A stretch of 64,000 bases of DNA from contig JAFQZZ010000005.1 in the NCBI GenBank assembly GCA_017405645.1, forward strand, positions 1 to 64,000. Reading direction: 5' to 3'. The notes beneath the pieces were generated by a model. The model did no database searches. It was not told the DNA's origin and worked only from the letters and a program-made list of their open reading frames with translations. The translations under genes were made by a program, and so were the position numbers. Positions 1 through 64,000 of the stretch are shown here, piece after piece (within the stretch, counting starts at the first letter, position 1; each line of letters begins with the position of its first letter). Source of the DNA: Bacillota bacterium. Its GTDB lineage: Bacteria; Bacillota; Clostridia; Peptostreptococcales; Anaerovoracaceae.

Positions 1-5
1 GCAGG

Positions 6-37
6 CATGAGTCAAAAAGAACCGTCCCCATTGACTC
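6..37 (+). repeat. REP-like hairpin repeat, solitary copy A
   Basis: A 32-bp element with 7-bp inverted ends (GAGTCAA / TTGACTC) around a 15-nt loop. It is identical, on the opposite strand, to the copy at 13602-13633 that overlaps the end of the RAYT transposase gene, and it matches 28 of 30 positions of the copy at 14428-14457. It lies just upstream of the promoter of the DMT transporter gene. Confidence 0.8.
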
Positions 38-41
38 CTTC

Positions 42-71
42 TTGACAGTGCCCTTAAAAAAACACTATAAT
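42..71 (+). promoter_or_regulatory. Sigma-A type promoter of the DMT transporter-mscL unit
   Basis: TTGACA at 42-47 and TATAAT at 66-71, 18-bp spacer. It begins 5 bp after the REP-like repeat and about 30 bp before the start codon chosen at 104. Confidence 0.7.
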
Positions 72-103
72 TGTGGCATTACTACATTGAAAGAAGTGAG
101 TGT

Positions 104-1051
104 ATGGATATCCGGAAGATCGGATCCCCCCTGCTGCTGCTGGTCACGGCCATCATCTGGGGATTCGGTTTCGTCGCCCAAAAAGACGGTCTGAACTACA
201 TGGGCCCCCACGGCTTTAATATGGCCCGGTTTTTCCTTGGAGCCGCCTGCGTACTGGCCTTTTCCCTGATACTGGACAAGCATAAACGCCGGCGGGGAGA
301 GTTCCCGCAGACGACCTGGCTGAAAAACGGCCGGCCGGACCGGACGCTGGTGAAGGCCGGGGTGTTCTCCGGGACCTTTCTGTTCCTGGGAGTCGCTTTC
401 CAGCAGGTGGCTTTGCAATATACCACCGCAGGGCGCAACGCCTTCATCACCGCCCTGTACATCGTAGTGGTGCCGGTGCTGGCAGTGTTCCTGAAAAAGA
501 AAATCACCCCCAACGTATGGGCTGGCATTTTCTTTGCCACCCTGGGCTTCTATTTCCTCTGCCTGAAACCCGGGGAACTGGCCGTGGGCAAGGGGGAGAT
601 TCTATGCCTGATCGGATCCCTGTGCTGGGCGATCCAGATCCTGCTGATCGACCACTATTCCCCCCAAACCGACAACATCAAGATGGCGGCGGTGGAGTTT
701 CTGCTGACGGCCCTTCTCAGCGCGGTATTCACCTTCCTGCTGGAGACCTTCTCATGGGAACTGATTCGGATGGCGGCCGTACCCCTTTTATACAGCGGCA
801 TCCTGTCCGTGGGCCTGGGCTTCACCTTCCAGATCATCGGGCAGAAAAGCACACCCCCGGCCATCGCCACCCTGATCATGAGCCTGGAGTCGGTCTTTGC
901 CGTGATCGGCGGCGCCTGGCTGCTGCACGAGACGCTGACCGGGCGGGAACTCCTGGGATGCGCATTGATATTTTTGGGCGTTTTGCTGGCTCAATTCCCT
1001 TTACAAATCCTCTTCCGCAGGGTTATAATGAAACAGCAAAACAAAACCTAA
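104..1051 (+). CDS. DMT-superfamily (EamA) permease
   Basis: Predicted inner-membrane drug/metabolite transporter of about 315 residues. It has the ten hydrophobic segments in two repeats that are typical of EamA proteins, with an RNAFI-type motif near the middle of the first half and a glycine-rich second half. The substrate cannot be read from the sequence; family members export amino acids, metabolites or drugs. I place the start at ATG 104, preceded by AAGAAGTGAG, rather than at the TTG at 71, which lies inside the -10 box. mscL follows after 18 bp, so the two genes probably share the promoter at 42-71. Confidence 0.85.
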   Translation: MDIRKIGSPLLLLVTAIIWGFGFVAQKDGLNYMGPHGFNMARFFLGAACVLAFSLILDKHKRRRGEFPQTTWLKNGRPDRTLVKAGVFSGTFLFLGVAFQQVALQYTTAGRNAFITALYIVVVPVLAVFLKKKITPNVWAGIFFATLGFYFLCLKPGELAVGKGEILCLIGSLCWAIQILLIDHYSPQTDNIKMAAVEFLLTALLSAVFTFLLETFSWELIRMAAVPLLYSGILSVGLGFTFQIIGQKSTPPAIATLIMSLESVFAVIGGAWLLHETLTGRELLGCALIFLGVLLAQFPLQILFRRVIMKQQNKT

Positions 1052-1069
1052 CAGGAGGGAGAAGGACAA

Positions 1070-1456
1070 ATGAAATCGTTTATCAATGAATTTAAAGAAT
1101 TCGCCATGAAAGGCAGTGTTATGGACATGGCCATCGGCGTTATCATCGGCGGCGCATTCGGTAAGATCGTGACCTCTCTGGTGGATGACCTGATCATGCC
1201 GATCCTGGGCATCTTCACCGGCGGCGTGAACTTTGCGGACCTGAAATACGTCATGACCGAAGACAATGCCATCGCTTACGGCGCGTTCATCCAGAACATC
1301 ATCGACTTCCTGCTGATCGCTTTATCCATCTTCATTGTAATCAAGCTGATCAACAAGGCGAGACGCCCCAAGGAAGAAGAGGAAGCCGCTCCGGAAGAAC
1401 CGGCCGAAGATGTCAAGCTTCTGAGCGAGATCAGAGACCTGCTGAAGGAGAAATAG
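1070..1456 (+). CDS. mscL: Large-conductance mechanosensitive channel MscL
   Basis: This 128-residue protein forms the homopentameric MscL pore that opens under membrane tension and lets solutes escape during hypo-osmotic shock. The sequence has the amphipathic N-terminus (FINEFKEFAMKG), TM1 with the glycine-rich pore constriction (AIGVIIGGAFGKIV), a periplasmic loop, TM2, and a charged cytoplasmic C-terminal helix. The length is normal for the family. The start follows AGGAGGGAG. It is probably co-transcribed with the DMT permease and ends at a shared convergent terminator. Confidence 0.97.
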   Translation: MKSFINEFKEFAMKGSVMDMAIGVIIGGAFGKIVTSLVDDLIMPILGIFTGGVNFADLKYVMTEDNAIAYGAFIQNIIDFLLIALSIFIVIKLINKARRPKEEEEAAPEEPAEDVKLLSEIRDLLKEK

Positions 1457-1462
1457 GACGGC

Positions 1463-1485
1463 AGATTGGAGATTGGAGATTGAAG
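1463..1485 (+). repeat. Period-7 tandem array, copy 1 (AGATTGG x3)
   Basis: Units AGATTGG, AGATTGG, AGATTGA at 1463-1483, starting 6 bp after the mscL stop and ending 10 bp before the terminator. The AGATTGG strand is the mscL sense strand. Related arrays lie at 7421-7454, 27345-27372 and 35681-35715. Confidence 0.85.
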
Positions 1486-1494
1486 AAAATAACG

Positions 1495-1526
1495 AAAAAC
1501 CCGGCACCTGCCGGGTTTTTGTTTTT
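1495..1526. terminator. Bidirectional intrinsic terminator between mscL and the TAXI gene
   Basis: Stem AAACCCGGCA / TGCCGGGTTT with an A-run on the left and a T-run on the right. It serves the two convergent genes. Confidence 0.85.
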
Positions 1527-1546
1527 ACAGTTTCCGTTTTCAGTCA

Positions 1547-2548
1547 TCATTCCACGATCGGCACGCCGATCTCGTTCAGATACTGCAGCGCCCCTCCGTG
1601 GAAGGGGATCGTCACCCCTTCGGAAGCCTTCTGGGGATGGAGCTCCGCCCCCTTCGCATTGGCTTCGGTGATGGCATCCTTGTTCTCGAAGAGGACCCGG
1701 GTCATCACGTACACCAGTTCCTCGTCCACTTCCTTGTTCACCACCAGGACCGTTTTCACCCCCAGGGTGGTCACGTCCTCCTCCTGGCCTTCATAGCTGC
1801 CGGCAGGGATGGTATAGTCCAGATAATAGGGGCACTGCTCCTTCAGCGCCTCCGCGGCTTCCCCTTCCACCGGCAGGATCCGGATCCCGTCGGTAATGGC
1901 CAGCTTCATGAAAGAGGTGATGGGGGCCGCCCCCATGCAGAACACCGCATCCACCTCTTCCTGCTGAAGGGCTTCCGCCGCGTCTTCCGTGTCCTTGAAC
2001 ACCAGTTCCGCATTCTCTTCATTCACGCCATAGGCCAGCAGGATCGTCTGGGCGCTGACGGCGGCTACGGAGCCTTCCTCGCCCACCAGGATCCGCTTGC
2101 CGGCCAGGGCCGCCGGCGAATCCCCGGCGAAATCCTTCCGGGTGATAAACTGCAGGCCCACCCAGTAGCAGGAGGTGATGGCCCGCAGGTTTTCCAGCGG
2201 CTTGTCGCTGAAATAGTACATCTGGTTCGCCGCATAATACAGCAGGTCCCCCTGGGTCAGGGTGATGTCCGCCGTCTTGTTGTTGACCTTCATCAGGCCC
2301 ATGATCAGGTTCCCGTTGGATTCGGTCCGGAATTTCACGTCTTCCAGCACCTCGTTCATCTCCGAGTAGACCGCAGCGGCGTAATTGCTGTAGGAAGTCC
2401 CCTTCTCCCCGCCGGCGATCACGATCTCCGGCGGCGCCTGTTCCTCTTCCGCCTTGTCGGAAGATCCGCCGTTCAGGGAGCACCCGGCCATCAGCCCCAT
2501 GCTCCACAGTACGATCATCGCCAGCAGTATTCCATAAAATTTTCTCAT
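1547..2548 (-). CDS. TAXI-family TRAP-type substrate-binding lipoprotein (orphan)
   Basis: Predicted extracytoplasmic binding protein of the TAXI family, about 333 residues. It has an N-terminal signal with a lipobox (LMAGC) and the family's early motif around IAGGEKGTSYSNYA, followed by an ESNGN segment that fits the TAXI ligand fold. TAXI proteins normally feed a fused TRAP permease (DctQM), but no permease gene is visible in the neighbourhood, so its partner must be elsewhere or its role may be sensory. ATG at 2548 is preferred over GTG at 2557 because AGAGAAG is well spaced for it. It is divergent from the sensor kinase gene at 2659. That adjacency suggests a ligand-sensing pair, which is inference only. 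Confidence 0.85.
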   Translation of the reverse strand: MRKFYGILLAMIVLWSMGLMAGCSLNGGSSDKAEEEQAPPEIVIAGGEKGTSYSNYAAAVYSEMNEVLEDVKFRTESNGNLIMGLMKVNNKTADITLTQGDLLYYAANQMYYFSDKPLENLRAITSCYWVGLQFITRKDFAGDSPAALAGKRILVGEEGSVAAVSAQTILLAYGVNEENAELVFKDTEDAAEALQQEEVDAVFCMGAAPITSFMKLAITDGIRILPVEGEAAEALKEQCPYYLDYTIPAGSYEGQEEDVTTLGVKTVLVVNKEVDEELVYVMTRVLFENKDAITEANAKGAELHPQKASEGVTIPFHGGALQYLNEIGVPIVE

Positions 2549-2658
2549 ATCAGTCACTTCTCTTTCTCTTTTGTCCCAATCGATGGTAGAATAATATTAT
2601 ATCAAGAATTTATGAAAAAAACATCCTCTGCGGAGAAAATATCATAAGGAGATCATAA
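2549..2658. promoter_or_regulatory. Divergent promoter region
   Basis: A 110-bp AT-rich gap between divergent genes. On the minus strand TATAAT (2596-2601) could serve the TAXI gene. On the plus strand TTGTCC (2571-2576) and TATTAT (2595-2600), 18-bp spacer, could serve the kinase. Neither -35 match is strong. An AAGGAG ribosome-binding site precedes the kinase start. Confidence 0.4.
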
Positions 2659-3750
2659 ATGCCTGTAAGAGTCCAGGATTTTCTGAAAACAGCCATCCTG
2701 CTGGCCCTCGCCACGGGTCTTGGTTTTCTGGCCCGGTCCATCGGAGGGAACACGGCAGCCAGTATCGTGATCTACGTGCTGGCGGCAGCCCTGACGGGCC
2801 GGATGGCCCATGAATACATATGGGGCGTTCTCGCTTCCGTTTTCGGCGCGGTCGCTTCCAATATACTCTTTATCGAGCCCTTTAACCGCTTCGACCTTTC
2901 CCGTCCCGGTTACCTGGTGGATTTCGGCGTCCTGCTGGCGGTATCCGTCTTCGTCAGCTGCCTGATCCGGCGGTACCGGAAACAGAAAGAGCAGGCGGAA
3001 GATACCGCCCGGAAGGTCCAGGGTTCCTACCTGAGCCAGTTCCAGACCGGCAGAGGCGCGGAAAACGAAAAAATGAAGAACCATCTCCTCCAGGCGATTT
3101 CCGAGGACTCGAAGATCCCGCTGGAAGGCATCCAAAAAACCGCCGTCCGGCTCTGCGAAGAGGGGGAAAACCTGAGTCCCGCGGAACGCCGGCAAATGGC
3201 CGAAAGCATCGGCAATGAGTCGGAGTGGCTGATCCGGATGATCGACAATCTCCTGTCGGTGACCCAGATCGGCGGCGATACCGTGAAAGTGCAGAAGGTG
3301 CCGGAGATCGCCGAGGAAGTCATCGCCTCCGCCGTTTCCCAGTTCAGTTCAGCGAACGTCATCCAGACCATTACGGTCCGAATGCCGGAGGAACTGATCG
3401 TGGTACCCATGGCCTCGGCTCTGATCCGCCAGGTGCTCCTGAATCTGCTGGATAACGCGGTCCGGCATTCCGGCGACAGCACGGAGATCGAGATCTCCCT
3501 GTCGGCGGACGACGTCAACGCCCTGTTTTCGGTCAGCGACAACGGATGCGGAATCCCGGAAGCGGAACTGCCCGAACTCTTCGAATACGGGGTCAGCAAA
3601 GTCCGGGAACCGGACCCGGGAACCGCCCGGGGCTTCGGCATGGGACTTCCCACCTGCAAGACCATCATCCAGGCCCACGGCGGAAACCTGTGGGCGGAAA
3701 ACAATCCCGACAAGGGCAGCTGCTTCCGCTTCACCCTGCCGCTGGAATAG
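2659..3750 (+). CDS. KdpD-like membrane sensor kinase with a substituted H-box histidine
   Basis: A 363-residue protein with a four-helix DUF4118-type membrane domain (residues about 8-105), a dimerisation helix, and a complete HATPase_c domain (about 235-363). The ATPase domain has an N-box (NLLDNAVRHS), G1 (DNGCGIPE) and G2 (GFGMGLP). The H-box, which in KdpD-type kinases reads close to AISHDLRTPL, here reads AISEDSKIPL, so the phospho-acceptor histidine is Glu149 (codon GAG at 3103-3105). As written it could not autophosphorylate at the usual position. It may act as a pseudokinase or dimer partner, or phosphorylate elsewhere. No response regulator, KdpABC genes or universal-stress domain are nearby. 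Confidence 0.85.
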   Translation: MPVRVQDFLKTAILLALATGLGFLARSIGGNTAASIVIYVLAAALTGRMAHEYIWGVLASVFGAVASNILFIEPFNRFDLSRPGYLVDFGVLLAVSVFVSCLIRRYRKQKEQAEDTARKVQGSYLSQFQTGRGAENEKMKNHLLQAISEDSKIPLEGIQKTAVRLCEEGENLSPAERRQMAESIGNESEWLIRMIDNLLSVTQIGGDTVKVQKVPEIAEEVIASAVSQFSSANVIQTITVRMPEELIVVPMASALIRQVLLNLLDNAVRHSGDSTEIEISLSADDVNALFSVSDNGCGIPEAELPELFEYGVSKVREPDPGTARGFGMGLPTCKTIIQAHGGNLWAENNPDKGSCFRFTLPLE

Positions 3751-3763
3751 AATGCGCCGCATT

Positions 3764-3790
3764 GTAGGGGCCGATGCCCACATCGGCCCG
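3764..3790 (+). repeat. GGGGCCGATG stem-loop repeat, copy 1
   Basis: A 9-bp perfect stem GGGCCGATG / CATCGGCCC with a 4-nt loop (3768-3789), preceded by GTAG and located 17 bp after the kinase stop. A second copy at 31747-31770 has the same stem in the same strand orientation. Confidence 0.75.
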
Positions 3791-3791
3791 T

Positions 3792-3823
3792 AAAAAAAGA
3801 CTTCGGAGATTCCGAAGTCTTTT
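3792..3823. terminator. Bidirectional intrinsic terminator (kinase / tRNA-Gly)
   Basis: Perfect 9-bp stem GACTTCGGA / TCCGAAGTC at 3799-3819, flanked by seven A on the left and TTTT on the right. It ends the kinase transcript on the plus strand and the tRNA transcript on the minus strand. Confidence 0.85.
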
Positions 3824-3827
3824 CGTT

Positions 3828-3902
3828 TGGAGCGGAAGACGAGATTCGAACTCGCGACCCTCGCCTTGGCAAGGCGATGCTCTACCCCTGAGCCACTTCC
3901 GC
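3828..3902 (-). tRNA. tRNA-Gly(GCC)
   Basis: Complete cloverleaf on the minus strand. The acceptor pairs GCGGAAG with CTTCCGC, the D-arm is GCTC/GAGC, the anticodon loop TTGCCAA gives GCC, the T-loop is TTCGAAT, and an encoded CCA lies at 3828-3830. It is downstream of tRNA-Gly(CCC) in the same transcript. Confidence 0.95.
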
Positions 3903-3974
3903 ATATGCACTTTTGAACGCCTAATCAATATACCATATCCCGCAGGGAAATGCAAGAGCAATCGAAAAAAAAGA

Positions 3975-4048
3975 TGGAGCGGGCGATGGGAATCGAACCC
4001 ACCTTTCAAGCTTGGGAAGCTCGTGTTCTACCAATGAACTACGCCCGC
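3975..4048 (-). tRNA. tRNA-Gly(CCC)
   Basis: Complete cloverleaf on the minus strand. The acceptor is GCGGGCG / CGCCCGC, the anticodon loop TTCCCAA gives CCC, the T-loop is TTCGATT, and an encoded CCA lies at 3975-3977. It is the first gene of a two-tRNA transcript, with the promoter about 18 bp upstream. Confidence 0.95.
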
Positions 4049-4065
4049 ATTCAACTGCAATTAGT

Positions 4066-4093
4066 ATTATAACACAAAACCCGCCGGGGTCAA
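4066..4093 (-). promoter_or_regulatory. tRNA-Gly promoter nested in the upstream terminator
   Basis: On the minus strand, TTGACC (4088-4093) and TATAAT (4066-4071), 16-bp spacer, with an extended -10 TG. The -35 box lies in the loop of the racemase terminator. Confidence 0.8.
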
Positions 4094-4111
4094 TGATTAT
4101 TTCGGCGGGTT
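4074..4111 (-). terminator. Intrinsic terminator of the htrA-racemase operon
   Basis: Stem AACCCGCCG / CGGCGGGTT (4078-4086 with 4103-4111) followed on the minus strand by TTTT. Its 5' arm begins inside the racemase stop codon. Confidence 0.75.
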
Positions 4112-4973
4112 ATATTTCGACTTCGATCACCTGGGACAATTCCACGGGTCCGCCGAGACGGATCTCTCGGATCCGGCCGGATTCCTTCACTACCCGGGCT
4201 TCCAGCGTGCCCGCCGGCTGCCGGTAGGAATAACGGTAGGTGCCGTCGGGTTTTTCCAAAGTCTCCACGACGGCCGCCGCCGTGGTCCCCGAGGCGCAGC
4301 TGCCCTCAAAATACATGGTGCCCGCGTCCCGGACGTAGACGACCGGCGTCATGAAGCCGTTCTCCCCGTCCATGAACATTGCCCCGAAAGCCGAAAAGCG
4401 GTTGAACTCCTTCCGGAGCGCTTCAAACCGTTCCGCGGAAGGCTCCGCGTCCGGCAGGACCAGATGGGCGATCCCGCCCAGATCCACCAGAACGCCCTCC
4501 CCATAGCGGGAGACGGACACCGGCAGGGGCATGGTGACCTCGGCATTCTTTCCTTCGGCGTCGATCGCCGCCGTGAGGATGCCTTCGCACCCGCTCATCT
4601 TTCCCCTTACTTCCCGGAGTGGCGGCCGAAAGCCCTGCGCCTTCCAGCAGGCAAAGGCCCGGAAGGCATTTCCGCAGAACTCCATGCCGGCCATTTCCAC
4701 CGCAGCGGTCTTTTCGCCGGTTTCGGGGTCGGTCCGGTCCTCCAGGACAAAGCCCACCTGCTCGCCCCGGATCTCCTGCCGGTACACCTCTTCCGTAAAG
4801 GTGCCCGGGAAAAAAGGAAGGCTGCCGCCATGGGCAGCCTTTATTCTTTTGAAATCGATCTGAAGCAGCTTTCCGGCGACTTCCGCGTACCGCTCCCGGT
4901 CCACCGGGGACAGCACCAGTATCGTCGTGTTTCCCGCCGGATTCGCCACTATCAACTGGATCTTTTCCGCCAT
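4110..4973 (-). CDS. DapF-fold amino-acid racemase/epimerase
   Basis: This 287-residue protein has the two-domain diaminopimelate-epimerase fold. The two active-site cysteine regions are visible as MEFCGNAFRAFA near residue 97 and GSCASGTTAAA near residue 220. Both differ from classical DapF (MCGNGxRC and ACGTG), and the second lacks the usual ACGTG core. That makes a related racemase, such as the histidine-racemase (CntK-like) branch, as likely as true DapF. PLP is not expected for this fold. ATG 4973 is chosen, preceded by GAGGA. The longer reading frame would run into htrA, which ends 14 bp upstream, so the two genes form an operon. No other lysine or metallophore genes are adjacent. Confidence 0.75.
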   Translation of the reverse strand: MAEKIQLIVANPAGNTTILVLSPVDRERYAEVAGKLLQIDFKRIKAAHGGSLPFFPGTFTEEVYRQEIRGEQVGFVLEDRTDPETGEKTAAVEMAGMEFCGNAFRAFACWKAQGFRPPLREVRGKMSGCEGILTAAIDAEGKNAEVTMPLPVSVSRYGEGVLVDLGGIAHLVLPDAEPSAERFEALRKEFNRFSAFGAMFMDGENGFMTPVVYVRDAGTMYFEGSCASGTTAAAVVETLEKPDGTYRYSYRQPAGTLEARVVKESGRIREIRLGGPVELSQVIEVEI

Positions 4974-4987
4974 TTCAACGTCCTCGT

Positions 4988-6154
<1,167 letters not shown>

Positions 6155-6318
6155 TTTGTTCACTCCTTCCGGGAGCTACCCCTTTTTCTTGTTTTTAAAC
6201 AGTTTTTTGCATCGTTCTTCTTGATGATATCAGAATAGCCTGTCAATATGGAAAAACTGTGACAAGTACAGGAAGTGTTTGGGGATAAATCAAGTCTTTT
6301 TTATTCCATTCCCCAATC

Positions 6319-6347
6319 TTGATTACCCCCCGTCCTTTGTATATAAT
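6319..6347 (+). promoter_or_regulatory. Promoter of the 6373-7395 gene pair
   Basis: TTGATT (6319-6324) and TATAAT (6342-6347), 17-bp spacer, 26 bp before the ATG at 6373. The rest of the 6155-6318 gap is AT-rich and shows no gene. On its minus strand a TTGACA (about 6239-6244) is present, but I find no matching -10 for htrA. Confidence 0.7.
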
Positions 6348-6372
6348 GGGGATGAGGAAAGGAGATTTTCCG

Positions 6373-6858
6373 ATGACCGGAATGACTACGTTTTTCGCCG
6401 GTTCCGGGACCCGCATCATACTGACGGTCCTGGTGGTCTTATCTGCCGCCATAATCCTTCTGCTGATCCGGAGCCTCCGGCACTGGCACGGGAAAACCGA
6501 CGATATAATGGATACGATGAAGACCATGGACGACCGGATGGACGGCATCGAAACGGGGCTGGATTCCCTGAAGATCAGCGCCGAGAAGATCAATGCCCGC
6601 CTGGAGGAAGCCCAGGCGGAAATGGCCGCCCTGGAGGAAAAGACCCGCCTGCTTCTGGATTATCATCAGCAGACCCTGGCGGAGACCCCGGTGCCCCTGC
6701 TGTCGGAGGCGGAGATCCCACAGGAGACGCCGGACCCGGTTGCCGCCGAAGCCGCTTCCCTGATGAAGCAGACCGAGGAACTGGAAAAAGAGGTGGAAGC
6801 CCTGAAGCGGGAAAAGCAGCAGCTGAAGGATGAGATCAACGCCCGCATCCGGGACTGA
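6373..6858 (+). CDS. Membrane-anchored coiled-coil protein, function unknown
   Basis: About 161 residues. A short N-terminus is followed by one strongly hydrophobic helix (about residues 14-33). Then comes a long heptad-rich stretch beginning at HGKTDDIMDTM and containing repeated Asp/Met/Leu positions, a Pro-rich break, and a second coiled coil at the C-terminus (EELEKEVEALKREKQQLKDE). ATG 6373 is preferred over the ATG at 6319 because AAGGAG lies at the right distance and the upstream ATG falls on the -35 box. I do not recognise a family. It forms an operon with the tail-anchored gene 12 bp downstream, so the two proteins may interact at the membrane. Confidence 0.75.
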   Translation: MTGMTTFFAGSGTRIILTVLVVLSAAIILLLIRSLRHWHGKTDDIMDTMKTMDDRMDGIETGLDSLKISAEKINARLEEAQAEMAALEEKTRLLLDYHQQTLAETPVPLLSEAEIPQETPDPVAAEAASLMKQTEELEKEVEALKREKQQLKDEINARIRD

Positions 6859-6870
6859 CAGGAGCATAAA

Positions 6871-7395
6871 ATGGACGAGACCTACATCATTATCGAAGAA
6901 GACAATGAACGAAAGATCCTGCTGGAAGGGCAGGAGATCAAGGACGCCCACCGGGAAGCCGAGGAGCGCTACCGTCATCTGACGGAACCTCCGGCAGGGA
7001 GACCCGACCTGGAGGCGATCCGGCAGGCGTTCCTGTGCCGGAACCGGCCGGAGGCCGGCGGGGAGGAAGCCCCGTCCCCGGAGATCGCCGCGGAGGAACC
7101 GAAAACACAGCCGCCGGAATCGTCCCCGGAAGCACCGGAGCCGGAAGAACCGGAAATGCCCCCGGAACAAACGGAGCCGGAAGAACCGGAAGAGCCGGAA
7201 AAGAACGACGGTCCCCGGGACGTCCCCTATACTGTTCTGGACGAAAGCGAAGTGGAGGTCCTAAACAGCGCCGGAGAGGAAAAAAATACCCCCGGAGGAA
7301 AACCCGCCGGAAGCCCCCGCCTCAGTCCTGCCGTTCTGGCAGCCGCCGGCGTCTTCCTCTTGTGCATATTATGGATCTATATCATCTGGAGATAA
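6871..7395 (+). CDS. Tail-anchored acidic Pro/Glu-rich protein, function unknown
   Basis: A 174-residue protein with an acidic N-terminal segment (about 1-60) and a long Pro/Glu repeat region of PEEPE-type units (about 65-115). A second acidic segment leads to one C-terminal transmembrane helix that ends four residues before the stop (FLLCILWIYIIWR). This topology would leave the repeat domain in the cytoplasm. The start has an AGGAG site. No domain is recognised. It pairs with the preceding N-terminally anchored coiled-coil protein. Confidence 0.7.
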   Translation: MDETYIIIEEDNERKILLEGQEIKDAHREAEERYRHLTEPPAGRPDLEAIRQAFLCRNRPEAGGEEAPSPEIAAEEPKTQPPESSPEAPEPEEPEMPPEQTEPEEPEEPEKNDGPRDVPYTVLDESEVEVLNSAGEEKNTPGGKPAGSPRLSPAVLAAAGVFLLCILWIYIIWR

Positions 7396-7396
7396 C

Positions 7397-7421
7397 AAAA
7401 AGGGCCCGCAGGGCCCTTTTT
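7397..7421. terminator. Bidirectional intrinsic terminator
   Basis: Palindromic AGGGCCC / GGGCCCT stem with A and T runs on either side. It serves the plus-strand gene pair and the convergent ABC operon. Confidence 0.85.
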
Positions 7422-7454
7422 CATCTTCCATCTCCAATCTTCAATCTCCAATCT
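7421..7454 (-). repeat. Period-7 tandem array, copy 2
   Basis: On the minus strand, from the gene end outward: AGATTGG, AGATTGA, AGATTGG, AGATGGA, then a partial AGATGA. The first unit starts 3 bp after the stop codon of the ABC ATPase gene, and the last touches the terminator. The orientation is sense with respect to that gene. Confidence 0.85.
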
Positions 7455-7457
7455 TCT

Positions 7458-8222
7458 CTAGTCGTTCTTGAACCGGCTCAGGAACAGTTTCGTCCGCTCC
7501 TGGGTCGGATGATTGATGACCTGGTCCGGGGTGCCTTCTTCCACGATGACGCCTCCGTCCATAAAGATGATATAGTCGGACACATCCCTCGCGAAAGCCA
7601 TTTCATGGGTCACGATGACCATGGTCATATGCTCCGCCGCCAGGTCCTTGATGACCTTCAGGATCTCACCGGTGAGTTCCGGGTCCAGGGCCGACGTGGG
7701 TTCGTCGAAGAAGAGGATGTTGGGCTTCATGGCCAGGGCCCGGGCGATGGATACCCGCTGCTGCTGACCGCCGGACAGCTGGAATGGATAAGCGTCCGCC
7801 TTGTCCTCCAGACCCATCTTCCTCAGAAGCTCCATGGCTTCCTCCTTCACCTCGTCCTTGTTCCGCTTCTGCACCAGCACCGGCGCTTCCATCACGTTTT
7901 TCAGCACGGAATAATGGGGGAACAGGTTGAAATTCTGGAATACCAGCCCGAAATTCATCTTGATCTTTTTCAGTTCCTCCGGCGCCGCGTAAACAGCGTT
8001 GCCGTTTTCATCCGCCTTGGCCGCATAGTCCCCCAGATAGATCAGATCGCCCCCGTCCAGGGTCTCCAGCAGGGTCGCACACCGCAGCAGGGTGGATTTC
8101 CCGGAGCCGGAAGGCCCGATGATGGAAACCACCTGGTTTTTCTCCACCGACAGGGAGATGTCCTTCAGGACTTCCAGATCGCCGAAATGCTTCCGGCTGT
8201 TGTTGATCTCTAAAATCTTCAT
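7458..8222 (-). CDS. Polar amino-acid ABC transporter ATPase (GlnQ-like)
   Basis: A 254-residue ABC ATPase that energises uptake of a polar amino acid. It shows Walker A (GPSGSGKST), the signature LSGGQQQR, Walker B ([16 protein letters not shown]) and the switch histidine (IVTHE). A segment after Walker A ([16 protein letters not shown]) is longer than in typical GlnQ. It is the third gene of a binding protein-permease-ATPase operon and starts 12 bp after the permease stop. Confidence 0.95.
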
Positions 8223-8234
8223 CCGTCATCCCTC

Positions 8235-8882
8235 CTATCGGTAATAATCCATTTTGTGTTCGATCCGCTCCATGACAAAGGCCACCAGCACGTTGAAAAC
8301 GTAATAGAAAATGCCGGCCACCACGAAGGGGATGAAATTGGTCTGGGCCGCCGCGATCTGCTTCGCCAGGGTAAAGACTTCCTGATAGGCCAGCGCAAAG
8401 GCCAGGGACGTATCCTTGACCAGGGTGATAACCTCGTTGGTCACCGCCGGCAGGATGTTCTTGACCACCTGGGGCAGCACGATGCGGAAGAAAGTCTGGG
8501 ACTTGGAATACCCCAGCACCTGGGCCGCTTCATATTGTCCCTGGGGAACGGACTGGATCCCGCCCCGGTAGATCTCCGCAAAATAGGCGGCGTAATTCAG
8601 CGTGAACCCGAGGATCACGGCTGCGAACCGGTAGCCGCCGATATTGGCGTGCCACAGATAGAAGGGGGCAAAATACACCACCAGCAATTGAAGCATCAGC
8701 GGCGTTCCCCGCAGCACGGAAATGTACACCCGGGCGATGTTTTTGATGATGCCGTTTTTGGACATCCGGGCAAATGCCACCAGCATCCCGAGGGGAAGCG
8801 AGAACAGCAGGGTCAGCGCAAAGATCCCCACAGCCCGGACCATCCCAACGCTCAGCTGGCTGAGCATGATCGATAGAGACAT
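8235..8882 (-). CDS. Polar amino-acid ABC transporter permease
   Basis: A membrane subunit of the HisMQ/GlnP type, about 215 residues, with five to six hydrophobic segments. The EAA loop (EAAQVLGYSKSQTFFRIVLPQ) is the contact site for the ATPase. The start is taken as ATG 8882 after GGAGGGAAAAT, since the longer frame would read through the intergenic hairpin at 8901-8930. It probably works as a homodimer because only one permease gene is present. Confidence 0.93.
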   Translation of the reverse strand: MSLSIMLSQLSVGMVRAVGIFALTLLFSLPLGMLVAFARMSKNGIIKNIARVYISVLRGTPLMLQLLVVYFAPFYLWHANIGGYRFAAVILGFTLNYAAYFAEIYRGGIQSVPQGQYEAAQVLGYSKSQTFFRIVLPQVVKNILPAVTNEVITLVKDTSLAFALAYQEVFTLAKQIAAAQTNFIPFVVAGIFYYVFNVLVAFVMERIEHKMDYYR

Positions 8883-8900
8883 ATTTTCCCTCCATAGAAG

Positions 8901-8930
8901 TATGGGCTGCCCACCCTCGGGCAGCCCATA
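8901..8930 (-). terminator. Intergenic hairpin downstream of the binding-protein gene
   Basis: A perfect 12-bp stem (TATGGGCTGCCC / GGGCAGCCCATA) with a 6-nt loop, lying between the binding-protein and permease genes. No T-run follows on the minus strand. It is therefore more likely an mRNA-stabilising or partial-attenuation hairpin that raises binding-protein output than a full terminator. Confidence 0.6.
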
Positions 8931-8955
8931 AAGCATTGATCGTTATTGTCTATAA

Positions 8956-9849
8956 TTAGTTGCCGCTTTCACCGATCGGCTGATTTTCATCGTAAACGGT
9001 GTCATCATCCGGATCCTGACCGTTGTCCACTTCACCCTTCTTCAGGATGACCATGTCGCTCAGTTCATACTTCGCAGCCAGTTCTTCGAAAGTGCCGTCC
9101 ACAACCAGCTTCAGCAGGCCGTCCTGCACCTTGTCTCTCAGCTCTTCGTTGCCCAGCTTGAAACCGATCGCATACTGTTCCTTGGAGACCGGTTCGTCGC
9201 AGATCTTATACTTGTCGTCGCCTCTGGAAGCTACCTGGTACTTCGCTACGCCGATATCCACGATGACAGCGTCAACGGAACCGGACTGCAGTTCCACAAA
9301 AGCGGTGTTGTAGCTGTTGAAATACAGGGTGTCCGCAAAGGTTTCCTTCAATGCGGCGCCTTCATCTTCCTGCAGGAAGGTATCCGCGGAAGAAGCCTGC
9401 TGCACGCCGACCTTCTTGCCGGCCAGGTCGCCTACTCCGTTGATGCCGGAGTCCGAAGCGGTCATCAGCACGAGGGAGTTATCCACGTACGGAATGGACC
9501 AGGTGTACAGATCTTCCCTGCCGGTCATGGTGAAACCGTTCCAGATGCAGTCGATGGCACCGGAATCCAGTTCCATATCCTTGGAATCCCAGTCGATCGG
9601 AATGGGCTCGAATTCCCAGCCGTAGTAGTCGCAAACGCCCTGGGCCAGTTCCAGGTCGAAGCCGGTGTAGTTGCCGTCATCGTCCATATAGCCGTAAGGC
9701 GGATATTCCGCGTCAAAACCAACTTTTAAAGTGGTGATATCTGCGCCGGAGCCTTCGTCTCCGCCGGCAGCGTCTTCAGAAGAACCGCAGGCAGCCAGCA
9801 TGCCAATGATCATTACAGCCACCAGGGTCAGTGCTAATAATTTCTTCAT
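8956..9849 (-). CDS. Amino-acid ABC transporter substrate-binding lipoprotein
   Basis: Family 3 solute-binding protein of about 297 residues. It has a signal peptide ending in the lipobox LAAC and the typical opening strand with FDAEYPPYGYMDDDGNYTGFDLELA. Later motifs are the tryptophan-rich ligand region and DAVIVD. It delivers an amino acid to the permease and ATPase encoded downstream. ATG 9849 is chosen because TGGAGG lies upstream; the in-frame ATGs at 9861 and 9870 overlap it. A strong promoter lies 54-82 bp upstream. Confidence 0.95.
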   Translation of the reverse strand: MKKLLALTLVAVMIIGMLAACGSSEDAAGGDEGSGADITTLKVGFDAEYPPYGYMDDDGNYTGFDLELAQGVCDYYGWEFEPIPIDWDSKDMELDSGAIDCIWNGFTMTGREDLYTWSIPYVDNSLVLMTASDSGINGVGDLAGKKVGVQQASSADTFLQEDEGAALKETFADTLYFNSYNTAFVELQSGSVDAVIVDIGVAKYQVASRGDDKYKICDEPVSKEQYAIGFKLGNEELRDKVQDGLLKLVVDGTFEELAAKYELSDMVILKKGEVDNGQDPDDDTVYDENQPIGESGN

Positions 9850-9902
9850 CTTTTCCTCCATTATGTTCATATTCGGGTCGTTAAAAACAACTTACGTTAA
9901 GA

Positions 9903-9931
9903 ATTTTACCGTGCTAAAGCAGTGAAGTCAA
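9903..9931 (-). promoter_or_regulatory. Promoter of the amino-acid ABC operon
   Basis: TTGACT (9926-9931) and TAAAAT (9903-9908) on the minus strand, 17-bp spacer. No terminator is evident between this promoter and the metA stop. Confidence 0.7.
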
Positions 9932-9964
9932 CCCTTTTCCGTAAAAGTTCATATTTCAGCCGGA

Positions 9965-10903
9965 CTATACTCCGAAGGTAATGGGCTGCCCCACGGTGGT
10001 GATATCGTACGGGGTCGTCTGGTAGACGAAGTAGTTCAGCCAGTTGGAATAGAGCATGTTGGCGTGGGTCCTCCACCTGACCACCGGCATCTTTGACGGG
10101 TCATCGCCGGGATAGTAATTCTTCGGGATGTTGATGGGCAGATTCGCCGCCACATCCCGGTCGTACTCGCCTTTCAGAGAGAGGGGGTCGTACTCCGGAT
10201 GGCCCATGACGAAGAACTGTTTTCCCCCGTCATGCTCCGCCACATAGACCCCGGCGTCCGGGGAAGAGGCGATGATCTTCAGGGCATCGCAGTTTTCCAC
10301 GTCCTTCCGGTCCACCGTGGTGTGGCGGGAATGGGGCACGTAGAAAATATCGTCGGCGCCCCGGAACAGCAGGTGGTTCTGCACTTCCGTCTGATGTTCA
10401 AACACGCCGAACAGCTTTTTGTCCAGAGGGATCTTGGGGATTCCGTAATGGTAATACAGGGCGGCCTGGGCTCCCCAGCAGATATGCAGGGTACTGTGGA
10501 CGTTGGTCTTGGACCACTCCATGATCTCGCAGAGTTCCTCCCAGTATTCCACGTCTTCATAGTCCATCTGTTCCACCGGCGCCCCGGTGATGACCATGCC
10601 GTCGTATTTCTCGTGCTTGATCTCATCAAAGGTCTTGTAAAAGGCCAGCATGTGTTCTTCCGGCACGTTTTTCGGTTTATGGGAATCGGTGCTCACCAGT
10701 TCCAGTTCCACCTGCAGGGGGGAGTTCCCCAGGAGGCGGCTGAACTGGGTTTCCGTAGCGATCTTGGTGGGCATCAGGTTCAGCAGAACGATCCTCAGGG
10801 GACGGATGTCCTGGGTGATGGCCCGGGTCTCCGTCATGACGAAGATGTTCTCGCTCGTCAGGGTTTCAAATGCAGGCAGTTCGTTGGGTATTTTGATAGG
10901 CAT
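9965..10903 (-). CDS. metA: Homoserine O-acetyltransferase (MetA family)
   Basis: This 312-residue enzyme activates homoserine for methionine synthesis. The family residues fall at the expected positions: catalytic Cys142 (HICWGAQ), His235 and Glu237 (MGHPEYD). Residue 111 is glutamate (APVEQMD). In this family Glu111 is associated with acetyl-CoA and glycine with succinyl-CoA, so the product should be O-acetylhomoserine. That fits the adjacent metY, whose enzyme uses O-acetylhomoserine. It is the second gene of the metY-metA operon (26-bp gap). Confidence 0.95.
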
Positions 10904-10929
10904 TTTGATCTCTCCTTTTGTTTTCTCTG

Positions 10930-12213
10930 TTAGATGGCGCTCAGTGCCTGATCCAGGTCTTCGATCAGGTCGTCGGCGTTTTCGATGCCGCAGGAGTACC
11001 GGATCAGGTCCGGGGAAACTCCGGCAGCCAGGAGCTCTTCGTCGTTCATCTGGCGGTGAGTGGCGCTGGCCGGGTGCAGGCAGCAGGTCCGTGCGTCCGC
11101 CACGTGGGTCTCGATGGCCGCCACCTTCAGGTTCTTCATGACGATGGAAGCCGCTTCACGCCCGCCGGCGACGCCGAAACTGATGACGCCGCAGGTGCCG
11201 TTCGGCATGTATTTCCGGGCCAGTTCATAGTATTTGTTTCCGGGCAGCCCGGCGTAATTTACCCAGCTGATTTTTTCGTGGGCTTCCAGGAATTCCGCCA
11301 CCTTCTGAGCGTTTTCGCAGTGCCGCTTCATCCGCACGTGGAGGCTTTCCAGCCCCAGGTTCAACAGGAAAGCGTTCTGGGGGGACTGGATGGAACCGAA
11401 GTCCCGCATCAGCTGCGCGGTGGCTTTCGTGATGAAAGCGCCGCCCTGTCCGAACCGCTCCGCATAGACGATGCCGTGGTAACTGTCATCCGGGGTGGTC
11501 AGCCCGGGGAACTTGTCCGCATGGGCCATCCAGTCGAAGTTGCCGGAATCCACGATGCATCCGCCCACGCCCGCACCGTGGCCGTCCATGTACTTCGTGG
11601 TGGAGTGGGTCACGATATCGGCGCCCCACTCGAAGGGCCGGCAGTTCACCGGGGTGGCAAAGGTATTGTCGATGATCAGCGGCACCCCGTGGTCGTGGGC
11701 CGCCTTCGCGAATTTTTCAATGTCCAAAACGATCAGGGCCGGGTTGGCGATGGTCTCGCCGAAGACCGCCTTCGTGTTGGGCTTAAAGGCCGCTTCCAGT
11801 TCTTCGTCGGAACAGTCCGGATTCACGAAGGTGAAGTCGATGCCCATCCGCTTCATGGTCACGGCGAAGAGGTTGTAAGTCCCGCCGTAGATGGCCGAGG
11901 ACGCTACCACGTGGTCGCCGCAGCCGGCGATATTGAAAACGCTGTAGAAGGAAGCCGCCTGGCCGGAGGAGGTCAGCATGGCCGCCGTTCCGCCCTCCAG
12001 GGAGCAGATCTTCGCCGCCACCATGTCATTGGTGGGGTTCTGCAGCCTTGTATAGAAATATCCTTCCGCCTCCAGGTCGAAGAGCTTGCCCATGTCTTCG
12101 CTGGTGGCATACTTGAACGTGGTGCTCTGGATGATGGGGATCTGCCGGGGTTCACCGTTTCCCGGGGTGTATCCGCCCTGCACGCATCTGGTTTCGATTC
12201 TGTCTTTTTTCAT
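10930..12213 (-). CDS. metY: O-acetylhomoserine sulfhydrylase
   Basis: A 427-residue PLP enzyme of the Cys/Met-metabolism family that makes homocysteine from O-acetylhomoserine and sulfide. Visible features are the N-terminal [19 protein letters not shown] segment, the aspartate of the PLP site ([10 protein letters not shown]), the Schiff-base lysine in [10 protein letters not shown], and the C-terminal arginine region (LIRYSCGIE). Length and motifs match MetY rather than MetB or MetC. It is the first gene of the metY-metA operon. The leader carries a strong terminator-like hairpin. Confidence 0.95.
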
Positions 12214-12234
12214 CTCTCTTACCTCCGTTTATTC

Positions 12235-12267
12235 AAAAAACCCGTCCCAACAACCGTTGAGACGGGT
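12235..12267 (-). terminator. Intrinsic terminator in the metY leader
   Basis: Stem ACCCGTC-T-CAAC / GTTG-G-GACGGGT followed on the minus strand by TTTTTT. It lies between the metY promoter (12283-12311) and the metY start. It can end the upstream lipoprotein transcript and may also act as an attenuator for metY. I see no SAM riboswitch or T-box in the short leader. Confidence 0.75.
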
Positions 12268-12282
12268 CATTTCCGCTAACTC

Positions 12283-12311
12283 ATTTTATCACCTGAGCCC
12301 GCGTAGTTCAA
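12283..12311 (-). promoter_or_regulatory. metY-metA promoter
   Basis: TTGAAC (12306-12311) and TAAAAT (12283-12288), 17-bp spacer, on the minus strand, upstream of the terminator-like hairpin. Confidence 0.65.
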
Positions 12312-12333
12312 TCTTTTTTTCCCGTTCAGCGGA

Positions 12334-13494
12334 TCATTCGCCCTGTTCCGCTTCTTCAGCCGGTTCTTCCGCCGGTTCTTCGGTGGCCGCCGCATCTTCC
12401 GCCGCCGCGTCATCCGTGGCTGCTCCCGGTTCTACGATGTTGGCGTTGTCCAGCAGGAACTCAAACACCTGGTTCCAGAGGATGCTGGTGATGATGGTGT
12501 CCTTGTCGTAGGCTTCTTCCAGGGCTTCGATGGATTCATACCCCAGGGAGTCCACGTACTTCTGGGCTTCCTCTTCATAGACCTTTTCCGTCACGGAGAT
12601 GTTCTCGTTGCGCACGATGGTGTACATGATCATCTCTTCCTTGACGCTCTCTTCCGCATAGGTCTTGGATTCTTCTTCAAACTGTTCTTCCGTCATGCCG
12701 GTCATGGAGATGAAGTCTTCCCAGGTCATGCCGTAGCTTTCCGCATACTGTTCATAGTAATCCTTCATTTCCTGCTGCTTCTTCGCCACTTCCTCTTCCG
12801 GATACTTGATGACTTCGCTGTTGTCCATGACAGTCGTCCATGCGGAGGACATCATGGCCTGCTTGGCGGTTTCCGCCGCCTGGTCTTCCAGGTCTTTCCG
12901 GACAGCCGCTTCGTATTCGTCCACGGTCTTATAGTCTTCCTTCAGGGACTTCACGAACTCATCGTTGAGTTCCGGCACCTTCTCTTCGGAGATGCTGTTG
13001 ACGGTAACGGTGAATACTACCGGCTTGCCGGAGAGTTCTTCGTTATTGACATAAGGATCCGGGAAAGTCAGTTCCAGTTCCTTGGTCTCGCCTTTGTTCG
13101 CACCTACCAGGCCTTCCTCAAAGCCCTCGATGAACATATTGTCTCCCAAAGTCAGATCGTAACCCTGTGCGCTGCCGCCGTCAAAGGTCTCCCCGTCGAT
13201 CTTACCTTCGTAGTCGATGTTGACCTTATCGCCGTTTTCCGCCGGCCGGTCCACTTCTTCCCAGCTGATCTTGGATTCCAGGACGCTGGTGATCTCGGTC
13301 TGGACGTCTTCATCCGTTACCGGATCCGGGTCCACCCGTTCCACGTCGATGCCGATGTAATCCCCGACGGTGACGTATTCCGACAGGTCGAAATCGTATG
13401 CTTTTTCAGAGGTTTCCACCTTGCTGGAGCTGCAGGCGCTCATGGAGAACACCAGTGCAAAAGCCAGCGCAAATGCAAGTACTTTCTTTATCAT
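12334..13494 (-). CDS. Secreted trigger-factor-like peptidyl-prolyl isomerase lipoprotein
   Basis: About 386 residues. The signal peptide ends in the lipobox SMSAC (Cys21). An FKBP-type PPIase domain follows (about 80-165: VNIDYEGKIDGETFDGG, FIEGFEEGLVG, GETKELELTFPDPY). The helical C-terminal domain is homologous to that of trigger factor, and the tail is Ala/Glu/Pro-rich. The ribosome-docking N-terminal domain of trigger factor is missing and is replaced by the lipoprotein signal. It should therefore fold or isomerise proteins outside the membrane, as PrsA does. ATG 13494 follows AAAGGAAAC. It is probably transcribed alone. Confidence 0.88.
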   Translation of the reverse strand: MIKKVLAFALAFALVFSMSACSSSKVETSEKAYDFDLSEYVTVGDYIGIDVERVDPDPVTDEDVQTEITSVLESKISWEEVDRPAENGDKVNIDYEGKIDGETFDGGSAQGYDLTLGDNMFIEGFEEGLVGANKGETKELELTFPDPYVNNEELSGKPVVFTVTVNSISEEKVPELNDEFVKSLKEDYKTVDEYEAAVRKDLEDQAAETAKQAMMSSAWTTVMDNSEVIKYPEEEVAKKQQEMKDYYEQYAESYGMTWEDFISMTGMTEEQFEEESKTYAEESVKEEMIMYTIVRNENISVTEKVYEEEAQKYVDSLGYESIEALEEAYDKDTIITSILWNQVFEFLLDNANIVEPGAATDDAAAEDAAATEEPAEEPAEEAEQGE

Positions 13495-13601
13495 TTCTGT
13501 TTCCTTTCTGATTACAGGATTTGTTTTCACTTCACAGTTATACCATATTTCCGGAGAAATGAAAAGCGGGTGATTTAAAAATCACAAAATCGTAACAAAA
13601 A

Positions 13602-13633
13602 GAGTCAATGGGGACGGTTCTTTTTGACTCATG
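13602..13633 (-). repeat. REP-like hairpin repeat, copy B
   Basis: Read on the minus strand it is identical over 32 bp to copy A at 6-37. It supplies the TGA stop of the transposase gene. The inverted ends are GAGTCAA / TTGACTC. Confidence 0.8.
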
Positions 13634-14342
13634 CTCGCTGCACAATATTCCGGTTTATCCCCGTTAAGCGATTGATCTGACGTATTGTTAGCCCCCTCCT
13701 CTTCAGTTGTCGAAGTACCTCATCCCTTTTCATCCTTTCTATGCTCTGAAGCTTCTGCGGGTTGCTATTACCCGTAATCGATTCTATCAGTTTCACCGCT
13801 TCAGAATCGGTATATCCGTTCCGGGAATCATAATCGAGAAACCGGTCATCATTTGGCGTATCCAAAAATGATTTCCATTCCTCCCGCGTGGAGAATAGTT
13901 CTGTCGGAATATGATATTCGTTTAAATAAGTGTAAGGATAGTCTCCCGCACTGCAGATTCCCGCCTTTTCGGGATTCTGGTAAATATACCGCACAACGTT
14001 TAAGAAATACTGCTCATCCTCAACGGGTTCGCTACGGAAACGGTCTTGGAACACATGGCCCACACGATCGTATTTTTTATTGTAATAAGAGGCGTAACTG
14101 ACCAAAACCTTCCTGATCAACTCAGAGTGTTCATTGGTTTTTTCAAAAAGTAAAAGATGTACATGATTACTCATCAGACAGCAAGCCGCCAACACCGATT
14201 CTGTTTCCTTCTGAAAACGATATAATGTCGAAAAGAAACGCTCATAATCCTCCTTGTCATAAAACAGATTCTCTCGATTGATTCCCCGAATAACTATGTG
14301 AACCCATCCTGTGTCTCCCAAGTATCTGATTTGCCGTGGCAT
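13629..14342 (-). CDS. REP-associated tyrosine transposase (RAYT, Y1/IS200-like)
   Basis: A 237-residue HUH-type single-strand transposase. The opening GWVHIVIRGINRENLF, the HUH pair His60/His62 (SNHVHLL) and the nucleophile region VVRYIYQNP (about 117-124) are intact. A C-terminal helix-turn-helix-like segment (GLTIRQINRLTGINRNIV) is typical of chromosomal RAYTs. The longer frame from TTG is rejected because AGGGGTGAT precedes the ATG at 14342. It is flanked by the repeats it presumably recognises. No frameshift is seen, so it may be active or domesticated. Confidence 0.9.
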   Translation of the reverse strand: MPRQIRYLGDTGWVHIVIRGINRENLFYDKEDYERFFSTLYRFQKETESVLAACCLMSNHVHLLLFEKTNEHSELIRKVLVSYASYYNKKYDRVGHVFQDRFRSEPVEDEQYFLNVVRYIYQNPEKAGICSAGDYPYTYLNEYHIPTELFSTREEWKSFLDTPNDDRFLDYDSRNGYTDSEAVKLIESITGNSNPQKLQSIERMKRDEVLRQLKRRGLTIRQINRLTGINRNIVQRA

Positions 14343-14427
14343 TCTATCACCCCTGGACAATCTTATAATATATTGGGTATTATGTCAATATTATCCTTCT
14401 ATCTTTTGTTTTGAGCGAAATCAAAAG

Positions 14428-14457
14428 TGAGTCAAAAAGAACCGTCCCTAATGACTC
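14428..14457 (+). repeat. REP-like hairpin repeat, copy C, inside the idi 3' end
   Basis: It matches copy A at 28 of 30 positions, with a 6-bp inverted end GAGTCA / TGACTC. Read on the minus strand it encodes the last codons and the TGA stop of idi. Confidence 0.8.
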
Positions 14458-14953
14458 GCAGCACCCTGGGTGCGGCGATCACGAACCAGGGGGCGAATTT
14501 CTCCGGTTCTTCCGCCAGTTCCCGCTTCAGATCCCCGAAGGAGATCCACCGGAAGGCCTCGATTTCCTCCGGGTTCGGCACCGGATCACTGCAGTATTCC
14601 CCCAGGAAGACGTGGTCGTATTCGTGTTCGTACAGGTCTTCGGCGAACCGGTGCTTATAGACGAAGGAGAAGATCTCCTTCACTTCGCATTCGATGCCCG
14701 CCTCTTCCTTCAGCCGCCTACTGACCGCCTCCTCCAGCTCCTCCCCGGGCCGGGGATGGGAGCAGCAGGTGTTGGCCCACAGGCCGCCGGAATGGTATTT
14801 ATGGAAGGCCCGTTGCTGGATCAGCAGCCGGTCCCCGCAGTACAGAAAGACGGAAAAAGCCCGGTGCAGGTCCCCCCGGCGATGGGCGTCCTCCTTGGTG
14901 GCCGTCCCCACCGGCCGGTCATTAACATCGACTAAAATTATCTCCCGTTCCAT
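14432..14953 (-). CDS. idi: Isopentenyl-diphosphate delta-isomerase, type 1
   Basis: A Nudix-fold enzyme of 173 residues that interconverts IPP and DMAPP for isoprenoid synthesis. It carries the active-site cysteine region (NTCCSHP), the Nudix-related stretch PGEELEEAVSRRLKEEAGIE and the acidic metal-site region (YEHEYDHVF). Length is normal for the family. The C-terminal residues VIRDGSF and the stop codon come from the REP-like repeat copy C, so the original C-terminus appears to have been replaced. The reading frame extends far upstream antisense to cls, but ATG 14953 with AAAGGCGG is the sensible start. Confidence 0.93.
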   Translation of the reverse strand: MEREIILVDVNDRPVGTATKEDAHRRGDLHRAFSVFLYCGDRLLIQQRAFHKYHSGGLWANTCCSHPRPGEELEEAVSRRLKEEAGIECEVKEIFSFVYKHRFAEDLYEHEYDHVFLGEYCSDPVPNPEEIEAFRWISFGDLKRELAEEPEKFAPWFVIAAPRVLRVIRDGSF

Positions 14954-14969
14954 GCAAACCGCCTTTCTA

Positions 14970-15000
14970 TTGTCACACAAGTATGGTATATTATTATAAT
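14970..15000 (+). promoter_or_regulatory. Possible cls promoter
   Basis: TTGTCA (14970-14975) and TATAAT (14995-15000) with a 19-bp spacer, in the divergent gap between idi and cls. The spacer is long and the assignment tentative. Confidence 0.4.
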
Positions 15001-15055
15001 ATGACCCATTATATATCCGAAACCATGGAAGAATCAACGGGTCATGAGGTTTCTT

Positions 15056-16639
15056 ATGGAAAAAATCATCAAATTCATGACGAACCGGCTGGTGATCGCC
15101 ACGCTGCTGGTCTTTATCCAGCTGGTGGTGATGGTGGTGGGGATCTTCCTGCTGACGGACAAGTACGCCTACATCCACTGGACCCTCACCATTATCAGCG
15201 TCATCGTCGTGTTCTTCATCACCAATAAAAAAGAAAACCCGTCGTATAAACTGGCCTGGATCATCCCGATCCTGATCTTCCCGATCTTCGGGGGTCTGTT
15301 CTACCTGATCTTCGGGTCCCACCGGGTGGGCAAGCACATCAAGACCCAGAACCTCCGTGTCAGCAAGGAGACCGCCGGTCTGCTGAAGCAGGACCCGGAC
15401 GTGGTGAAGGAGCTCAAGGCCACCGACCCCGGGATCTACAACCAGATCCACTACCTGGGGACGGCCCACCGGGGTTCCGGACCGGACGACCATACGCCGG
15501 CTTCCATCTTCCCGGTGTATAAAAATACCGAGACCGAATACCTCAGTCCCGGGGAGAAGTTCTTTGAACGGCTGCTGGAAGAGCTGGACAAGGCCCAGCA
15601 GTTCATCTTCATGGAATACTTCATCATCGAAAACGGCTACATGTGGGACAACATCCTGGAGATCCTCCAGCGGAAAGTCCGGGAAGGCGTGGAAGTCCGG
15701 ATCATCTACGATGACATCGGCTGCGCCATGAAGCTGCCTCCCAAGTACAACCACACCCTGATCCGGAAGTTCGGCATCAACTGCCGGGTCTTCAACCCCT
15801 TCCGGGCCCACGTCTTCAGCGTGCCGATCCTGAACAACCGGGACCACCGGAAGCTCACCGTCATCGACGGCAACGTGGGATTCACCGGCGGCATCAATCT
15901 GTCGGACGAATACATGAACGTGACCCAGCCCTTCGGGCAGTGGAAGGACTCCGGGGTCATGCTGCGGGGAGAGGCGGTCTGGACCATGACGGTGATGTTC
16001 CTGCAGATGTGGAACCTCTGCGGGGAATACGAGAGCCTCCCTTACAGCCGGTACGCCCCCTACATCTACAGCACCCGGCCCTTCAAGACCGACGGGTACG
16101 TGATGCCCTACGGGGACAGCCCCCTGGACAGCGAGATCCAGGCGGAGATGGTGTATCTGAACATGATCAACAAGGCGAAGCGTTACATCTACATCAGCAC
16201 GCCCTACCTGATCATCGACAACGAACTGACCACCAGCCTGACCCTGGCGGCGAAAAACGGGGTGGACGTGAGGATCGTCACACCCCACCAGTACGACAAG
16301 TGGTACGTCCACATATGCACCCAGGCGAATTTCCTGGAGCTGATCCGGGCGGGGGTGAAGATCTACGAATACGAAGCGGGCTTCATCCACTCCAAGACTT
16401 TCCTCTGCGACGACGAGTTTGCCACGGTGGGCACGATCAACATGGACTACCGGAGCCTGTACCTGCACTTTGAGTGCGGCTGCTTCATGTACCGCTCCTC
16501 GGCGGTGAACCAGCTGAAGGCGGACTACATGGACATGCTCCGAGACTGCGTGCCGGTGACGGAGGAACAGTGCAGCAACGTGAACATTTTCATCAAGCTG
16601 CTGCGGGGATTCCTGAAGGTCTTCGTGCCGCTGCTGTAA
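15056..16639 (+). CDS. cls: Cardiolipin synthase
   Basis: A membrane-bound phospholipase-D-type enzyme that condenses phosphatidylglycerol to cardiolipin. The 527 residues begin with two N-terminal transmembrane helices. Two HKD motifs follow: DHRKLTVID with VGFTGGIN, and IHSKTFLCDD with ATVGTINMDYRS. Both have the His, Lys and Asp in place. ATG 15056 is preferred over 15044 because TGAGG lies at the right spacing. The gene stands alone, divergent from idi, and ends before a terminator at 16755. Confidence 0.95.
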   Translation: MEKIIKFMTNRLVIATLLVFIQLVVMVVGIFLLTDKYAYIHWTLTIISVIVVFFITNKKENPSYKLAWIIPILIFPIFGGLFYLIFGSHRVGKHIKTQNLRVSKETAGLLKQDPDVVKELKATDPGIYNQIHYLGTAHRGSGPDDHTPASIFPVYKNTETEYLSPGEKFFERLLEELDKAQQFIFMEYFIIENGYMWDNILEILQRKVREGVEVRIIYDDIGCAMKLPPKYNHTLIRKFGINCRVFNPFRAHVFSVPILNNRDHRKLTVIDGNVGFTGGINLSDEYMNVTQPFGQWKDSGVMLRGEAVWTMTVMFLQMWNLCGEYESLPYSRYAPYIYSTRPFKTDGYVMPYGDSPLDSEIQAEMVYLNMINKAKRYIYISTPYLIIDNELTTSLTLAAKNGVDVRIVTPHQYDKWYVHICTQANFLELIRAGVKIYEYEAGFIHSKTFLCDDEFATVGTINMDYRSLYLHFECGCFMYRSSAVNQLKADYMDMLRDCVPVTEEQCSNVNIFIKLLRGFLKVFVPLL

Positions 16640-16754
16640 TGTGTTACAGAAATATAACTCACGGATTTTTCCCTTTACGTACACATAAATGCCATAAACA
16701 AACGGTATTCTGTGGGTGTAAAGAAAAAACCTAACCACCTTACAAAAAGAAAAT

Positions 16755-16797
16755 AAATCCCGCATTCTCCCCCGGATGCGGGATTTCTCCTTTTTTG
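16755..16797. terminator. Intrinsic terminator after cls
   Basis: An 11-bp stem AAATCCCGCAT / ATGCGGGATTT (16755-16765 with 16776-16786), then CTCC and TTTTTT. The rest of 16640-16862 contains no gene that I can support. Confidence 0.8.
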
Positions 16798-16862
16798 TTT
16801 AAAACAGCGCTCCTGCTTGTCGCTGTATTCCACAACGCTCCCCGGCTGACCTGTCCGGACCG

Positions 16863-17927
16863 TTATTCCCGAAACTCTTTCATCATTGCCGCCGCGAAAG
16901 ATGCCGCGTCTTCCCGGATGCCCCGGGAATGAACAATAGATCCCGGGTCGTTCGCGATGCGCATCATCGCAAATCCTGCCGGAAGGAAGAAGGTTTTATT
17001 CATATTCAGGGCACTGATCAGCTGCTCCGCCACGATGTCGCTGCCGCTGTATCCGGATACGATCACTGCGTAGAGCCGTTTATCGGAAAAGCTGTGAACA
17101 CGAACCAATGCGGTGAGCCGGTTGATAAACGCTGTCAGGTTCGCGCTGACGGCGTCGTTGTAATTGGGACAGATCATGACCAGCCCGTCGCAGTCAAGAA
17201 CAGCCGGATAGACGTCCTCCGTGATGACCCCGCCGTAAAAACACTTTGATTTTTCCCCGAAATGAAGGCAGGTTTCATAGGAACAGGCGCGGCAGTCATG
17301 CAGTTCACCGTTCCGCAATGAGATCTCCTGAATGTCGGCGTCCAGATGATCCCGTATCATGCTCCATAAAAGCAGTGTATTCGATGTTTCCGGGATCCCG
17401 GCATGCAGCGCCAGGAGCTTTGGACGCACGATCCTCTTCTTTTCATAACGGCAGACCCGTTCAATGAGATCCTTTACAGACAGCTTATAGGCGGTTTCAT
17501 TGTCCGTCCCCAGATTTGCGGCAATGATATTGAAATTCCGGAGCGTTCTGGTCCCTTCCACCAGAGGGCGCCCGGGAAACGCGCAACCCGCCCGGTTCGC
17601 AGAGAACACCATATGCCTGGCAGCGGATTTCGTAAACAGTTCACTGTTGCCGTCCACCACGATCCCCGCCAGGCATCCTTCGAACATCTTCCTGTTCAGA
17701 CGCATGGCCTTCAAAAGCTTCACATATTCCAGATTGATGCCGGATTCTCCCAGTTCGACCGCAAACAAAAGACGCCGCCCGCGCAGATCGGCTGCGGCTG
17801 TTTCCTCTGCCGTTTCAAGCAGATCGTATTCGTATCCTTCCAGTCCGCACTCCAGCACGCTCTTCAGACGCAGCGTTTTCTCTTCGTCCCGGCAACGGGG
17901 CCGGATCAGTGTGATTCTGTTATTCAT
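16863..17927 (-). CDS. Iron-sulfur flavoprotein-like protein (third gene of the cassette)
   Basis: This 354-residue protein's C-terminal half (about 168-354) resembles NADPH-dependent FMN reductase and iron-sulfur flavoprotein domains. It has an opening strand KLLALHAGIPETSNT and a four-cysteine cluster (Cys212, Cys215, Cys220, Cys229) placed as in Isf-type proteins. Further on are a flavin-binding strand (LVMICPNYNDAVSANL) and GYSGSD. The N-terminal half (1-165) also looks like an alpha/beta fold, possibly a degenerate second flavodoxin-like domain, but I do not recognise it. It starts 10 bp after the dehydrogenase-like gene, so it should be co-expressed. It probably carries redox equivalents for the cassette, which is inference. 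Confidence 0.7.
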   Translation of the reverse strand: MNNRITLIRPRCRDEEKTLRLKSVLECGLEGYEYDLLETAEETAAADLRGRRLLFAVELGESGINLEYVKLLKAMRLNRKMFEGCLAGIVVDGNSELFTKSAARHMVFSANRAGCAFPGRPLVEGTRTLRNFNIIAANLGTDNETAYKLSVKDLIERVCRYEKKRIVRPKLLALHAGIPETSNTLLLWSMIRDHLDADIQEISLRNGELHDCRACSYETCLHFGEKSKCFYGGVITEDVYPAVLDCDGLVMICPNYNDAVSANLTAFINRLTALVRVHSFSDKRLYAVIVSGYSGSDIVAEQLISALNMNKTFFLPAGFAMMRIANDPGSIVHSRGIREDAASFAAAMMKEFRE

Positions 17928-17937
17928 ACAAGTTCTT

Positions 17938-18912
17938 TTACCTCAGTTTCTTTAAATGGATAAAAGCCCGTTCTATTCTGTCAAAAAGGCGGTCGTCCAA
18001 GGGCAGGTCTTCTATCTCAAGTCCTTCCTCCGTCCGCCGGTTACGCATCCCCAGAAATGTCCCGTCTTCCCCGCCAAACCAGGCAGAGCTGTACTGCCAG
18101 TGACCGCGGAGATTTTCCAGGATCGAAAGCGCTCCGGAAGAAACCGCCGGTGCGATATATGGCTTGAAACCCGTCTCCCGGATCATCACATTGGCCTGAA
18201 CAGTCATTTCCGTCAGGCGTTTTGATTTTGCATCATCGTAATGATTGATATCATCTGCGACAACCAGGTCCTTTCCGTGAGGGCCAAACACACGTCCGCC
18301 TGTAAGGTACGATGCGAAAGCCGGATCCCGGCGCGCATAGTATGCCGCCCGCGCGTTCATCACGCCCAGTCCGAAGCCCTGGATCCGCTTGCTGCCGATC
18401 CCTCCCTGAAGCGCCGCCCTGCACAAAGGGTCTACGGGATCGGAAACCACAAAAAACTCTCCTTCATAGCCTGCCCGGACGGCAGCTGCCGCATATCCGT
18501 CGATCAGTTCCCTGTTTTTCTCCAGCTGTACCATGCGTACATCGACGTCCTTCCGGGACAGATCCGGCACGCCGGCTGAAGCGCAGAAAACAACCGCATC
18601 GCACTGAAAAAGGTCTTTGACCTGCACCGGCACCACTTCCGGGAACGCCGACGGATCATCCGGCATTGTTATCTGGTTCAGTTCCTGTTCCCACCGGCTG
18701 ATACTCTTCTCATTGATATCGCAGATCCCGATTTCCGAAACGACGTCGCTCCCGACGAGACGAATCGCCAAAGCAAGCGTCCCCCCCACATCACCCATAG
18801 CCAGTATGTGGATGCGATGCTTCCGGCCAGAAAGCAGTCGGTATCCCGGCACAATGAACGAATGGTCCCTCCGGATTATATCGCCCTGATACAGTTCGTG
18901 CAGTCTTCTCAT
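17938..18912 (-). CDS. Lactate/malate-dehydrogenase-like NAD-binding protein (second gene of the cassette)
   Basis: 324 residues with an LDH/MDH layout. A Rossmann glycine motif (MGDVGGTLA, about 39-47) is followed by an acidic residue at the end of beta-2 (CDIN, Asp65). The sequence also has VSDPVDPL, where LDH/MDH proteins have a conserved NPVD, and FGPHGKD with a histidine (His212) at the catalytic position. An unusual N-terminal extension (about 1-32) precedes the fold. The start overlaps the stop of the 1605-residue gene as ATGA, indicating translational coupling. It could be an NAD-dependent hydroxyacid dehydrogenase or a nucleotide-sensing relative; the substrate is unknown. Confidence 0.75.
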   Translation of the reverse strand: MRRLHELYQGDIIRRDHSFIVPGYRLLSGRKHRIHILAMGDVGGTLALAIRLVGSDVVSEIGICDINEKSISRWEQELNQITMPDDPSAFPEVVPVQVKDLFQCDAVVFCASAGVPDLSRKDVDVRMVQLEKNRELIDGYAAAAVRAGYEGEFFVVSDPVDPLCRAALQGGIGSKRIQGFGLGVMNARAAYYARRDPAFASYLTGGRVFGPHGKDLVVADDINHYDDAKSKRLTEMTVQANVMIRETGFKPYIAPAVSSGALSILENLRGHWQYSSAWFGGEDGTFLGMRNRRTEEGLEIEDLPLDDRLFDRIERAFIHLKKLR

Positions 18913-21900
18913 ATCAGTCCTTTCAGCCTTTGCAGACGTTCGATATCATCCTCCACATAGGTGCTTGCCGCCAGCGTCCTGTCAAAATCCAGACATTGGC
19001 CGACGTCTGTCAGCTTCGGCGCATTGATGACCTCCGGAAGCCGCCGCAATGTGAGCTTCCGCTGGAATTCTTTCTGATACTCCTCTTCCAGCGCCTTCAG
19101 AATGTCTCTGGCATTCTCCAGGCACACCATCGAAAAATCGTATATCGCCGCCTTGCTGCAGCTCTTCGACAGGAATCCCGGCAAAACGTACGGAAGGATC
19201 AGATTGATCGCCGTAAAATCGTCATCGATCGTTCCGGTATGCCGTTCCACTCCGTCCCCGCCTATAAAGGGGTACATGGAAGACTCCACAAACCATGCCT
19301 TCAGATTCGACAGATAATAAACGCTGTCGACGGCTCTTTTCTGAACGGACATGAGATCCTTTCCGTTTCCGGACAGGATGCCCACGATCAGTTTATGGAC
19401 CTGTACGCCGTTGTCGGTCAGCACCGGATCCAGTCTCTGCATACGGTATCCCTTGTGAAGAATATCATCCACGAGGATCACCGGACGGCAAAATGAGCGG
19501 ATCGTTCTGACCTGATCTTCAATTCCTGCATAATTCGGGTATTCCTTGATATGAAAACCGGAGAGATCCGGTGAAAAACACTTTTCCAGATGGAGTGTTT
19601 TTGTGACGGTATTCGGCACCGCCATATGATTCAGGATCTTTCCGAACGGAACGCACATATACGGTCCGAGAACACGTTTTTCGCCTTCTTCCGAAGGAAC
19701 GCCGTTCCCTTTCGTGATCATCTGCACCAGTTTGTTGTGCAGCACGAAAGAGTTGAATGAAAGAACCAACGTATCCGGAAACATGCCGGTCAGGGAATAC
19801 TGCAGCCGCTCGTGGGCTTTTTTGAGAACCTTTTCGATCCGCGGATTCTTGTTCAGGGGACTCTTCAGAACGGTGCTCATATTCTGGATCAGGGTCACCG
19901 GGCTTTTCATATCCACACCATAACAGCCTGTCGGCGTACCGTCGATCACGATCTGCTTGAACCCCTGTCTCTGAAGGACCTCCAGCAGCTTTCTGTCTGT
20001 CCGGCCGCTCTGCGGCTGGTTATAGATCGCGTATGTATAGTCGTCTTTCAGAGCCTCGGACAAGGCCTCCGTGAGGATCAGCTGATACGTATCCTCATCC
20101 AGCGAAACGGAATCGGCCCATATCCTGTCCAGGATCAGCGTCCTTCCCGGCGCCCGTTCACGGATATAGGCTGCCAGCTTCTGATTGCCGAACTCCTCAT
20201 AGAGCATTCTGGGCTCTACCGAGTGCACATGTGCTTCCGCAACGATCTCGCCATTCCTGCTTGCATCCAAAATGCTGACGGAATGCAGCGCCCCTCCGCT
20301 CCGGTCGCTCCGGAAATCCAGATCCATTGCCGGCAGAATATATTTGTACATCGGCTGACGCAGATACAGTGCATTGTCATAGATATAATTCTGCACGACG
20401 GGGTCGATCAGGCTGGAGATATCCCGGTTTTCGTCGATGTTGTCACGGATCTTCGAGGAACTGATATCCTCCAGATGCGGCGGCAGGGCCAGTTCGATGA
20501 TCCTTCCGCGGATCTTGCTTTTGCCTTCCTGAAATGCGGCTTCCCCGGCTTCATCCTTGCGGAAAGTTTCCCTCTGGAAAATGATGTGGTTCATTCCGTG
20601 AATGGAATCCGGTTCCGGATCATTCCGATAGGAGCTGGCATTCGCGATCACATCACTGCCAACCACCATAAACAATTCCTTGCCCGGAAGAAGCCGGCGC
20701 AGACGGCGAAGGTCTTCCGGATTTGCGATGTTGACCGGTTGGTCATCCGGGAAAATATAAGTGCCGATCAGATCCGCGCACGTCATATTCATGATTCGCC
20801 TGCGGTATAGACGGGGCTGCGTGTTTTTTGACCATGAAAACTCGTCCAGAGCGAGATAAACTTCATAACCGGCGTCCCGGATCGCGGTAACGATTCCTTT
20901 GTGTCCCAGGGAAAACGGATCGAAAGTCCCGGGGAAAAACGCTGCTTTCTGCACGTCATGCAAAGGCAGTTCCCCGCAGAAGAACTGATAGTCTGAAATA
21001 AACCTGTAAATATGGTTCAGTGAAGACGCATTACTGAAGAACCGCAGTATATCTCCTTCCCGATCCTCGATCAGTGTCAGCATTTTTTTGCACAGGATCA
21101 TGAAGAATCCCGCCTTCTGCTGCAGGGACAGCAGTTCCGATCCGAATACGGATCTGCCCAACACCTGAAAGGCTTCCTGGCTCACGACCCTGTGATAATT
21201 TGCCATGCCCATCAGCAGCATCCCGATGATTTCTCTGCAGCGATCATCATTTCCGTCCTTTTCATGCTGCAGAATGACGCCGAGCGTATCCAGTGTGACG
21301 GAAACCACTTTTTCATTGGCGTTGTAAAGAAGCTGCTGCAGATCCCGCATGACTTCCGTCTGCTCGTCCTGATGGAGTTTTGTGATCAGTATCCCCAGGT
21401 ATTCCGGAATGTATCTTGAAAACTGGTAGTCTCCGATTTCCAGGCCTTTCATCAGCTCCACAATGATTTCATGCTTCTGCTCCCTGCTGAGCCATTCAAA
21501 AATCGAGATCAGTCCCCGCCCTGCTTCATGGCGGATCGTGACCCTCTCGCTGACTTTCAGCAGATTCGAAAAGTGCGCCGCCGTATAGAAGACTTCTTCT
21601 GTCTGCCCTTTTGACAGCCTGTCCCGCATCACTTCAATATTGACCGCCTTGATGACCCACGGCGTATCGATTCTCAGATCATCCCGGAACATGGCCGTAT
21701 AATCGGCTTCGGTGATCTCCGGCGCCTGGAAAGAACCGGTCAACGCCAGGGCTTCCGCGGCCCTCTGCTTCAGAAAAGCGGCGCTGATCTGATACTCCCC
21801 TTCCACCGGATAAGTCAGAAGCTTCTCCAAACGGCCGGCGATCTGCGGGTGAGCCGTGCCTGCCGCGTTCTCTCTCTGTAATTGCCCGGCCATTTTCCGT

Positions 21901-23726
21901 ATCACACGAAGCGCGGCCACTTTGATCTCCGGCTCGCTTTGAAGCATTGCCTCCTCGCAGAATGCCGTGACCGTATCGATGTCCTCTTCACGAAGAATAT
22001 CAAACGGCATCTCCAGAACCGTGTCCAGCAGAATAAACATCATGGTTTCCGACCAGCCATGTTTTTTCAGCAACGCGGAAAAAGAGCTGATATAGTCGGG
22101 CACAAGGGCGTCCGCAGCATTCTCCAACAGTGCCTGAAAAGAGAATTTCAACGAATAACCCATCCATCTTTGCTGGCGTTCCGTTCTCTGAAGATCGGGC
22201 TCTGTAACGATCCTCAGATGCTCCTCCCACAGCTTCCGGCTGTCGATCAGGTCCTCCGGAAGTCGGACTCCCTCCGGCAGTTCCTTGCGGTATTCCTCAT
22301 CGTAACAGGCGATGATCTTGCCGATCAGCACTGCGGCCTGCCTGCGGATGTCTCCGCCCCGCTGCACCAGCAGCTCCTGAAGGAAATGGACCGCCATATA
22401 TTTCTGTTCTTCGTTCAGATAAGTAAAGTATTCTTCGATGGTGCCGATGTATGCCCGGATATTCTCCCACTGCTTTTCGCTTCTGGCGTTTTCGAGAAGA
22501 TCCCCGAATTCACGGACGATCCCGAACCGGTGCATCACATCGATATTATGTGCAATGGCGAGATGCTTCAGCCGAACGACTGCCTCGTCCGCCTCCAGCA
22601 GCGATGCATCCTGCCACAAGAGACGTTCCGTCTGCACTTCATCCAGCTCTGTTCTGACGCCCAGGCTCACCATGTAGTCCTCAAAATCCCTGAGCTTCCG
22701 GTATACCCTGACATAGCGGTCATGCTTTGCCTGGTCAACATTTTCAAGCTTCCCGAGGATCACATCAAAAGCCTGCCTGAGACTGTAGAACCTGATCTCT
22801 TCATGCCCGTTCTCCCAGGTGCTCTTCACGCGGAAATCCGCGTAGATCAAAAGCAGATTCTCACAGGACAGGTTTTCCAGTTCCAGGTCCCACGTGGAAT
22901 GGTTGCTCGCGATATGAGCGATCCCGGGCATATTCATGCGTAAAAGAAGCTCATCGATATAATAATAATGTAAATGCGGTATCCTCGGGATCTCTTTTTC
23001 ACGGCAGCCGAATTTGCCGATGTCATGAGCTGCCGCCGCTGCGGAGACCATCGCCAGATCCACCGGCACCTCGTTGAAACGAAGCTGCCGCGCCATATGC
23101 ATGGCAACATAGTGGACGCCTGCGATATGCCCCAGCGTGTTGAACGGCTGGATCGCCCTCACGATCACAAGGAACTCGTACAGGTAATACTCCCTGCAAA
23201 ACTTCATGAACCGGGCGTATTCTTTTCCTGCAGGATACTGCCCTGCCTCTTCTTCACTAAGAAACTGGAAATCAAAATCCGGGATCACCTGATGACGTCT
23301 CTGCCTGTCGGATTCCAGCATGGCATGGAGGATCTCACAAAAGAGCAGCTCCGGAAAAACCGAATCCTCTCCGGGCATTTCCGATCCCTGTTCCGGATAC
23401 ATCCACAACAGCAGTCTTCGATAGATGCTGTCCAGCCATCCTCCGTCCGGTTCCCGGAATCCGGGATGAAGCTTTCTTCCTGCTTCCATGAGATACGGAC
23501 GGCAGATTTCCATGACCTGCCGGCAATCGATCGGTGTTTCCTCTGCTTCAGGATTCCCCTGCAGCAACGCCGCCAATTCGTCCGCAAGCTTCTGCATCTG
23601 TAAATCTGTCACCAGTGTCTGTATGTCTTTTTTCTTCAATCTGACTCTTTTGATAAAACTGCCGCTCTGCAGGTCGCGCTGCAGGTTTTTATATAACAAC
23701 CCGCCTGTGATCCTGTCCTTGTCCAT
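18909..23726 (-). CDS. Giant HD / helical-repeat / NadD-like / PRTase-like multidomain protein (first gene of the cassette)
   Basis: 1605 residues. Domains in order are: an N-terminal helical region; an HD phosphohydrolase-like domain (about 195-300, with His205, His234-Asp235 and His271/His276); and a long helical region (about 400-900) resembling HEAT repeats. Next is a cytidylyltransferase/NadD-like domain (about 925-1115) with GTFDPFSLGH (933-942) and ISSSKIRD (from 1088). A middle domain (about 1130-1270) may be GNAT-like. A type I phosphoribosyltransferase-like domain carries VILVDDILHKG (Asp1420-Asp1421). Adjacent YqeK (HD) and NadD genes are known in Bacillota, so the fusion suggests work on NAD or dinucleotides. 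ATG 23726 follows AAAGGGAAG. Base composition is lower in GC than the flanks. Its overall function is unknown. Confidence 0.8.
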   Translation of the reverse strand: MDKDRITGGLLYKNLQRDLQSGSFIKRVRLKKKDIQTLVTDLQMQKLADELAALLQGNPEAEETPIDCRQVMEICRPYLMEAGRKLHPGFREPDGGWLDSIYRRLLLWMYPEQGSEMPGEDSVFPELLFCEILHAMLESDRQRRHQVIPDFDFQFLSEEEAGQYPAGKEYARFMKFCREYYLYEFLVIVRAIQPFNTLGHIAGVHYVAMHMARQLRFNEVPVDLAMVSAAAAAHDIGKFGCREKEIPRIPHLHYYYIDELLLRMNMPGIAHIASNHSTWDLELENLSCENLLLIYADFRVKSTWENGHEEIRFYSLRQAFDVILGKLENVDQAKHDRYVRVYRKLRDFEDYMVSLGVRTELDEVQTERLLWQDASLLEADEAVVRLKHLAIAHNIDVMHRFGIVREFGDLLENARSEKQWENIRAYIGTIEEYFTYLNEEQKYMAVHFLQELLVQRGGDIRRQAAVLIGKIIACYDEEYRKELPEGVRLPEDLIDSRKLWEEHLRIVTEPDLQRTERQQRWMGYSLKFSFQALLENAADALVPDYISSFSALLKKHGWSETMMFILLDTVLEMPFDILREEDIDTVTAFCEEAMLQSEPEIKVAALRVIRKMAGQLQRENAAGTAHPQIAGRLEKLLTYPVEGEYQISAAFLKQRAAEALALTGSFQAPEITEADYTAMFRDDLRIDTPWVIKAVNIEVMRDRLSKGQTEEVFYTAAHFSNLLKVSERVTIRHEAGRGLISIFEWLSREQKHEIIVELMKGLEIGDYQFSRYIPEYLGILITKLHQDEQTEVMRDLQQLLYNANEKVVSVTLDTLGVILQHEKDGNDDRCREIIGMLLMGMANYHRVVSQEAFQVLGRSVFGSELLSLQQKAGFFMILCKKMLTLIEDREGDILRFFSNASSLNHIYRFISDYQFFCGELPLHDVQKAAFFPGTFDPFSLGHKGIVTAIRDAGYEVYLALDEFSWSKNTQPRLYRRRIMNMTCADLIGTYIFPDDQPVNIANPEDLRRLRRLLPGKELFMVVGSDVIANASSYRNDPEPDSIHGMNHIIFQRETFRKDEAGEAAFQEGKSKIRGRIIELALPPHLEDISSSKIRDNIDENRDISSLIDPVVQNYIYDNALYLRQPMYKYILPAMDLDFRSDRSGGALHSVSILDASRNGEIVAEAHVHSVEPRMLYEEFGNQKLAAYIRERAPGRTLILDRIWADSVSLDEDTYQLILTEALSEALKDDYTYAIYNQPQSGRTDRKLLEVLQRQGFKQIVIDGTPTGCYGVDMKSPVTLIQNMSTVLKSPLNKNPRIEKVLKKAHERLQYSLTGMFPDTLVLSFNSFVLHNKLVQMITKGNGVPSEEGEKRVLGPYMCVPFGKILNHMAVPNTVTKTLHLEKCFSPDLSGFHIKEYPNYAGIEDQVRTIRSFCRPVILVDDILHKGYRMQRLDPVLTDNGVQVHKLIVGILSGNGKDLMSVQKRAVDSVYYLSNLKAWFVESSMYPFIGGDGVERHTGTIDDDFTAINLILPYVLPGFLSKSCSKAAIYDFSMVCLENARDILKALEEEYQKEFQRKLTLRRLPEVINAPKLTDVGQCLDFDRTLAASTYVEDDIERLQRLKGLI

Positions 23727-23773
23727 CGGTCTTCCCTTTCTCAAAAAACTTCTTTACACTCACTATCCGCACA

Positions 23774-24643
23774 CTATTTGACCGCAGCTACCAGATCTTC
23801 CACGTCCGGTACCAGCAGGCCGTAGTCTTCATCCTCGCCGGCGCCGTTCACCAGAAGGGCGTACACGTATTTCCCGTCGGTCCAGACGGTCTTGGTGGCT
23901 TCGCCGTCCCGGTTGCCGTAGCACTTGACGGGCGTTCCGCCCACTTCCCGCGTCCAGTCGTGGAAGTAGATCGATTTCTCAAAGGATACGTCGTCATATT
24001 CGGAAGCCAGCCCCTTGCGGAAATGCAGGTCCACATTGTCCACGGAAATATCCGCATCCGCCACGCCGTCGATGTAGCTGTAAGACAGGGGAACGACTGT
24101 CCCCATGGTCGTTTCGACTCCGTCCGGCACCTTGAAGGAGCCCAGTCCGGCGCCTTCCGCCGCTTCTTCCGCCGTAGCCGCTTCTTTCCAGGCCGGTCCG
24201 CCCGGTCTTTCCACCCGGACTTCAACGCTGCCGCTGCCCGGGTTCACCACGGTGGCCATGACCATGAAATCCCCCGTTCCGACACCGGACTGGGCCAGCC
24301 CGGAACCGCTGCCGTCCAGGTCCAGCACGGCATTTGCCGGGTCAACGGATTCCATGAGTTCCTCGGGCGTGGCGTCGGCGCCCGCCTCCGTGGCCGGAAT
24401 CAGCTTGATGTTGATCACCGCATCCCCTTCCAGGGAGGACGTTATGGCAACGATCTCGCCTTCTTCGACCGTGATGGGGCCGGTGGTCACGGAATCGCCT
24501 TCCTCCGCATCCTCCGCCACGATGACGGCGGTATTATCGGCTCCCGAATCCGCCATCAGCGTCGTTTTCGTCTCTCCGCAGCCGGCCAGTACCAGGACCG
24601 CCGCCAGCAGAATCATTAAAACCGGTATTGCTCTTCTTTTCAC
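23774..24643 (-). CDS. Lipoprotein of unknown function, paralogue 1
   Basis: A 289-residue predicted lipoprotein with signal and lipobox (VLAGC). After the lipobox comes a region that aligns with the protein encoded at 26485-27339. Shared blocks are INIKLIPAT/STNAG, ELMESVDP-NAVLD, FKVPDGVET, GTVVPLSYSY and, near the C-terminus, KCYGNRDGEATKTVWTDG. The middle of each protein looks beta-rich. GTG 24643 follows GGGGGAGAAG. The two paralogues flank the SLH protein gene, which suggests a surface complex. I do not recognise the family. Confidence 0.8.
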   Translation of the reverse strand: MKRRAIPVLMILLAAVLVLAGCGETKTTLMADSGADNTAVIVAEDAEEGDSVTTGPITVEEGEIVAITSSLEGDAVINIKLIPATEAGADATPEELMESVDPANAVLDLDGSGSGLAQSGVGTGDFMVMATVVNPGSGSVEVRVERPGGPAWKEAATAEEAAEGAGLGSFKVPDGVETTMGTVVPLSYSYIDGVADADISVDNVDLHFRKGLASEYDDVSFEKSIYFHDWTREVGGTPVKCYGNRDGEATKTVWTDGKYVYALLVNGAGEDEDYGLLVPDVEDLVAAVK

Positions 24644-24686
24644 TGTTCTTCTCCCCCCGCTATTTGATCACTTTTGCGCCTCCGAT

Positions 24687-24720
24687 CTGAAGTCATTCGA
24701 ATCCAATCCGGAGACTTCAG
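24687..24720 (-). other. Intergenic inverted repeat
   Basis: 8-bp arms CTGAAGTC / GACTTCAG separated by 18 nt that contain a small ATTCGAAT palindrome. It lies in the 80-bp gap between the SLH gene and paralogue 1. No clear T-run follows. Confidence 0.5.
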
Positions 24721-24723
24721 TTC

Positions 24724-26472
24724 TCATTCGCCAAACAACTCTGCCAGCACTTCCGCCGGGTTCATTTCACGGATCCCTTCCGGGTCCGTCAGTCCGCCGT
24801 TTTCTCCGTTGATGCCCCAGCGAAGCACGCCTGCCGTTTCCCCGTCAATGGTCAGATAGACCTTCGGATCGCAGAGATAAATGGGATAACGCTCATACCA
24901 GGCCGGATAGTTTTCCGACATGTATTTGTCCGCCAGCCGGTAGGCCTCGCAGTCTTTGGCTGTGCCGATGGCGCTGATCTCCGCGCCGCCCCCGGGCTGA
25001 TTTGTCCGGCTTCTGGCCGGAGTGGAATGCACCAGCACAATGCTGCCGTCACTGCAGGTCCCCAGGGAGATCCAGACATGGCCTTTGATACTGATCACGT
25101 CCCCGGGCTTCAGCCCGCTGACATCCTGGGACCATTCGCCCCAGCCTTTGCCCGCCAGCCGCTTCGCAAAGCCGGTGGAACCGCCTACATAACCGGGCAG
25201 GCCGCTTTCCGTCTCAAAGGTGTTGTAGACCGTCCAGCCCACAAATCCGGAGCAGTCCAGTCCGGCGTAATAGTATTCGTTATACCCGCCATAGGGATAA
25301 TAGCTGTTCTCGGGATCCGCTTTTGCCGGATCGTTGTCCTCTTCCTTATAGGTATAGTTCACATCGTTCTCATTGAAGAACTTCACCCAGTCCGGGGACA
25401 CGCCGATGGTACGGGTCTGGATGGCGGAACCTTCATCCTGCCAATCCCAGCCGCCGCCGTAAATGTACAGGGCCGTGCCCGCAGGCTCCAGGGCAGTCTG
25501 CAGGAAGTTCTTCACGGTTTTCAGCCCCGGAGTGCCGCTGACCGGCGGTTCGTAGGATGCTCCGTTATCGCCGGGTATCTCCTCCGCCGAAGTCACGGTA
25601 TCCCCGTCCAGGGTGATTATAAACCGGTACCCTTCCTTCAGCACGTTCTGGATGGGATACCCGTCCTCTTTTTTGATCTTCAGGGCCCGCTCCGTCCCGT
25701 CGATTTCGAACCGGTACAGAAAACTGTCCTTGGTATCCTTGTTGATTTCCTCTTTGCCGTAGTCCTTCACGCCCAGATACAAAGCTATAGCGTCCTCCTT
25801 TTCCGGCACCTCCTTGCTGAAGAACCGCTGCAGCAGCACGGCGACCTGGGCCCGGGTTGCGGTGCCCTTCGGCTCCAGTTTCTTATTGCTTACGCCTTTC
25901 ATCAGTCCTTCTCCAATGGCCCAGGGCATGGAGTCCAGGGCGAAGTCGCTGATCTGGTCCAGGTCCTCGAACATGTCCGCCGGGATCTGGGGTTCCGGTA
26001 GGGGGGCGCCTTTGTACTTCGTGTATCTGTACAGGAAGGTCGCCATCTGCTCCCGGGTCACGGGGTCATCCGGCGCAAAGGTGGTTTCGGAAGTGCCCTT
26101 GACGATTTCCTCTGATGCGGCCCAGCCGACCGCGTCCTTATACCAGTCCGCCGTCAGGTCCGTGAAAGGGGCATCCGAAGCCGCAGGCTCTCCCTCCGCC
26201 CGGTACAGGATGGTCACCACCATCCCCCGGGTGATCTGTTCCTCCGGCCCGAAACGTTTCTCTCCCACGCCTTTCATGAGCCCTTCCCGGATCACATAAT
26301 CCGTTCCTGCGATATACCATGCGGCCGGATCCAGGTCGTCAAAATCCTGGGATGGAGAAGGCCACGTTTCGGCAAAAGCCACACTGCTCAGCCCGCCCAG
26401 GATCATTAAAATGCAAATCAGTAAAGCCGGCACCCAAAAGAACTTTGGGTGCTTCCTGTTATTCTTTCTCAT
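24724..26472 (-). CDS. SLH-domain cell-wall protein with NlpC/P60-like domain
   Basis: A 582-residue exported protein. A signal peptide (ends near SVAFA) is followed by three SLH repeats (about 40-215, each with the FxD...W...GLMKG...F.P...TRA pattern) that would bind secondary wall polymer. A linker domain follows (about 225-330). The C-terminal NlpC/P60-like domain has its nucleophile in LDCSGFVGW and its histidine in KGHVWISLG, so a peptidoglycan or related amide hydrolase is likely. It starts 12 bp after paralogue 2 and is followed by paralogue 1, so the three genes form a surface-protein operon. Confidence 0.88.
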   Translation of the reverse strand: MRKNNRKHPKFFWVPALLICILMILGGLSSVAFAETWPSPSQDFDDLDPAAWYIAGTDYVIREGLMKGVGEKRFGPEEQITRGMVVTILYRAEGEPAASDAPFTDLTADWYKDAVGWAASEEIVKGTSETTFAPDDPVTREQMATFLYRYTKYKGAPLPEPQIPADMFEDLDQISDFALDSMPWAIGEGLMKGVSNKKLEPKGTATRAQVAVLLQRFFSKEVPEKEDAIALYLGVKDYGKEEINKDTKDSFLYRFEIDGTERALKIKKEDGYPIQNVLKEGYRFIITLDGDTVTSAEEIPGDNGASYEPPVSGTPGLKTVKNFLQTALEPAGTALYIYGGGWDWQDEGSAIQTRTIGVSPDWVKFFNENDVNYTYKEEDNDPAKADPENSYYPYGGYNEYYYAGLDCSGFVGWTVYNTFETESGLPGYVGGSTGFAKRLAGKGWGEWSQDVSGLKPGDVISIKGHVWISLGTCSDGSIVLVHSTPARSRTNQPGGGAEISAIGTAKDCEAYRLADKYMSENYPAWYERYPIYLCDPKVYLTIDGETAGVLRWGINGENGGLTDPEGIREMNPAEVLAELFGE

Positions 26473-26484
26473 TTCGTCAAACCC

Positions 26485-27339
26485 CTATTTGATTTTTTCC
26501 ACCAGTGCGTCCAGGTCTTCCACGGACAGGCCGTAATCGTCGTCCCCGCCGGCGCCGTATGCCAGGAGCGCATAACTGTAATCCCCGTCGGTCCAGACGG
26601 TCTTGGTCGCTTCGCCGTCCCGGTTGCCGTAGCACTTGATGGCGATGCCGCCGACTTCACGGCTCCATTCGTATTGGTAATCGTTTTCATCGAAGGACAC
26701 ATCCGGATACATTTCCGCAAGGCCTTTGCGGGCCCGCATTTCCACTGCGGCCGTGGAGATGTCCGCTTCCGCCACTCCGTCCTGATACCCAAAGGACAGG
26801 GGAACGACCGGACCCAGGCTGGTTTCCACGCCATCCGGCACTTCGAATTTGTCCAGTCCTGCTCCGGCTGCCGCTTCCTCTCCGCTAGGCGCCAGTGTCC
26901 AGGGGCTGGACGCCCGGCCTACCCGCAGCAGAACCGTTCCGGTCCCGCCTTTCACCACGGTGGCGCAGACCATGTATTCTCCCGGCGCCAGTCCGCATTC
27001 CGTCGGTCCCGTGCCGTTGATATCTACATCCAGCACCGCATTCTTCGGGTCGACGGATTCCATCAAATCTTCCGCTTCAGCATCGATTCCGGCATTCGTT
27101 GACGGAATCAGCTTGATGTTGATTTCCGCCCCGCCTTCCAGGGCCGGCTCGATATAAAAGGTCTCCTCTTCCTCCAAAATGATCGAACCCGCCGTCAGGG
27201 TATCGCCGGGTGCGCCGCCGGCTGTAATGACCCCGGTATTATCTTCATTGATCACCATCGAAAACTCGCTCTGTCCGCATCCGGCCAGCACCATCACCAG
27301 CGCCAGCAGCACGGAAACCGTAATCACCATTCTCTTCAT
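26485..27339 (-). CDS. Lipoprotein of unknown function, paralogue 2
   Basis: A 284-residue lipoprotein with signal peptide and lipobox (VLAGC). It is a clear paralogue of the protein at 23774-24643, with the same block order and a nearly identical C-terminal KCYGNRDGEATKTVWTDG region. The ribosome-binding site lies within or next to the period-7 array (GGAGACAGAAGAAA). The gene begins 34 bp after the pyrE stop and could be read through from the pyr operon, since I see no terminator between them. Confidence 0.8.
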   Translation of the reverse strand: MKRMVITVSVLLALVMVLAGCGQSEFSMVINEDNTGVITAGGAPGDTLTAGSIILEEEETFYIEPALEGGAEINIKLIPSTNAGIDAEAEDLMESVDPKNAVLDVDINGTGPTECGLAPGEYMVCATVVKGGTGTVLLRVGRASSPWTLAPSGEEAAAGAGLDKFEVPDGVETSLGPVVPLSFGYQDGVAEADISTAAVEMRARKGLAEMYPDVSFDENDYQYEWSREVGGIAIKCYGNRDGEATKTVWTDGDYSYALLAYGAGGDDDYGLSVEDLDALVEKIK

Positions 27340-27344
27340 TTTCT

Positions 27345-27372
27345 TCTGTCTCCAATCTCCTGTCTTCCGTCT
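27345..27372 (-). repeat. Period-7 tandem array, copy 3
   Basis: Four exact 7-bp units on the minus strand: AGACGGA, AGACAGG, AGATTGG, AGACAGA. It begins directly after the pyrE stop codon and ends 5 bp before the start codon of lipoprotein paralogue 2, so it also forms that gene's upstream region. Confidence 0.85.
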
Positions 27373-27373
27373 C

Positions 27374-28003
27374 TTATTTGATCCAGCTTTCGTCCCTGGG
27401 ATCTTTCTTCCATTGTCTGAGCCGTTCCACGGTCTCTTCTTTGATGTAGCCTTCCTTCACCGCCACATCCACCAGCACGTCGTAGTTGCTGAGGGTGTGG
27501 AAGGGCACGTCCATTTCTTCGAAGTTCTTAAAGGAATCCGGCAGGCCGTAGGTAAAGATGGCTGCCACGCCCAGGATGTCCGCTCCGGCTTCCCGCAGGG
27601 CGTTCACCACGGTCTTCACGCTGCCGCCGGTGGAGATCAGGTCTTCCACGATGACCACCTTCTGGCCCGGTTCGACCCGGCCTTCGATCTGATTCTGCTT
27701 CCCATGCTTCTTGGCGTCGGAACGGACGTAGCCCATGGGCAGTCCCATCACGTCCGCCGTCAGGGCCGCCATGGGGATGCCCGCCGTAGCGGTGCCCATG
27801 ATTACTTCGACTTCCGGGTACTGTTCTTTGATCAACTGCACCATGCCCTCCTTGATGGCCGTCCGCTCTTCCGGATAGGACAGCACCAGGCGGTTGTCGC
27901 AGTAGATCGGGGATTTGATGCCGCTAGCCCAGGTGAAGGGCTGCTCGGGCCGCAGGAAAACGGCTTTTACCTTTAACAGAATCTCTGCTGCTTTCTTTTG
28001 CAT
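27374..28003 (-). CDS. pyrE: Orotate phosphoribosyltransferase
   Basis: A 209-residue enzyme converting orotate and PRPP to OMP. It has the type I PRTase PRPP loop ([13 protein letters not shown]) and the catalytic-loop lysine region ([15 protein letters not shown]). It is the last gene of pyrCKDFE, 15 bp after pyrF. Confidence 0.96.
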
Positions 28004-28018
28004 ATCGTATTCCTTTCT

Positions 28019-28717
28019 CTATTTCAGCTCCTCTTTGATGGCTTTATATGCGGCCACCGGATCCTCGGCCCTTGTGATGGGCCGGCCCACGACGATGAAG
28101 TCGCAGCCCTGCAGTTTCGCATACTTCGGAGTGGCCACCCGGGCCTGGTCGTCCTTGGAGGTTCCCGAAGGACGGATCCCCGGGGTAACGGTCAGGAAAT
28201 TCTCCCCGGTACTCCTGTGGATCTTCTTTGCCTCCAGCACCGAGCAGACCACCCCGTCCAACCCGGCCTTTCTGGCTAACCGCGCATATTGCTCCGCTAC
28301 GTCCGCAATGTTGCCGGGGATGCGGATCTCCTGATTCAGCATCTCCTGGCTGGTGGAGGTGAGCTGGGTCACCGCGATGCACAGGGGCCGTTTTCCCCTG
28401 CCTTCGCTTCCCTCTTTCAGGCCTTCGATGGCCGCCTCCATCATCTTCTTTCCGCCGGCCGCATGGACGTTCACCATATCCACGTCCAGGGCCGCCAGCT
28501 GCTTCATGGCGCTCTTTACCGTATTGGGGATGTCGTGGAGCTTCAGGTCCAGGAAGATCTCATGCCCCCGCTCCTTGACGGCTTTGACGATCGCCGGGCC
28601 TTCGCTGTAGAACAGCTCCATCCCGATCTTGGCATAGACCGGCTCGTCAAAGCGGTCCAAAAGTTCCAGCGCTTCCGCTCCCGTGGGGAAGTCCAGCGCA
28701 ATGATAGTTCTTGTCAT
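28019..28717 (-). CDS. pyrF: Orotidine 5'-phosphate decarboxylase
   Basis: A 232-residue TIM-barrel enzyme giving UMP from OMP. The catalytic Asp-Lys-x-x-Asp motif is visible in FLDLKLHDIPNTV and the phosphate-binding loop in TPGIRPSG. It belongs to the longer-insert group (AVTQLTSTSQ). ATG 28717 follows AAAGGAGGAAAC; the longer frame would overlap pyrD. Confidence 0.96.
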   Translation of the reverse strand: MTRTIIALDFPTGAEALELLDRFDEPVYAKIGMELFYSEGPAIVKAVKERGHEIFLDLKLHDIPNTVKSAMKQLAALDVDMVNVHAAGGKKMMEAAIEGLKEGSEGRGKRPLCIAVTQLTSTSQEMLNQEIRIPGNIADVAEQYARLARKAGLDGVVCSVLEAKKIHRSTGENFLTVTPGIRPSGTSKDDQARVATPKYAKLQGCDFIVVGRPITRAEDPVAAYKAIKEELK

Positions 28718-28730
28718 AGCGTTTCCTCCT

Positions 28731-30386
<1,656 letters not shown>

Positions 30387-30397
<11 letters not shown>

Positions 30398-31667
30398 AAA
30401 CGAACTTGCCTCCTACCATGGTCCACAGGACTTTCCCGAAGACTTTCTTCCCGGCAAAGGGAGTGTTCTTCCCCTTGGACTTGAACTGCGCGGGATCGAT
30501 CTCGTATTCCGCTTCCGGGTCCACCAGCACCAGGTCTGCCATGCAGCCTTTCCGGATCCGGCCCCGTTCGGCCAGTCCGAAGACCTCCGCCGGCGTTTCG
30601 CTCAGCACTTCCTGCAGCCGGGCCAGGGTCATCCGTCCGGGTTTCACCAGTTCGGTGTACAGCACCGGGAAAGCGGTTTCCAGTCCCACGATGCCGAAGG
30701 GCGCTTTTTCCATCCCCCGGCTCTTTTCTTCCGCCGTGTGGGGCGCATGGTCCGTGGCCACCATGTCGATGGTCCCGTCCAGCAGCCCTTCGATCAGGGC
30801 TTCCCGGTCCTCCCGGCTCCGCAGCGGCGGGTTCATCTTGTAGTTCTCGTCCTTCACGTCTTCATCGATCAGGGTCAGGTGGTGGGGCGTCACTTCGCAG
30901 GTCACCTTCAGGCCTTCCGCCTTGGCCTGCCGCACCAGTTCCACCGTCTCCTTGGTGCTCACGTGGCAGATGTGATACCTGCACCCGGTCTGCCGGACCA
31001 GTTCGATGTCCCGCTCCGCCTGGGCGTATTCACAGGCGGAAGGGATCCCCTTCCAGCCCATTTTTTCGGCGTAGGGCCCTTCATGGACGTATCCGCCGTT
31101 TTTCAGGCTGTTGTCTTCCGTGTGGGCCACGATCAGGGTCTTCATGAACCGGGCCTGGGCCATGGCCTGGGCCATGACTTCATCGGACTGGACACCGACG
31201 CCGTCGTCGCTGAAGGCGATGGCGCCCGCCTGTTTCAGGCTGCGCATATCCACCACGGTCTCTCCTTTTTCGTCCCAGGTAATGGAGGCGTAGGGCTCCG
31301 CCCGCACCACCGCATCCCGGCCGATCAGGGCGCAGTATTCGTTCATCCGCTGCACGTTGTCCGGAACCGGATCCAGGTTCGGCATGGGCATCACCGTGGT
31401 GAAGCCGCCGGCCGCCGCCGCTTCCGTTCCGGTGCGGATGGTTTCCTTCTCTTCAAACCCCGGCTCCCGCAGGTGCACGTGGGCGTCGATGAATCCCGGC
31501 ATGATGATCTTTTCCTTACAGTCGATCTCGGTATCGTTCAGGCCGGCGTGGATCTGCTTGTCGCCTTTCGGCATGATGACCGCGATCCGGCCGCTCCGGA
31601 TCAGCATGTCCACGATCACGGTTTCGTTGCCCCGGCTGATGGCCCGGGCGTTTCTCAGTATAATCAT
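30387..31667 (-). CDS. pyrC: Dihydroorotase
   Basis: A 426-residue class I dihydroorotase, a zinc amidohydrolase. Metal ligands are visible in DAHVHLREPG, in the His of HTEDNSL and CHVSTKETV, and in the Asp of ATDHAPHT. It is the first gene of the operon. No pyrB or carAB lies in the window, so the first steps of the pathway are encoded elsewhere. Confidence 0.96.
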
Positions 31668-31714
31668 TTCCAGCTCCTTTGTCTGGTTCTTCCGTCATTA
31701 ACGTCTTTGATGCT

Positions 31715-31720
31715 ATTATA
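31715..31720 (-). promoter_or_regulatory. Extended -10 of the pyr operon promoter
   Basis: TATAAT preceded by TGG on the minus strand (extended -10), 48 bp before the pyrC start. The -35 position is weak. I see no PyrR-type anti-terminator or terminator pair in the short leader. Confidence 0.6.
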
Positions 31721-31746
31721 CCAAATCTTCTCCAAAAAATAAAGTG

Positions 31747-31770
31747 GGGGCCGATGCCCGCATCGGCCCC
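31747..31770. repeat. GGGGCCGATG stem-loop repeat, copy 2
   Basis: A 10-bp perfect stem GGGGCCGATG / CATCGGCCCC with a 4-nt loop, directly abutting the stop codon of the 142-residue gene. On the minus strand it is followed by CACTTTATTTTTT, so this copy may also work as its terminator. Confidence 0.75.
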
Positions 31771-32199
31771 TTAATCATGTTCCACGCCGCAGGTGCTCCA
31801 GGATTCCTGCATCTCCTCGATGATCGCCGGCTCCACCTTCACCGCCACCTGGTACTCGTCCTCATAGACGATCTCCCCGGGGTCGTTGGTATAGACCACG
31901 TAGAAGGGGTGGTGATACCGTTCCAGCAGCCACAGGGCCGGCTTGATCATCTTCAGCATCAGTTCCGTATTCTTCGTCTTGAAAAAGCAGATCACCGGCT
32001 CCCGGTTGTTGCACTGGGGCGGATAGGGCAGTTCCTCCGCGAACCAGGCGTCGATTTCCCGGAACAGGTCCGCGTCTTCCTCTTCCATCACATCGTTCTG
32101 GATCAGCTGCCAGCACATGCTGAAGATGCCCTTGTTATACTGCGTATTCTCTGCCAGCTCCCTCCCCTGGATCCTGACATAATCAAAATCATACTTCAT
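31771..32199 (-). CDS. Conserved-looking small cytoplasmic protein, function unknown
   Basis: 142 residues, no signal or membrane segment. The sequence mixes acidic and aromatic positions (AWFAEELPYPPQCNN, ICFFKTKNTELM, LERYHHPFYVVYTNDP) and reads like a compact alpha/beta protein. I do not recognise a family. Its start overlaps the preceding gene by 11 bp, which makes it the third gene of the operon headed by the GTPase-NYN fusion. Confidence 0.7.
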   Translation of the reverse strand: MKYDFDYVRIQGRELAENTQYNKGIFSMCWQLIQNDVMEEEDADLFREIDAWFAEELPYPPQCNNREPVICFFKTKNTELMLKMIKPALWLLERYHHPFYVVYTNDPGEIVYEDEYQVAVKVEPAIIEEMQESWSTCGVEHD

Positions 32200-32839
32200 C
32201 TCTCTTCTCCTGTTCTTCCGCCGGCGCCTTTATGAACTTGACGAAGGTGTCTTTTTCCGTTTCCTTAAAGCCGATCCTCAGCATATAGTCCCGGTGCTTC
32301 TCGCCGGGGTTCCGGAACACCAGCTGCTTCACGCCCTGCTCCGGCAGCTTGCCGTAGAAGAACCGGCCCACGGAAGAGTCCCGGTACCTGGGGGTGGAAT
32401 AATCCAGATCCACGTCGATCACGCCATCGCCTCTTTGAGTCCCGAGGAAGATCCCCGCCGGCGCTCCGTTGCAGTAGACCATGAAGGCAATGTCCCCGAC
32501 GGGAATGCCCGCCTTCAGCGTCGGGAAATACTTCACGATGTTTTCGTAATAGTGCTGCAGGAGATACTGCAGGCCCGCCTCCTCCGGATCGACCCTCACC
32601 AGGTCGTACTCTCTCTTGACATCGGCCAGTTTTTTGAGCTGGACGATGTTGATCACCACCAGGCCGATGTTGATGATAGCCGTGGGGATGGAGTGGATCA
32701 TAAGCGCATAGCAGGCAAAGACGGCGCTGCCGATCAGGTTGATGATCCTCAGTCTTGTAACGGAGGTCATCAGCATGGAGCCCAGTATCAGGGCCGAGCC
32801 GACATAGCCGATGCCCTCAATGATCATTCGGGATGTCAT
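32189..32839 (-). CDS. YgjV-like membrane protein with C-terminal globular domain
   Basis: 216 residues. The first about 75 form three transmembrane helices (EGIGYVGSALILGSMLM, LIGSAVFACYALMI, AIINIGLVVINIVQLKKL) that recall YgjV-type inner-membrane proteins. The rest is a cytoplasmic domain beginning at YDLVRVDPEEAGLQYLL with a GNAT-like flavour (DIAFMVYCNGAPAGIFLG, DYSTPRYRDSSVGRFFY, MLRIGFKETEKD). The acetyltransferase reading is tentative. GAGG precedes ATG 32839, and the gene begins 13 bp after the GTPase-NYN fusion. Confidence 0.65.
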   Translation of the reverse strand: MTSRMIIEGIGYVGSALILGSMLMTSVTRLRIINLIGSAVFACYALMIHSIPTAIINIGLVVINIVQLKKLADVKREYDLVRVDPEEAGLQYLLQHYYENIVKYFPTLKAGIPVGDIAFMVYCNGAPAGIFLGTQRGDGVIDVDLDYSTPRYRDSSVGRFFYGKLPEQGVKQLVFRNPGEKHRDYMLRIGFKETEKDTFVKFIKAPAEEQEKRDEV

Positions 32840-32852
32840 TTTCTTCTTCCTC

Positions 32853-35519
32853 TCATTCTTCGATCACTCTGCGGATGGCCGCCTCGATCTGCTTGACTTC
32901 CTCCCGGAATTCCCGGGAAGAGCACCGCAGGGCCCCGTGGCCGAAGGCGATCTTCTGGACCAGGTCGTCGGAGGTGACGACCCGGACTTTATGTTTCTTC
33001 GCCAGTCCGAGAGTGACTCTTTCGATATAGCTGTCCGCGGTCTCGTTTTCCTTCGTGTAAACCACTTCGATGTGGGGGATCTGCGTCAGGGAGCCGGTGC
33101 CCCCTTCCACCCGGTAGGCGTCGAAGACCAGAGTGACCTTCTCGCCGGTGAACCCCTGGTAATTCCGAAGGATGTCGATGAGCTGGTCCCGAGCGGCGCC
33201 GTAGTCGGTCCTCGCCAGTTCCTTCAGCTCCGGCCAGCTGTTCATTACATTATACCCGTCCACGAAGAGATATGCAATCTCCCTGCGCTTCGGGTCGGCT
33301 TTTTCCGCCGCAAACTGCTCCCGAAGAGCCTGGGCGGACTTGTCGCTGCTCTTCGCGCCGGCCCGGATCACTTTCTGTCCGATCTCCCGCCGGTCCTTTA
33401 CCGGACCGTAGGTCCGTTCGAAGATCTTCATCAGCTCCTTGTCGCTGGCCAGCACCTTTCCGTAGGCCCGGGCCTTTTCCATCAGTTCGCTTTCCGAATC
33501 TTCCGAAGCCCCGCCCCGGCCGTCCAGCACCGAGGGCAGATGCATGTGCTCCTCCACCTCGTACCAGGGCACTATGCCGCTTTCCCCATGGTAGCAGAAC
33601 ACGGAATCCGCCGGATTCTCCACGTCCCGCTCCGGGTCGTAGCCGATGGCAGCCACCACTTCCTCCTGGTTGTGGCAGGGACCGTAACCGTCCAGCACAC
33701 AGCTGAGGCTCCCACGGCCCTTCGTGTAGCCCGCCAGGACCGTCTGGTAGCCCTTCATTTCCGACGCCGGGCAGCGGCCCTTCAGCACCGCCGTCTCCCC
33801 ATCGGTCTCGGGGGCTTCAAAGCTTCCTTTCATCCGCTGCACGTCCGTCATGGCCCGGCCGATGTTCTCCTCCGGCACCTGCAGGGTGAAATCGAACCAG
33901 GGTTCCAGCAGCACGCACTCCGCCTTCATCAGGCCGTTGCGCACCGCCCGGTAGGTAGACTGGCGGAAATCGCCGCCTTCCGTGTGTTTTTTATGGGCCC
34001 GGCCCGCCGCCAGGCTGATCTTCATATCGGTAATGGGGGATCTGGTCAGCACCCCCGGGTGCTCCCGTTCCTGCAGATGGGTCAGGATCAGCCGCTGCCA
34101 GTTTTTATCCAGTTCGTCCTCGGGACAGATGCTGGAAAACACCAGCCCGCTGCCCGGCTCTCCGGGTTCCATCAAAAGGTGCACCTCCGAATAGTGGCGC
34201 AGGGGCTCGAAATGGCCTACGCCCTCCACCGTGTCCGCGATGGTTTCCTTGTAGACGATCTGCTCGTCTCCGAAGGTCACATCAAAGCCGAACCGCTCCC
34301 GGATCTGGGCCCGGATGATGTCCGGCTGGACCTCTCCCATCATGGAGATCTCGATGCGGCCGTTTCCCTCGTTCCAGCGGATCCTCAGCATCGGGTCCTC
34401 CTCCGCCAGCCGGGACAGTTTCTGCAGGGCCAGGTGGTCGTCCACCCCGTCCTCCGGCAGCACAGTGTAGACCAGGAAGGGCTCGATGTGATCCGTCTGC
34501 CGCCGGATCTCCTTTCCCAGTCCGTCTCCCGGCAGGGTATGGTTCAGACCGGTCACTGCCACGACGATTCCCGGCAGCGCCGTCTCGATATTGGTGTATT
34601 TCAATCCGGAATAAATCCGAATCTGGTTGATCTTTTCTTCCCAGGGCTGTCCCTGCCGGTCCGTTCCCGACAGGCTGTCCCGGACGGAAAGGCTCCCGGA
34701 AGTGACCTTCAGGAAGGTCAGCCGGGCCCCGTCGTCTCCCCGGGCGATCTTGAAGACCCGCCCGCCAAAGGCCTCTTCCCTGCAGCCGCAGGCGTCGGAG
34801 AGGGGGTCTTCCGTGAACCGGTCCAGTCCCGAAAGCAGTTCCTCCACCCCTTCGATCTTCAGCGCCGAGCCGAAATAGCAGGGGAAGAGCTCCCGCCGGG
34901 AAACCGCGCCTGCGATGTCTTCATCGGTGACTTCCTCCCCCGCCAGGACCTTCTCCGCCAGGGCTTCGCTGCACAGGGTCACTTCATCCAGGAAGGCTTC
35001 CCTCTTCGCCGGATCCGCCGCCCCGGAAAAGTCCGCGATTCCCGGGTCCAGCCCGCTGCGGAGTCCCTCCAGGATATCCGGGCGCTCCCGCACCGCCAGG
35101 TCCATCTTGTTCACGAACACGAAGACCGGGACCCGGTATGCCTTCAGCAGCTGCCACAGGGTCCGGGTATGGCTCTTCAGCCCGTCCCGGGCGGAGATCA
35201 GCAGCACGCCGAAATCCAGCACTGACAGGGTCCGCTCCATCTCCGCGGAAAAGTCCACGTGCCCCGGCGTGTCCAGCAGGGTAAAATGGGTGTTCCCCCA
35301 GTCCAGAACCGCCTGCTTGGAGAAGATGGTGATGCCCCGGTTCCGCTCCATGGCGTTGTTGTCCAAGAAGGAATCCCCGTGATCCACCCTTCCCGGCGCC
35401 GGGATCTCCCCGCTCAGGTACAGCATCGCTTCCGACAGAGTGGTCTTCCCGGAGTCCACGTGGGCCAGCAGACCGATGCAAATATTCTTTTTGGATCCCG
35501 TTTCCATCGTCGTTTTCAC
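32853..35519 (-). CDS. TetM/EF-G-like GTPase fused to a YacP/Rae1-type NYN nuclease domain
   Basis: About 888 residues. The N-terminus is a ribosome-binding translational GTPase of the TetM/EF-G group: G1 AHVDSGKTT (19-27), G2 RNRGITI, G3 DTPGHVD, G4 NKMD, then EF-G-like domains to about 670. The C-terminal domain (about 745-888) reads YLFVDGYNVMNSWPEL, LVFDAYRVEGG, ETADSYIE and VVTSDD. It matches the YacP/DUF901 NYN family that includes Rae1, a ribosome-dependent mRNA endonuclease in B. subtilis. Tetracycline resistance should not be assumed. GTG 35519 is preferred because AGGAGG lies 9 nt upstream, inside a GGAGGTTCCTCC inverted repeat. It heads a three-gene operon. Confidence 0.85.
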   Translation of the reverse strand: MKTTMETGSKKNICIGLLAHVDSGKTTLSEAMLYLSGEIPAPGRVDHGDSFLDNNAMERNRGITIFSKQAVLDWGNTHFTLLDTPGHVDFSAEMERTLSVLDFGVLLISARDGLKSHTRTLWQLLKAYRVPVFVFVNKMDLAVRERPDILEGLRSGLDPGIADFSGAADPAKREAFLDEVTLCSEALAEKVLAGEEVTDEDIAGAVSRRELFPCYFGSALKIEGVEELLSGLDRFTEDPLSDACGCREEAFGGRVFKIARGDDGARLTFLKVTSGSLSVRDSLSGTDRQGQPWEEKINQIRIYSGLKYTNIETALPGIVVAVTGLNHTLPGDGLGKEIRRQTDHIEPFLVYTVLPEDGVDDHLALQKLSRLAEEDPMLRIRWNEGNGRIEISMMGEVQPDIIRAQIRERFGFDVTFGDEQIVYKETIADTVEGVGHFEPLRHYSEVHLLMEPGEPGSGLVFSSICPEDELDKNWQRLILTHLQEREHPGVLTRSPITDMKISLAAGRAHKKHTEGGDFRQSTYRAVRNGLMKAECVLLEPWFDFTLQVPEENIGRAMTDVQRMKGSFEAPETDGETAVLKGRCPASEMKGYQTVLAGYTKGRGSLSCVLDGYGPCHNQEEVVAAIGYDPERDVENPADSVFCYHGESGIVPWYEVEEHMHLPSVLDGRGGASEDSESELMEKARAYGKVLASDKELMKIFERTYGPVKDRREIGQKVIRAGAKSSDKSAQALREQFAAEKADPKRREIAYLFVDGYNVMNSWPELKELARTDYGAARDQLIDILRNYQGFTGEKVTLVFDAYRVEGGTGSLTQIPHIEVVYTKENETADSYIERVTLGLAKKHKVRVVTSDDLVQKIAFGHGALRCSSREFREEVKQIEAAIRRVIEE

Positions 35520-35558
35520 CGGGAGGAACCTCCTGTTCATTCATCTTATACTGGAGAA

Positions 35559-35564
35559 ATTATA
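35559..35564 (-). promoter_or_regulatory. Extended -10 for the GTPase-NYN operon
   Basis: TATAAT preceded by TGG on the minus strand, 40 bp upstream of the GTG start. No convincing -35 box. Confidence 0.55.
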
Positions 35565-35633
35565 CCACAGCCACCCCCCTCAAGTCGACCATGTTTCTGC
35601 CCGATCCGGCCCCTCGCGGCCCGGCAAAACAAA

Positions 35634-35662
35634 GACCCCGGAGCTTGTGCTGCTCCGGGGTC
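35634..35662 (-). terminator. Terminator of the xpaC-telA operon
   Basis: An 11-bp stem GACCCCGGAGC / GCTCCGGGGTC with a 7-nt loop, followed on the minus strand by TTTGTTTT. Confidence 0.7.
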
Positions 35663-35680
35663 CCGGTATTCTTATTCTCT

Positions 35681-35715
35681 TCCGTCTCCAATCTCCAATC
35701 TTCCGTCTTCAATCT
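35681..35715 (-). repeat. Period-7 tandem array, copy 4
   Basis: Five exact 7-bp units on the minus strand: AGATTGA, AGACGGA, AGATTGG, AGATTGG, AGACGGA. The first unit shares its A with the telA stop codon, and the array ends about 18 bp before the terminator stem. Confidence 0.85.
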
Positions 35716-37010
35716 CAATTCCTGGAGGCTTCCAGCAGTTTTTCCTTCAGCTGGCTTTCGATGGCCACCAGTTCGCTCTGGGCAGCTGCCCGCTTTTCCT
35801 TTCCTTCCTTCTGAATGGCCAGGACTTCGTCCATGGTGGAGATCAGAAGCTGGTTGGTGTGCTTTAAGGTCTCGATGTCCACGATGCCCCGTTCGGACTC
35901 CTTGGCCCCCTGCACGGTGGCGGTCTTCAGCGCTTCGGCGTTCTTCCGCAGCAGCTCGTTGGTCATTTCGGAGACCTCATGCTGCGCATGGGCGGCCTGG
36001 GAAGCGTGTTCGATTCCGATGGCGATGACCATCTGGTTCTTCCACAGCGGGATCGTGTTGACGATGGTGGACTGGATCTTTTCCGCCATCATGGTATCGG
36101 AATTCTGCACCATCCGGATCTGGGGCGCGGTCTGCATGGCGATGGTCCGGGTCAGGTCCAGGTCGTGGAGCTTCTTTTCAAACCGCTCGCACATGGCGGC
36201 CAGGTCCTTCGCCGCCTGGGCGTCTTCCGCCAGGCCGGAGAGTTCGGCCTTTTTCTGGGCTTCCACCAGATCGACGGCCCGCACCTGTTCCAGTTTTTTG
36301 CGGCCGGCCAGCAGGTACATGGTCAGTTCCTTGAAATAGGTCAGGTTCATGTCGTACATCTGGTCCAGCATCGCCGAATCCTTCAGCAGGGTGACCTGAT
36401 GTTTTTCCAGTTCGTTCTGGATGGTGGTGACGTTGGTTTCCACCTTGGAATACTTCGCCTTCATCATATCCAGGCTGTTGGCCTTTTTCTTGAAGAAGCC
36501 CTTCAGGCCCTTTTCCGTGGTGTCCACTTCAAAATTCTTCAGTTCCGTCACCAGGGTGGTGATCATGGAGCCGATCTCGCCCATGTCCTTGGTACGGACG
36601 CTGCTTAAGGCCTTCTCGGAGAAGTCCGCCAGCTTTTTCTGAGTGCCGACGCCGTAGTTCATGACGCCTGCCGAGTTCTTCACGTCGATCTGGCTCACGA
36701 AGGATTCCACCTGACGGAGTTCTTCCGGCGTCAGGGTGCTTTCCAGATTGGCCTGCTTCTGCTGTTCCGCGGTGGCGGCGTCCACTTTCGGCGCTTCCTG
36801 GGGCGCTTCCTGTACGGCGGCGGCTGCCCCGAAGGACAGGGATGCGGCCGGCGCGGCCGGTTCTTCCGCTTCATCGGCTGCCGGAGCCGCCGGCGTTTCC
36901 GGCTGCTGGACTTCGGGCTTTCCCTCCGCATCAAAGCTCAGGGACGGTGCGGCCGGTGGATCGGCCAGGAGATCTTCCAGCTTTACTTCATCTTTGATTT
37001 CTTCGCTCAT
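35715..37010 (-). CDS. telA: Toxic-anion resistance protein, TelA family
   Basis: 431 residues. An Ala/Pro/Glu-rich low-complexity N-terminus (about 1-85) precedes the mostly helical TelA domain (about 90-425). The domain has the family's long coiled coils (LEKHQVTLLKDSAMLDQMYDMN) and the conserved NTIPLWKNQMVIAIGI segment. TelA proteins are linked with tellurite and cell-envelope stress, but the mechanism is unsettled. xpaC is 18 bp upstream, an arrangement known from other Bacillota. Confidence 0.93.
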   Translation of the reverse strand: MSEEIKDEVKLEDLLADPPAAPSLSFDAEGKPEVQQPETPAAPAADEAEEPAAPAASLSFGAAAAVQEAPQEAPKVDAATAEQQKQANLESTLTPEELRQVESFVSQIDVKNSAGVMNYGVGTQKKLADFSEKALSSVRTKDMGEIGSMITTLVTELKNFEVDTTEKGLKGFFKKKANSLDMMKAKYSKVETNVTTIQNELEKHQVTLLKDSAMLDQMYDMNLTYFKELTMYLLAGRKKLEQVRAVDLVEAQKKAELSGLAEDAQAAKDLAAMCERFEKKLHDLDLTRTIAMQTAPQIRMVQNSDTMMAEKIQSTIVNTIPLWKNQMVIAIGIEHASQAAHAQHEVSEMTNELLRKNAEALKTATVQGAKESERGIVDIETLKHTNQLLISTMDEVLAIQKEGKEKRAAAQSELVAIESQLKEKLLEASRN

Positions 37011-37028
37011 GATGTTCTTCCTTTCCTC

Positions 37029-38333
37029 TTATTTCATCTTATCCTTATCCGTTAATCCGTCCTGGGCCATCATGGTGTTCATGACGGAAATGTCCGACAT
37101 GACGTCCATGGAGGAATCCTGGAACAGGGAATCCAGCAGGTTTTCGAAGGCTTCGTTGACCGTATCCATGGCTTTTTCGATCTCCTGCTTGGTGTTGCGT
37201 ATATTGTCACCGGTAATGGGCTGCTGGTCCACGTCGATGTAGGCCTTCAGCAGCTTTTCCGTGGTGGGCAGATAGTAGTTCATGAATTTCCGGAGGTCTC
37301 TGGCGGCCGCCGGATCCTTCTTCACCTGGTCGAAGATCTTGTTGACGATGTCCTCCTGCTTGGACAGCTTGCCGGTCATTTCCTCTCCCGGGATCTTGTC
37401 GTTGCTTTCCCGGAGCATCTTCAGGTATCGTTCGCCTTCGCTTAAGATCTCCCGGACCTCCGGCGAATAGGAGGCGTAGCGGGCGTCTTCCTTTTCTTTC
37501 TGCATCTCCGCTTCCGCTTCGGCCTGGAGCCGTCCCTTCTGGCTCATCAGGTACTGCTCGTAGACCTTCGGCGTCAGCATCAAAGTGGTCTCCTCGTCAT
37601 CCAGCTTTGCGTGGGCCAGGAACCCGCTCTTGATCAGGTTCTTGACGTCTTCCTTCACCAGGTCGATGTTCTTCCGGGTGAGCTTCGCCAGGCTGGCCAG
37701 GGTGATGTAGGTGGCATCCCCGGCCACTTTGCCGTATTCCAGGTACTTTTTCGTCAGTTTCCGCCGCTTGTTCCCGTTCAGGATCAGGAAGATGCCCGCA
37801 ATCAGGAACAGCAGGGACGGCACGGAGCTGATGATGCCCTCCAGTACGGAGTGATCCAGCAGTCCGACTCCCAGCCCGAACATGGCGCCGAAAGCCGAGA
37901 AGGCCACCAGGGCCGCTCCGATGATGACCCGGGGAAGGCCGTTGTACCGGCCGACGTCCTGCTGGAAATAGGGGGTCCGGTAGGGGTAGGCGCCGCCGAA
38001 CTGCCGGCCCATGGCCGGAGCCTGCTGAGCCTGCTGCTGGGCCTGCTGCTGACGGTACTGCTCGTAACGGGCCTGCTGCTGGGCCTGGGCCTGCCGGCGG
38101 GCTTCCTCCGCCCTCCGGGCCTGCTGGGCCCGCATGGCGGCCTGACGCTGGCGCATCTCCTGTTCGCGCCGCCGTTCCGCTTCGGTGTACTCCTCCCAGC
38201 TGCCCTGGTAGGCGCTGGGCCGGATCATCCGCTGGAGCGTCTCATTCAGGTCGCTGAAATCGCCCCGGTTCACGGCATCCGTCACCGCATCCATCATATC
38301 CATACTGACGTTTATCATTTTATCGATATCCAT
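37029..38333 (-). CDS. xpaC: XpaC-family membrane protein
   Basis: 434 residues. A long Gln/Arg/Ala-rich coiled segment (about 45-115) leads to two transmembrane helices (about 140-190). The C-terminal helical XpaC domain (5-bromo-4-chloroindolyl phosphate hydrolysis family) begins near RKLTKKYLEYGKVAGDATYITL. The family name reflects an early phenotype and not a known reaction. It is paired with TelA here as elsewhere, so a joint membrane-stress role is likely. A clear promoter lies 30-58 bp upstream. Confidence 0.88.
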   Translation of the reverse strand: MDIDKMINVSMDMMDAVTDAVNRGDFSDLNETLQRMIRPSAYQGSWEEYTEAERRREQEMRQRQAAMRAQQARRAEEARRQAQAQQQARYEQYRQQQAQQQAQQAPAMGRQFGGAYPYRTPYFQQDVGRYNGLPRVIIGAALVAFSAFGAMFGLGVGLLDHSVLEGIISSVPSLLFLIAGIFLILNGNKRRKLTKKYLEYGKVAGDATYITLASLAKLTRKNIDLVKEDVKNLIKSGFLAHAKLDDEETTLMLTPKVYEQYLMSQKGRLQAEAEAEMQKEKEDARYASYSPEVREILSEGERYLKMLRESNDKIPGEEMTGKLSKQEDIVNKIFDQVKKDPAAARDLRKFMNYYLPTTEKLLKAYIDVDQQPITGDNIRNTKQEIEKAMDTVNEAFENLLDSLFQDSSMDVMSDISVMNTMMAQDGLTDKDKMK

Positions 38334-38362
38334 CGCTATATCCCCTCTGTGTGTTTTTCTAC

Positions 38363-38391
38363 ATTATACATTCCCCCTGCGGGATTTGCAA
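38363..38391 (-). promoter_or_regulatory. xpaC-telA promoter
   Basis: TTGCAA (38386-38391) and TATAAT (38363-38368), 17-bp spacer, on the minus strand. Confidence 0.7.
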
Positions 38392-38450
38392 ATGATTCAC
38401 AAAAAATCCCCGTCAGAAGAATTTTATGTGAATTATTTTTCCGAAACCGG

Positions 38451-38479
38451 TTTCAAAATATAGATATTTCTGATACAAT
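38451..38479 (+). promoter_or_regulatory. Cysteine desulfidase promoter
   Basis: TTTCAA (38451-38456) and TACAAT (38474-38479) with TG extension, 17-bp spacer. Nothing else is recognised in the rest of the 38334-38554 divergent gap apart from the opposing xpaC promoter. Confidence 0.5.
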
Positions 38480-38554
38480 ACTTACTATAACTAGTAGTCT
38501 GAAAGTATTATTTCGCATTTATAAAGATACAGAAAAGAATGGGAGGGATAACGC

Positions 38555-39841
38555 ATGCATGAACTGTCCCGAATGATCCGGGGGGATATGACCCCGGCGC
38601 TGGGCGTCACGGAACCGGGCGCCATCGCTTTCGTTACTTCAAAAGCCAGGAGCTACACCAAGGGAGACGTGGAATCCGTTGAACTGTCTCTCAGCTCTTC
38701 TATCTATAAAGGGGCCTTTACCTGCGGGATCCCCGGCGTGCCGGAAGTCGGCAATGCCTTCGCCGCCGCCCTGGGGGTCTGCGGCGCAGATCCGGAAAAG
38801 GGGCTCCAGTCCCTGGACGGCGTCGGCGACGCGGAGCGGGAAGCCGCCCACAAAATGATCGATGAGGGCCGGATCAAGGTCCTGATGCATGAGATCACGC
38901 CGGACATCTACCTCAGGGCCCTGGTGAAAACGGCGGAAGACGCCTGCGAAGTCACCATCAAAGACCGGCACACCAATATCGTGAAGATCGTCCTCAACGG
39001 CGAGACTATTTTTGAAGCGGAAGAACAGGCGGCGGAGAAAGAGGAAGCTGCCGGCGTGCCGCTGGAAAACATCACAAAATACACCCTGGCGGACCTGGTG
39101 GATTACGTGAAGACCGTGGACCTTTCCGAAATCGCCTTTATCCGGGATGCCTATACCACCAACCTGGCCCTGCTGGAGGAAGGGATGAACTCCCCCCGGA
39201 CAGATCTGGGCCACCGGCTGTTTGAAAACAACGGCGGCAAAATCATTTCCGACGACGTGGTGGCTACGGCGCAGTTCGTGACCAACATCACCCTGGAAGC
39301 CAGGGTCATCGGGCTGTCCCGTCCGGCCATGAGCATCACCGGCAGCGGCGCCCACGGGATCCTCTGCACCATGCCGCTGTACGCCTATTACAAGGTGAAC
39401 GATCTGCCGGAAGAGACGCTTATTCGGGCAACGGCCCTTTCCTATCTGATCACTATCTACATCAAGGTCTATTCCGGGATCCTGTCCGCTTTCTGCGGCT
39501 GCGCCATCGCCGCCGGCACCGGCGCCGCAGTGGCGATCTGCTACATGAAGGGCGGCACCCTGGATCAGATGAGCCATGTCATCAATAACATGGCCTCCTC
39601 CATCACCGGCATGATCTGCGACGGCGGTAACAAGGGCTGCACCATGAAAGGCATCGTGGCGGTGGACATCGCCTACCGTTCGGTGGACTTCGCCATGGCC
39701 GGCGCCTACGTGGAATCCGTCCACGCCATCAACGGGCGGACGCCGGAGGAAACCATGCGGAACATGGGCGCCATCGCTTATCCGGGCATGAAGGAAACGG
39801 AGAAAACGATCCTGGAGATCTTTGAGGAAAAGAGCCGTTAA
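38555..39841 (+). CDS. L-cysteine desulfidase / UPF0597 family
   Basis: 428 residues, homologous to the archaeal 4Fe-4S L-cysteine desulfidase and to E. coli CyuA (YhaM). It belongs to the serine-dehydratase-alpha-like fold. Cysteines suited to cluster binding are seen in SAFCGCAIAAG and MICDGGNKGCTMKG. It would release sulfide, pyruvate and ammonia from cysteine, which fits an anaerobe and could supply sulfide to MetY (inference). GGGAGGG precedes the ATG. The flavodoxin-like gene follows after 31 bp. Confidence 0.9.
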   Translation: MHELSRMIRGDMTPALGVTEPGAIAFVTSKARSYTKGDVESVELSLSSSIYKGAFTCGIPGVPEVGNAFAAALGVCGADPEKGLQSLDGVGDAEREAAHKMIDEGRIKVLMHEITPDIYLRALVKTAEDACEVTIKDRHTNIVKIVLNGETIFEAEEQAAEKEEAAGVPLENITKYTLADLVDYVKTVDLSEIAFIRDAYTTNLALLEEGMNSPRTDLGHRLFENNGGKIISDDVVATAQFVTNITLEARVIGLSRPAMSITGSGAHGILCTMPLYAYYKVNDLPEETLIRATALSYLITIYIKVYSGILSAFCGCAIAAGTGAAVAICYMKGGTLDQMSHVINNMASSITGMICDGGNKGCTMKGIVAVDIAYRSVDFAMAGAYVESVHAINGRTPEETMRNMGAIAYPGMKETEKTILEIFEEKSR

Positions 39842-39872
39842 GGCTTCGACTAAAAGTGAGGTGAAAACCGAG

Positions 39873-40826
39873 ATGGAAGAATACAGAGTCCTTGTTTTAT
39901 ACAGAAGCAAACACGGCACCACCAAACGATACGCCGAATGGATCGCCGATGCATTGGATGCGGACATCATATCGGCTGAAAACCGGACCTACCGGTCCTG
40001 GTCGGAACAGCTGAATAATTACGACATGCTGATCTACGGCGGGAACATCAACGGCCAGGGCATCAACGGCCTGGAGAATTTCCGCGCCGCCATGCGCAAG
40101 GGTCATATCGACCGGCCGGTGACCTATTTCTGCGTGGGCTCCTACCCGGCCTACGAATCCACGATCCAGACCCACCTGGAAATGAACTTCGTGGGCGAAG
40201 ACGACCTGAGCAAGATCAATCTCTTCTATTTCCGGGGACGGCTGGACTTCCTGGGAATGACCTTCCTGGAAAAACGGCTGATGGGCGGTCTGTTCAAGGC
40301 CATCGAAAAGAAATACCCGGAAGACCGGACCGAAGCGGAATCCGAACTGCTGGAGGCCTATTACGACGACGTGGACTGGTCCAAAAAAGAATACATCGAT
40401 CCGCTGGTGGACCATGTGAAGTCCTTCATGACGCAGGAACAGCTGGCTTACCTGGAACCCCGGGCCGCCGCGAATATTGCCGAAAGAGAAGAGCTGGAAG
40501 CGGAGGAAGCCGAAGCCTGGGATGCGGAAATGAAGCGCCGAGAAGCGCTGTATCATGAAAACAAGCGCAAGGATGAAGAACGCATGCTCCGGCGCATGAG
40601 CAGGAAACAGCGGCAGAGGTACCTGGAGAGAAAGGCCTTCGAAGCCGCTCTGACAGAAAACGAAGAAGATCTCCGGATCCTGGAGGGCGGAGACCTTCCG
40701 GAGGAGGCGCCGGAAGAAATGCTGTCCGAAACCGATGCGCCGGCGGAAGCCGGGCCGGAAGAATTCAGCGGAGAATTCCCCGCGGAAGAAGAAGATGAAT
40801 ATGCCGAATTCCGGGAATTCGAGTAG
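39873..40826 (+). CDS. Flavodoxin-like protein with long charged C-terminal tail
   Basis: About 317 residues. The N-terminal domain (about 1-165) is flavodoxin-like, with the FMN phosphate loop YRSKHGTTKRYAEW and a second loop at YGGNINGQGINGLENF, as in HemG/flavodoxin-domain proteins. The C-terminal half is highly charged, first a long basic/acidic coiled coil (KRREALYHENKRKDEERMLRRMSRKQRQR) and then an acidic tail. ATG 39873 is chosen after GTGAGGTG; the earlier in-frame start lies in the desulfidase gene. It probably acts as a redox protein that docks through its tail, which is inference. Confidence 0.8.
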   Translation: MEEYRVLVLYRSKHGTTKRYAEWIADALDADIISAENRTYRSWSEQLNNYDMLIYGGNINGQGINGLENFRAAMRKGHIDRPVTYFCVGSYPAYESTIQTHLEMNFVGEDDLSKINLFYFRGRLDFLGMTFLEKRLMGGLFKAIEKKYPEDRTEAESELLEAYYDDVDWSKKEYIDPLVDHVKSFMTQEQLAYLEPRAAANIAEREELEAEEAEAWDAEMKRREALYHENKRKDEERMLRRMSRKQRQRYLERKAFEAALTENEEDLRILEGGDLPEEAPEEMLSETDAPAEAGPEEFSGEFPAEEEDEYAEFREFE

Positions 40827-40905
40827 CTGCCGGAAAGCCAAAACCGTTGGAATCACTGGACTTTCCGAAGAAATATTACAAATTGTTACAAAGCAGATTT
40901 TCCTA

Positions 40906-40933
40906 TTGATTTTCCGCGTGATAGGTATATAAT
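40906..40933 (+). promoter_or_regulatory. Promoter of the NrdD-like small gene
   Basis: TTGATT (40906-40911) and TATAAT (40928-40933), 16-bp spacer, 54 bp before the start codon. Confidence 0.7.
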
Positions 40934-40986
40934 GTGCTTATGGAAAAAATATAACACAATATATCGTATAGGAGTGAGATTAAAGA

Positions 40987-41289
40987 ATGTTACCGGAAAT
41001 CAATTTTGTCGGCGATGCCCTTTCTGAAGAAGAAGTCCAGGCTTATGTGGATTACCTGGAAGAAAAGCACGGCAGAAAACTGCAGGAACTGACCATCGAA
41101 TCCGATGGAGAATACGTCAATCTGAACTACCAGTTCACGGAAGTTCCCTTTGAACGGATCCGCCGGATCACCGGATACCTGGTAGGCACCATGGAACGGT
41201 GGAATGACGCGAAGACGGCGGAAGAAGCAGACAGAGTGAAGCATTCCGTATCCCCCAGGGATATCGAAGAATTCTGCTGCGGATGCTAA
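40987..41289 (+). CDS. Stand-alone NrdD C-terminal-like protein
   Basis: 100 residues. The stretch RIRRITGYLVGTMERWNDAKTAE followed by DRVKHS resembles the C-terminal part of class III anaerobic ribonucleotide reductases, where a GYL...WN.AK..E..DR pattern precedes the zinc/glycyl-radical tail. The glycyl-radical site is absent. The protein ends in FCCGC, which could bind metal or act as a thiol pair. It has its own promoter and terminator, so it is a real gene and not a remnant. Similar short proteins are often labelled anaerobic RNR in Clostridia, but a reductase function is not supported by the sequence. Confidence 0.75.
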   Translation: MLPEINFVGDALSEEEVQAYVDYLEEKHGRKLQELTIESDGEYVNLNYQFTEVPFERIRRITGYLVGTMERWNDAKTAEEADRVKHSVSPRDIEEFCCGC

Positions 41290-41325
41290 AACGAAACACA
41301 TAGAGGTCGTTCCTCTACACAGAAC

Positions 41326-41368
41326 AAGGGCCGGTGCGCTGAAGCAGCACACCGGTCCTTGCTTTTTT
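41326..41368. terminator. Bidirectional intrinsic terminator
   Basis: A long stem AAGGGCCGGTG / CACCGGTCCTT followed by GCTTTTTT. It lies between the NrdD-like gene and the convergent uracil permease gene. Confidence 0.8.
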
Positions 41369-41386
41369 GTGTTTAGATTTGGAGTT

Positions 41387-42664
41387 CTATTCGTCCTTAT
41401 CGTTGGCCAGTCCGGCTTTATCGATGAAGTAGAAGACCAGGCCCAGGGCCATGCCCACGATGGTCGCCAGGCACATCCCGGTCAGCTGAACCTGACCGAT
41501 CTGGATGAAGGCGCCGGAAAGACCGGTGACGAACACGACCGAAGTCAGCGCCAGGTTCCGGGACTTGGAGTAATCCACCTTCTTGTCTACCAGGAGTCTC
41601 AGCCCGGAAGCTGCGATCATACCGTAGAGCAGGAAGCTTACGCCGCCCATGACCGGAGCCGGGATCGTCTGGATCAGGGCCGATGCCTTGCCAATGAAGG
41701 CCAGCAGGATGGAGAAGACCGCCGCGCCGCCGATGACCCATACGCTGTAGACCTTGGTGATGGCCATGACGCCGATGTTTTCCCCGTAAGTGGTGGTCGG
41801 TACGGAACCGCACAGACCGGACAATGTAGTGGAAATACCGTCAGAGATCAGGGACCGGTGCAGGCCCGGATCCTTCAGCAGGTCTCTGCCCACGATCTCA
41901 CTGGTAACGACCTGGTGCCCGATATGTTCGGAAATGACCACCAGGGACGCCGGTATGATGATCAGGATCGCCGAGAGGTTGAATTTCGGGAACATGAAGT
42001 TCGGCATCGCGAAGAGGGATGTATCCCCCACTGCCGAGAAGTCCACCAGGCCCATGGCCAGGGACAGCACGTACCCGACGATAATGGCGATCAGGATGGC
42101 GATGGCTGCCGCGAATCCCCGGAAGATTACCTGTCCGAAAACGGCCACGCCCAGGGTCACCAGGAAGACGATGACGAATTTCGGATTGATGGACGTATAG
42201 GTGTCGGAAAGGATCAGCCCGCCGTTGGAAGCCGCGGACCCTGCCAGCTCCAGGCCGATCAGCGCCACAACGGGGCCCATGGCCGCCGGAGGCAGCAGGA
42301 TGTCGATCCAGTCGGTGCCCACGAACTTGATCAGGATCGCCACCGCGGTGAAGATCAGGCCCGTGACCACGAAGCCGCCCAGGGCGTATTGATAGCCCAT
42401 GCTGGGGTTGGCCAGTATCAGGAACGTCGGCGCCAGGAAAGCGAAACTGGAACCCAGGTAGGCCGGCGCCCTTCCCTTATTAATGACCAGGAAGATCAGC
42501 GTGCCGATACCGTTCATCAGAAGAACGATGGCCGGGTTGATGCCGAACAGCCAGGGCACCAGCACCGACGCGCTGAACATTGCGAATGTATGCTGGATAC
42601 TGAGGGGTATCCATTGCCCGATGGGCACCTTTTCATCTACTTGAATGATTCTGCTTCTGTCCAT
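41387..42664 (-). CDS. uraA: Uracil permease (NCS2 / UraA)
   Basis: A 425-residue nucleobase:cation symporter with 12 or more hydrophobic segments. Family signatures include SIQHTFAMFSASVLVP and the TM8 glutamate region (VVISEHIGHQ). The conserved STTLSGLCGSVPTTTYGENIGVMAITKVYS is split across TM9-10. It lies 12 bp downstream of upp, giving a uracil uptake and salvage operon. Confidence 0.95.
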   Translation of the reverse strand: MDRSRIIQVDEKVPIGQWIPLSIQHTFAMFSASVLVPWLFGINPAIVLLMNGIGTLIFLVINKGRAPAYLGSSFAFLAPTFLILANPSMGYQYALGGFVVTGLIFTAVAILIKFVGTDWIDILLPPAAMGPVVALIGLELAGSAASNGGLILSDTYTSINPKFVIVFLVTLGVAVFGQVIFRGFAAAIAILIAIIVGYVLSLAMGLVDFSAVGDTSLFAMPNFMFPKFNLSAILIIIPASLVVISEHIGHQVVTSEIVGRDLLKDPGLHRSLISDGISTTLSGLCGSVPTTTYGENIGVMAITKVYSVWVIGGAAVFSILLAFIGKASALIQTIPAPVMGGVSFLLYGMIAASGLRLLVDKKVDYSKSRNLALTSVVFVTGLSGAFIQIGQVQLTGMCLATIVGMALGLVFYFIDKAGLANDKDE

Positions 42665-42676
42665 ATTCTCCTCCTC

Positions 42677-43330
<654 letters not shown>

Positions 43331-43410
43331 TTAAATCTTTGTTAACCTGAAGATATTCTACCACATCTTGGGCCGGGTTGCCACGGAAAAAGTTAAGAAA
43401 TAAAACTTTC

Positions 43411-43983
43411 TCATCCCTGAAATGCTCTCACGTCCTCCGCCGTCAGGTACTTCTTCATGGGCTTCATCAGCACCGCAAAAACCACCAGGCAGAGCACCGT
43501 GTCCGGGACCATGTAGGCCCCGTTGTAAAGCAGGGAATAGAACCAGGGAGAACTCATTTTCATCCCGAAGAATTCATCCGGCATGTACATGGCCCAGACC
43601 GTGGCCCCCACCACGTAGTGGACCAGGAAGCGGCCGGCGGCGCCCACAAGCGTCCCCAGGAAGATGCTGCTCCTCTTGAAGCGGAACATCCCCGCCAGCC
43701 CCAGCATCGTAAAGGCCAGCAGGTAGTCTCCGAAGATGGACTGGATGGAAAGGGCAAAGCCCCCGTCCATCAGGAACTGCAGGCAGCCTAAAACGAATCC
43801 GCCCATCAGCCCCGCCTTCAGCCCCCACCGGCAGGCAAAGAAGATGATCGGGGCCATGACCAGGCAGACCGAGCCGCCCCAGGGCATTTCCCAGAGCTTG
43901 ATCATGCTGAGGATCTGGGCCAGGGCGATCATCATCGCGCCTTCCGCCAGACAGCGGACATTGGTTTTCGTGTTGGTATTCAT
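43411..43983 (-). CDS. thiT: Thiamine ECF transporter S-component ThiT
   Basis: A 190-residue integral membrane protein with six hydrophobic helices that binds thiamine for an energy-coupling-factor transporter. Conserved aromatic thiamine-site features include the MPWGGSV loop and the AGRFLVHYVVGATVWAMYMP region. The EcfAA'T module is not in the window, which is usual for group II S-components. A TPP riboswitch with terminator precedes it. Confidence 0.95.
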   Translation of the reverse strand: MNTNTKTNVRCLAEGAMMIALAQILSMIKLWEMPWGGSVCLVMAPIIFFACRWGLKAGLMGGFVLGCLQFLMDGGFALSIQSIFGDYLLAFTMLGLAGMFRFKRSSIFLGTLVGAAGRFLVHYVVGATVWAMYMPDEFFGMKMSSPWFYSLLYNGAYMVPDTVLCLVVFAVLMKPMKKYLTAEDVRAFQG

Positions 43984-44016
43984 GTGATTGTCCCTCCTTT
44001 TCTTCCGGAGTTTGCG

Positions 44017-44050
44017 AAAAAAAGACCGCCTGACTGCATGGTCAGACGGT
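44017..44050 (-). terminator. Expression-platform terminator of the TPP riboswitch
   Basis: A 10-bp stem ACCGTCTGAC / GTCAGGCGGT (44025-44050) followed on the minus strand by a run of T. It lies between the aptamer and thiT. Confidence 0.85.
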
Positions 44051-44071
44051 TTGTTGTCCTTTCGGATTCGT

Positions 44072-44168
44072 GAGTTCCCTTCGCCGGCATTATCCGGATC
44101 AGGTGTGTGGCCGAAGCCACAGGGTCGAACGCAAACTTCCTCTCAGCCGCTTTTCGCAGCTCCCCATA
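44072..44168 (-). promoter_or_regulatory. TPP (THI-element) riboswitch
   Basis: On the minus strand the classic thiamine-pyrophosphate aptamer boxes occur in order: GCGGCTGAGAGG near the 5' end, then GACCCT, ACCTGATCCGGATAATGCCG and GCGAAGGGAA. The variable P3 arm is formed by GTGGC / GCCAC. When TPP binds, the downstream terminator should form and switch thiT off. Confidence 0.97.
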
Positions 44169-44210
44169 CACTGGTAGTAATTATAGCATGCCCCGCCGGG
44201 GATGTCCATA

Positions 44211-44243
44211 AAAAAATCCGGCGGGACGGTTGTCCTGCCGGAT
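44211..44243 (-). terminator. Terminator of the rplM-rpsI-rpmE operon
   Basis: A 12-bp stem ATCCGGCAGGAC / GTCCCGCCGGAT with a GGTT-type loop, followed on the minus strand by six T. Confidence 0.85.
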
Positions 44244-44254
44244 CTGTTTTTGGA

Positions 44255-44455
44255 TTATTCCATGTTGTACTTGTTCTTGAATTTTTCGATTCTGCCGCCG
44301 CGGGTCACGAACTTCTGTGTACCGGTGTAGAACGGGTGGCAGGCGGAACATACATCGACACGGATCTCTTCTCTGGTGGATTTGGTCTCGAATGTATTGC
44401 CGCAGGTGCAGGTTACCTTGCACACTTTGTATTCCGGATGGATTCCAGCTTTCAT
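44255..44455 (-). CDS. rpmE: Ribosomal protein L31 (zinc-type)
   Basis: A 66-residue 50S protein. The cysteines (CTCG near the N-terminus and CSACHPF) mark it as the zinc-binding form, and [15 protein letters not shown] is standard. It begins 36 bp after rpsI with no terminator between, so it is probably read from the rplM promoter. Confidence 0.97.
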
Positions 44456-44491
44456 GTTTGATTCACCTCGTTTCAGCTAAAGCACAGCCAA

Positions 44492-44881
44492 CTATCTCTT
44501 GGAGAACTGGCTTGCCTTTCTCGCTTTCTTTAAGCCGTACTTCTTTCTTTCCTTCATTCTCGGGTCTCTGGTCAGGAACCCTGCCTTTTTCAGCGTCGGT
44601 CTCAGTTCCGGATCCGCCTGGATCAGGGCTCTGGAGATCCCGTGCCGCAGCGCGCCGGCCTGGCCGGTGGTGCCGCCGCCGTGCACTCTGGCCACAACGT
44701 CGAACTTGCCTTCTGTGCCGGTGATCATCAGAGGTCTTTTTACTTCTCTTTTTACGATTTCTAAGCCAAAGTAGTCATCTAATTTCTTGCCGTTGATCAG
44801 GATATCGCCTTTGCCGGGAAGTAACCGAACTCTTGCAACTGCAGATTTTCTTCTGCCTGTTCCGTAATTCTGTAATGCCAT
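44492..44881 (-). CDS. rpsI: Ribosomal protein S9
   Basis: A 129-residue 30S protein. [15 protein letters not shown] at the start, [19 protein letters not shown] in the middle, and the conserved C-terminal SKR tail that reaches the P-site tRNA are all present. It lies 16 bp after rplM, as in most bacteria. Confidence 0.98.
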
Positions 44882-44897
44882 TTACTGTTCCTCCCTC

Positions 44898-45326
44898 TTA
44901 GAAATTCCAAACTTCCGGTTTCTGTGCCTGGTGGTTATGTTCCGGACCGGCATAAACCTTTAATTTCTTGTACATCTGATTGCCCAGCTTGCCCTTCGGC
45001 AGCATACCCTTGACCGCATGCCGGATGGCTTCTTCAGGCTTCTTGGCCAGCAGTTTTTCCAGTGTGATCTCCTTGAGGCCGCCCGGATAACCGGTGTGGT
45101 GCTTGTACACCTTGTTCTTCATCTTGTTGCCTGTTACGGCGATCTTTTCAGCGTTTACGATAATAACATAATCGCCCGTATCAACGTGCGGTGTAAAAAT
45201 CGGTTTTTTCTTTCCTCTTAAAATGGAAGCTACTTCCGATGCCAGTCTGCCCAGATTCTTGCCGTCCGCATCGATCACGTACCATTTTCTTTCCACTTCA
45301 TGAGGCTTCGCGATAAATGATTTCAT
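44898..45326 (-). CDS. rplM: Ribosomal protein L13
   Basis: A 142-residue 50S protein with the family core [28 protein letters not shown], and [14 protein letters not shown]. It is the first gene of the L13-S9-L31 operon. A strong promoter and a leader of about 150 nt lie upstream. Confidence 0.98.
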
Positions 45327-45477
45327 CTTAAAGTTATCCTCTCAAATTGTTTCAGATTATTCTATTCTTTTCCGGATTTCGGCGCCGGCGTTTCACCCCA
45401 CCGGTGCTCGGGCATCGCGCCCGCCTGTTTTCTGAAGAAGCCGGGGCTATTGGCTTTCAACAGAACATAGCATTAAC
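45327..45477 (-). promoter_or_regulatory. rplM leader, possible L13 autoregulatory structure
   Basis: About 150 nt between the promoter and the rplM start with several GC-rich complementary stretches, for example near 45385-45425. Firmicutes L13 leaders are a known class. I cannot fold this sequence reliably by eye, so the assignment is tentative. Confidence 0.4.
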
Positions 45478-45506
45478 ATTATAATCACCTGAGGGGGACC
45501 TGTCAA
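45478..45506 (-). promoter_or_regulatory. rplM operon promoter
   Basis: Consensus TTGACA (45501-45506) and TATAAT (45478-45483) on the minus strand with a 17-bp spacer. Confidence 0.9.
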
Positions 45507-45555
45507 CCGGAAAATAATAAAGAAGAAGATTTTTCACATTTTTCAACACTTCCCA

Positions 45556-45584
45556 TTGATTTTTCGTCATAAGTCTGCTATACT
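45556..45584 (+). promoter_or_regulatory. Promoter of the 32-codon small protein gene
   Basis: TTGATT (45556-45561) and TATACT (45579-45584), 17-bp spacer, 49 bp before the small ORF. Confidence 0.7.
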
Positions 45585-45632
45585 TTTTCCATACAGATAT
45601 CTGCAGTGTCTGCAGGGAAAGGAAGGAATGCT

Positions 45633-45731
45633 ATGGCTGCTGTTGCTGTAAAACTGATCGGATCGGTTCTGGTCATCGGACTGATCGGACTTCTTCTCGA
45701 AGATAAATTCATTTTCCAGAAATACGAATAA
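45633..45731 (+). CDS. 32-residue single-helix membrane protein
   Basis: A short ORF: Met-Ala-Ala-Val, then a hydrophobic helix containing IGSVLVIGLIGLLL, then a charged tail (EDKFIFQKYE). AAGGAAGG lies at a suitable distance. It has its own promoter and a strong terminator, so the transcript of about 200 nt appears dedicated to it. The layout (short, one helix, polar tail) is shared by Fst/Ldr-type type I toxins and by many regulatory small membrane proteins. I see no antisense promoter pair that would settle it. I do not recognise a family. Confidence 0.65.
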   Translation: MAAVAVKLIGSVLVIGLIGLLLEDKFIFQKYE

Positions 45732-45751
45732 TCGATAGTATTGAAAGAACG

Positions 45752-45791
45752 CAGGGCGGTATGCTGGTCATACTGCCCTGTCTTTGTTTTT
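45752..45791 (+). terminator. Terminator of the small protein gene
   Basis: A 12-bp stem CAGGGCGGTATG / CATACTGCCCTG with a 5-nt loop and a T-rich tail (TCTTTGTTTTT). Confidence 0.85.
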
Positions 45792-45802
45792 GGAACCGGT
45801 TA

Positions 45803-45831
45803 TTTACAGATTCTCCGCCATTCGATATAAT
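45803..45831 (+). promoter_or_regulatory. Promoter of the AAA ATPase gene
   Basis: TTTACA (45803-45808) and TATAAT (45826-45831), 17-bp spacer. Confidence 0.7.
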
Positions 45832-45872
45832 AGAACTGTCAAAATACTACGAAGAAAGCAAGGTACATCGAG

Positions 45873-47654
45873 ATGAATAAATACAACGAACTGAAACAGG
45901 AATACGACAAAGTCTGCGACGCCCTGGTGAAAGCCCTTTCGAAGGGAGCGGTGAAGGATGAGTTCTTCCGCTTCTACCGGTCCTGCCTCCTGAAGATCTG
46001 GAGCGGGAACCAGGACTATTCCCCGGACTACGCCAACCTGCTGACGCTGATCTCCGGCCGGGACTACTCCATCGACCTGGTGCTGACGGGGATGAGCCTC
46101 TTCACCGAACACAAAGAGGAAATCAAGGTGCCGGATTTCTTCCGGGACCTGGCGGAACTGGACGCAAAGGAAAAGAAATCCCTGGTCCGGGAATTCCTGC
46201 AGGCCTTCAATGAACTGATGGTGGCCTCCGCCATCATCAACGGCGACTTCACCAAGGAAGAAGCGACGGCCCTGACAGATATCATGCAGATGCTGACGGA
46301 ACAGGCCAAGGACGCCGGCGCTTCCCTGCCGGAAAAAACGGACCTGTTCGCCCGGACCACTCCCCGGAACGACAGCAGCTACTTCTCCAAGACCGTGACC
46401 TCCGTCCTGACGGAACCGGATCCCATCTCCCAGGCCATGCGCAAGGTGGGCTCGGACCTCTTCGGTGCCGACTGGCCCCTGGCGCCGGAAGCCGGCGACC
46501 TGTTCTCGCCCTATTTCCCGCCCTCGGGACCTTCCACTCCCTCCGGCCCCACGAATGACGGACCGGCCCCCGAAAAGCCGGCGAACCCGAGTTCTCCCGG
46601 GACCTTCTCCAATGTGACGGCCGTGGAGCCGGAACCGGAAGAGACGCTGGAAAGCCTGCTGGAGGAACTGGACGCCCTGGTCGGACTGGAAGGCGTCAAG
46701 AAGGACGTCCGCAGCCTGATGAACTTCATTAAAGTCACCCGGATCCGGGAAGAACGGGGCATGAAAGTGCCGACGATCTCCTGCCACCTGGTATTTACCG
46801 GCAACCCCGGCACCGGGAAGACCACCGTGGCCCGTCTGGTGGCGAAACTCTACCACCGGATCGGCATCCTGCCCAAGGGACACCTGGTGGAAACGGACCG
46901 GAGTGCGCTGGTAGCCGGGTACGTGGGGCAGACCGCCCTGAAGACCCAGGAAGTGATCCAGAAGGCCCTGGGCGGCGTACTCTTCATCGACGAAGCCTAC
47001 GCCCTGACCAACGACGAAATGGACAGCTACGGCCGGGAAGCCGTGGAAACCATCCTGAAAGCCATGGAAGACCACCGGAAGGAACTGGTGGTGATCGTGG
47101 CGGGCTATACCCAGCTGATGCACGATTTCATCAAATCCAATCCGGGACTCTCCTCCCGGTTCAGCAAATACTTTGAATTCCCGGACTACACCGGGGAAGA
47201 GCTGGTGGAGATCTACAAGCTCCAGGCCAAGAAGAACGGCTACAACCTGGCGGACGACGCCCGGGCCGAACTGAAGGGCCACTTCGACGCCCTGTACATC
47301 CTGCGAGACGAACACTTCGGCAACGGCCGTACCGCCCGGAACCTCTTCGAGAAATCCATCAATGAACAGGCCAATCGGCTGGCGGCGAATACGGAGAACC
47401 TGACCGACGAGGACCTCCAGACCATCACCCTGGCGGACGTGAAAGCCGCCATCGGCCGGGAGGAAGAAGAGGAAAAGGACGTGACGGAAGAACCCGCTGC
47501 GGATGCGCCGGCAGAGGAAACTCCGAGCGAAACGCCGGAAAGCGCCCCGGAAGAGCCGGCGGAAGACTCCCCCGCTCCGGAAACCCCAGCGGAGGAATCC
47601 CCGCAGGAAGGAGGAACACCTGAACCGGAGTCCGAACCGTCCCCGGAAGAATAA
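45873..47654 (+). CDS. CbxX/CfqX (SpoVK)-type AAA ATPase
   Basis: 593 residues. A helical N-terminal domain of about 200 residues with no recognised family is followed by a Pro/Ser linker (about 210-250). The CbxX-type AAA core (about 255-530) has Walker A GNPGTGKTTVA, the VGQTALKT pore-loop region, Walker B GGVLFIDEAYAL, and arginine-finger region SSRFSKYFEFPDYTGEEL. The tail is Glu/Pro-rich. Relatives include rubisco activase CbbX, SpoVK and the EccA chaperones of type VII secretion. None of their partner genes is nearby, so the client is unknown. It has its own promoter and terminator. Confidence 0.9.
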   Translation: MNKYNELKQEYDKVCDALVKALSKGAVKDEFFRFYRSCLLKIWSGNQDYSPDYANLLTLISGRDYSIDLVLTGMSLFTEHKEEIKVPDFFRDLAELDAKEKKSLVREFLQAFNELMVASAIINGDFTKEEATALTDIMQMLTEQAKDAGASLPEKTDLFARTTPRNDSSYFSKTVTSVLTEPDPISQAMRKVGSDLFGADWPLAPEAGDLFSPYFPPSGPSTPSGPTNDGPAPEKPANPSSPGTFSNVTAVEPEPEETLESLLEELDALVGLEGVKKDVRSLMNFIKVTRIREERGMKVPTISCHLVFTGNPGTGKTTVARLVAKLYHRIGILPKGHLVETDRSALVAGYVGQTALKTQEVIQKALGGVLFIDEAYALTNDEMDSYGREAVETILKAMEDHRKELVVIVAGYTQLMHDFIKSNPGLSSRFSKYFEFPDYTGEELVEIYKLQAKKNGYNLADDARAELKGHFDALYILRDEHFGNGRTARNLFEKSINEQANRLAANTENLTDEDLQTITLADVKAAIGREEEEEKDVTEEPAADAPAEETPSETPESAPEEPAEDSPAPETPAEESPQEGGTPEPESEPSPEE

Positions 47655-47671
47655 AAACTAACAAAAACAAG

Positions 47672-47706
47672 AATGAGATCCCGTCAGGGGATCTCATTTT
47701 TTCTTT
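47672..47706. terminator. Bidirectional intrinsic terminator
   Basis: Stem AATGAGATCCC / GGGATCTCATT with a short loop and a T-run. It lies between the AAA gene and the convergent methyltransferase gene. Confidence 0.85.
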
Positions 47707-47726
47707 GGGACGGGTATTTGGGACCC

Positions 47727-48320
47727 TCAGGCTTTTCCCACCACGCAGTACCTGTTTTTGCTTGTGGTGAGCCGGATGTCCGTAAATCCGGCATCCTGCA
47801 TGATGTCCCGGATCTCCTTCGCCTTATATGCGACCATGTTTGGGATCTTCTCCTCCCAATGGTCTTCCGGCTTTCCCAGGTCGTTGATGACTGCGAATTC
47901 CCCGCCTTCCTTCAGCACCCGGCGGATCTCCCGGAAGCAGGCGTCGATGGGTTTCCAGTAATAAACCGTTTCAAAGGCGGTGACCAGATCCAGGAAATCA
48001 TCTTCAAAAGGAAGTTTTTCCGCGCTGGCCTCATAGATCTCACAGCGCCTGCCGATATCCTCCCGGTTGGCCTTTCTGGACCTTTCCACGCAGAGGGGCG
48101 AAATATCCGCACCGTAAACGTAACCTTTCCGGGACTGCAGCAGCAGCCGGCGGATGTTCATCCCGCCGCCGCAGCCGACATCCAGGATCCGGCCGGTCCG
48201 GGGCACTGTAAACTGCTTGAATCCCCATTCGGCCATGGCCGAGTGCTTCTTATTCATCCTGGAGATCAGATAGCGTCCCACCAGACCCCATGGATTGCTG
48301 TAATTTTCATAGACCGCCAT
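47727..48320 (-). CDS. Class I SAM-dependent methyltransferase
   Basis: A 197-residue Methyltransf_11-type protein. Motif I is ILDVGCGGGMNIRRLL, the acidic residue after beta-2 is in YGADISPL, and motif IV/post I lie in DLVTAFETVYYWKP and LKEGGEFAVIND. The substrate is not predictable. It is monocistronic after AAGGAGGG, with no neighbours on its strand. Confidence 0.9.
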   Translation of the reverse strand: MAVYENYSNPWGLVGRYLISRMNKKHSAMAEWGFKQFTVPRTGRILDVGCGGGMNIRRLLLQSRKGYVYGADISPLCVERSRKANREDIGRRCEIYEASAEKLPFEDDFLDLVTAFETVYYWKPIDACFREIRRVLKEGGEFAVINDLGKPEDHWEEKIPNMVAYKAKEIRDIMQDAGFTDIRLTTSKNRYCVVGKA

Positions 48321-48422
48321 ACCGGTCCCTCCTTACTCAATCTGTTTCTTATTGCGATTAAGATATATTATGCTCCCTCTTCCCGCAATGTCAATGCTTC
48401 GGGACGTTTTTTGAATAAGCAA

Positions 48423-48450
48423 TTGATTTTTCAAAAACCGGTGGTATAAT
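48423..48450 (+). promoter_or_regulatory. tRNA-Val promoter
   Basis: TTGATT (48423-48428) and TATAAT (48445-48450), 16-bp spacer. Confidence 0.75.
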
Positions 48451-48464
48451 AATGGTTGTAACAG

Positions 48465-48540
48465 GGTCCGTTAGCTCAGCTGGGAGAGCGGATGGGTCAC
48501 AACCATCAGGTCACTGGTTCAAGTCCAGTACGGATCACCA
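48465..48540 (+). tRNA. tRNA-Val(CAC)
   Basis: A complete 76-nt cloverleaf with acceptor GGTCCGT / ACGGATC, anticodon stem GATGG / CCATC, and loop GTCACAA, giving anticodon CAC. The T-arm is ACTGG / CCAGT, and CCA is encoded. Confidence 0.93.
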
Positions 48541-48550
48541 TTGAAATTTC

Positions 48551-48585
48551 AACGTTTCCGGAATCTCCGGGGACGTTGTTTTTTG
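48551..48585 (+). terminator. tRNA-Val terminator
   Basis: Hairpin AACGT..CCGG / CCGG..ACGTT followed by GTTTTTTG, 11 bp after the tRNA. Confidence 0.7.
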
Positions 48586-48600
48586 CCCAAAAACCCGCAA

Positions 48601-48621
48601 TTGGGGAACATTTGGGGGACA
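48601..48621 (+). repeat. Short direct repeat, possible attachment-site remnant
   Basis: TTGGGGAACA followed at once by TTTGGGGGACA, about 60 bp after the 3' end of tRNA-Val. tRNA 3' ends are common integration sites, and GGGGAACA repeats resemble those I associate with tyrosine-integrase flanks. No integrase gene is present. Confidence 0.3.
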
Positions 48622-48648
48622 ATGCGTTTAAAACAAGCTTTTTCTGCC

Positions 48649-48838
48649 GGTGTTAGCGGGAGCTCGGTTACAAAGCTCCTGCAACGCCAGGTTGGGAGGT
48701 TGAAAAGGCAGACAGATTGGCAAAAAGTGTGGATTTGTATGCCGACCCCGAGCAGGAGCTCTGTGAAAAAGCTCCTGCTGGGTCGGACAACAGGTTATTC
48801 CGGCAGACAAAATGTTGAAAAACCCAAAATTGTCTGCC
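48649..48838 (+). other. Structured non-coding region with twin hairpins
   Basis: Hairpin 1 (48649-48688) has a 15-bp stem with one bulge around GGGAGCT / AGCTCCT and a 9-nt loop. Hairpin 2 (48742-48786) has a 17-bp stem with a CG bulge around the same GGAGCT / AGCTCC core, again with a 9-nt loop. Hairpin 3 (48802-48838) is GGCAGACAA / TTGTCTGCC. An extra GGCAGACA lies at 48707-48714. I see no supported gene in this stretch, and the small ORFs across it follow the repeats. Confidence 0.6.
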
Positions 48839-48857
48839 TAGCGCGAAGTTTCACTAT

Positions 48858-48893
48858 AAAACCCCCGCATCAATGCGATGCGGGGGGTTTTTT
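48858..48893. terminator. Bidirectional intrinsic terminator
   Basis: An 11-bp stem AACCCCCGCAT-type / ATGCGGGGGGTT with a 7-nt loop and flanking A and T runs. It closes the structured region and the convergent DUF975 operon. Confidence 0.85.
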
Positions 48894-48914
48894 ATCATTC
48901 ACTAAAACGCAGTT

Positions 48915-49694
48915 TTAGAATGTCGGAGCCGGGTTTTCGGCTTTCAGAGCGTGGTAGAGTTCCGCGTTGGTGGCCTGGTAGTAGGGGTTCACATAGAACA
49001 CGCCGACGATGCCTAAAGTGATGAGGCTCAGCAGGCCCCATAAAATGAAGCTCAGGTCCAGGACGAAGGCTCTCCACTTGTTGCCGTTCATCATTTCCCT
49101 GGAACGGTTGATGGCTTCCCGGCCTTCCAGTTCCGGCTGGTCCGCCACGATATAGGGCACCATCCGGTACGAATAGGTCTTGATGATGCCGGGGATAATG
49201 AAGAGGCAGTACCAGAGGATCAGGAAGACGTCCGTCAGGAGCATGATCTTCACGACCCGGCCGTAGCCGCTTTCAAAACCGGCCGCAATATGCCCGAGCC
49301 CGGCCTTTTCATGGCTGTTCCGGGCGAAGAAGTAATGGCAGCCCGCGCTCAGGGGGTTCAGCAGCAGAAAATCGATGAGCAGCCCCACGATCAGAGCGAG
49401 CCCGAGGACCCCGGCAACAACGGCAACGACGATGCCGGAAATGCCCGCATCTTCCGCTTCCGCCTGAAGGTCGGAAAGCTGGCTGGCGAGTTCTTCGCTT
49501 TCAATGCCGACGGCCGATTCCACAGCCTGTCCCGGGTTGTTCTGATCGATCGCATTGTTTACGCCGTTTGCTCCGCTCACGCCGGCGCCTCCCGCCACGA
49601 TCGCGGTCAGGATCAGCGCTACCAGCACGCACCGCCAGTAATTGGCTTTAAAGGCTGCTTTGCCTTTCGCTTTTAATTCTTTTCTTACCCACAT
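48915..49694 (-). CDS. DUF975-family membrane protein
   Basis: About 259 residues with several transmembrane helices. DUF975 hallmarks are the N-terminal KELKAKGKAAFKANYWR segment, the central FARNSHEKAGLGHI...F..GYGRVVKIM, and FIIPGIIKTYSYRMVPYIVAD followed by REAINRSREMMNGNKWRAF. The function of the family is unknown. ATG 49694 follows AAGGAGGAGA. It is the last gene of the UPF0182-glnA-serS operon, 13 bp after serS. Confidence 0.9.
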   Translation of the reverse strand: MWVRKELKAKGKAAFKANYWRCVLVALILTAIVAGGAGVSGANGVNNAIDQNNPGQAVESAVGIESEELASQLSDLQAEAEDAGISGIVVAVVAGVLGLALIVGLLIDFLLLNPLSAGCHYFFARNSHEKAGLGHIAAGFESGYGRVVKIMLLTDVFLILWYCLFIIPGIIKTYSYRMVPYIVADQPELEGREAINRSREMMNGNKWRAFVLDLSFILWGLLSLITLGIVGVFYVNPYYQATNAELYHALKAENPAPTF

Positions 49695-49707
49695 GATTGT
49701 CTCCTCC

Positions 49708-50985
49708 TTATTTCGCCTCGATTTTGTCAATGCCCATATACGGTCTCAGGGCTTCCGGAATCACTACGCTGCCGTCGGCCTGCTGGTAATTCTCCAGGAT
49801 CGCCGCAGTGGTCCGGCCGATGGCCAGTCCGGAACCGTTTAGTGTGTGGACCAGTTCCGCTTTTGCCTTGGGCTCCGGACGGTATCTGAGGCCCGCTCTT
49901 CTGGCCTGGTAATCCTCGAAATTACTGCAGGAAGAAATCTCCACATAACGGCCGTAGCTGGGCATCCACACTTCGATATCATAGGTCTTGGCGGAACTGA
50001 AGCCCAGGTCCCCGGTGCTCAGGGTCACGACCCGGTAGGGGATTTCCAGGATCTGCAGGACGGATTCCGCGTCCGCCAAAAGTGTCTCCAGTTCGTCATA
50101 AGAGGTCTCCGGCCGCACCAGTTTTACCAGTTCCACCTTGTTGAACTGGTGCTGGCGGATCAGGCCTCTGGTATCACTGCCCGCCGAGCCCGCTTCCTTC
50201 CGGAAACAGGGGGTGTAAGCGGTGTAGTACAGGGGCAGTTCCGCGCCGTCGATGATCTCGTTCATTCTCAGGTTGGTGAGGGGCACTTCCGCCGTGGGGA
50301 TCAGGAAGAAATCCTTCGCCGGCACGTGGAACATGTCGTCCTCGAATTTCGGCAGCTGGCCGGTGCCTGTCATGGAAGCCCGGTTCACCATAAAGGGCGG
50401 CAGCACTTCCGTGTATCCGTGCTGGGTGGTGTGCAGGTCCAGCATGAAGTTCATGACGGAACGCTCCAGCCGGGCACCCAGTCCTTTATATACGGTAAAC
50501 CGCGTGCCGGAGATCTTGGCGGCCCGTTCGAAATCCAGGATATCCAGGTCGGTCCCGATGTCCCAATGGGCCTTATACTCGAAATCGAATTCCCTGGGCG
50601 TTCCCCATTTCTTGACCTCCACGTTGTCTGCATCGCTGTCGCCGATGGGGACCGACGGATGCGGCGTGTTGGGGATCCCCAGCATGGCGCTGCGCAGTTC
50701 CTCTTCGATTGCCTTGACTTTTTCGTCCTCTTCCTTGATTTTCGAAGACAGTTCCTTCATCTCGGCCATGATCGCGGAGGTGTCCTCCCCGGCCTTCTTC
50801 AGCTTCGGGATCTCCTTGGATACGGAGTTCTGCTTGTTCTTCATCTGCTCCACATCCGCCAGCAGCGCCCGTCTCTGTTCATCCAGTTCCACGGCTCTCG
50901 GCAGTCCGAAATCGCCCTGGCCCCTGGATTCCACGGCCTTCTTCACGTCTTCAAATTCGCTTCTCACACGCTTGATGTCTAACAT
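49708..50985 (-). CDS. serS: Seryl-tRNA synthetase
   Basis: A 425-residue class II synthetase. The N-terminal antiparallel coiled coil (about 30-100) binds tRNA-Ser. Class II motif 2 is in [23 protein letters not shown] and motif 3 in [19 protein letters not shown]. The start is ATG 50985 after AAGGAAGG. No T-box leader is present, as it lies 18 bp behind glnA in an operon. Confidence 0.97.
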
Positions 50986-51003
50986 ATCCGTCACGTCCTT
51001 CCT

Positions 51004-52905
51004 TTATAAAATGTTTTTCTTGTATTCATTATAAGCGAAGATCAGTTCTTCGACTTTTTCATGCATTTCTTCCTGCAGCCTGGAGGCCAGAGGGTAATCC
51101 TTCGCCGCCAGCGCTTCCCGGATCCGGGTGAACAGGCAGCTGTACTTCAGGTCGTCCTTCGCCAGATAGTTCCTGAGTTTCTGGACGTTGTCCCAGTTGA
51201 CCCGGTCCAGTTCGGTCTCGCCTTCAAAGGGCACCTTCACGCAGTCCCGGACGGTCAGCATGTTCTCGTGGATGATCCGGACGAAAAGCTCCGTCTGCCA
51301 CATGTCGATCATGGCCTCCCGGTAGGACTCGATGGTCCGGTCCGTAAAGACCCCGCCTTCGCAGAGCACCGCCAGCTTGCCCGGGTTGGTGTCCAGCGCC
51401 ATCAGCACGTCCCACACGGTCTTCGGCGCCCGGCCGAAGAGTTTTTCCCGTTCCTCCGGGGTATATTCCGTGAATACGTTCTTTTCACTGCGGTAGACCC
51501 GGTCTTTTTCCAGGTAGAAGGCTTCTTCTCCGTAGTCCTTGGAAATGGCTTTTTCCAGTTCCTCCGGCGTCTTCCCGGCTTCCACCACTGCCTTGATCCC
51601 GTCCATCATAGCCATGTAGGAGGCGGCGATGACCAGGTAAGTGTTGCTCCTGGGGTTCGGCGCCCGCAGCTCAAACCGGGTGGAAAGGGGATTCCCGATC
51701 TCCCTGACCAGGCCCGCCAGCACCGTCCGGTTTCTGGAGGGGGATGCCGGATCGTGGCCCAGGGAGGTCACGATGCACACCGGGGCTTCAAATCCCGGCT
51801 GCAGCCGGTTCAGGGCGTCGTTGGTGGCGGAGATGAAGGGGTTCACCACTTCATAGTTCTTCAAAAGTCCCATGATGGCCCCGTATCCGATGGAGCTCAT
51901 GTACTGCTTCGGATCCCGGGAGTGGAACAGGTTCACGATCCGGCCGTCGATGAGCCGGGCCGCCACGCCCAGATGGGTGTGCTCCCCGTTGCCGGCCACC
52001 AGTTCGATGGGCTTGGCCTGGAAGGTCACGTCCAGTCCGTTGTAGCGGAAGACGTCCTTCACCACGTTCTTGACCTGGGCTTCGTTGTCCGCCGCCTGCA
52101 AGGCCTCCGCGTATTTCCAGTCGATCTCCAGCTGTTCCATGATATGGTCGTAGGCTGCGCCGCTGCCTACCAGCTTCGCCTTGACGCCGCCGACCTCTTT
52201 GTGGCCCATTTCCACTTCAAATCCGTAATAGTCCAGGATCCGGAGGGTCTTTTCCAGCGCGGTCCGCACCGGTCCCACCGTCCGCTTCCAGTACTGTTCC
52301 TTCATGCTCTGGGAGGTGGCCAGCTGTTCCCGGTCGGCCACGTCATCCGGGGTCTTGACCCAGAATTCCAGTTCCGTGGCGGAGGTCAGGATGATGTCGT
52401 CGATCTCCTCCCCGCTGCGGATCCCCAGCTCTTTGCAGATCGCCGGGTTGTTATCGATCAGTTCCCGCATCTCCTTTTTGAAGACCCGGATCGCATCTTT
52501 CAAAATCACCCTGGAGCCCACCTGGGCGGTCTCGTTGTGGACCAGCACCGACGGGATCCGCAGGGTCCCCACGGGGCTGCCGTCCTCCCGGCGGTTGCCG
52601 AGATTGTAATCCACGTACCAGTTCACGTCCCGGTCCGGGATGATGTCCACCCGGGCATTGTTCAGTTCCGCGATCTTCGGAAGCATTACGGAAGAGCCGT
52701 CGGTCTGGACGCCCTTTTCCATGAGCTTCCGGTAATCCTCAATGAAGGTCTTCACCGGGATCTTCTCATCCGTCGCATAGCCCCAGATGTCCACCCCCAC
52801 GAAGGAAACGAATTCCACTTCCGGGTGACGGGTCAGGGTCATCTTGACGCTGGCTTCGTCGTTGTGGGACGGGGTGATGGTGTAAAGCAAGCTTCTGTAA
52901 TCCAT
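51004..52905 (-). CDS. glnA: Glutamine synthetase, long form
   Basis: 633 residues, homologous to glutamine synthetase but longer than classical GSI (about 450). It has DGSSV in the beta-grasp domain and a metal-site strand around TELEFWVK and HKEVGGVK. It also has GNGEHTHLGVAA in place of NGSGMHxHxS. The substrate-binding block RNRTVLAGLVREIGNPLSTRFELRAPNPRSNTYL corresponds to the GS arginine and ATP-site region. A C-terminal extension of about 110 residues (after about 520) is extra. A nitrogen-assimilation role is likely. A glutamate-cysteine-ligase-like or other amide-forming activity cannot be excluded. Confidence 0.85.
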   Translation of the reverse strand: MDYRSLLYTITPSHNDEASVKMTLTRHPEVEFVSFVGVDIWGYATDEKIPVKTFIEDYRKLMEKGVQTDGSSVMLPKIAELNNARVDIIPDRDVNWYVDYNLGNRREDGSPVGTLRIPSVLVHNETAQVGSRVILKDAIRVFKKEMRELIDNNPAICKELGIRSGEEIDDIILTSATELEFWVKTPDDVADREQLATSQSMKEQYWKRTVGPVRTALEKTLRILDYYGFEVEMGHKEVGGVKAKLVGSGAAYDHIMEQLEIDWKYAEALQAADNEAQVKNVVKDVFRYNGLDVTFQAKPIELVAGNGEHTHLGVAARLIDGRIVNLFHSRDPKQYMSSIGYGAIMGLLKNYEVVNPFISATNDALNRLQPGFEAPVCIVTSLGHDPASPSRNRTVLAGLVREIGNPLSTRFELRAPNPRSNTYLVIAASYMAMMDGIKAVVEAGKTPEELEKAISKDYGEEAFYLEKDRVYRSEKNVFTEYTPEEREKLFGRAPKTVWDVLMALDTNPGKLAVLCEGGVFTDRTIESYREAMIDMWQTELFVRIIHENMLTVRDCVKVPFEGETELDRVNWDNVQKLRNYLAKDDLKYSCLFTRIREALAAKDYPLASRLQEEMHEKVEELIFAYNEYKKNIL

Positions 52906-52909
52906 TCTA

Positions 52910-55759
52910 TCACTCTCCTGTTCCGGCTTCCAATGCTTCCAGATACTGCTGGAGTTCTTTCAGGTAATCGCCGTAAGCCGCCCAGTCGCCGTTTTTCTGG
53001 GCCTCCACGGCTTTATTGAATGCGTCGTTGGCTTTTTGTATCAGTTCTTCCTGGCTGCCGGCAACGGCACCGCTTTCCGCGGTCTCGCCTTCCGGCGGAG
53101 CCTCGCCGTTTTCAGCCGCCTCCACTTCCGCCGGGTCCACGTCGGTCTCGCCTACGTAGGCCAGTTCGCCGATCTCCCGTCCGAAAAGGGTCTTCAGGGC
53201 GTCCCCGAGGGTGGCTTCATAGGCGATGTTGTCGTTGAAGACCGCGATCACCCGCTTCACCTCCGGCAGGGAGGAATCGTTGTCCGCCTGCAGGTAGATG
53301 GGCTCCACGTACATCAGGGAGTCTTCCACCGGGATGACGAACATGTTGCCCCGGATATAGGTGGATCCCCGCTGGCTCCACAGGGAGAATTCCTTGGAGA
53401 TGTTGGGATCCTGGTCGATCTGGGCTTCCACCTGGGCCGGGCCGTAGACCGTCTTGCCCTTGGGCATCCGGTACAGCTTCAGTTCCCCGTAGTGGTCCCC
53501 GTCGCACCGGGCGATCATCATGCCGGTCATGTTGTTCTTGCTCACCGGCGTATAGGAGATGGTCAGCAGGAATTCCTCTTCCGTGCTGCCCGGCAGGCTC
53601 ATGATGAAGTAGTTGGAATCCATCTGGGTGGTTTCCTGGCCGTAGATTTCATTGGCGATGTCCCACTGGTCCTCGCCCTGGTAGAATACCCGGACGTCTT
53701 TCATGTGGTACTTCGTGTACATTTCCGCCTGGACCTCAAAGAGGGACTTGGGGTAACGGATGTGCTTGTACAGATCCTGGGGCATCTGGTCCACGCTCTT
53801 GAAGAGCTTCGGGAAGATCTTGGACATGGTCATGACCAGCGGATCTTCCGGATCCACGATGTAGTAATCCACGCTGCCGTCATAGGCGTTCACCACCACT
53901 TTCACGGAATTGCGGATATAGTTGAGCTGTTCCGTGTAGGGTTCCGTGTAGGGGTACCAGGAACTGGTGGTGTAGGCGTCGATCATCCAGTACAGCTGCC
54001 CGTCGTCCGAAACCACCATGTAGGGATCCGAATCGTAGGCCAGGTACGGAGCAATCTTCTGCACCCGGTCCTCGATGTTCCGGTCGATGAGGATCTTGGA
54101 ATCCGAAGAAATATTGGTGGAAACCAGGATCTTCATGCTGTGCTCCCGGATCGCGAAGAGAAGCCGGTTCAGCGGGTTCAGGTTGATGCCGGAATCCGCC
54201 TCATATTCCGTGTATACGTTGCTTTCCCCTAAGGGGTAGTCGAATTCTTTTTCATCGGTGTTGACGATGATGTAATGGTTCGTCATTTCCCCGAAGTAGA
54301 TCTCCGGCCGGGTCAGCTGGATCTCCGGCACCTGGGATTCCGGCGGGACGTTCTGGATCAGGATGTCCGGCTGGCCGGAGGCCGTGATGCTGTTCACCTT
54401 GGAAAGGGTGATGCCGTAGCCGTGGGTGTATTTCAGGTGCTTGGTGATCCACTGGGAGTTGATCCGTCCCTCGTCGATCTCACGGGCTGCCAGGAAGACC
54501 TGGGAATAATCCCCGTCCACCTGGTAGCGGTCCACGTCCACCCCGTGGAAGGAGTAGTACTGCTTGATGGACTGCCGCTGGTTATAGAACTGCTTCGTGG
54601 GGCCGAAGTCGTTGATGCGGATGTTCTCGAAGATCGCGCTGTTCTTCATGATATCCTCCGCCGTCAGGGAGTCGTCCGCCGCAAAGCTGCTTTCCTCTAT
54701 CTTGTCCAGGCCGTAGGCCGCCTGGGTCATTTCAATGTTATTCTGGATGTAGGGGCTTTCCTTGTTGATCTCATCCGGCGCCACCACAAAGTTCTGGACA
54801 ATGAGGGCCACACCGGTGCCCAGGACGAACACCGCGATCATGGCCACCGGGCCGATGGCCGCCAGTTTCACCTTTCTTTTGATGAACCCCAGGGAGAAGG
54901 TCACCGCCGTGACCGCTGCCAGGGCGATCAGGATCCGGTACATCCATAAGTAGATCTTCACATCCACATAACCGGCGCCGTAAACCACGCTGGACTGGTT
55001 CCCCGCGTTGTACAGGAGCGCGTACTGCTTCAGGAAGAAGCCTGCCGCCAGGGCCGCCAGGATGATGATTGCCAGAAGGATCACCTGACGCTGCCCGATC
55101 TGAAGCAGGGTCTTCCAGTTGGACGCCAGGAGATTTCTTCCCAGCATCCTGGGATCCGTCGGGCCCACGGTCTCCTGGCCTTCCGCCGCATCGGTGATGG
55201 CGGTATGGAAGCCCTTGGGCCGCTTCGCCCAGACCAGATAGGCGTACCAGATCAGCGTCACCAGGACCAGCCCCACGATCAGGGTCGTGGCCAGGGCGTA
55301 GATTTCGTTCGCCAGGGGCAGAACGAAGGTGTAGGTGCTGATATCGTTGCCGAACAGGGGGTCGTTCCTGCCGAACTTCGTCTTGTGGATCACGCTCATG
55401 ATCTCGTACCACAGGGTCGTGGTGGTCATCATGGTGAACAGGAAGGCCGCCACCGCCGCGATCAGCCAGGAAATCTTGTTTATCGCCGTGTCCTTGGCGT
55501 TGTAGGTGACCACATCCACCTTTTCGTCGTAATCCCGGTTAATGAACCGCAGGTACAACCAGACCAGCAGGGCCGTCACGATGAAGCAGGGGATCCCCAG
55601 CTTCAGCTGGCTCAGTAGTTTCGTCCAGAAGACGGAGGCGTACCCCAGGTCCCTGAACCATAAATAATCCGTGATAAAGGTGATCAGCACCCCCGCCAGG
55701 GCGGCGATCACCACCAGGGCGATCAGGACGCCTATGATCACTTTCGAACGTTTTTTCAT
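52910..55759 (-). CDS. UPF0182 family large membrane protein
   Basis: About 949 residues. The N-terminal third has seven hydrophobic helices with the family's DYLWFRDLGYASVFWTKL start. The remaining large extracytoplasmic domain has typical UPF0182 blocks (TYSPRPVSK-like SKNNMTGMMIARCDGDHYGELKLYRMPKG and GNMFVIPVEDSLMYVEPIYLQ). The C-terminal tail is Glu/Ala-rich. The function of the family is unknown. ATG 55759 follows AAAGGAG. It is the first gene of the operon, and glnA begins 4 bp after its stop. Confidence 0.93.
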   Translation of the reverse strand: MKKRSKVIIGVLIALVVIAALAGVLITFITDYLWFRDLGYASVFWTKLLSQLKLGIPCFIVTALLVWLYLRFINRDYDEKVDVVTYNAKDTAINKISWLIAAVAAFLFTMMTTTTLWYEIMSVIHKTKFGRNDPLFGNDISTYTFVLPLANEIYALATTLIVGLVLVTLIWYAYLVWAKRPKGFHTAITDAAEGQETVGPTDPRMLGRNLLASNWKTLLQIGQRQVILLAIIILAALAAGFFLKQYALLYNAGNQSSVVYGAGYVDVKIYLWMYRILIALAAVTAVTFSLGFIKRKVKLAAIGPVAMIAVFVLGTGVALIVQNFVVAPDEINKESPYIQNNIEMTQAAYGLDKIEESSFAADDSLTAEDIMKNSAIFENIRINDFGPTKQFYNQRQSIKQYYSFHGVDVDRYQVDGDYSQVFLAAREIDEGRINSQWITKHLKYTHGYGITLSKVNSITASGQPDILIQNVPPESQVPEIQLTRPEIYFGEMTNHYIIVNTDEKEFDYPLGESNVYTEYEADSGINLNPLNRLLFAIREHSMKILVSTNISSDSKILIDRNIEDRVQKIAPYLAYDSDPYMVVSDDGQLYWMIDAYTTSSWYPYTEPYTEQLNYIRNSVKVVVNAYDGSVDYYIVDPEDPLVMTMSKIFPKLFKSVDQMPQDLYKHIRYPKSLFEVQAEMYTKYHMKDVRVFYQGEDQWDIANEIYGQETTQMDSNYFIMSLPGSTEEEFLLTISYTPVSKNNMTGMMIARCDGDHYGELKLYRMPKGKTVYGPAQVEAQIDQDPNISKEFSLWSQRGSTYIRGNMFVIPVEDSLMYVEPIYLQADNDSSLPEVKRVIAVFNDNIAYEATLGDALKTLFGREIGELAYVGETDVDPAEVEAAENGEAPPEGETAESGAVAGSQEELIQKANDAFNKAVEAQKNGDWAAYGDYLKELQQYLEALEAGTGE

Positions 55760-55803
55760 TCTCTCTTCTCCTTTACTCCAATCCAAAAAAACCTTTACAC
55801 TCC

Positions 55804-55832
55804 ATTATATAACATTCCGGCTGGATTACCAA
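55804..55832 (-). promoter_or_regulatory. Promoter of the UPF0182-glnA-serS-DUF975 operon
   Basis: TTGGTA (55827-55832) and TATAAT (55804-55809), 17-bp spacer, on the minus strand. Confidence 0.65.
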
Positions 55833-55849
55833 CCATTTTTCGCTATAAT

Positions 55850-58800
55850 TCACCGGTACTCAAACCCCGGCAGGTCCTCGTCGAAGCCGCAGATGCTGCT
55901 GTAGGGGCAGTATTTGCAGGCCCGGTTGTCGGCGTCCACCCTCATGGGAGACACGGAGACTTTTCCTTCCGTAAAGTCCCGGGCGAAACCCTCCGCCGTG
56001 GTTCTGGCCTCCTGCAGCAGTTCCTCGAAGGCCGGCCGGTCCAGGGCCGAAAACTTCGAATTTCCCTTTACAGTGCCGTTGTTCAGCCTTCTCACCCGGA
56101 TGATGTCGGAGTACCCCGAGAATTCCTCGTCGATGGCCTCGATGATCTCCGGCTCGTTCACCACGATGCCGTCCATCCGGTAAGTCTTCCGGAATTCCTT
56201 CTCGATCAGGTCGGCGGCCCTTTCCGGATCCGCCAGCTGTTCCGGTTCCAGTCCGGCGGTGGGCTCCTTGATATGGAAGTAGAAGACCCCGGCCGGGCCC
56301 ACTTCCCGGTACCGCCTTTCCATCCCTTCCTTTGCCGCCAGCATGTACATCATCAGCTGCATCCGGTAGCCCTTCCGGATCTCCGGTTCGGAGACCGTGT
56401 CGGAGCCGGATTTGTAGTCGATGATCTTCAGAAGCGCCCTGCCGGGCTCCTCCGCGATATCGATCCGGTCGATCCGTCCCTCGATATACACCGGGGACCC
56501 GCTGTCTGGATTCAGCTCCAGGGCCGGAATGCTCCGGTCCTTTCCGAACGCCATTTCAAAATAGAAACGGCGGAATTTTCCTTTATTGATATGGTGCGCC
56601 ACCATCACGGCGGTCTTCTCGCAGATGCCCCGGACCCGGGACAGGCGGTACTCGCCCTCCGGTCCTTCGAAGAGCTGGCCCTGGCGGAAGTCCTCCGCCA
56701 CCTTTCCGGCGAATTCCCCCACCACGTTCCGGCAGAGTTTCTCGTCCGCCACACTCCAGCGGTTCCGCTCCGACATCTCCCGGGAGAACCGCATCAGGAT
56801 CTCGTGGAAGACGGTCCCCAGTTCCGGCGAGGACAGTTCGAAGGGCCGCTGCTCCTCCGCCCGCAGCCCGTAGCGCAGGAAATGGGCAAAGGGACACCGG
56901 GCATAGTTTTCCAGGGAGGTGGGGCTCATGCGGATCTCATCGCCGTAGAGGCCCCCGAAAAGCCCCGGTCCGATGGACTCAGGCGCGTTCCGGTAGTTTT
57001 CCCCCAGTTCCAGCAGTTCCAGCTGCCGGTCCTCTTCCGGATGCTGCTCCATATACTCCTTCCGGGCCTGCAGCAGGATCTGCGCCAGAGGGCCTTCCCG
57101 AATGGCTTCCACCTCCTGCGTCTCCAGTCCGGGGAAGATCCGGCGGATCCGTTCGATGAGCAGGGAAGGCTGCAGTTCCTCCTCGCCGCCCCGCAAATAG
57201 CTGATGATCAGGCGGTTCTGAGCCAGGGAAAAGGTCCGGTAGATCTCCAGTTTTTCCTGTTCCGGCCGGTGGCGGCCGGAAAGGCAGACCTCGCCCGCCA
57301 ATCCGTTCAGTTTTTCCTTTTCCCGGTCGTTCAGAATCCCGGGATCCGTTCCCCTCCGGGGAAGAACGCCTTCGTTGACCCCCAGCAGGAACAGGGCCTT
57401 CACGCCTTCCGGTCCGGACCGCTTGATGTCCGTCACCAGCACCTGGTCGATGGTGGTGGGGATCATCCGGATCTCCGTGGATTCCACCCCGGTCCGGAGA
57501 ATCTCAAAGAAAGCTTCCCGGGTGCAGGGAGCGTCTCCCAGCACTTCGGTCAGCTGCCCGAACAGCAGGGTAATCTTGTTCCAGAGCTGCACCGTCACGG
57601 CGGAATACTCCAGGTCCCCGGCTTCCTTCAGCCGGTCCGCATCCGCCTGGATCTTGTCCCCCAGCTGTGCCCGCTCCTGCAGGAAAGCGAAGAACGCCTC
57701 GCCGTACTGCCGGCCGGTCCCGCAGTCCGCCAGCCGCCGGTCCAGGTCCCCTTTCAGGTCCATCAGCTTTTCCCGGACTTCATTCAGCGCCTTCAGCTGC
57801 TCTTCCGCTTCCTCCGGTTCCATGCGGGTCCGGTCCAGCCGGGTGAACGCCTGCTCCCACCGCCAGCCTTCGCTGCCGTACCGGACCAGGTAATTCTCCA
57901 GTTTCTCCGCATCTTCGCGGGAAACCTCCGGGACCCCCGTGCTGAGGATCCTCAGAAATGCGTCCGTCCGCTGCTGCGGGGATTCCAGGTCGCACAGTCC
58001 CAGCAGGAACTGCATGTATTTATTGGTCACCGCCATGGTGCTCCGGCCGTCGAAATACCGGATGCCCGCCCGGCGGAAGATCCGCTGCAGCGAGGCTCTC
58101 CGTTCTTCCAGGTCATTGGCCGCCACGGCGATATCCCGGTATCTCAGGCCCTCTTCCCGGACCAGCCGGCAGATCTCGTCCGCCGCCCATTCCAGCTCCG
58201 TTTCCCGGTCTTCACAGGCCAGCAGTTCGATGTGCTCCGGCTTTCCCGCCCATTCCCGGCAGGGGAACCGGTACAGGTCCTCCGCGGCCCGGGCCAGGTC
58301 TTCCTCCCGGGGAATGCGGAACTCTTCGCCAATTTCTTCCATACGGAAGGCCTTTCCGGTCCGGCCGGCGATGCCCCGGATATCCGAGACCGTGGCCTCC
58401 AGGGGCGCAAATAGATTGTAAGCGGGATCGCCCGGCTTCACGTAGTGCATCACCACGTTCAGGGAAGCCGCTTTTTCCGCCAGGGCTTCCATCACGGAAA
58501 CCAGCCGCTTGGAGTAGAAGTCGAACCCCGTCACATAGACGGCCCACCCCTCAAAGGGCGCGGTCTGCCGGATCTCCCGGCAGAGCAGGGTCAGCTGGTC
58601 TTCCGTGTCCAGGTACCGTCCCTTCAGTTCTTCCTCGTAAGCCCGGTAGATCACGGCGGTGTCCGCCAGCTTCTTCTGCAGCAGTCCGCCGGCGGATCCG
58701 CTGCTCTCCGCCGCTTCTTCAATCGTTTCCGGGGAAGTCTCGAACTGCTTGAACTCCTGGATCATGTTCCCCATCATCCGGACGAACTCGCTTTGTTCGG

Positions 58801-59125
58801 CGGCAGGGGAGAATATGGTCAGCTTGTCCCGATTGTCCGACAGGACTTTCCGAAGCAGCATGGTCCGGCCCAGGTCGTCGATGTACTTCATCTCCAGGCC
58901 GCCGCCCCCCGTCAGCTTCGCAGCCATACGAGAAAAGCTCATGATCTGGAGATCCATGAGCCCTTCTGTCTGTAACACGGCAAATGCCTTTCGTTCCGTT
59001 TCCAGCGTATACTGATCCGGCACAATGACCAGGGCCTTTCCGCCTGCCCCTGTCCACTGCGCTGCCTGCGTAAAAATGTATTCCAGATGGTCGGTATCCG
59101 ACCGGCTGTAAAAAAGATTGATCAT
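55850..59125 (-). CDS. addB: AddB-type helicase-nuclease subunit
   Basis: 1091 residues, the B subunit of the AddAB recombination complex that processes double-strand breaks. The RecB-like nuclease motif IDYKSGSDTV (about 903) is present. Four cysteines suited to the AddB iron-sulfur staple are present, one in YARCPFAHF (about 742) and three in CKYCPYSSIC (about 1068). The N-terminus reads MINLFYSRSDTDHLEY, where AddB proteins commonly carry a GRxGSGKS-type Walker A, so the ATP site looks degenerate. The start at 59125 overlaps the HAD stop as ATGA; the longer frame is rejected. addA is not next to it. Confidence 0.88.
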   Translation of the reverse strand: MINLFYSRSDTDHLEYIFTQAAQWTGAGGKALVIVPDQYTLETERKAFAVLQTEGLMDLQIMSFSRMAAKLTGGGGLEMKYIDDLGRTMLLRKVLSDNRDKLTIFSPAAEQSEFVRMMGNMIQEFKQFETSPETIEEAAESSGSAGGLLQKKLADTAVIYRAYEEELKGRYLDTEDQLTLLCREIRQTAPFEGWAVYVTGFDFYSKRLVSVMEALAEKAASLNVVMHYVKPGDPAYNLFAPLEATVSDIRGIAGRTGKAFRMEEIGEEFRIPREEDLARAAEDLYRFPCREWAGKPEHIELLACEDRETELEWAADEICRLVREEGLRYRDIAVAANDLEERRASLQRIFRRAGIRYFDGRSTMAVTNKYMQFLLGLCDLESPQQRTDAFLRILSTGVPEVSREDAEKLENYLVRYGSEGWRWEQAFTRLDRTRMEPEEAEEQLKALNEVREKLMDLKGDLDRRLADCGTGRQYGEAFFAFLQERAQLGDKIQADADRLKEAGDLEYSAVTVQLWNKITLLFGQLTEVLGDAPCTREAFFEILRTGVESTEIRMIPTTIDQVLVTDIKRSGPEGVKALFLLGVNEGVLPRRGTDPGILNDREKEKLNGLAGEVCLSGRHRPEQEKLEIYRTFSLAQNRLIISYLRGGEEELQPSLLIERIRRIFPGLETQEVEAIREGPLAQILLQARKEYMEQHPEEDRQLELLELGENYRNAPESIGPGLFGGLYGDEIRMSPTSLENYARCPFAHFLRYGLRAEEQRPFELSSPELGTVFHEILMRFSREMSERNRWSVADEKLCRNVVGEFAGKVAEDFRQGQLFEGPEGEYRLSRVRGICEKTAVMVAHHINKGKFRRFYFEMAFGKDRSIPALELNPDSGSPVYIEGRIDRIDIAEEPGRALLKIIDYKSGSDTVSEPEIRKGYRMQLMMYMLAAKEGMERRYREVGPAGVFYFHIKEPTAGLEPEQLADPERAADLIEKEFRKTYRMDGIVVNEPEIIEAIDEEFSGYSDIIRVRRLNNGTVKGNSKFSALDRPAFEELLQEARTTAEGFARDFTEGKVSVSPMRVDADNRACKYCPYSSICGFDEDLPGFEYR

Positions 59126-59766
59126 CTGTCCGTTATCCATTTCAGTATTTCTTCCGGTGTTTTTGCCAGGAAGTCCGCCCGGACCGCCTGACGTTCCTCT
59201 TCCGGCATCACCGACCAGTCCACCAGGATCGACCGCACGCCGGCATTCCGCGCGCAAAGGATGTCGAAGCGGCTGTCCCCCAGCATCACGGCCTCCTCCG
59301 GCGACGCCCCCAGCTTTTCCAGGGTCACGTAAATGCATTCCGGGTCCGGCTTGTGCTTCATCAGATCATCCACCGTGGTGATGACGTCGAACTCCTCTTC
59401 CAGTCCGAATTTCCGGAGTCCCCGCACCGCGCTTTCCTTTACCCGGGAAGTCACCAGTGCGGTTTGGTAGCCCTTCGCCTTCAGCTGCCTTACCAGCTCG
59501 TCCATGCCGGGGAAGGGTTCGATCAGGGATTCGAAGCGGTCCATCTGGTAACTGCGGTACACTTCCACCGCTTCGTCCTCGTATTCCGCACCGAACACCC
59601 GGGCCATGGTGGTCCGCAGGGGTTCCCCGAAGGACCGGGTGATCACCGCCTCCTCTTCCTCCCGTCCCTGAAAGGTCCGGTAAGTGTGCTGGAAGCTGCG
59701 GATCACAATGCCGTTGGTATTGGCCAGGGTTCCGTCAAAATCGATCAGTACTGTCTTGATCCCCAT
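59122..59766 (-). CDS. HAD-superfamily phosphatase (PpaX/Gph-like)
   Basis: A 214-residue HAD-IA hydrolase. Motif I is DFDGTLANT, motif II is LVTSR, motif III is the lysine in MKHKPDP, and motif IV is LGDSRFD. The cap is of the helical type, as in pyrophosphatase PpaX and phosphoglycolate phosphatase. The substrate is not decided. It starts 2 bp after prfB and overlaps addB by 4 bp. Confidence 0.92.
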   Translation of the reverse strand: MGIKTVLIDFDGTLANTNGIVIRSFQHTYRTFQGREEEEAVITRSFGEPLRTTMARVFGAEYEDEAVEVYRSYQMDRFESLIEPFPGMDELVRQLKAKGYQTALVTSRVKESAVRGLRKFGLEEEFDVITTVDDLMKHKPDPECIYVTLEKLGASPEEAVMLGDSRFDILCARNAGVRSILVDWSVMPEEERQAVRADFLAKTPEEILKWITDR

Positions 59767-59768
59767 GA

Positions 59769-60876
59769 TTACTCCTTCGCCGAGGCCTTCAGTTTTTCAT
59801 TGATGAAATAGTCCAGGTCGCCGTCCATGACCGCCTGGACGTTGCCTACTTCCGCCCCGGTCCGGTGGTCCTTGACCATGGTGTAGGGGTGGAAGACGTA
59901 GGAGCGGATCTGGCTCCCCCAGGAGATCTGGCTGTAGTCTCCCTTGAGTTCATCGATTTTTTCCTTGTGCTCCCGCTGAACCAGTTCCAGCAGCCGGGCC
60001 TTCAGGATCTTCATGGCCACGTCCCGGTTCTGGTGCTGGGAGCGCTCGTTCTGGCAGGTCACCACGATGCCCGTGGGGATGTGGGTGATCCGCACCGCGG
60101 ATTCCGTCTTGTTGACGTGCTGTCCACCGGCGCCGCTGGCCCGGTAGACGTCGATCCGCAGGTCTTCCGGATCGATCTCCAGTTCGATCTCGTCGTCAAT
60201 CTCCGGCACCACGTCCAGGGATGCAAAGGAGGTGTGCCGCCGTCCCGAGGAATCATACGGGGAGATCCGCACGATCCGGTGGACGCCTTTTTCATTCTTC
60301 AGGTACCCGTAGGCGTATTCGCCCTCCACAAAGAAGGTGGCGCTCTTCACGCCCCCCTCCGGGTCGTCCTGATAGTCGATGGTCTTGACTTTATAGCCTT
60401 TCCGTTCCGCCCAGCGCAGGTACATCCGCACCAGCATCTCCGCCCAGTCCTGGGCGTCGGTGCCGCCGGAGCCGGCGTGGATGGAAATGATGGCGTTGTT
60501 GACGTCGTACTCCCCGGAAAGGAGCACCTTCACCGTCATATCGTCGATGTCCTTGTTCAGCTGCCGGTAGGTAGCTTCGATCTCCTCCAGCAGGGATTCG
60601 TCTTCCTCCTCCTCCGCCATCTGGATCAGGGTCTCCACGTCGGAGAATTCCTCCTCCAGGTGCGCATACTCCTGCAGCTTCACTTCAATGGACTTCTTTT
60701 CCTTCAGCAGTTTCTGGGCCGTCTCCTGGTCTTTCCAGAAATCCTCTGCCTCCGTCTTTTTTGCGATTTCTTTCAGTTTCTCCTCCAGACCGTCCCGGTC
60801 AAAGGGAAACACCCAATTCTTTGATGGATTTCTCTTTTTCGTCAAGTTCGTACTTGATCTGGTCGAGCTGTACCAT
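59769..60876 (-). CDS. prfB: Peptide chain release factor 2, with programmed +1 frameshift
   Basis: RF2 recognises UGA and UAA. Translation starts at ATG 60876 and reads 25 codons, ending GVSL. It then meets CTT TGA C (60804-60798), the classic prfB slippery stop. A +1 shift moves reading to GAC at 60800 and continues to 59769, giving about 368 residues. The zero-frame codons fit a normal RF2 N-terminus (MVQLDQIKYELDEKEK). The body shows SPYDSSGRRHTSF and the catalytic GGQ in GAGGQHVNKTESAVR. A strong upstream Shine-Dalgarno-like element is not obvious. It begins 2 bp after secA. Confidence 0.95.
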
Positions 60877-60878
60877 GT

Positions 60879-63635
60879 TTACACTTCCCTTCCGCAGCAG
60901 TTTTTATATTTCTTCCCGCTCCCGCAGGGGCAGGCGTCGTTTCGTCCCACTTTCGGAGTGGCCCGCCGGATGGTTTCCTGTTTCGGCAGGGATCCGGGGC
61001 TGTTGATGGGGCCGTCCAGCGGCGCTTCCACGCCCATGGCCTGGCTAGCCGCATCATCCACGAATTCCATCTTCACGGTGTTGGCTTCCTCCGTCACCAT
61101 TTCCTTCCGCTCCACGTGGGTGGTGATCGTGGCGTCGAAGCAATACCGGACCATGTCGTCCTTAATGCTCCGGACCATGTCGTTGAACATCTCGAAGCCT
61201 TCCTGGGCATAGGCCGCCGCCGGGTCCTGATGACCGATGGACCGCAGGCCGATACCCTGTTTCAGCTGATCCATGGCGTCGATGTGGTCGATCCACTTGG
61301 AATCCACGATCCGCAGCAGCAGACCCCGCTCCACTTCCCGCATCTGGTCTTCGCCCACTTCGGTCTCCTTGGCCTCGTAGATCTTTTCGAAGTCTTCCAT
61401 GATCCGGTCCTTGAGATCCTCCACGCCCATCTCCTCCACGTCCTCATAGTGGACGTCCGGGGTGTTGTGGCAGATCTTGTTGATGTTGTGCTGGAGCTCG
61501 TCCATGTCCCATTCTTCCTGGTACTTGGAGGCCAGGGTGGTGGTTTCCACGTATTCGCCCACCATTTCATCCAGCATGTTGAAGAGGTGTTCCCGGAGGT
61601 CCTCCCCGTCCAGCACCATGGCCCGCTCCTTGTAGATGACTTCCCTCTGCTTGGTCATGACGTTGTCGTACTGCAGGATGTATTTCCGGATGGAGAAGTT
61701 GCGCCCCTCCACCTTCTTCTGGGCGTTTTCGATGGTCCGGGTCAGCATGTTGGCCTCGATGGGCTCGTCTTCCTCCAGCCCCATCTTCTGGACCATGTTC
61801 TGGACCCGCTCCCCGCCGAAGAGCCGCATCAGCGGGTCTTCCAGGGACACGTAGAACCGGGAGGAACCCGGGTCTCCCTGACGGCCGGAACGGCCCCGCA
61901 GCTGGTTGTCCACCCGCCGGGATTCGTAACGCTCCGTACCGATGACGTGGAGTCCGCCGGCAGCCAGGACTTTTTCCTTTTCCTCCTGCCGCTCCTTCGT
62001 GTATTTTTCAAACAGGTCTTCGTAAACCTTCCGGGCCGCCACCAGATCCGGCTCGGTCACCGGGATCATGCTGGAGGCATAGGAAACGGTCTCGTCGTCG
62101 TAGCCTTTCTTCTTCATTTCCTGAGTAGCCAGGAATTCCGGATTCCCGCCCAGGATGATGTCGGTACCACGGCCCGCCATGTTGGTGGAGATGGTCACGG
62201 CATTGAACCGGCCCGCCTCCGCGATGATGGCGGCTTCCTTTTCGTGGTTCTTGGCGTTCAGCACGTTGTGCTTGATGCCCCGCTTGTCCAGGATTCGGCT
62301 GATCCGCTCGGAATTCTCGATGGAAATGGTCCCCACCAGGATCGGCTGGCCGGTGGCGTGGACTTCCATGATCTCATTGATGACAGCGGTGTACTTGCCC
62401 TTTTCCGTCGCATAGACCCGGTCGGGCAGGTCTTCCCGCATGACTTCCTTGTTGGTGGGGATGCTCACAACGTCCATGTTGTAGATCTCCCGGAATTCTT
62501 CTTCTTCCGTCTTGGCGGTACCGGTCATCCCGGCCAGTTTATCGTAACCGCGGAAGAGGTTCTGGATGGTGATGGTGGCCAGGGTCTTGGACTCCCGGCG
62601 GACCTTCAGGTTTTCCTTGGCTTCAATGGCCTGGTGCAGGCCTTCCGAATATCTTCTGCCGAACATCAGACGGCCGGTGATCTCGTCGACGATGATGATC
62701 TCCCCGTCCTTCACGATGTAGTCGATGTCCCGCTTCATCAGTTCCTTGGCCTTCAGGGCCTGGTTGATGTGGTGGTTGAGTTCCATGTTGTCCGGATCGG
62801 ACAGGTTCTCTACGTCAAAGCGGGCTTCCGCCTTGGCCACGCCTTCCTCCGTCAGGGAGACGTTCTTGTCCTTTTCGTCCACTTCGTAGTCCGTGTCCCG
62901 GCGCAGCTTCCGGACGAAATCCCGGGCGTCGACATACATGGAGGTGGAGTTGTCCCCTTCGCCGGAAATGATCAGCGGCGTACGGGCTTCGTCGATGAGG
63001 ACCGAGTCCACTTCGTCCACGATGGCGTAGTGGGCGCCCCGCTGGAGCCGGCGTTCCTTGGAGACCGCCATGTTGTCCCGCAGGTAGTCGAATCCGAATT
63101 CGTTGTTGGTGCCGTAGGTAATATCGCAGTTGTAAGCCGCCTGACGCTCCGCCATGGTCAGCCCGTTGACGATGCATCCCACGCTCATTCCAAGGTATTT
63201 GTAGATCTTTCCCATCCACTCCATGTCGCGTCGGGCCAGGTAATCGTTGACGGTGACCACGTGGACGCCCTTGCCTTCCAGGGCGTTCAGGTATACCGGC
63301 AGGGTCGCTACCAGAGTTTTACCTTCACCGGTCTTCATCTCGGCGATCTTGCCCTGATGGAGCACGATGCCGCCGATGAGCTGCACATGGAAGTGGCGCA
63401 TGCCCAGGGTCCGGACGGACGCTTCCCGGCAGACGGCGAAGGCTTCCGGCAGCAGGTCGTCCAGGGTCTCCCCTTCCGCCAGCCGCTGTTTGAATTCATC
63501 CGTCTTGGCCCTGAGTTCCTCGTGGGACAGGGCGTGGATCTCCGGTTCGAGGGCTTCGATCTCGTCCGCGATCCGGTCCAGTTTTTTCACTTCTTTCTCG
63601 TTTAAATCTCCGAATATTTTTTCTAATAATCCCAT
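60879..63635 (-). CDS. secA: Preprotein translocase ATPase SecA
   Basis: A 918-residue motor that drives proteins through SecYEG. It has Walker A ([12 protein letters not shown]), DEAD-type Walker B ([20 protein letters not shown]), the second nucleotide domain ([16 protein letters not shown]) and [11 protein letters not shown]. The C-terminal zinc finger ([13 protein letters not shown]) docks SecB or ribosomes. ATG 63635 follows GGAG. It is the second gene in an operon with prfB, HAD and addB. Confidence 0.98.
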
Positions 63636-63654
63636 TTTTCTCTCCATTTATTTT

Positions 63655-63680
63655 AAGGGCAGGCCGAACCGGCTGCCCTT
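63655..63680 (-). other. Hairpin between the 84-residue gene and secA
   Basis: Arms AAGGGCAG / CTGCCCTT with an inner CCG/CGG. No T-run follows, so it may stabilise RNA or partly attenuate and is not a clear terminator. Confidence 0.5.
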
Positions 63681-63684
63681 GAGG

Positions 63685-63939
63685 TTAAAAGATTTGTGCC
63701 AGATCCGCCCCACACATGTGGAACACGTACAGGTTCACCAGAACGACGGCGATGACCAGAATCCCCATCTTGATCCAGAAGTTGCTGTAGTCCTTCCGGA
63801 CCCGGCCTTTTTCATCGTATTCCACCCGGCGTTTCTTCGGTGCCTGTTCGACTCCTTTGAACTGGGCTAAGTCGCCTGTTTCCTCCAGCCCTTCCGCGCT
63901 GTCGTTTTCGAGTTCGATATCATGATATACGTTCTTCAT
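63685..63939 (-). CDS. Small single-helix membrane protein, function unknown
   Basis: 84 residues. A charged N-terminal half (acidic, then a basic KKRRVEYDEKGRVRKDY stretch) is followed by one transmembrane helix (about 55-75: MGILVIAVVLVNLYVF). A short tail with one cysteine follows. GAGGAG precedes the ATG. The position directly upstream of secA suggests, without proof, a link to secretion. No family is recognised. Confidence 0.7.
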   Translation of the reverse strand: MKNVYHDIELENDSAEGLEETGDLAQFKGVEQAPKKRRVEYDEKGRVRKDYSNFWIKMGILVIAVVLVNLYVFHMCGADLAQIF

Positions 63940-63942
63940 TCT

Positions 63943-63999
63943 TTACTCCTCTTTACTTGATTTTTTGAGCAGTTTCTTCTCCACAAAGGCCTCGTAAAT
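63943..63999 (-). CDS. Possible 3' end of a further gene, partial
   Basis: An open frame on the minus strand entering from the window edge, ending EAFVEKKLLKKSSKEE before TAA. The stop lies 3 bp before the next ATG, with the GAGGAG of that gene inside the last codons. It is too short to identify, and another frame is also open. Confidence 0.35.
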   Translation of the reverse strand: MYEAFVEKKLLKKSSKEE

Positions 64000-64000
64000 G

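Follow-up and report, generated by a model that had tools for sequence, protein, structure and literature searches.

Known systems and layout of the locus

NadD and YqeK are known as fused or clustered proteins, and a proofreading of NadD by YqeK has been reported (PMC9426524). YqeK is an Ap4A hydrolase with a two-metal HD domain, and two extra histidines are the mark of such a two-metal site (PMC8177086). We analysed a window of 64,000 nucleotides, i.e., the whole stretch of DNA under study, from a genome of the Anaerovoracaceae (Bacillota). Positions 16863-23726 carry three genes, all on the minus strand, for a large fusion protein, a protein related to lactate and malate dehydrogenases (LDH-like) and a flavoprotein; coordinates and gene sizes were rechecked (Table 1). 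The literature searched contained no description of this three-gene set, a weak negative as subscription journals lay mostly outside of it.

The first-pass annotation had described the first two genes as coupled and the third as following closely. Both features are present in the sequence: the stop of the first and the start of the second gene overlap by 4 bp (ATGA, 18909-18912), and 10 bp separate the genes of the LDH-like protein and the flavoprotein. A terminator-like hairpin lies behind the third gene. Rfam RNAs, including riboswitches, were absent near 18 cassette loci. Among 70 same-strand neighbours searched for a fourth conserved gene, mgtE (5) and carbonic anhydrase (3) were the only families to recur.

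Table 1 Features of the three-gene cassette in the window
Feature	Position	Strand	Evidence
Large fusion protein, 1605 aa	18909..23726	-	Open frame; full-length homologues across the order
HD domain (metal-dependent phosphohydrolase), residues about 157-364	22635..23258	-	Pfam HD, six ligands, predicted model
Helical-repeat (HEAT-like) region, residues about 380-915	20982..22589	-	Pfam HEAT in homologues
NadD/NMNAT-like nucleotidyltransferase, residues about 927-1128	20343..20948	-	CTP_transf_like, TIGR00482, motifs
GNAT-fold domain, residues about 1134-1275	19902..20327	-	Structural match
Type I PRTase domain, residues about 1282-1480	19287..19883	-	Foldseek and structural matches, conserved residues
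C-terminal helical extension, residues 1481-1605	18912..19286	-	Predicted model (block pLDDT at least 87); conserved
LDH/MDH-superfamily protein, 324 aa, catalytic residues altered	17938..18912	-	Ldh_1_N profile, PDB L-LDH match
FMN-reductase-like flavoprotein, 354 aa	16863..17927	-	FMN_red profile, four invariant Cys C-x2-C-x4-C-x8-C
Terminator-like hairpin, 13 pairs, T-rich tail on both strands	16755..16786	.	Pattern scan and sequence

Domains of the large protein

The proposal of a multi-domain fusion is strongly supported by profiles and by predicted structures of the HD, GNAT and PRTase parts. From the N-terminus, the 1605 residues comprise a helical segment, the HD domain, the HEAT-like region, the NadD/NMNAT-like domain, the GNAT fold and the type I PRTase. 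Profile and structure searches recovered the HD, nucleotidyltransferase and PRTase assignments, and the motifs named in the first-pass annotation (His234-Asp235, GTFDPFSLGH, ISSSKIRD, VILVDDILHKG) were all in place when the sequence was rechecked. Structure prediction confirmed the HD, GNAT and PRTase folds as models with pLDDT values of 93-94. The catalytic residues of HD, nucleotidyltransferase and PRTase are almost invariant in 104 homologues, thus the three active sites are intact and all three should be active.

The HD domain matched the Pfam HD profile with an E-value of 9e-4. Six ligands, H205, H234, D235, H253, H276 and D297, are kept in 102-104 of the 104 homologues, and the leading structural matches to the model (pLDDT 93) were HD proteins with Z 8-10, among them YqeK (2o08, Z 9.1). 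The ligand pattern H..HD..H..H..D, with the two extra histidines, and the fold assign the domain to the two-metal HD phosphohydrolases. For the YqeK family profile TIGR00488, on which the YqeK of the same genome scores 121.9 bits, no match to the large protein was listed up to E 1. For the helical-repeat region 15 homologues were aligned, and 8 of them matched Pfam HEAT, the best with E 3e-5.

The nucleotidyltransferase contains the motifs GTFDPFSLGH (933-942), DEFSWSK, GSDV...Y and ISSSKIRD (1088-1095), and at least 102 of the 104 homologues keep the motif residues unchanged. The motifs of the types GxFDPxxxxH and ISSTxIR and a Pfam CTP_transf_like match over its cut-off (E 8e-7) place it in the NadD/NMNAT-like superfamily. 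It falls outside NadD itself: TIGR00482 matched with E 1e-10, but with 41.6 bits versus a curated cut-off of 112 bits. At the position which, in an alignment by eye, corresponds to the pyridine-stacking tryptophan of NadD, there appears to be a tyrosine. With the score far below the cut-off and this apparent exchange, the substrate may be other than a pyridine nucleotide. The GTFDPF..GH motif is also CoaD-like.

Of the possible GNAT-like part noted initially, the fold was found and the acetyl-CoA site was not. Structural matches of the predicted model reached Z 12.2, and tRNA and protein acetyltransferases were among the nearest structures. The acetyl-CoA pyrophosphate loop (R/Q-x-x-G-x-G/A) is absent from the window protein and its pattern occurs in only 9 of 104 homologues, in some outside the expected position. 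Probably, the domain is not an acetyltransferase. The PRTase domain presents the loop VTKxLHxEK (1374-1382) and the PRPP motif VILVDDILHKG (1416-1426); K1376, D1420, D1421, G1426 and R1428 are nearly invariant in the 104 homologues. Foldseek matched UPRT and XPRT structures (E 3e-5 to 8e-5), and the OPRT 4rv4 aligned to the predicted model with Z 10.8. By fold and by the acidic pair of the PRPP motif, the domain belongs to the type I PRTases.

The partner proteins

The LDH/MDH likeness of the second gene product was borne out by matches to Ldh_1_N (E 2.6e-6) and to a PDB L-LDH (E 3e-8). Asp65, typical for an NAD-type Rossmann fold, is kept in 81 of 87 homologues, and Arg126, Arg188 and His212 are each missing from at most one homologue. 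The catalytic Asp, located by alignment to the PDB L-LDH, is replaced by M185 and the Asn by D158, both invariant (87/87). Retaining the histidine and both arginines but with Met for Asp in every homologue, the protein lacks the catalytic Asp-His pair with substrate Arg of the L-lactate/malate dehydrogenases. The third gene product matched FMN_red in residues 169-325 (E 1e-18). Its four cysteines, already pointed out by the first reading, were confirmed: all 79 homologues share C212, C215, C220 and C229, in a spacing that differs from the pattern of iron-sulfur flavoproteins. Profile comparison revealed no relationship between the two partners.

Distribution, variants and transfer

The large gene was present in 90 of 148 genomes of the order, with full-length homologues of about 1590-1707 aa, and was scattered outside of it, patchily, in gut Lachnospiraceae, Oscillospiraceae and others. 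Many gut and soil anaerobes carry the three-gene set. Where the large gene was present, the LDH-like gene accompanied it in 87 and the flavoprotein gene in 82 of 90 genomes; the 58 genomes lacking the large gene had neither partner. Fisher tests yielded p 5e-38 and 8e-33, respectively, values overstated by the relatedness of the genomes. The gene order was kept in 82 of 93 resolvable loci between variable flanks, and distance matrices of the cassette genes correlate with r 0.72-0.84: the genes co-evolve. Conserved order, near-perfect co-occurrence and co-evolution strongly support one three-gene system.

Four short natural variants have all lost the HD domain and two of them the GNAT fold, while nucleotidyltransferase, PRTase and LDH-like gene were kept, so nucleotidyltransferase and PRTase form the core. 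Four second copies of the large gene adjoin a gene for an APH/choline-kinase-like protein, and two genomes carry a copy without any LDH-like or flavoprotein gene; hence the partners are not always needed.

A lower GC content had been taken as sign of transfer. The underlying counts (29/60 against 39/60) are correct, but they do not carry the conclusion: the whole cassette has 53.0 % GC versus 56.7 % (sd 1.9) in same-size stretches sampled across the genome, 3 % of these reach its value or fall below it, its GC3 lies within one sd of other genes, and a similarly low GC occurs in the flank at 12-17 kb. A recent transfer argued from GC was thus rejected. All three genes have their closest relative, at 59-64 % identity, in a different class, where the flanking genes are not shared, and in the tree the copies from Megasphaera are nested among Anaerovoracaceae-like ones. 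The cassette as a whole has therefore likely moved laterally at some time, and the tree suggests such movement between Bacillota lineages. Carriage by plasmids or phages was rejected; phage records gave no match, and the sole "plasmid" match was a chromosome-sized Acetoanaerobium record of 2.6 Mb.

Possible functions

Canonical pncB, nadD and yqeK are located elsewhere in the genome, the true NadD scoring 158.9 bits; thus the cassette is not the housekeeping NAD route, and a replacement of missing NAD genes was rejected. At the thresholds used, only four genomes had the large gene but neither pncB nor nadC, one of them 75 % and another 90 % complete. Our preferred reading, held tentatively and with clearly less than even confidence, is a set of enzymes dedicated to an NAD-like dinucleotide, pyridine-type or other, in addition to the housekeeping pathway. 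A dinucleotide role is the most natural conclusion from a PRTase, an NMNAT-like domain, a two-metal HD domain and a Rossmann dehydrogenase. The PRTase would couple a small heterocyclic base with PRPP, and the NMNAT-like domain would take this product and add a nucleotide. The HD domain may hydrolyse wrong or surplus phosphoanhydride products, as reported of YqeK for NadD. The LDH-like protein would bind the dinucleotide, or use it to oxidise or reduce a carboxylate-bearing substrate, with electrons possibly supplied by the four-cysteine flavoprotein. Of the module initially proposed, the three-gene system stands; the NAD role, like every substrate, the order of the steps and the functions of both partners, is what we infer, with the canonical genes elsewhere. 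Points against the preferred reading are the low NadD score of the nucleotidyltransferase with its apparent tyrosine, the ordinary NAD genes of the host, the loss of the catalytic Asp and Asn from the LDH-like protein, and the copies that do without the partners.

More doubtful is the bolder form of this reading, in which the cassette would make and use a natural dinucleotide cofactor or signal other than NAD(P), built by its own PRTase and nucleotidyltransferase and policed by the HD domain, with the re-tooled dehydrogenase and the flavoprotein as dedicated users. Equally doubtful is a side-path of NAD repair or salvage that would turn damaged or non-standard precursors into ordinary NAD, the partners reducing or oxidising damaged pyridine rings. 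NadD-like and HD domains on one chain, as in the proofreading YqeK-NadD fusion (PMC9426524), and the NAD-type Rossmann part of the LDH-like protein are consistent with it. Against it, the host has the ordinary genes, and the occurrence of the cassette does not follow the NAD route, with nadC in 49 of 90 genomes that have the large gene and in 23 of 58 that lack it.

Two further explanations are unlikely. As a nucleotide-stress sensor, the HEAT scaffold and the HD domain would hydrolyse an alarmone such as Ap4A, while PRTase and nucleotidyltransferase mainly sense PRPP and nucleotides. Some type I PRTase folds act as regulators (PyrR), and the repeat scaffold is large. The two-metal HD domain resembles the Ap4A hydrolase YqeK (PMC8177086), but it is exactly this domain that the short variants lose, and a mere sensor does not agree with nearly invariant catalytic residues in nucleotidyltransferase and PRTase. 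Alternatively, a macromolecule or small metabolite might be modified by nucleotidyl or phosphoribosyl transfer, held by the HEAT and GNAT parts and, in the second type of locus, prepared by the APH-like kinase. The loop-less GNAT fold with its nearest structures and the kinase gene beside second copies point in this direction; the strict tie to dehydrogenase and flavoprotein is left unexplained, however, and the GNAT fold is dispensable in short variants.

A coenzyme A related function, i.e., salvage or repair of pantetheine-type compounds, is improbable. In two genomes the solo copies are found some 100 bp behind coaBC, the short variants lie near recG-rsmD-coaD, and the nucleotidyltransferase motif resembles CoaD, but these genomes are few and related, the 70 same-strand neighbours have no general CoA link, and CoA synthesis needs no PRTase. 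An anti-phage defence role, considered initially, would suit a large multi-enzyme protein with a patchy occurrence outside the order, but is very improbable and unsupported: PADLOC had no match for the large protein and the flavoprotein and only a short, weak Cas6-like one for the LDH-like protein (E 1e-3), most genomes of the order carry the cassette, its neighbours are not defence genes, and the phage and plasmid searches speak against it.

Comparison with known systems

Most genomes of one clostridial order encode this five-domain enzyme, whose three active sites are intact and whose two redox partners are nearly obligate. If an NAD-like molecule is built, common gut anaerobes would have an extra cofactor pathway; if NAD is repaired or checked, the YqeK-NadD proofreading idea would extend to a dedicated machine. 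With the NadD-YqeK pair and its mycoplasma fusion (PRK07152; PMC9426524) the cassette shares a NadD/NMNAT-type nucleotidyltransferase and a two-metal HD hydrolase, and proofreading is a plausible common logic. In contrast, the domain order is reversed with the HEAT-like region in between, the nucleotidyltransferase stays under the NadD cut-off, the HD domain is not matched by the YqeK profile, the cassette adds PRTase, GNAT fold, dehydrogenase and flavoprotein, and the host also has ordinary nadD and yqeK. The PRTase shares with OPRT, UPRT and XPRT the fold and the acidic pair of the PRPP motif, and with OPRT a lysine-bearing loop before this motif, but it is very low in sequence similarity and fused to a nucleotidyltransferase. 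Like L-lactate and malate dehydrogenases, the LDH-like partner has an NAD-type Rossmann part and keeps the catalytic histidine and both substrate arginines, whereas its C-terminal part is diverged and its scores are far below LDH cut-offs. The flavoprotein resembles the iron-sulfur flavoproteins of anaerobes in the FMN-reductase fold and a compact four-cysteine motif, but differs by the spacing C-x2-C-x4-C-x8-C instead of C-x2-C-x2-C-x5-7-C (PMC3164229) and by about 165 additional residues at the N-terminus.

Organization and conservation of the cassette

The three-gene layout proposed in the first-pass annotation was reproduced in coordinates, sizes and strand, including the ATGA overlap of the large gene with the LDH-like gene and the 10-bp gap to the flavoprotein gene. 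In 21 long loci, then in 105 loci, the order large gene, LDH-like gene, flavoprotein gene was kept on one strand, with varying flanking genes. With loci cut by a contig end excluded, 82 of 93 loci presented the full order, the loci being partly non-independent (at least two pairs are one genome present in two collections). Two loci had the LDH-like gene in place and the flavoprotein gene close by but inverted, and in nine the large gene was solo. Co-occurrence, suggested earlier as a check, was observed among 148 genomes of the order Peptostreptococcales: the large gene was present in 90, the LDH-like gene in 87 and the flavoprotein gene in 82, several exceptions being fragmented genomes, and none of the 148 had a partner gene without the large gene. 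Pairwise distances of the three genes correlated (r 0.84, 0.82 and 0.72; reached by 0 of 999 permutations), to which the shared ancestry of the hosts contributes. Outside the order the large-gene family was rarer (25 of 291 class and 8 of 398 phylum genomes in drawn samples). Named carriers were Anaerovorax, Emergencia, Hornefia, Anaerotignum, Sedimentibacter, Pseudoflavonifractor, Oscillibacter, Clostridium fessum and Megasphaera.

Transfer had been read from a low GC content, which is weak evidence at most. The nearest relative of the window cassette, with its three genes 59 %, 59 % and 64 % identical, was located in a genome from another class, and no flanking genes were common to both loci. 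This suggests that the cassette moves as a whole unit. Acetoanaerobium noterae carries the cassette (locus L155) on NZ_CP154629.1, filed as plasmid pTPELB2; with a chromosome-like size of 2.63 Mb it is probably a misfiled chromosome.

Features in the window and at homologous loci (L-numbers)
Feature	Location	Strand
Large gene, 1605 codons	window 18909-23726	minus
LDH-like gene, 324 codons	window 17938-18912	minus
Flavoprotein gene, 354 codons	window 16863-17927	minus
Two paralogous proteins, lipoprotein-like starts, no Pfam match	window 23774-24643; 26485-27339	
SLH-domain protein between these paralogues	window 24724-26472	
IS200-like (Y1) transposase, ~2.5 kb past cassette end	window 13629-14360	
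APH/choline-kinase-like kinase adjoining second copy	L039:12393-13349	-
Same	L042:6539-7471	+
Same	L048:6726-7652	+
Same	L050:7080-8003	+
coaBC with solo large gene ~100 bp downstream	L045:5750-6949; L046:12481-13707	same for both genes
Sigma-54-dependent regulator (PrdR-like) immediately upstream of cassette	L043:4989-7067; L088:5869-7968	same as cassette
Short versions without HD	L147-L150	

Domains and active sites

Pfam/NCBIfam profiles matched the large protein to HD (E 9e-4, slightly below the gathering score), cytidylyltransferase-like (E 8e-7) and NadD-like (E 1e-10) families; a scan of 15 homologues revealed HEAT in eight and PRTase in three. The model of residues 12-420 (83 sequences, pLDDT 93.3) contained the HD domain, and its top structural matches were almost all HD proteins, including HD-GYP proteins, YqeK 2o08 (Z 9.1) and PgpH. 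Foldseek by itself gave no match of the HD part below E 0.1, thus the domain is a remote family member. In the model of residues 1130-1605 (79 sequences, pLDDT 94.4), a GNAT fold with structural matches of Z up to 12.2 precedes a type I PRTase, which matched UPRT at Foldseek E 3e-5 and OPRT at Z 10.8. Of the parts named by the first-pass annotation, the HD, nucleotidyltransferase and (in homologues) PRTase parts were recovered by profile matches, and the HD, GNAT and PRTase folds in the predicted models. Its four-cysteine flavoprotein matched FMN reductase (Pfam), and all four cysteines were invariant in 79 of 79 homologues.

Among 104 homologues of the large protein, almost no variation was seen at the six HD ligands (H205, H234, D235, H253, H276, D297), in the motifs of the nucleotidyltransferase or at K1376, D1420, D1421, G1426 and R1428 of the PRTase; the GNAT acetyl-CoA loop pattern was absent from 95. 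The spacing H205-29-H234 equals H21-29-H50 of YqeK (PMC8177086), and the two additional histidines, a sign of two-metal HD sites (PMC8177086), mark a two-metal site. The second protein matched LDH profiles in Pfam and NCBIfam. By alignment with a known LDH, it retained LDH Arg109, Arg171 and His195 as R126, R188 and H212; LDH Asn140 and Asp168 were replaced by Asp158 and Met185 in 87 of 87 homologues.

Variants and second copies

Four natural short versions of the large protein (1079-1228 aa) formed one clade and all lacked the HD domain, two also the GNAT fold. Nucleotidyltransferase motifs, PRTase motifs and the LDH-like gene were retained in all four; the flavoprotein gene was seen with two, the contig ending at the others. 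Nucleotidyltransferase and PRTase are therefore the core of the large protein, HD and GNAT accessories. At L147 and L149 the cassette sits after recG, rsmD and coaD.

Two lineages had second copies of the large gene that adjoined a kinase gene instead of the LDH-like and flavoprotein genes; these genomes also had a cassette-type LDH-like gene. The kinase-linked copies (n=4) may represent a second system type. Two genomes from a single genus (G110, G133) had genuinely solo copies beside coaBC. The PrdR-like regulator, seen in two related genomes, provides a lead on cassette regulation.

Proposed function and comparison with known systems

Dinucleotide cofactor synthesis, e.g., in the Preiss-Handler route, proceeds through a PRTase and then an NMNAT-like enzyme, and YqeK-type HD hydrolases cleave phosphoanhydrides. 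The PRTase and then the NMNAT-like domain would synthesize a dinucleotide, and the HD domain may perform a YqeK-type phosphoanhydride cleavage, comparable to the YqeK domain fused to NadD reported as proofreader of NAD synthesis (PMC9426524). The dehydrogenase-like and four-cysteine flavoprotein partners point to redox use. We infer the substrates of the cassette enzymes and the order of steps; the list of parts, their conservation and the retained core are observed. The host genome has ordinary pncB, nadD and yqeK, hence the product would be either NAD made from unusual precursors or a dinucleotide other than NAD. A natural non-NAD dinucleotide is chemically reasonable, since nicotinamide cytosine dinucleotide has been made in cells by re-engineered enzymes (PMC8035330).

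The cassette is a real, conserved system made of known folds and apparently so far undescribed; no counterpart of the three-gene set as a unit was found. As identities, NadD, YqeK, GNAT acetyltransferase, LDH and ISF each failed on one tested defining feature, and the proteins were therefore not classed as such. Among known systems, the cassette most resembles a machine that makes and checks dinucleotides.
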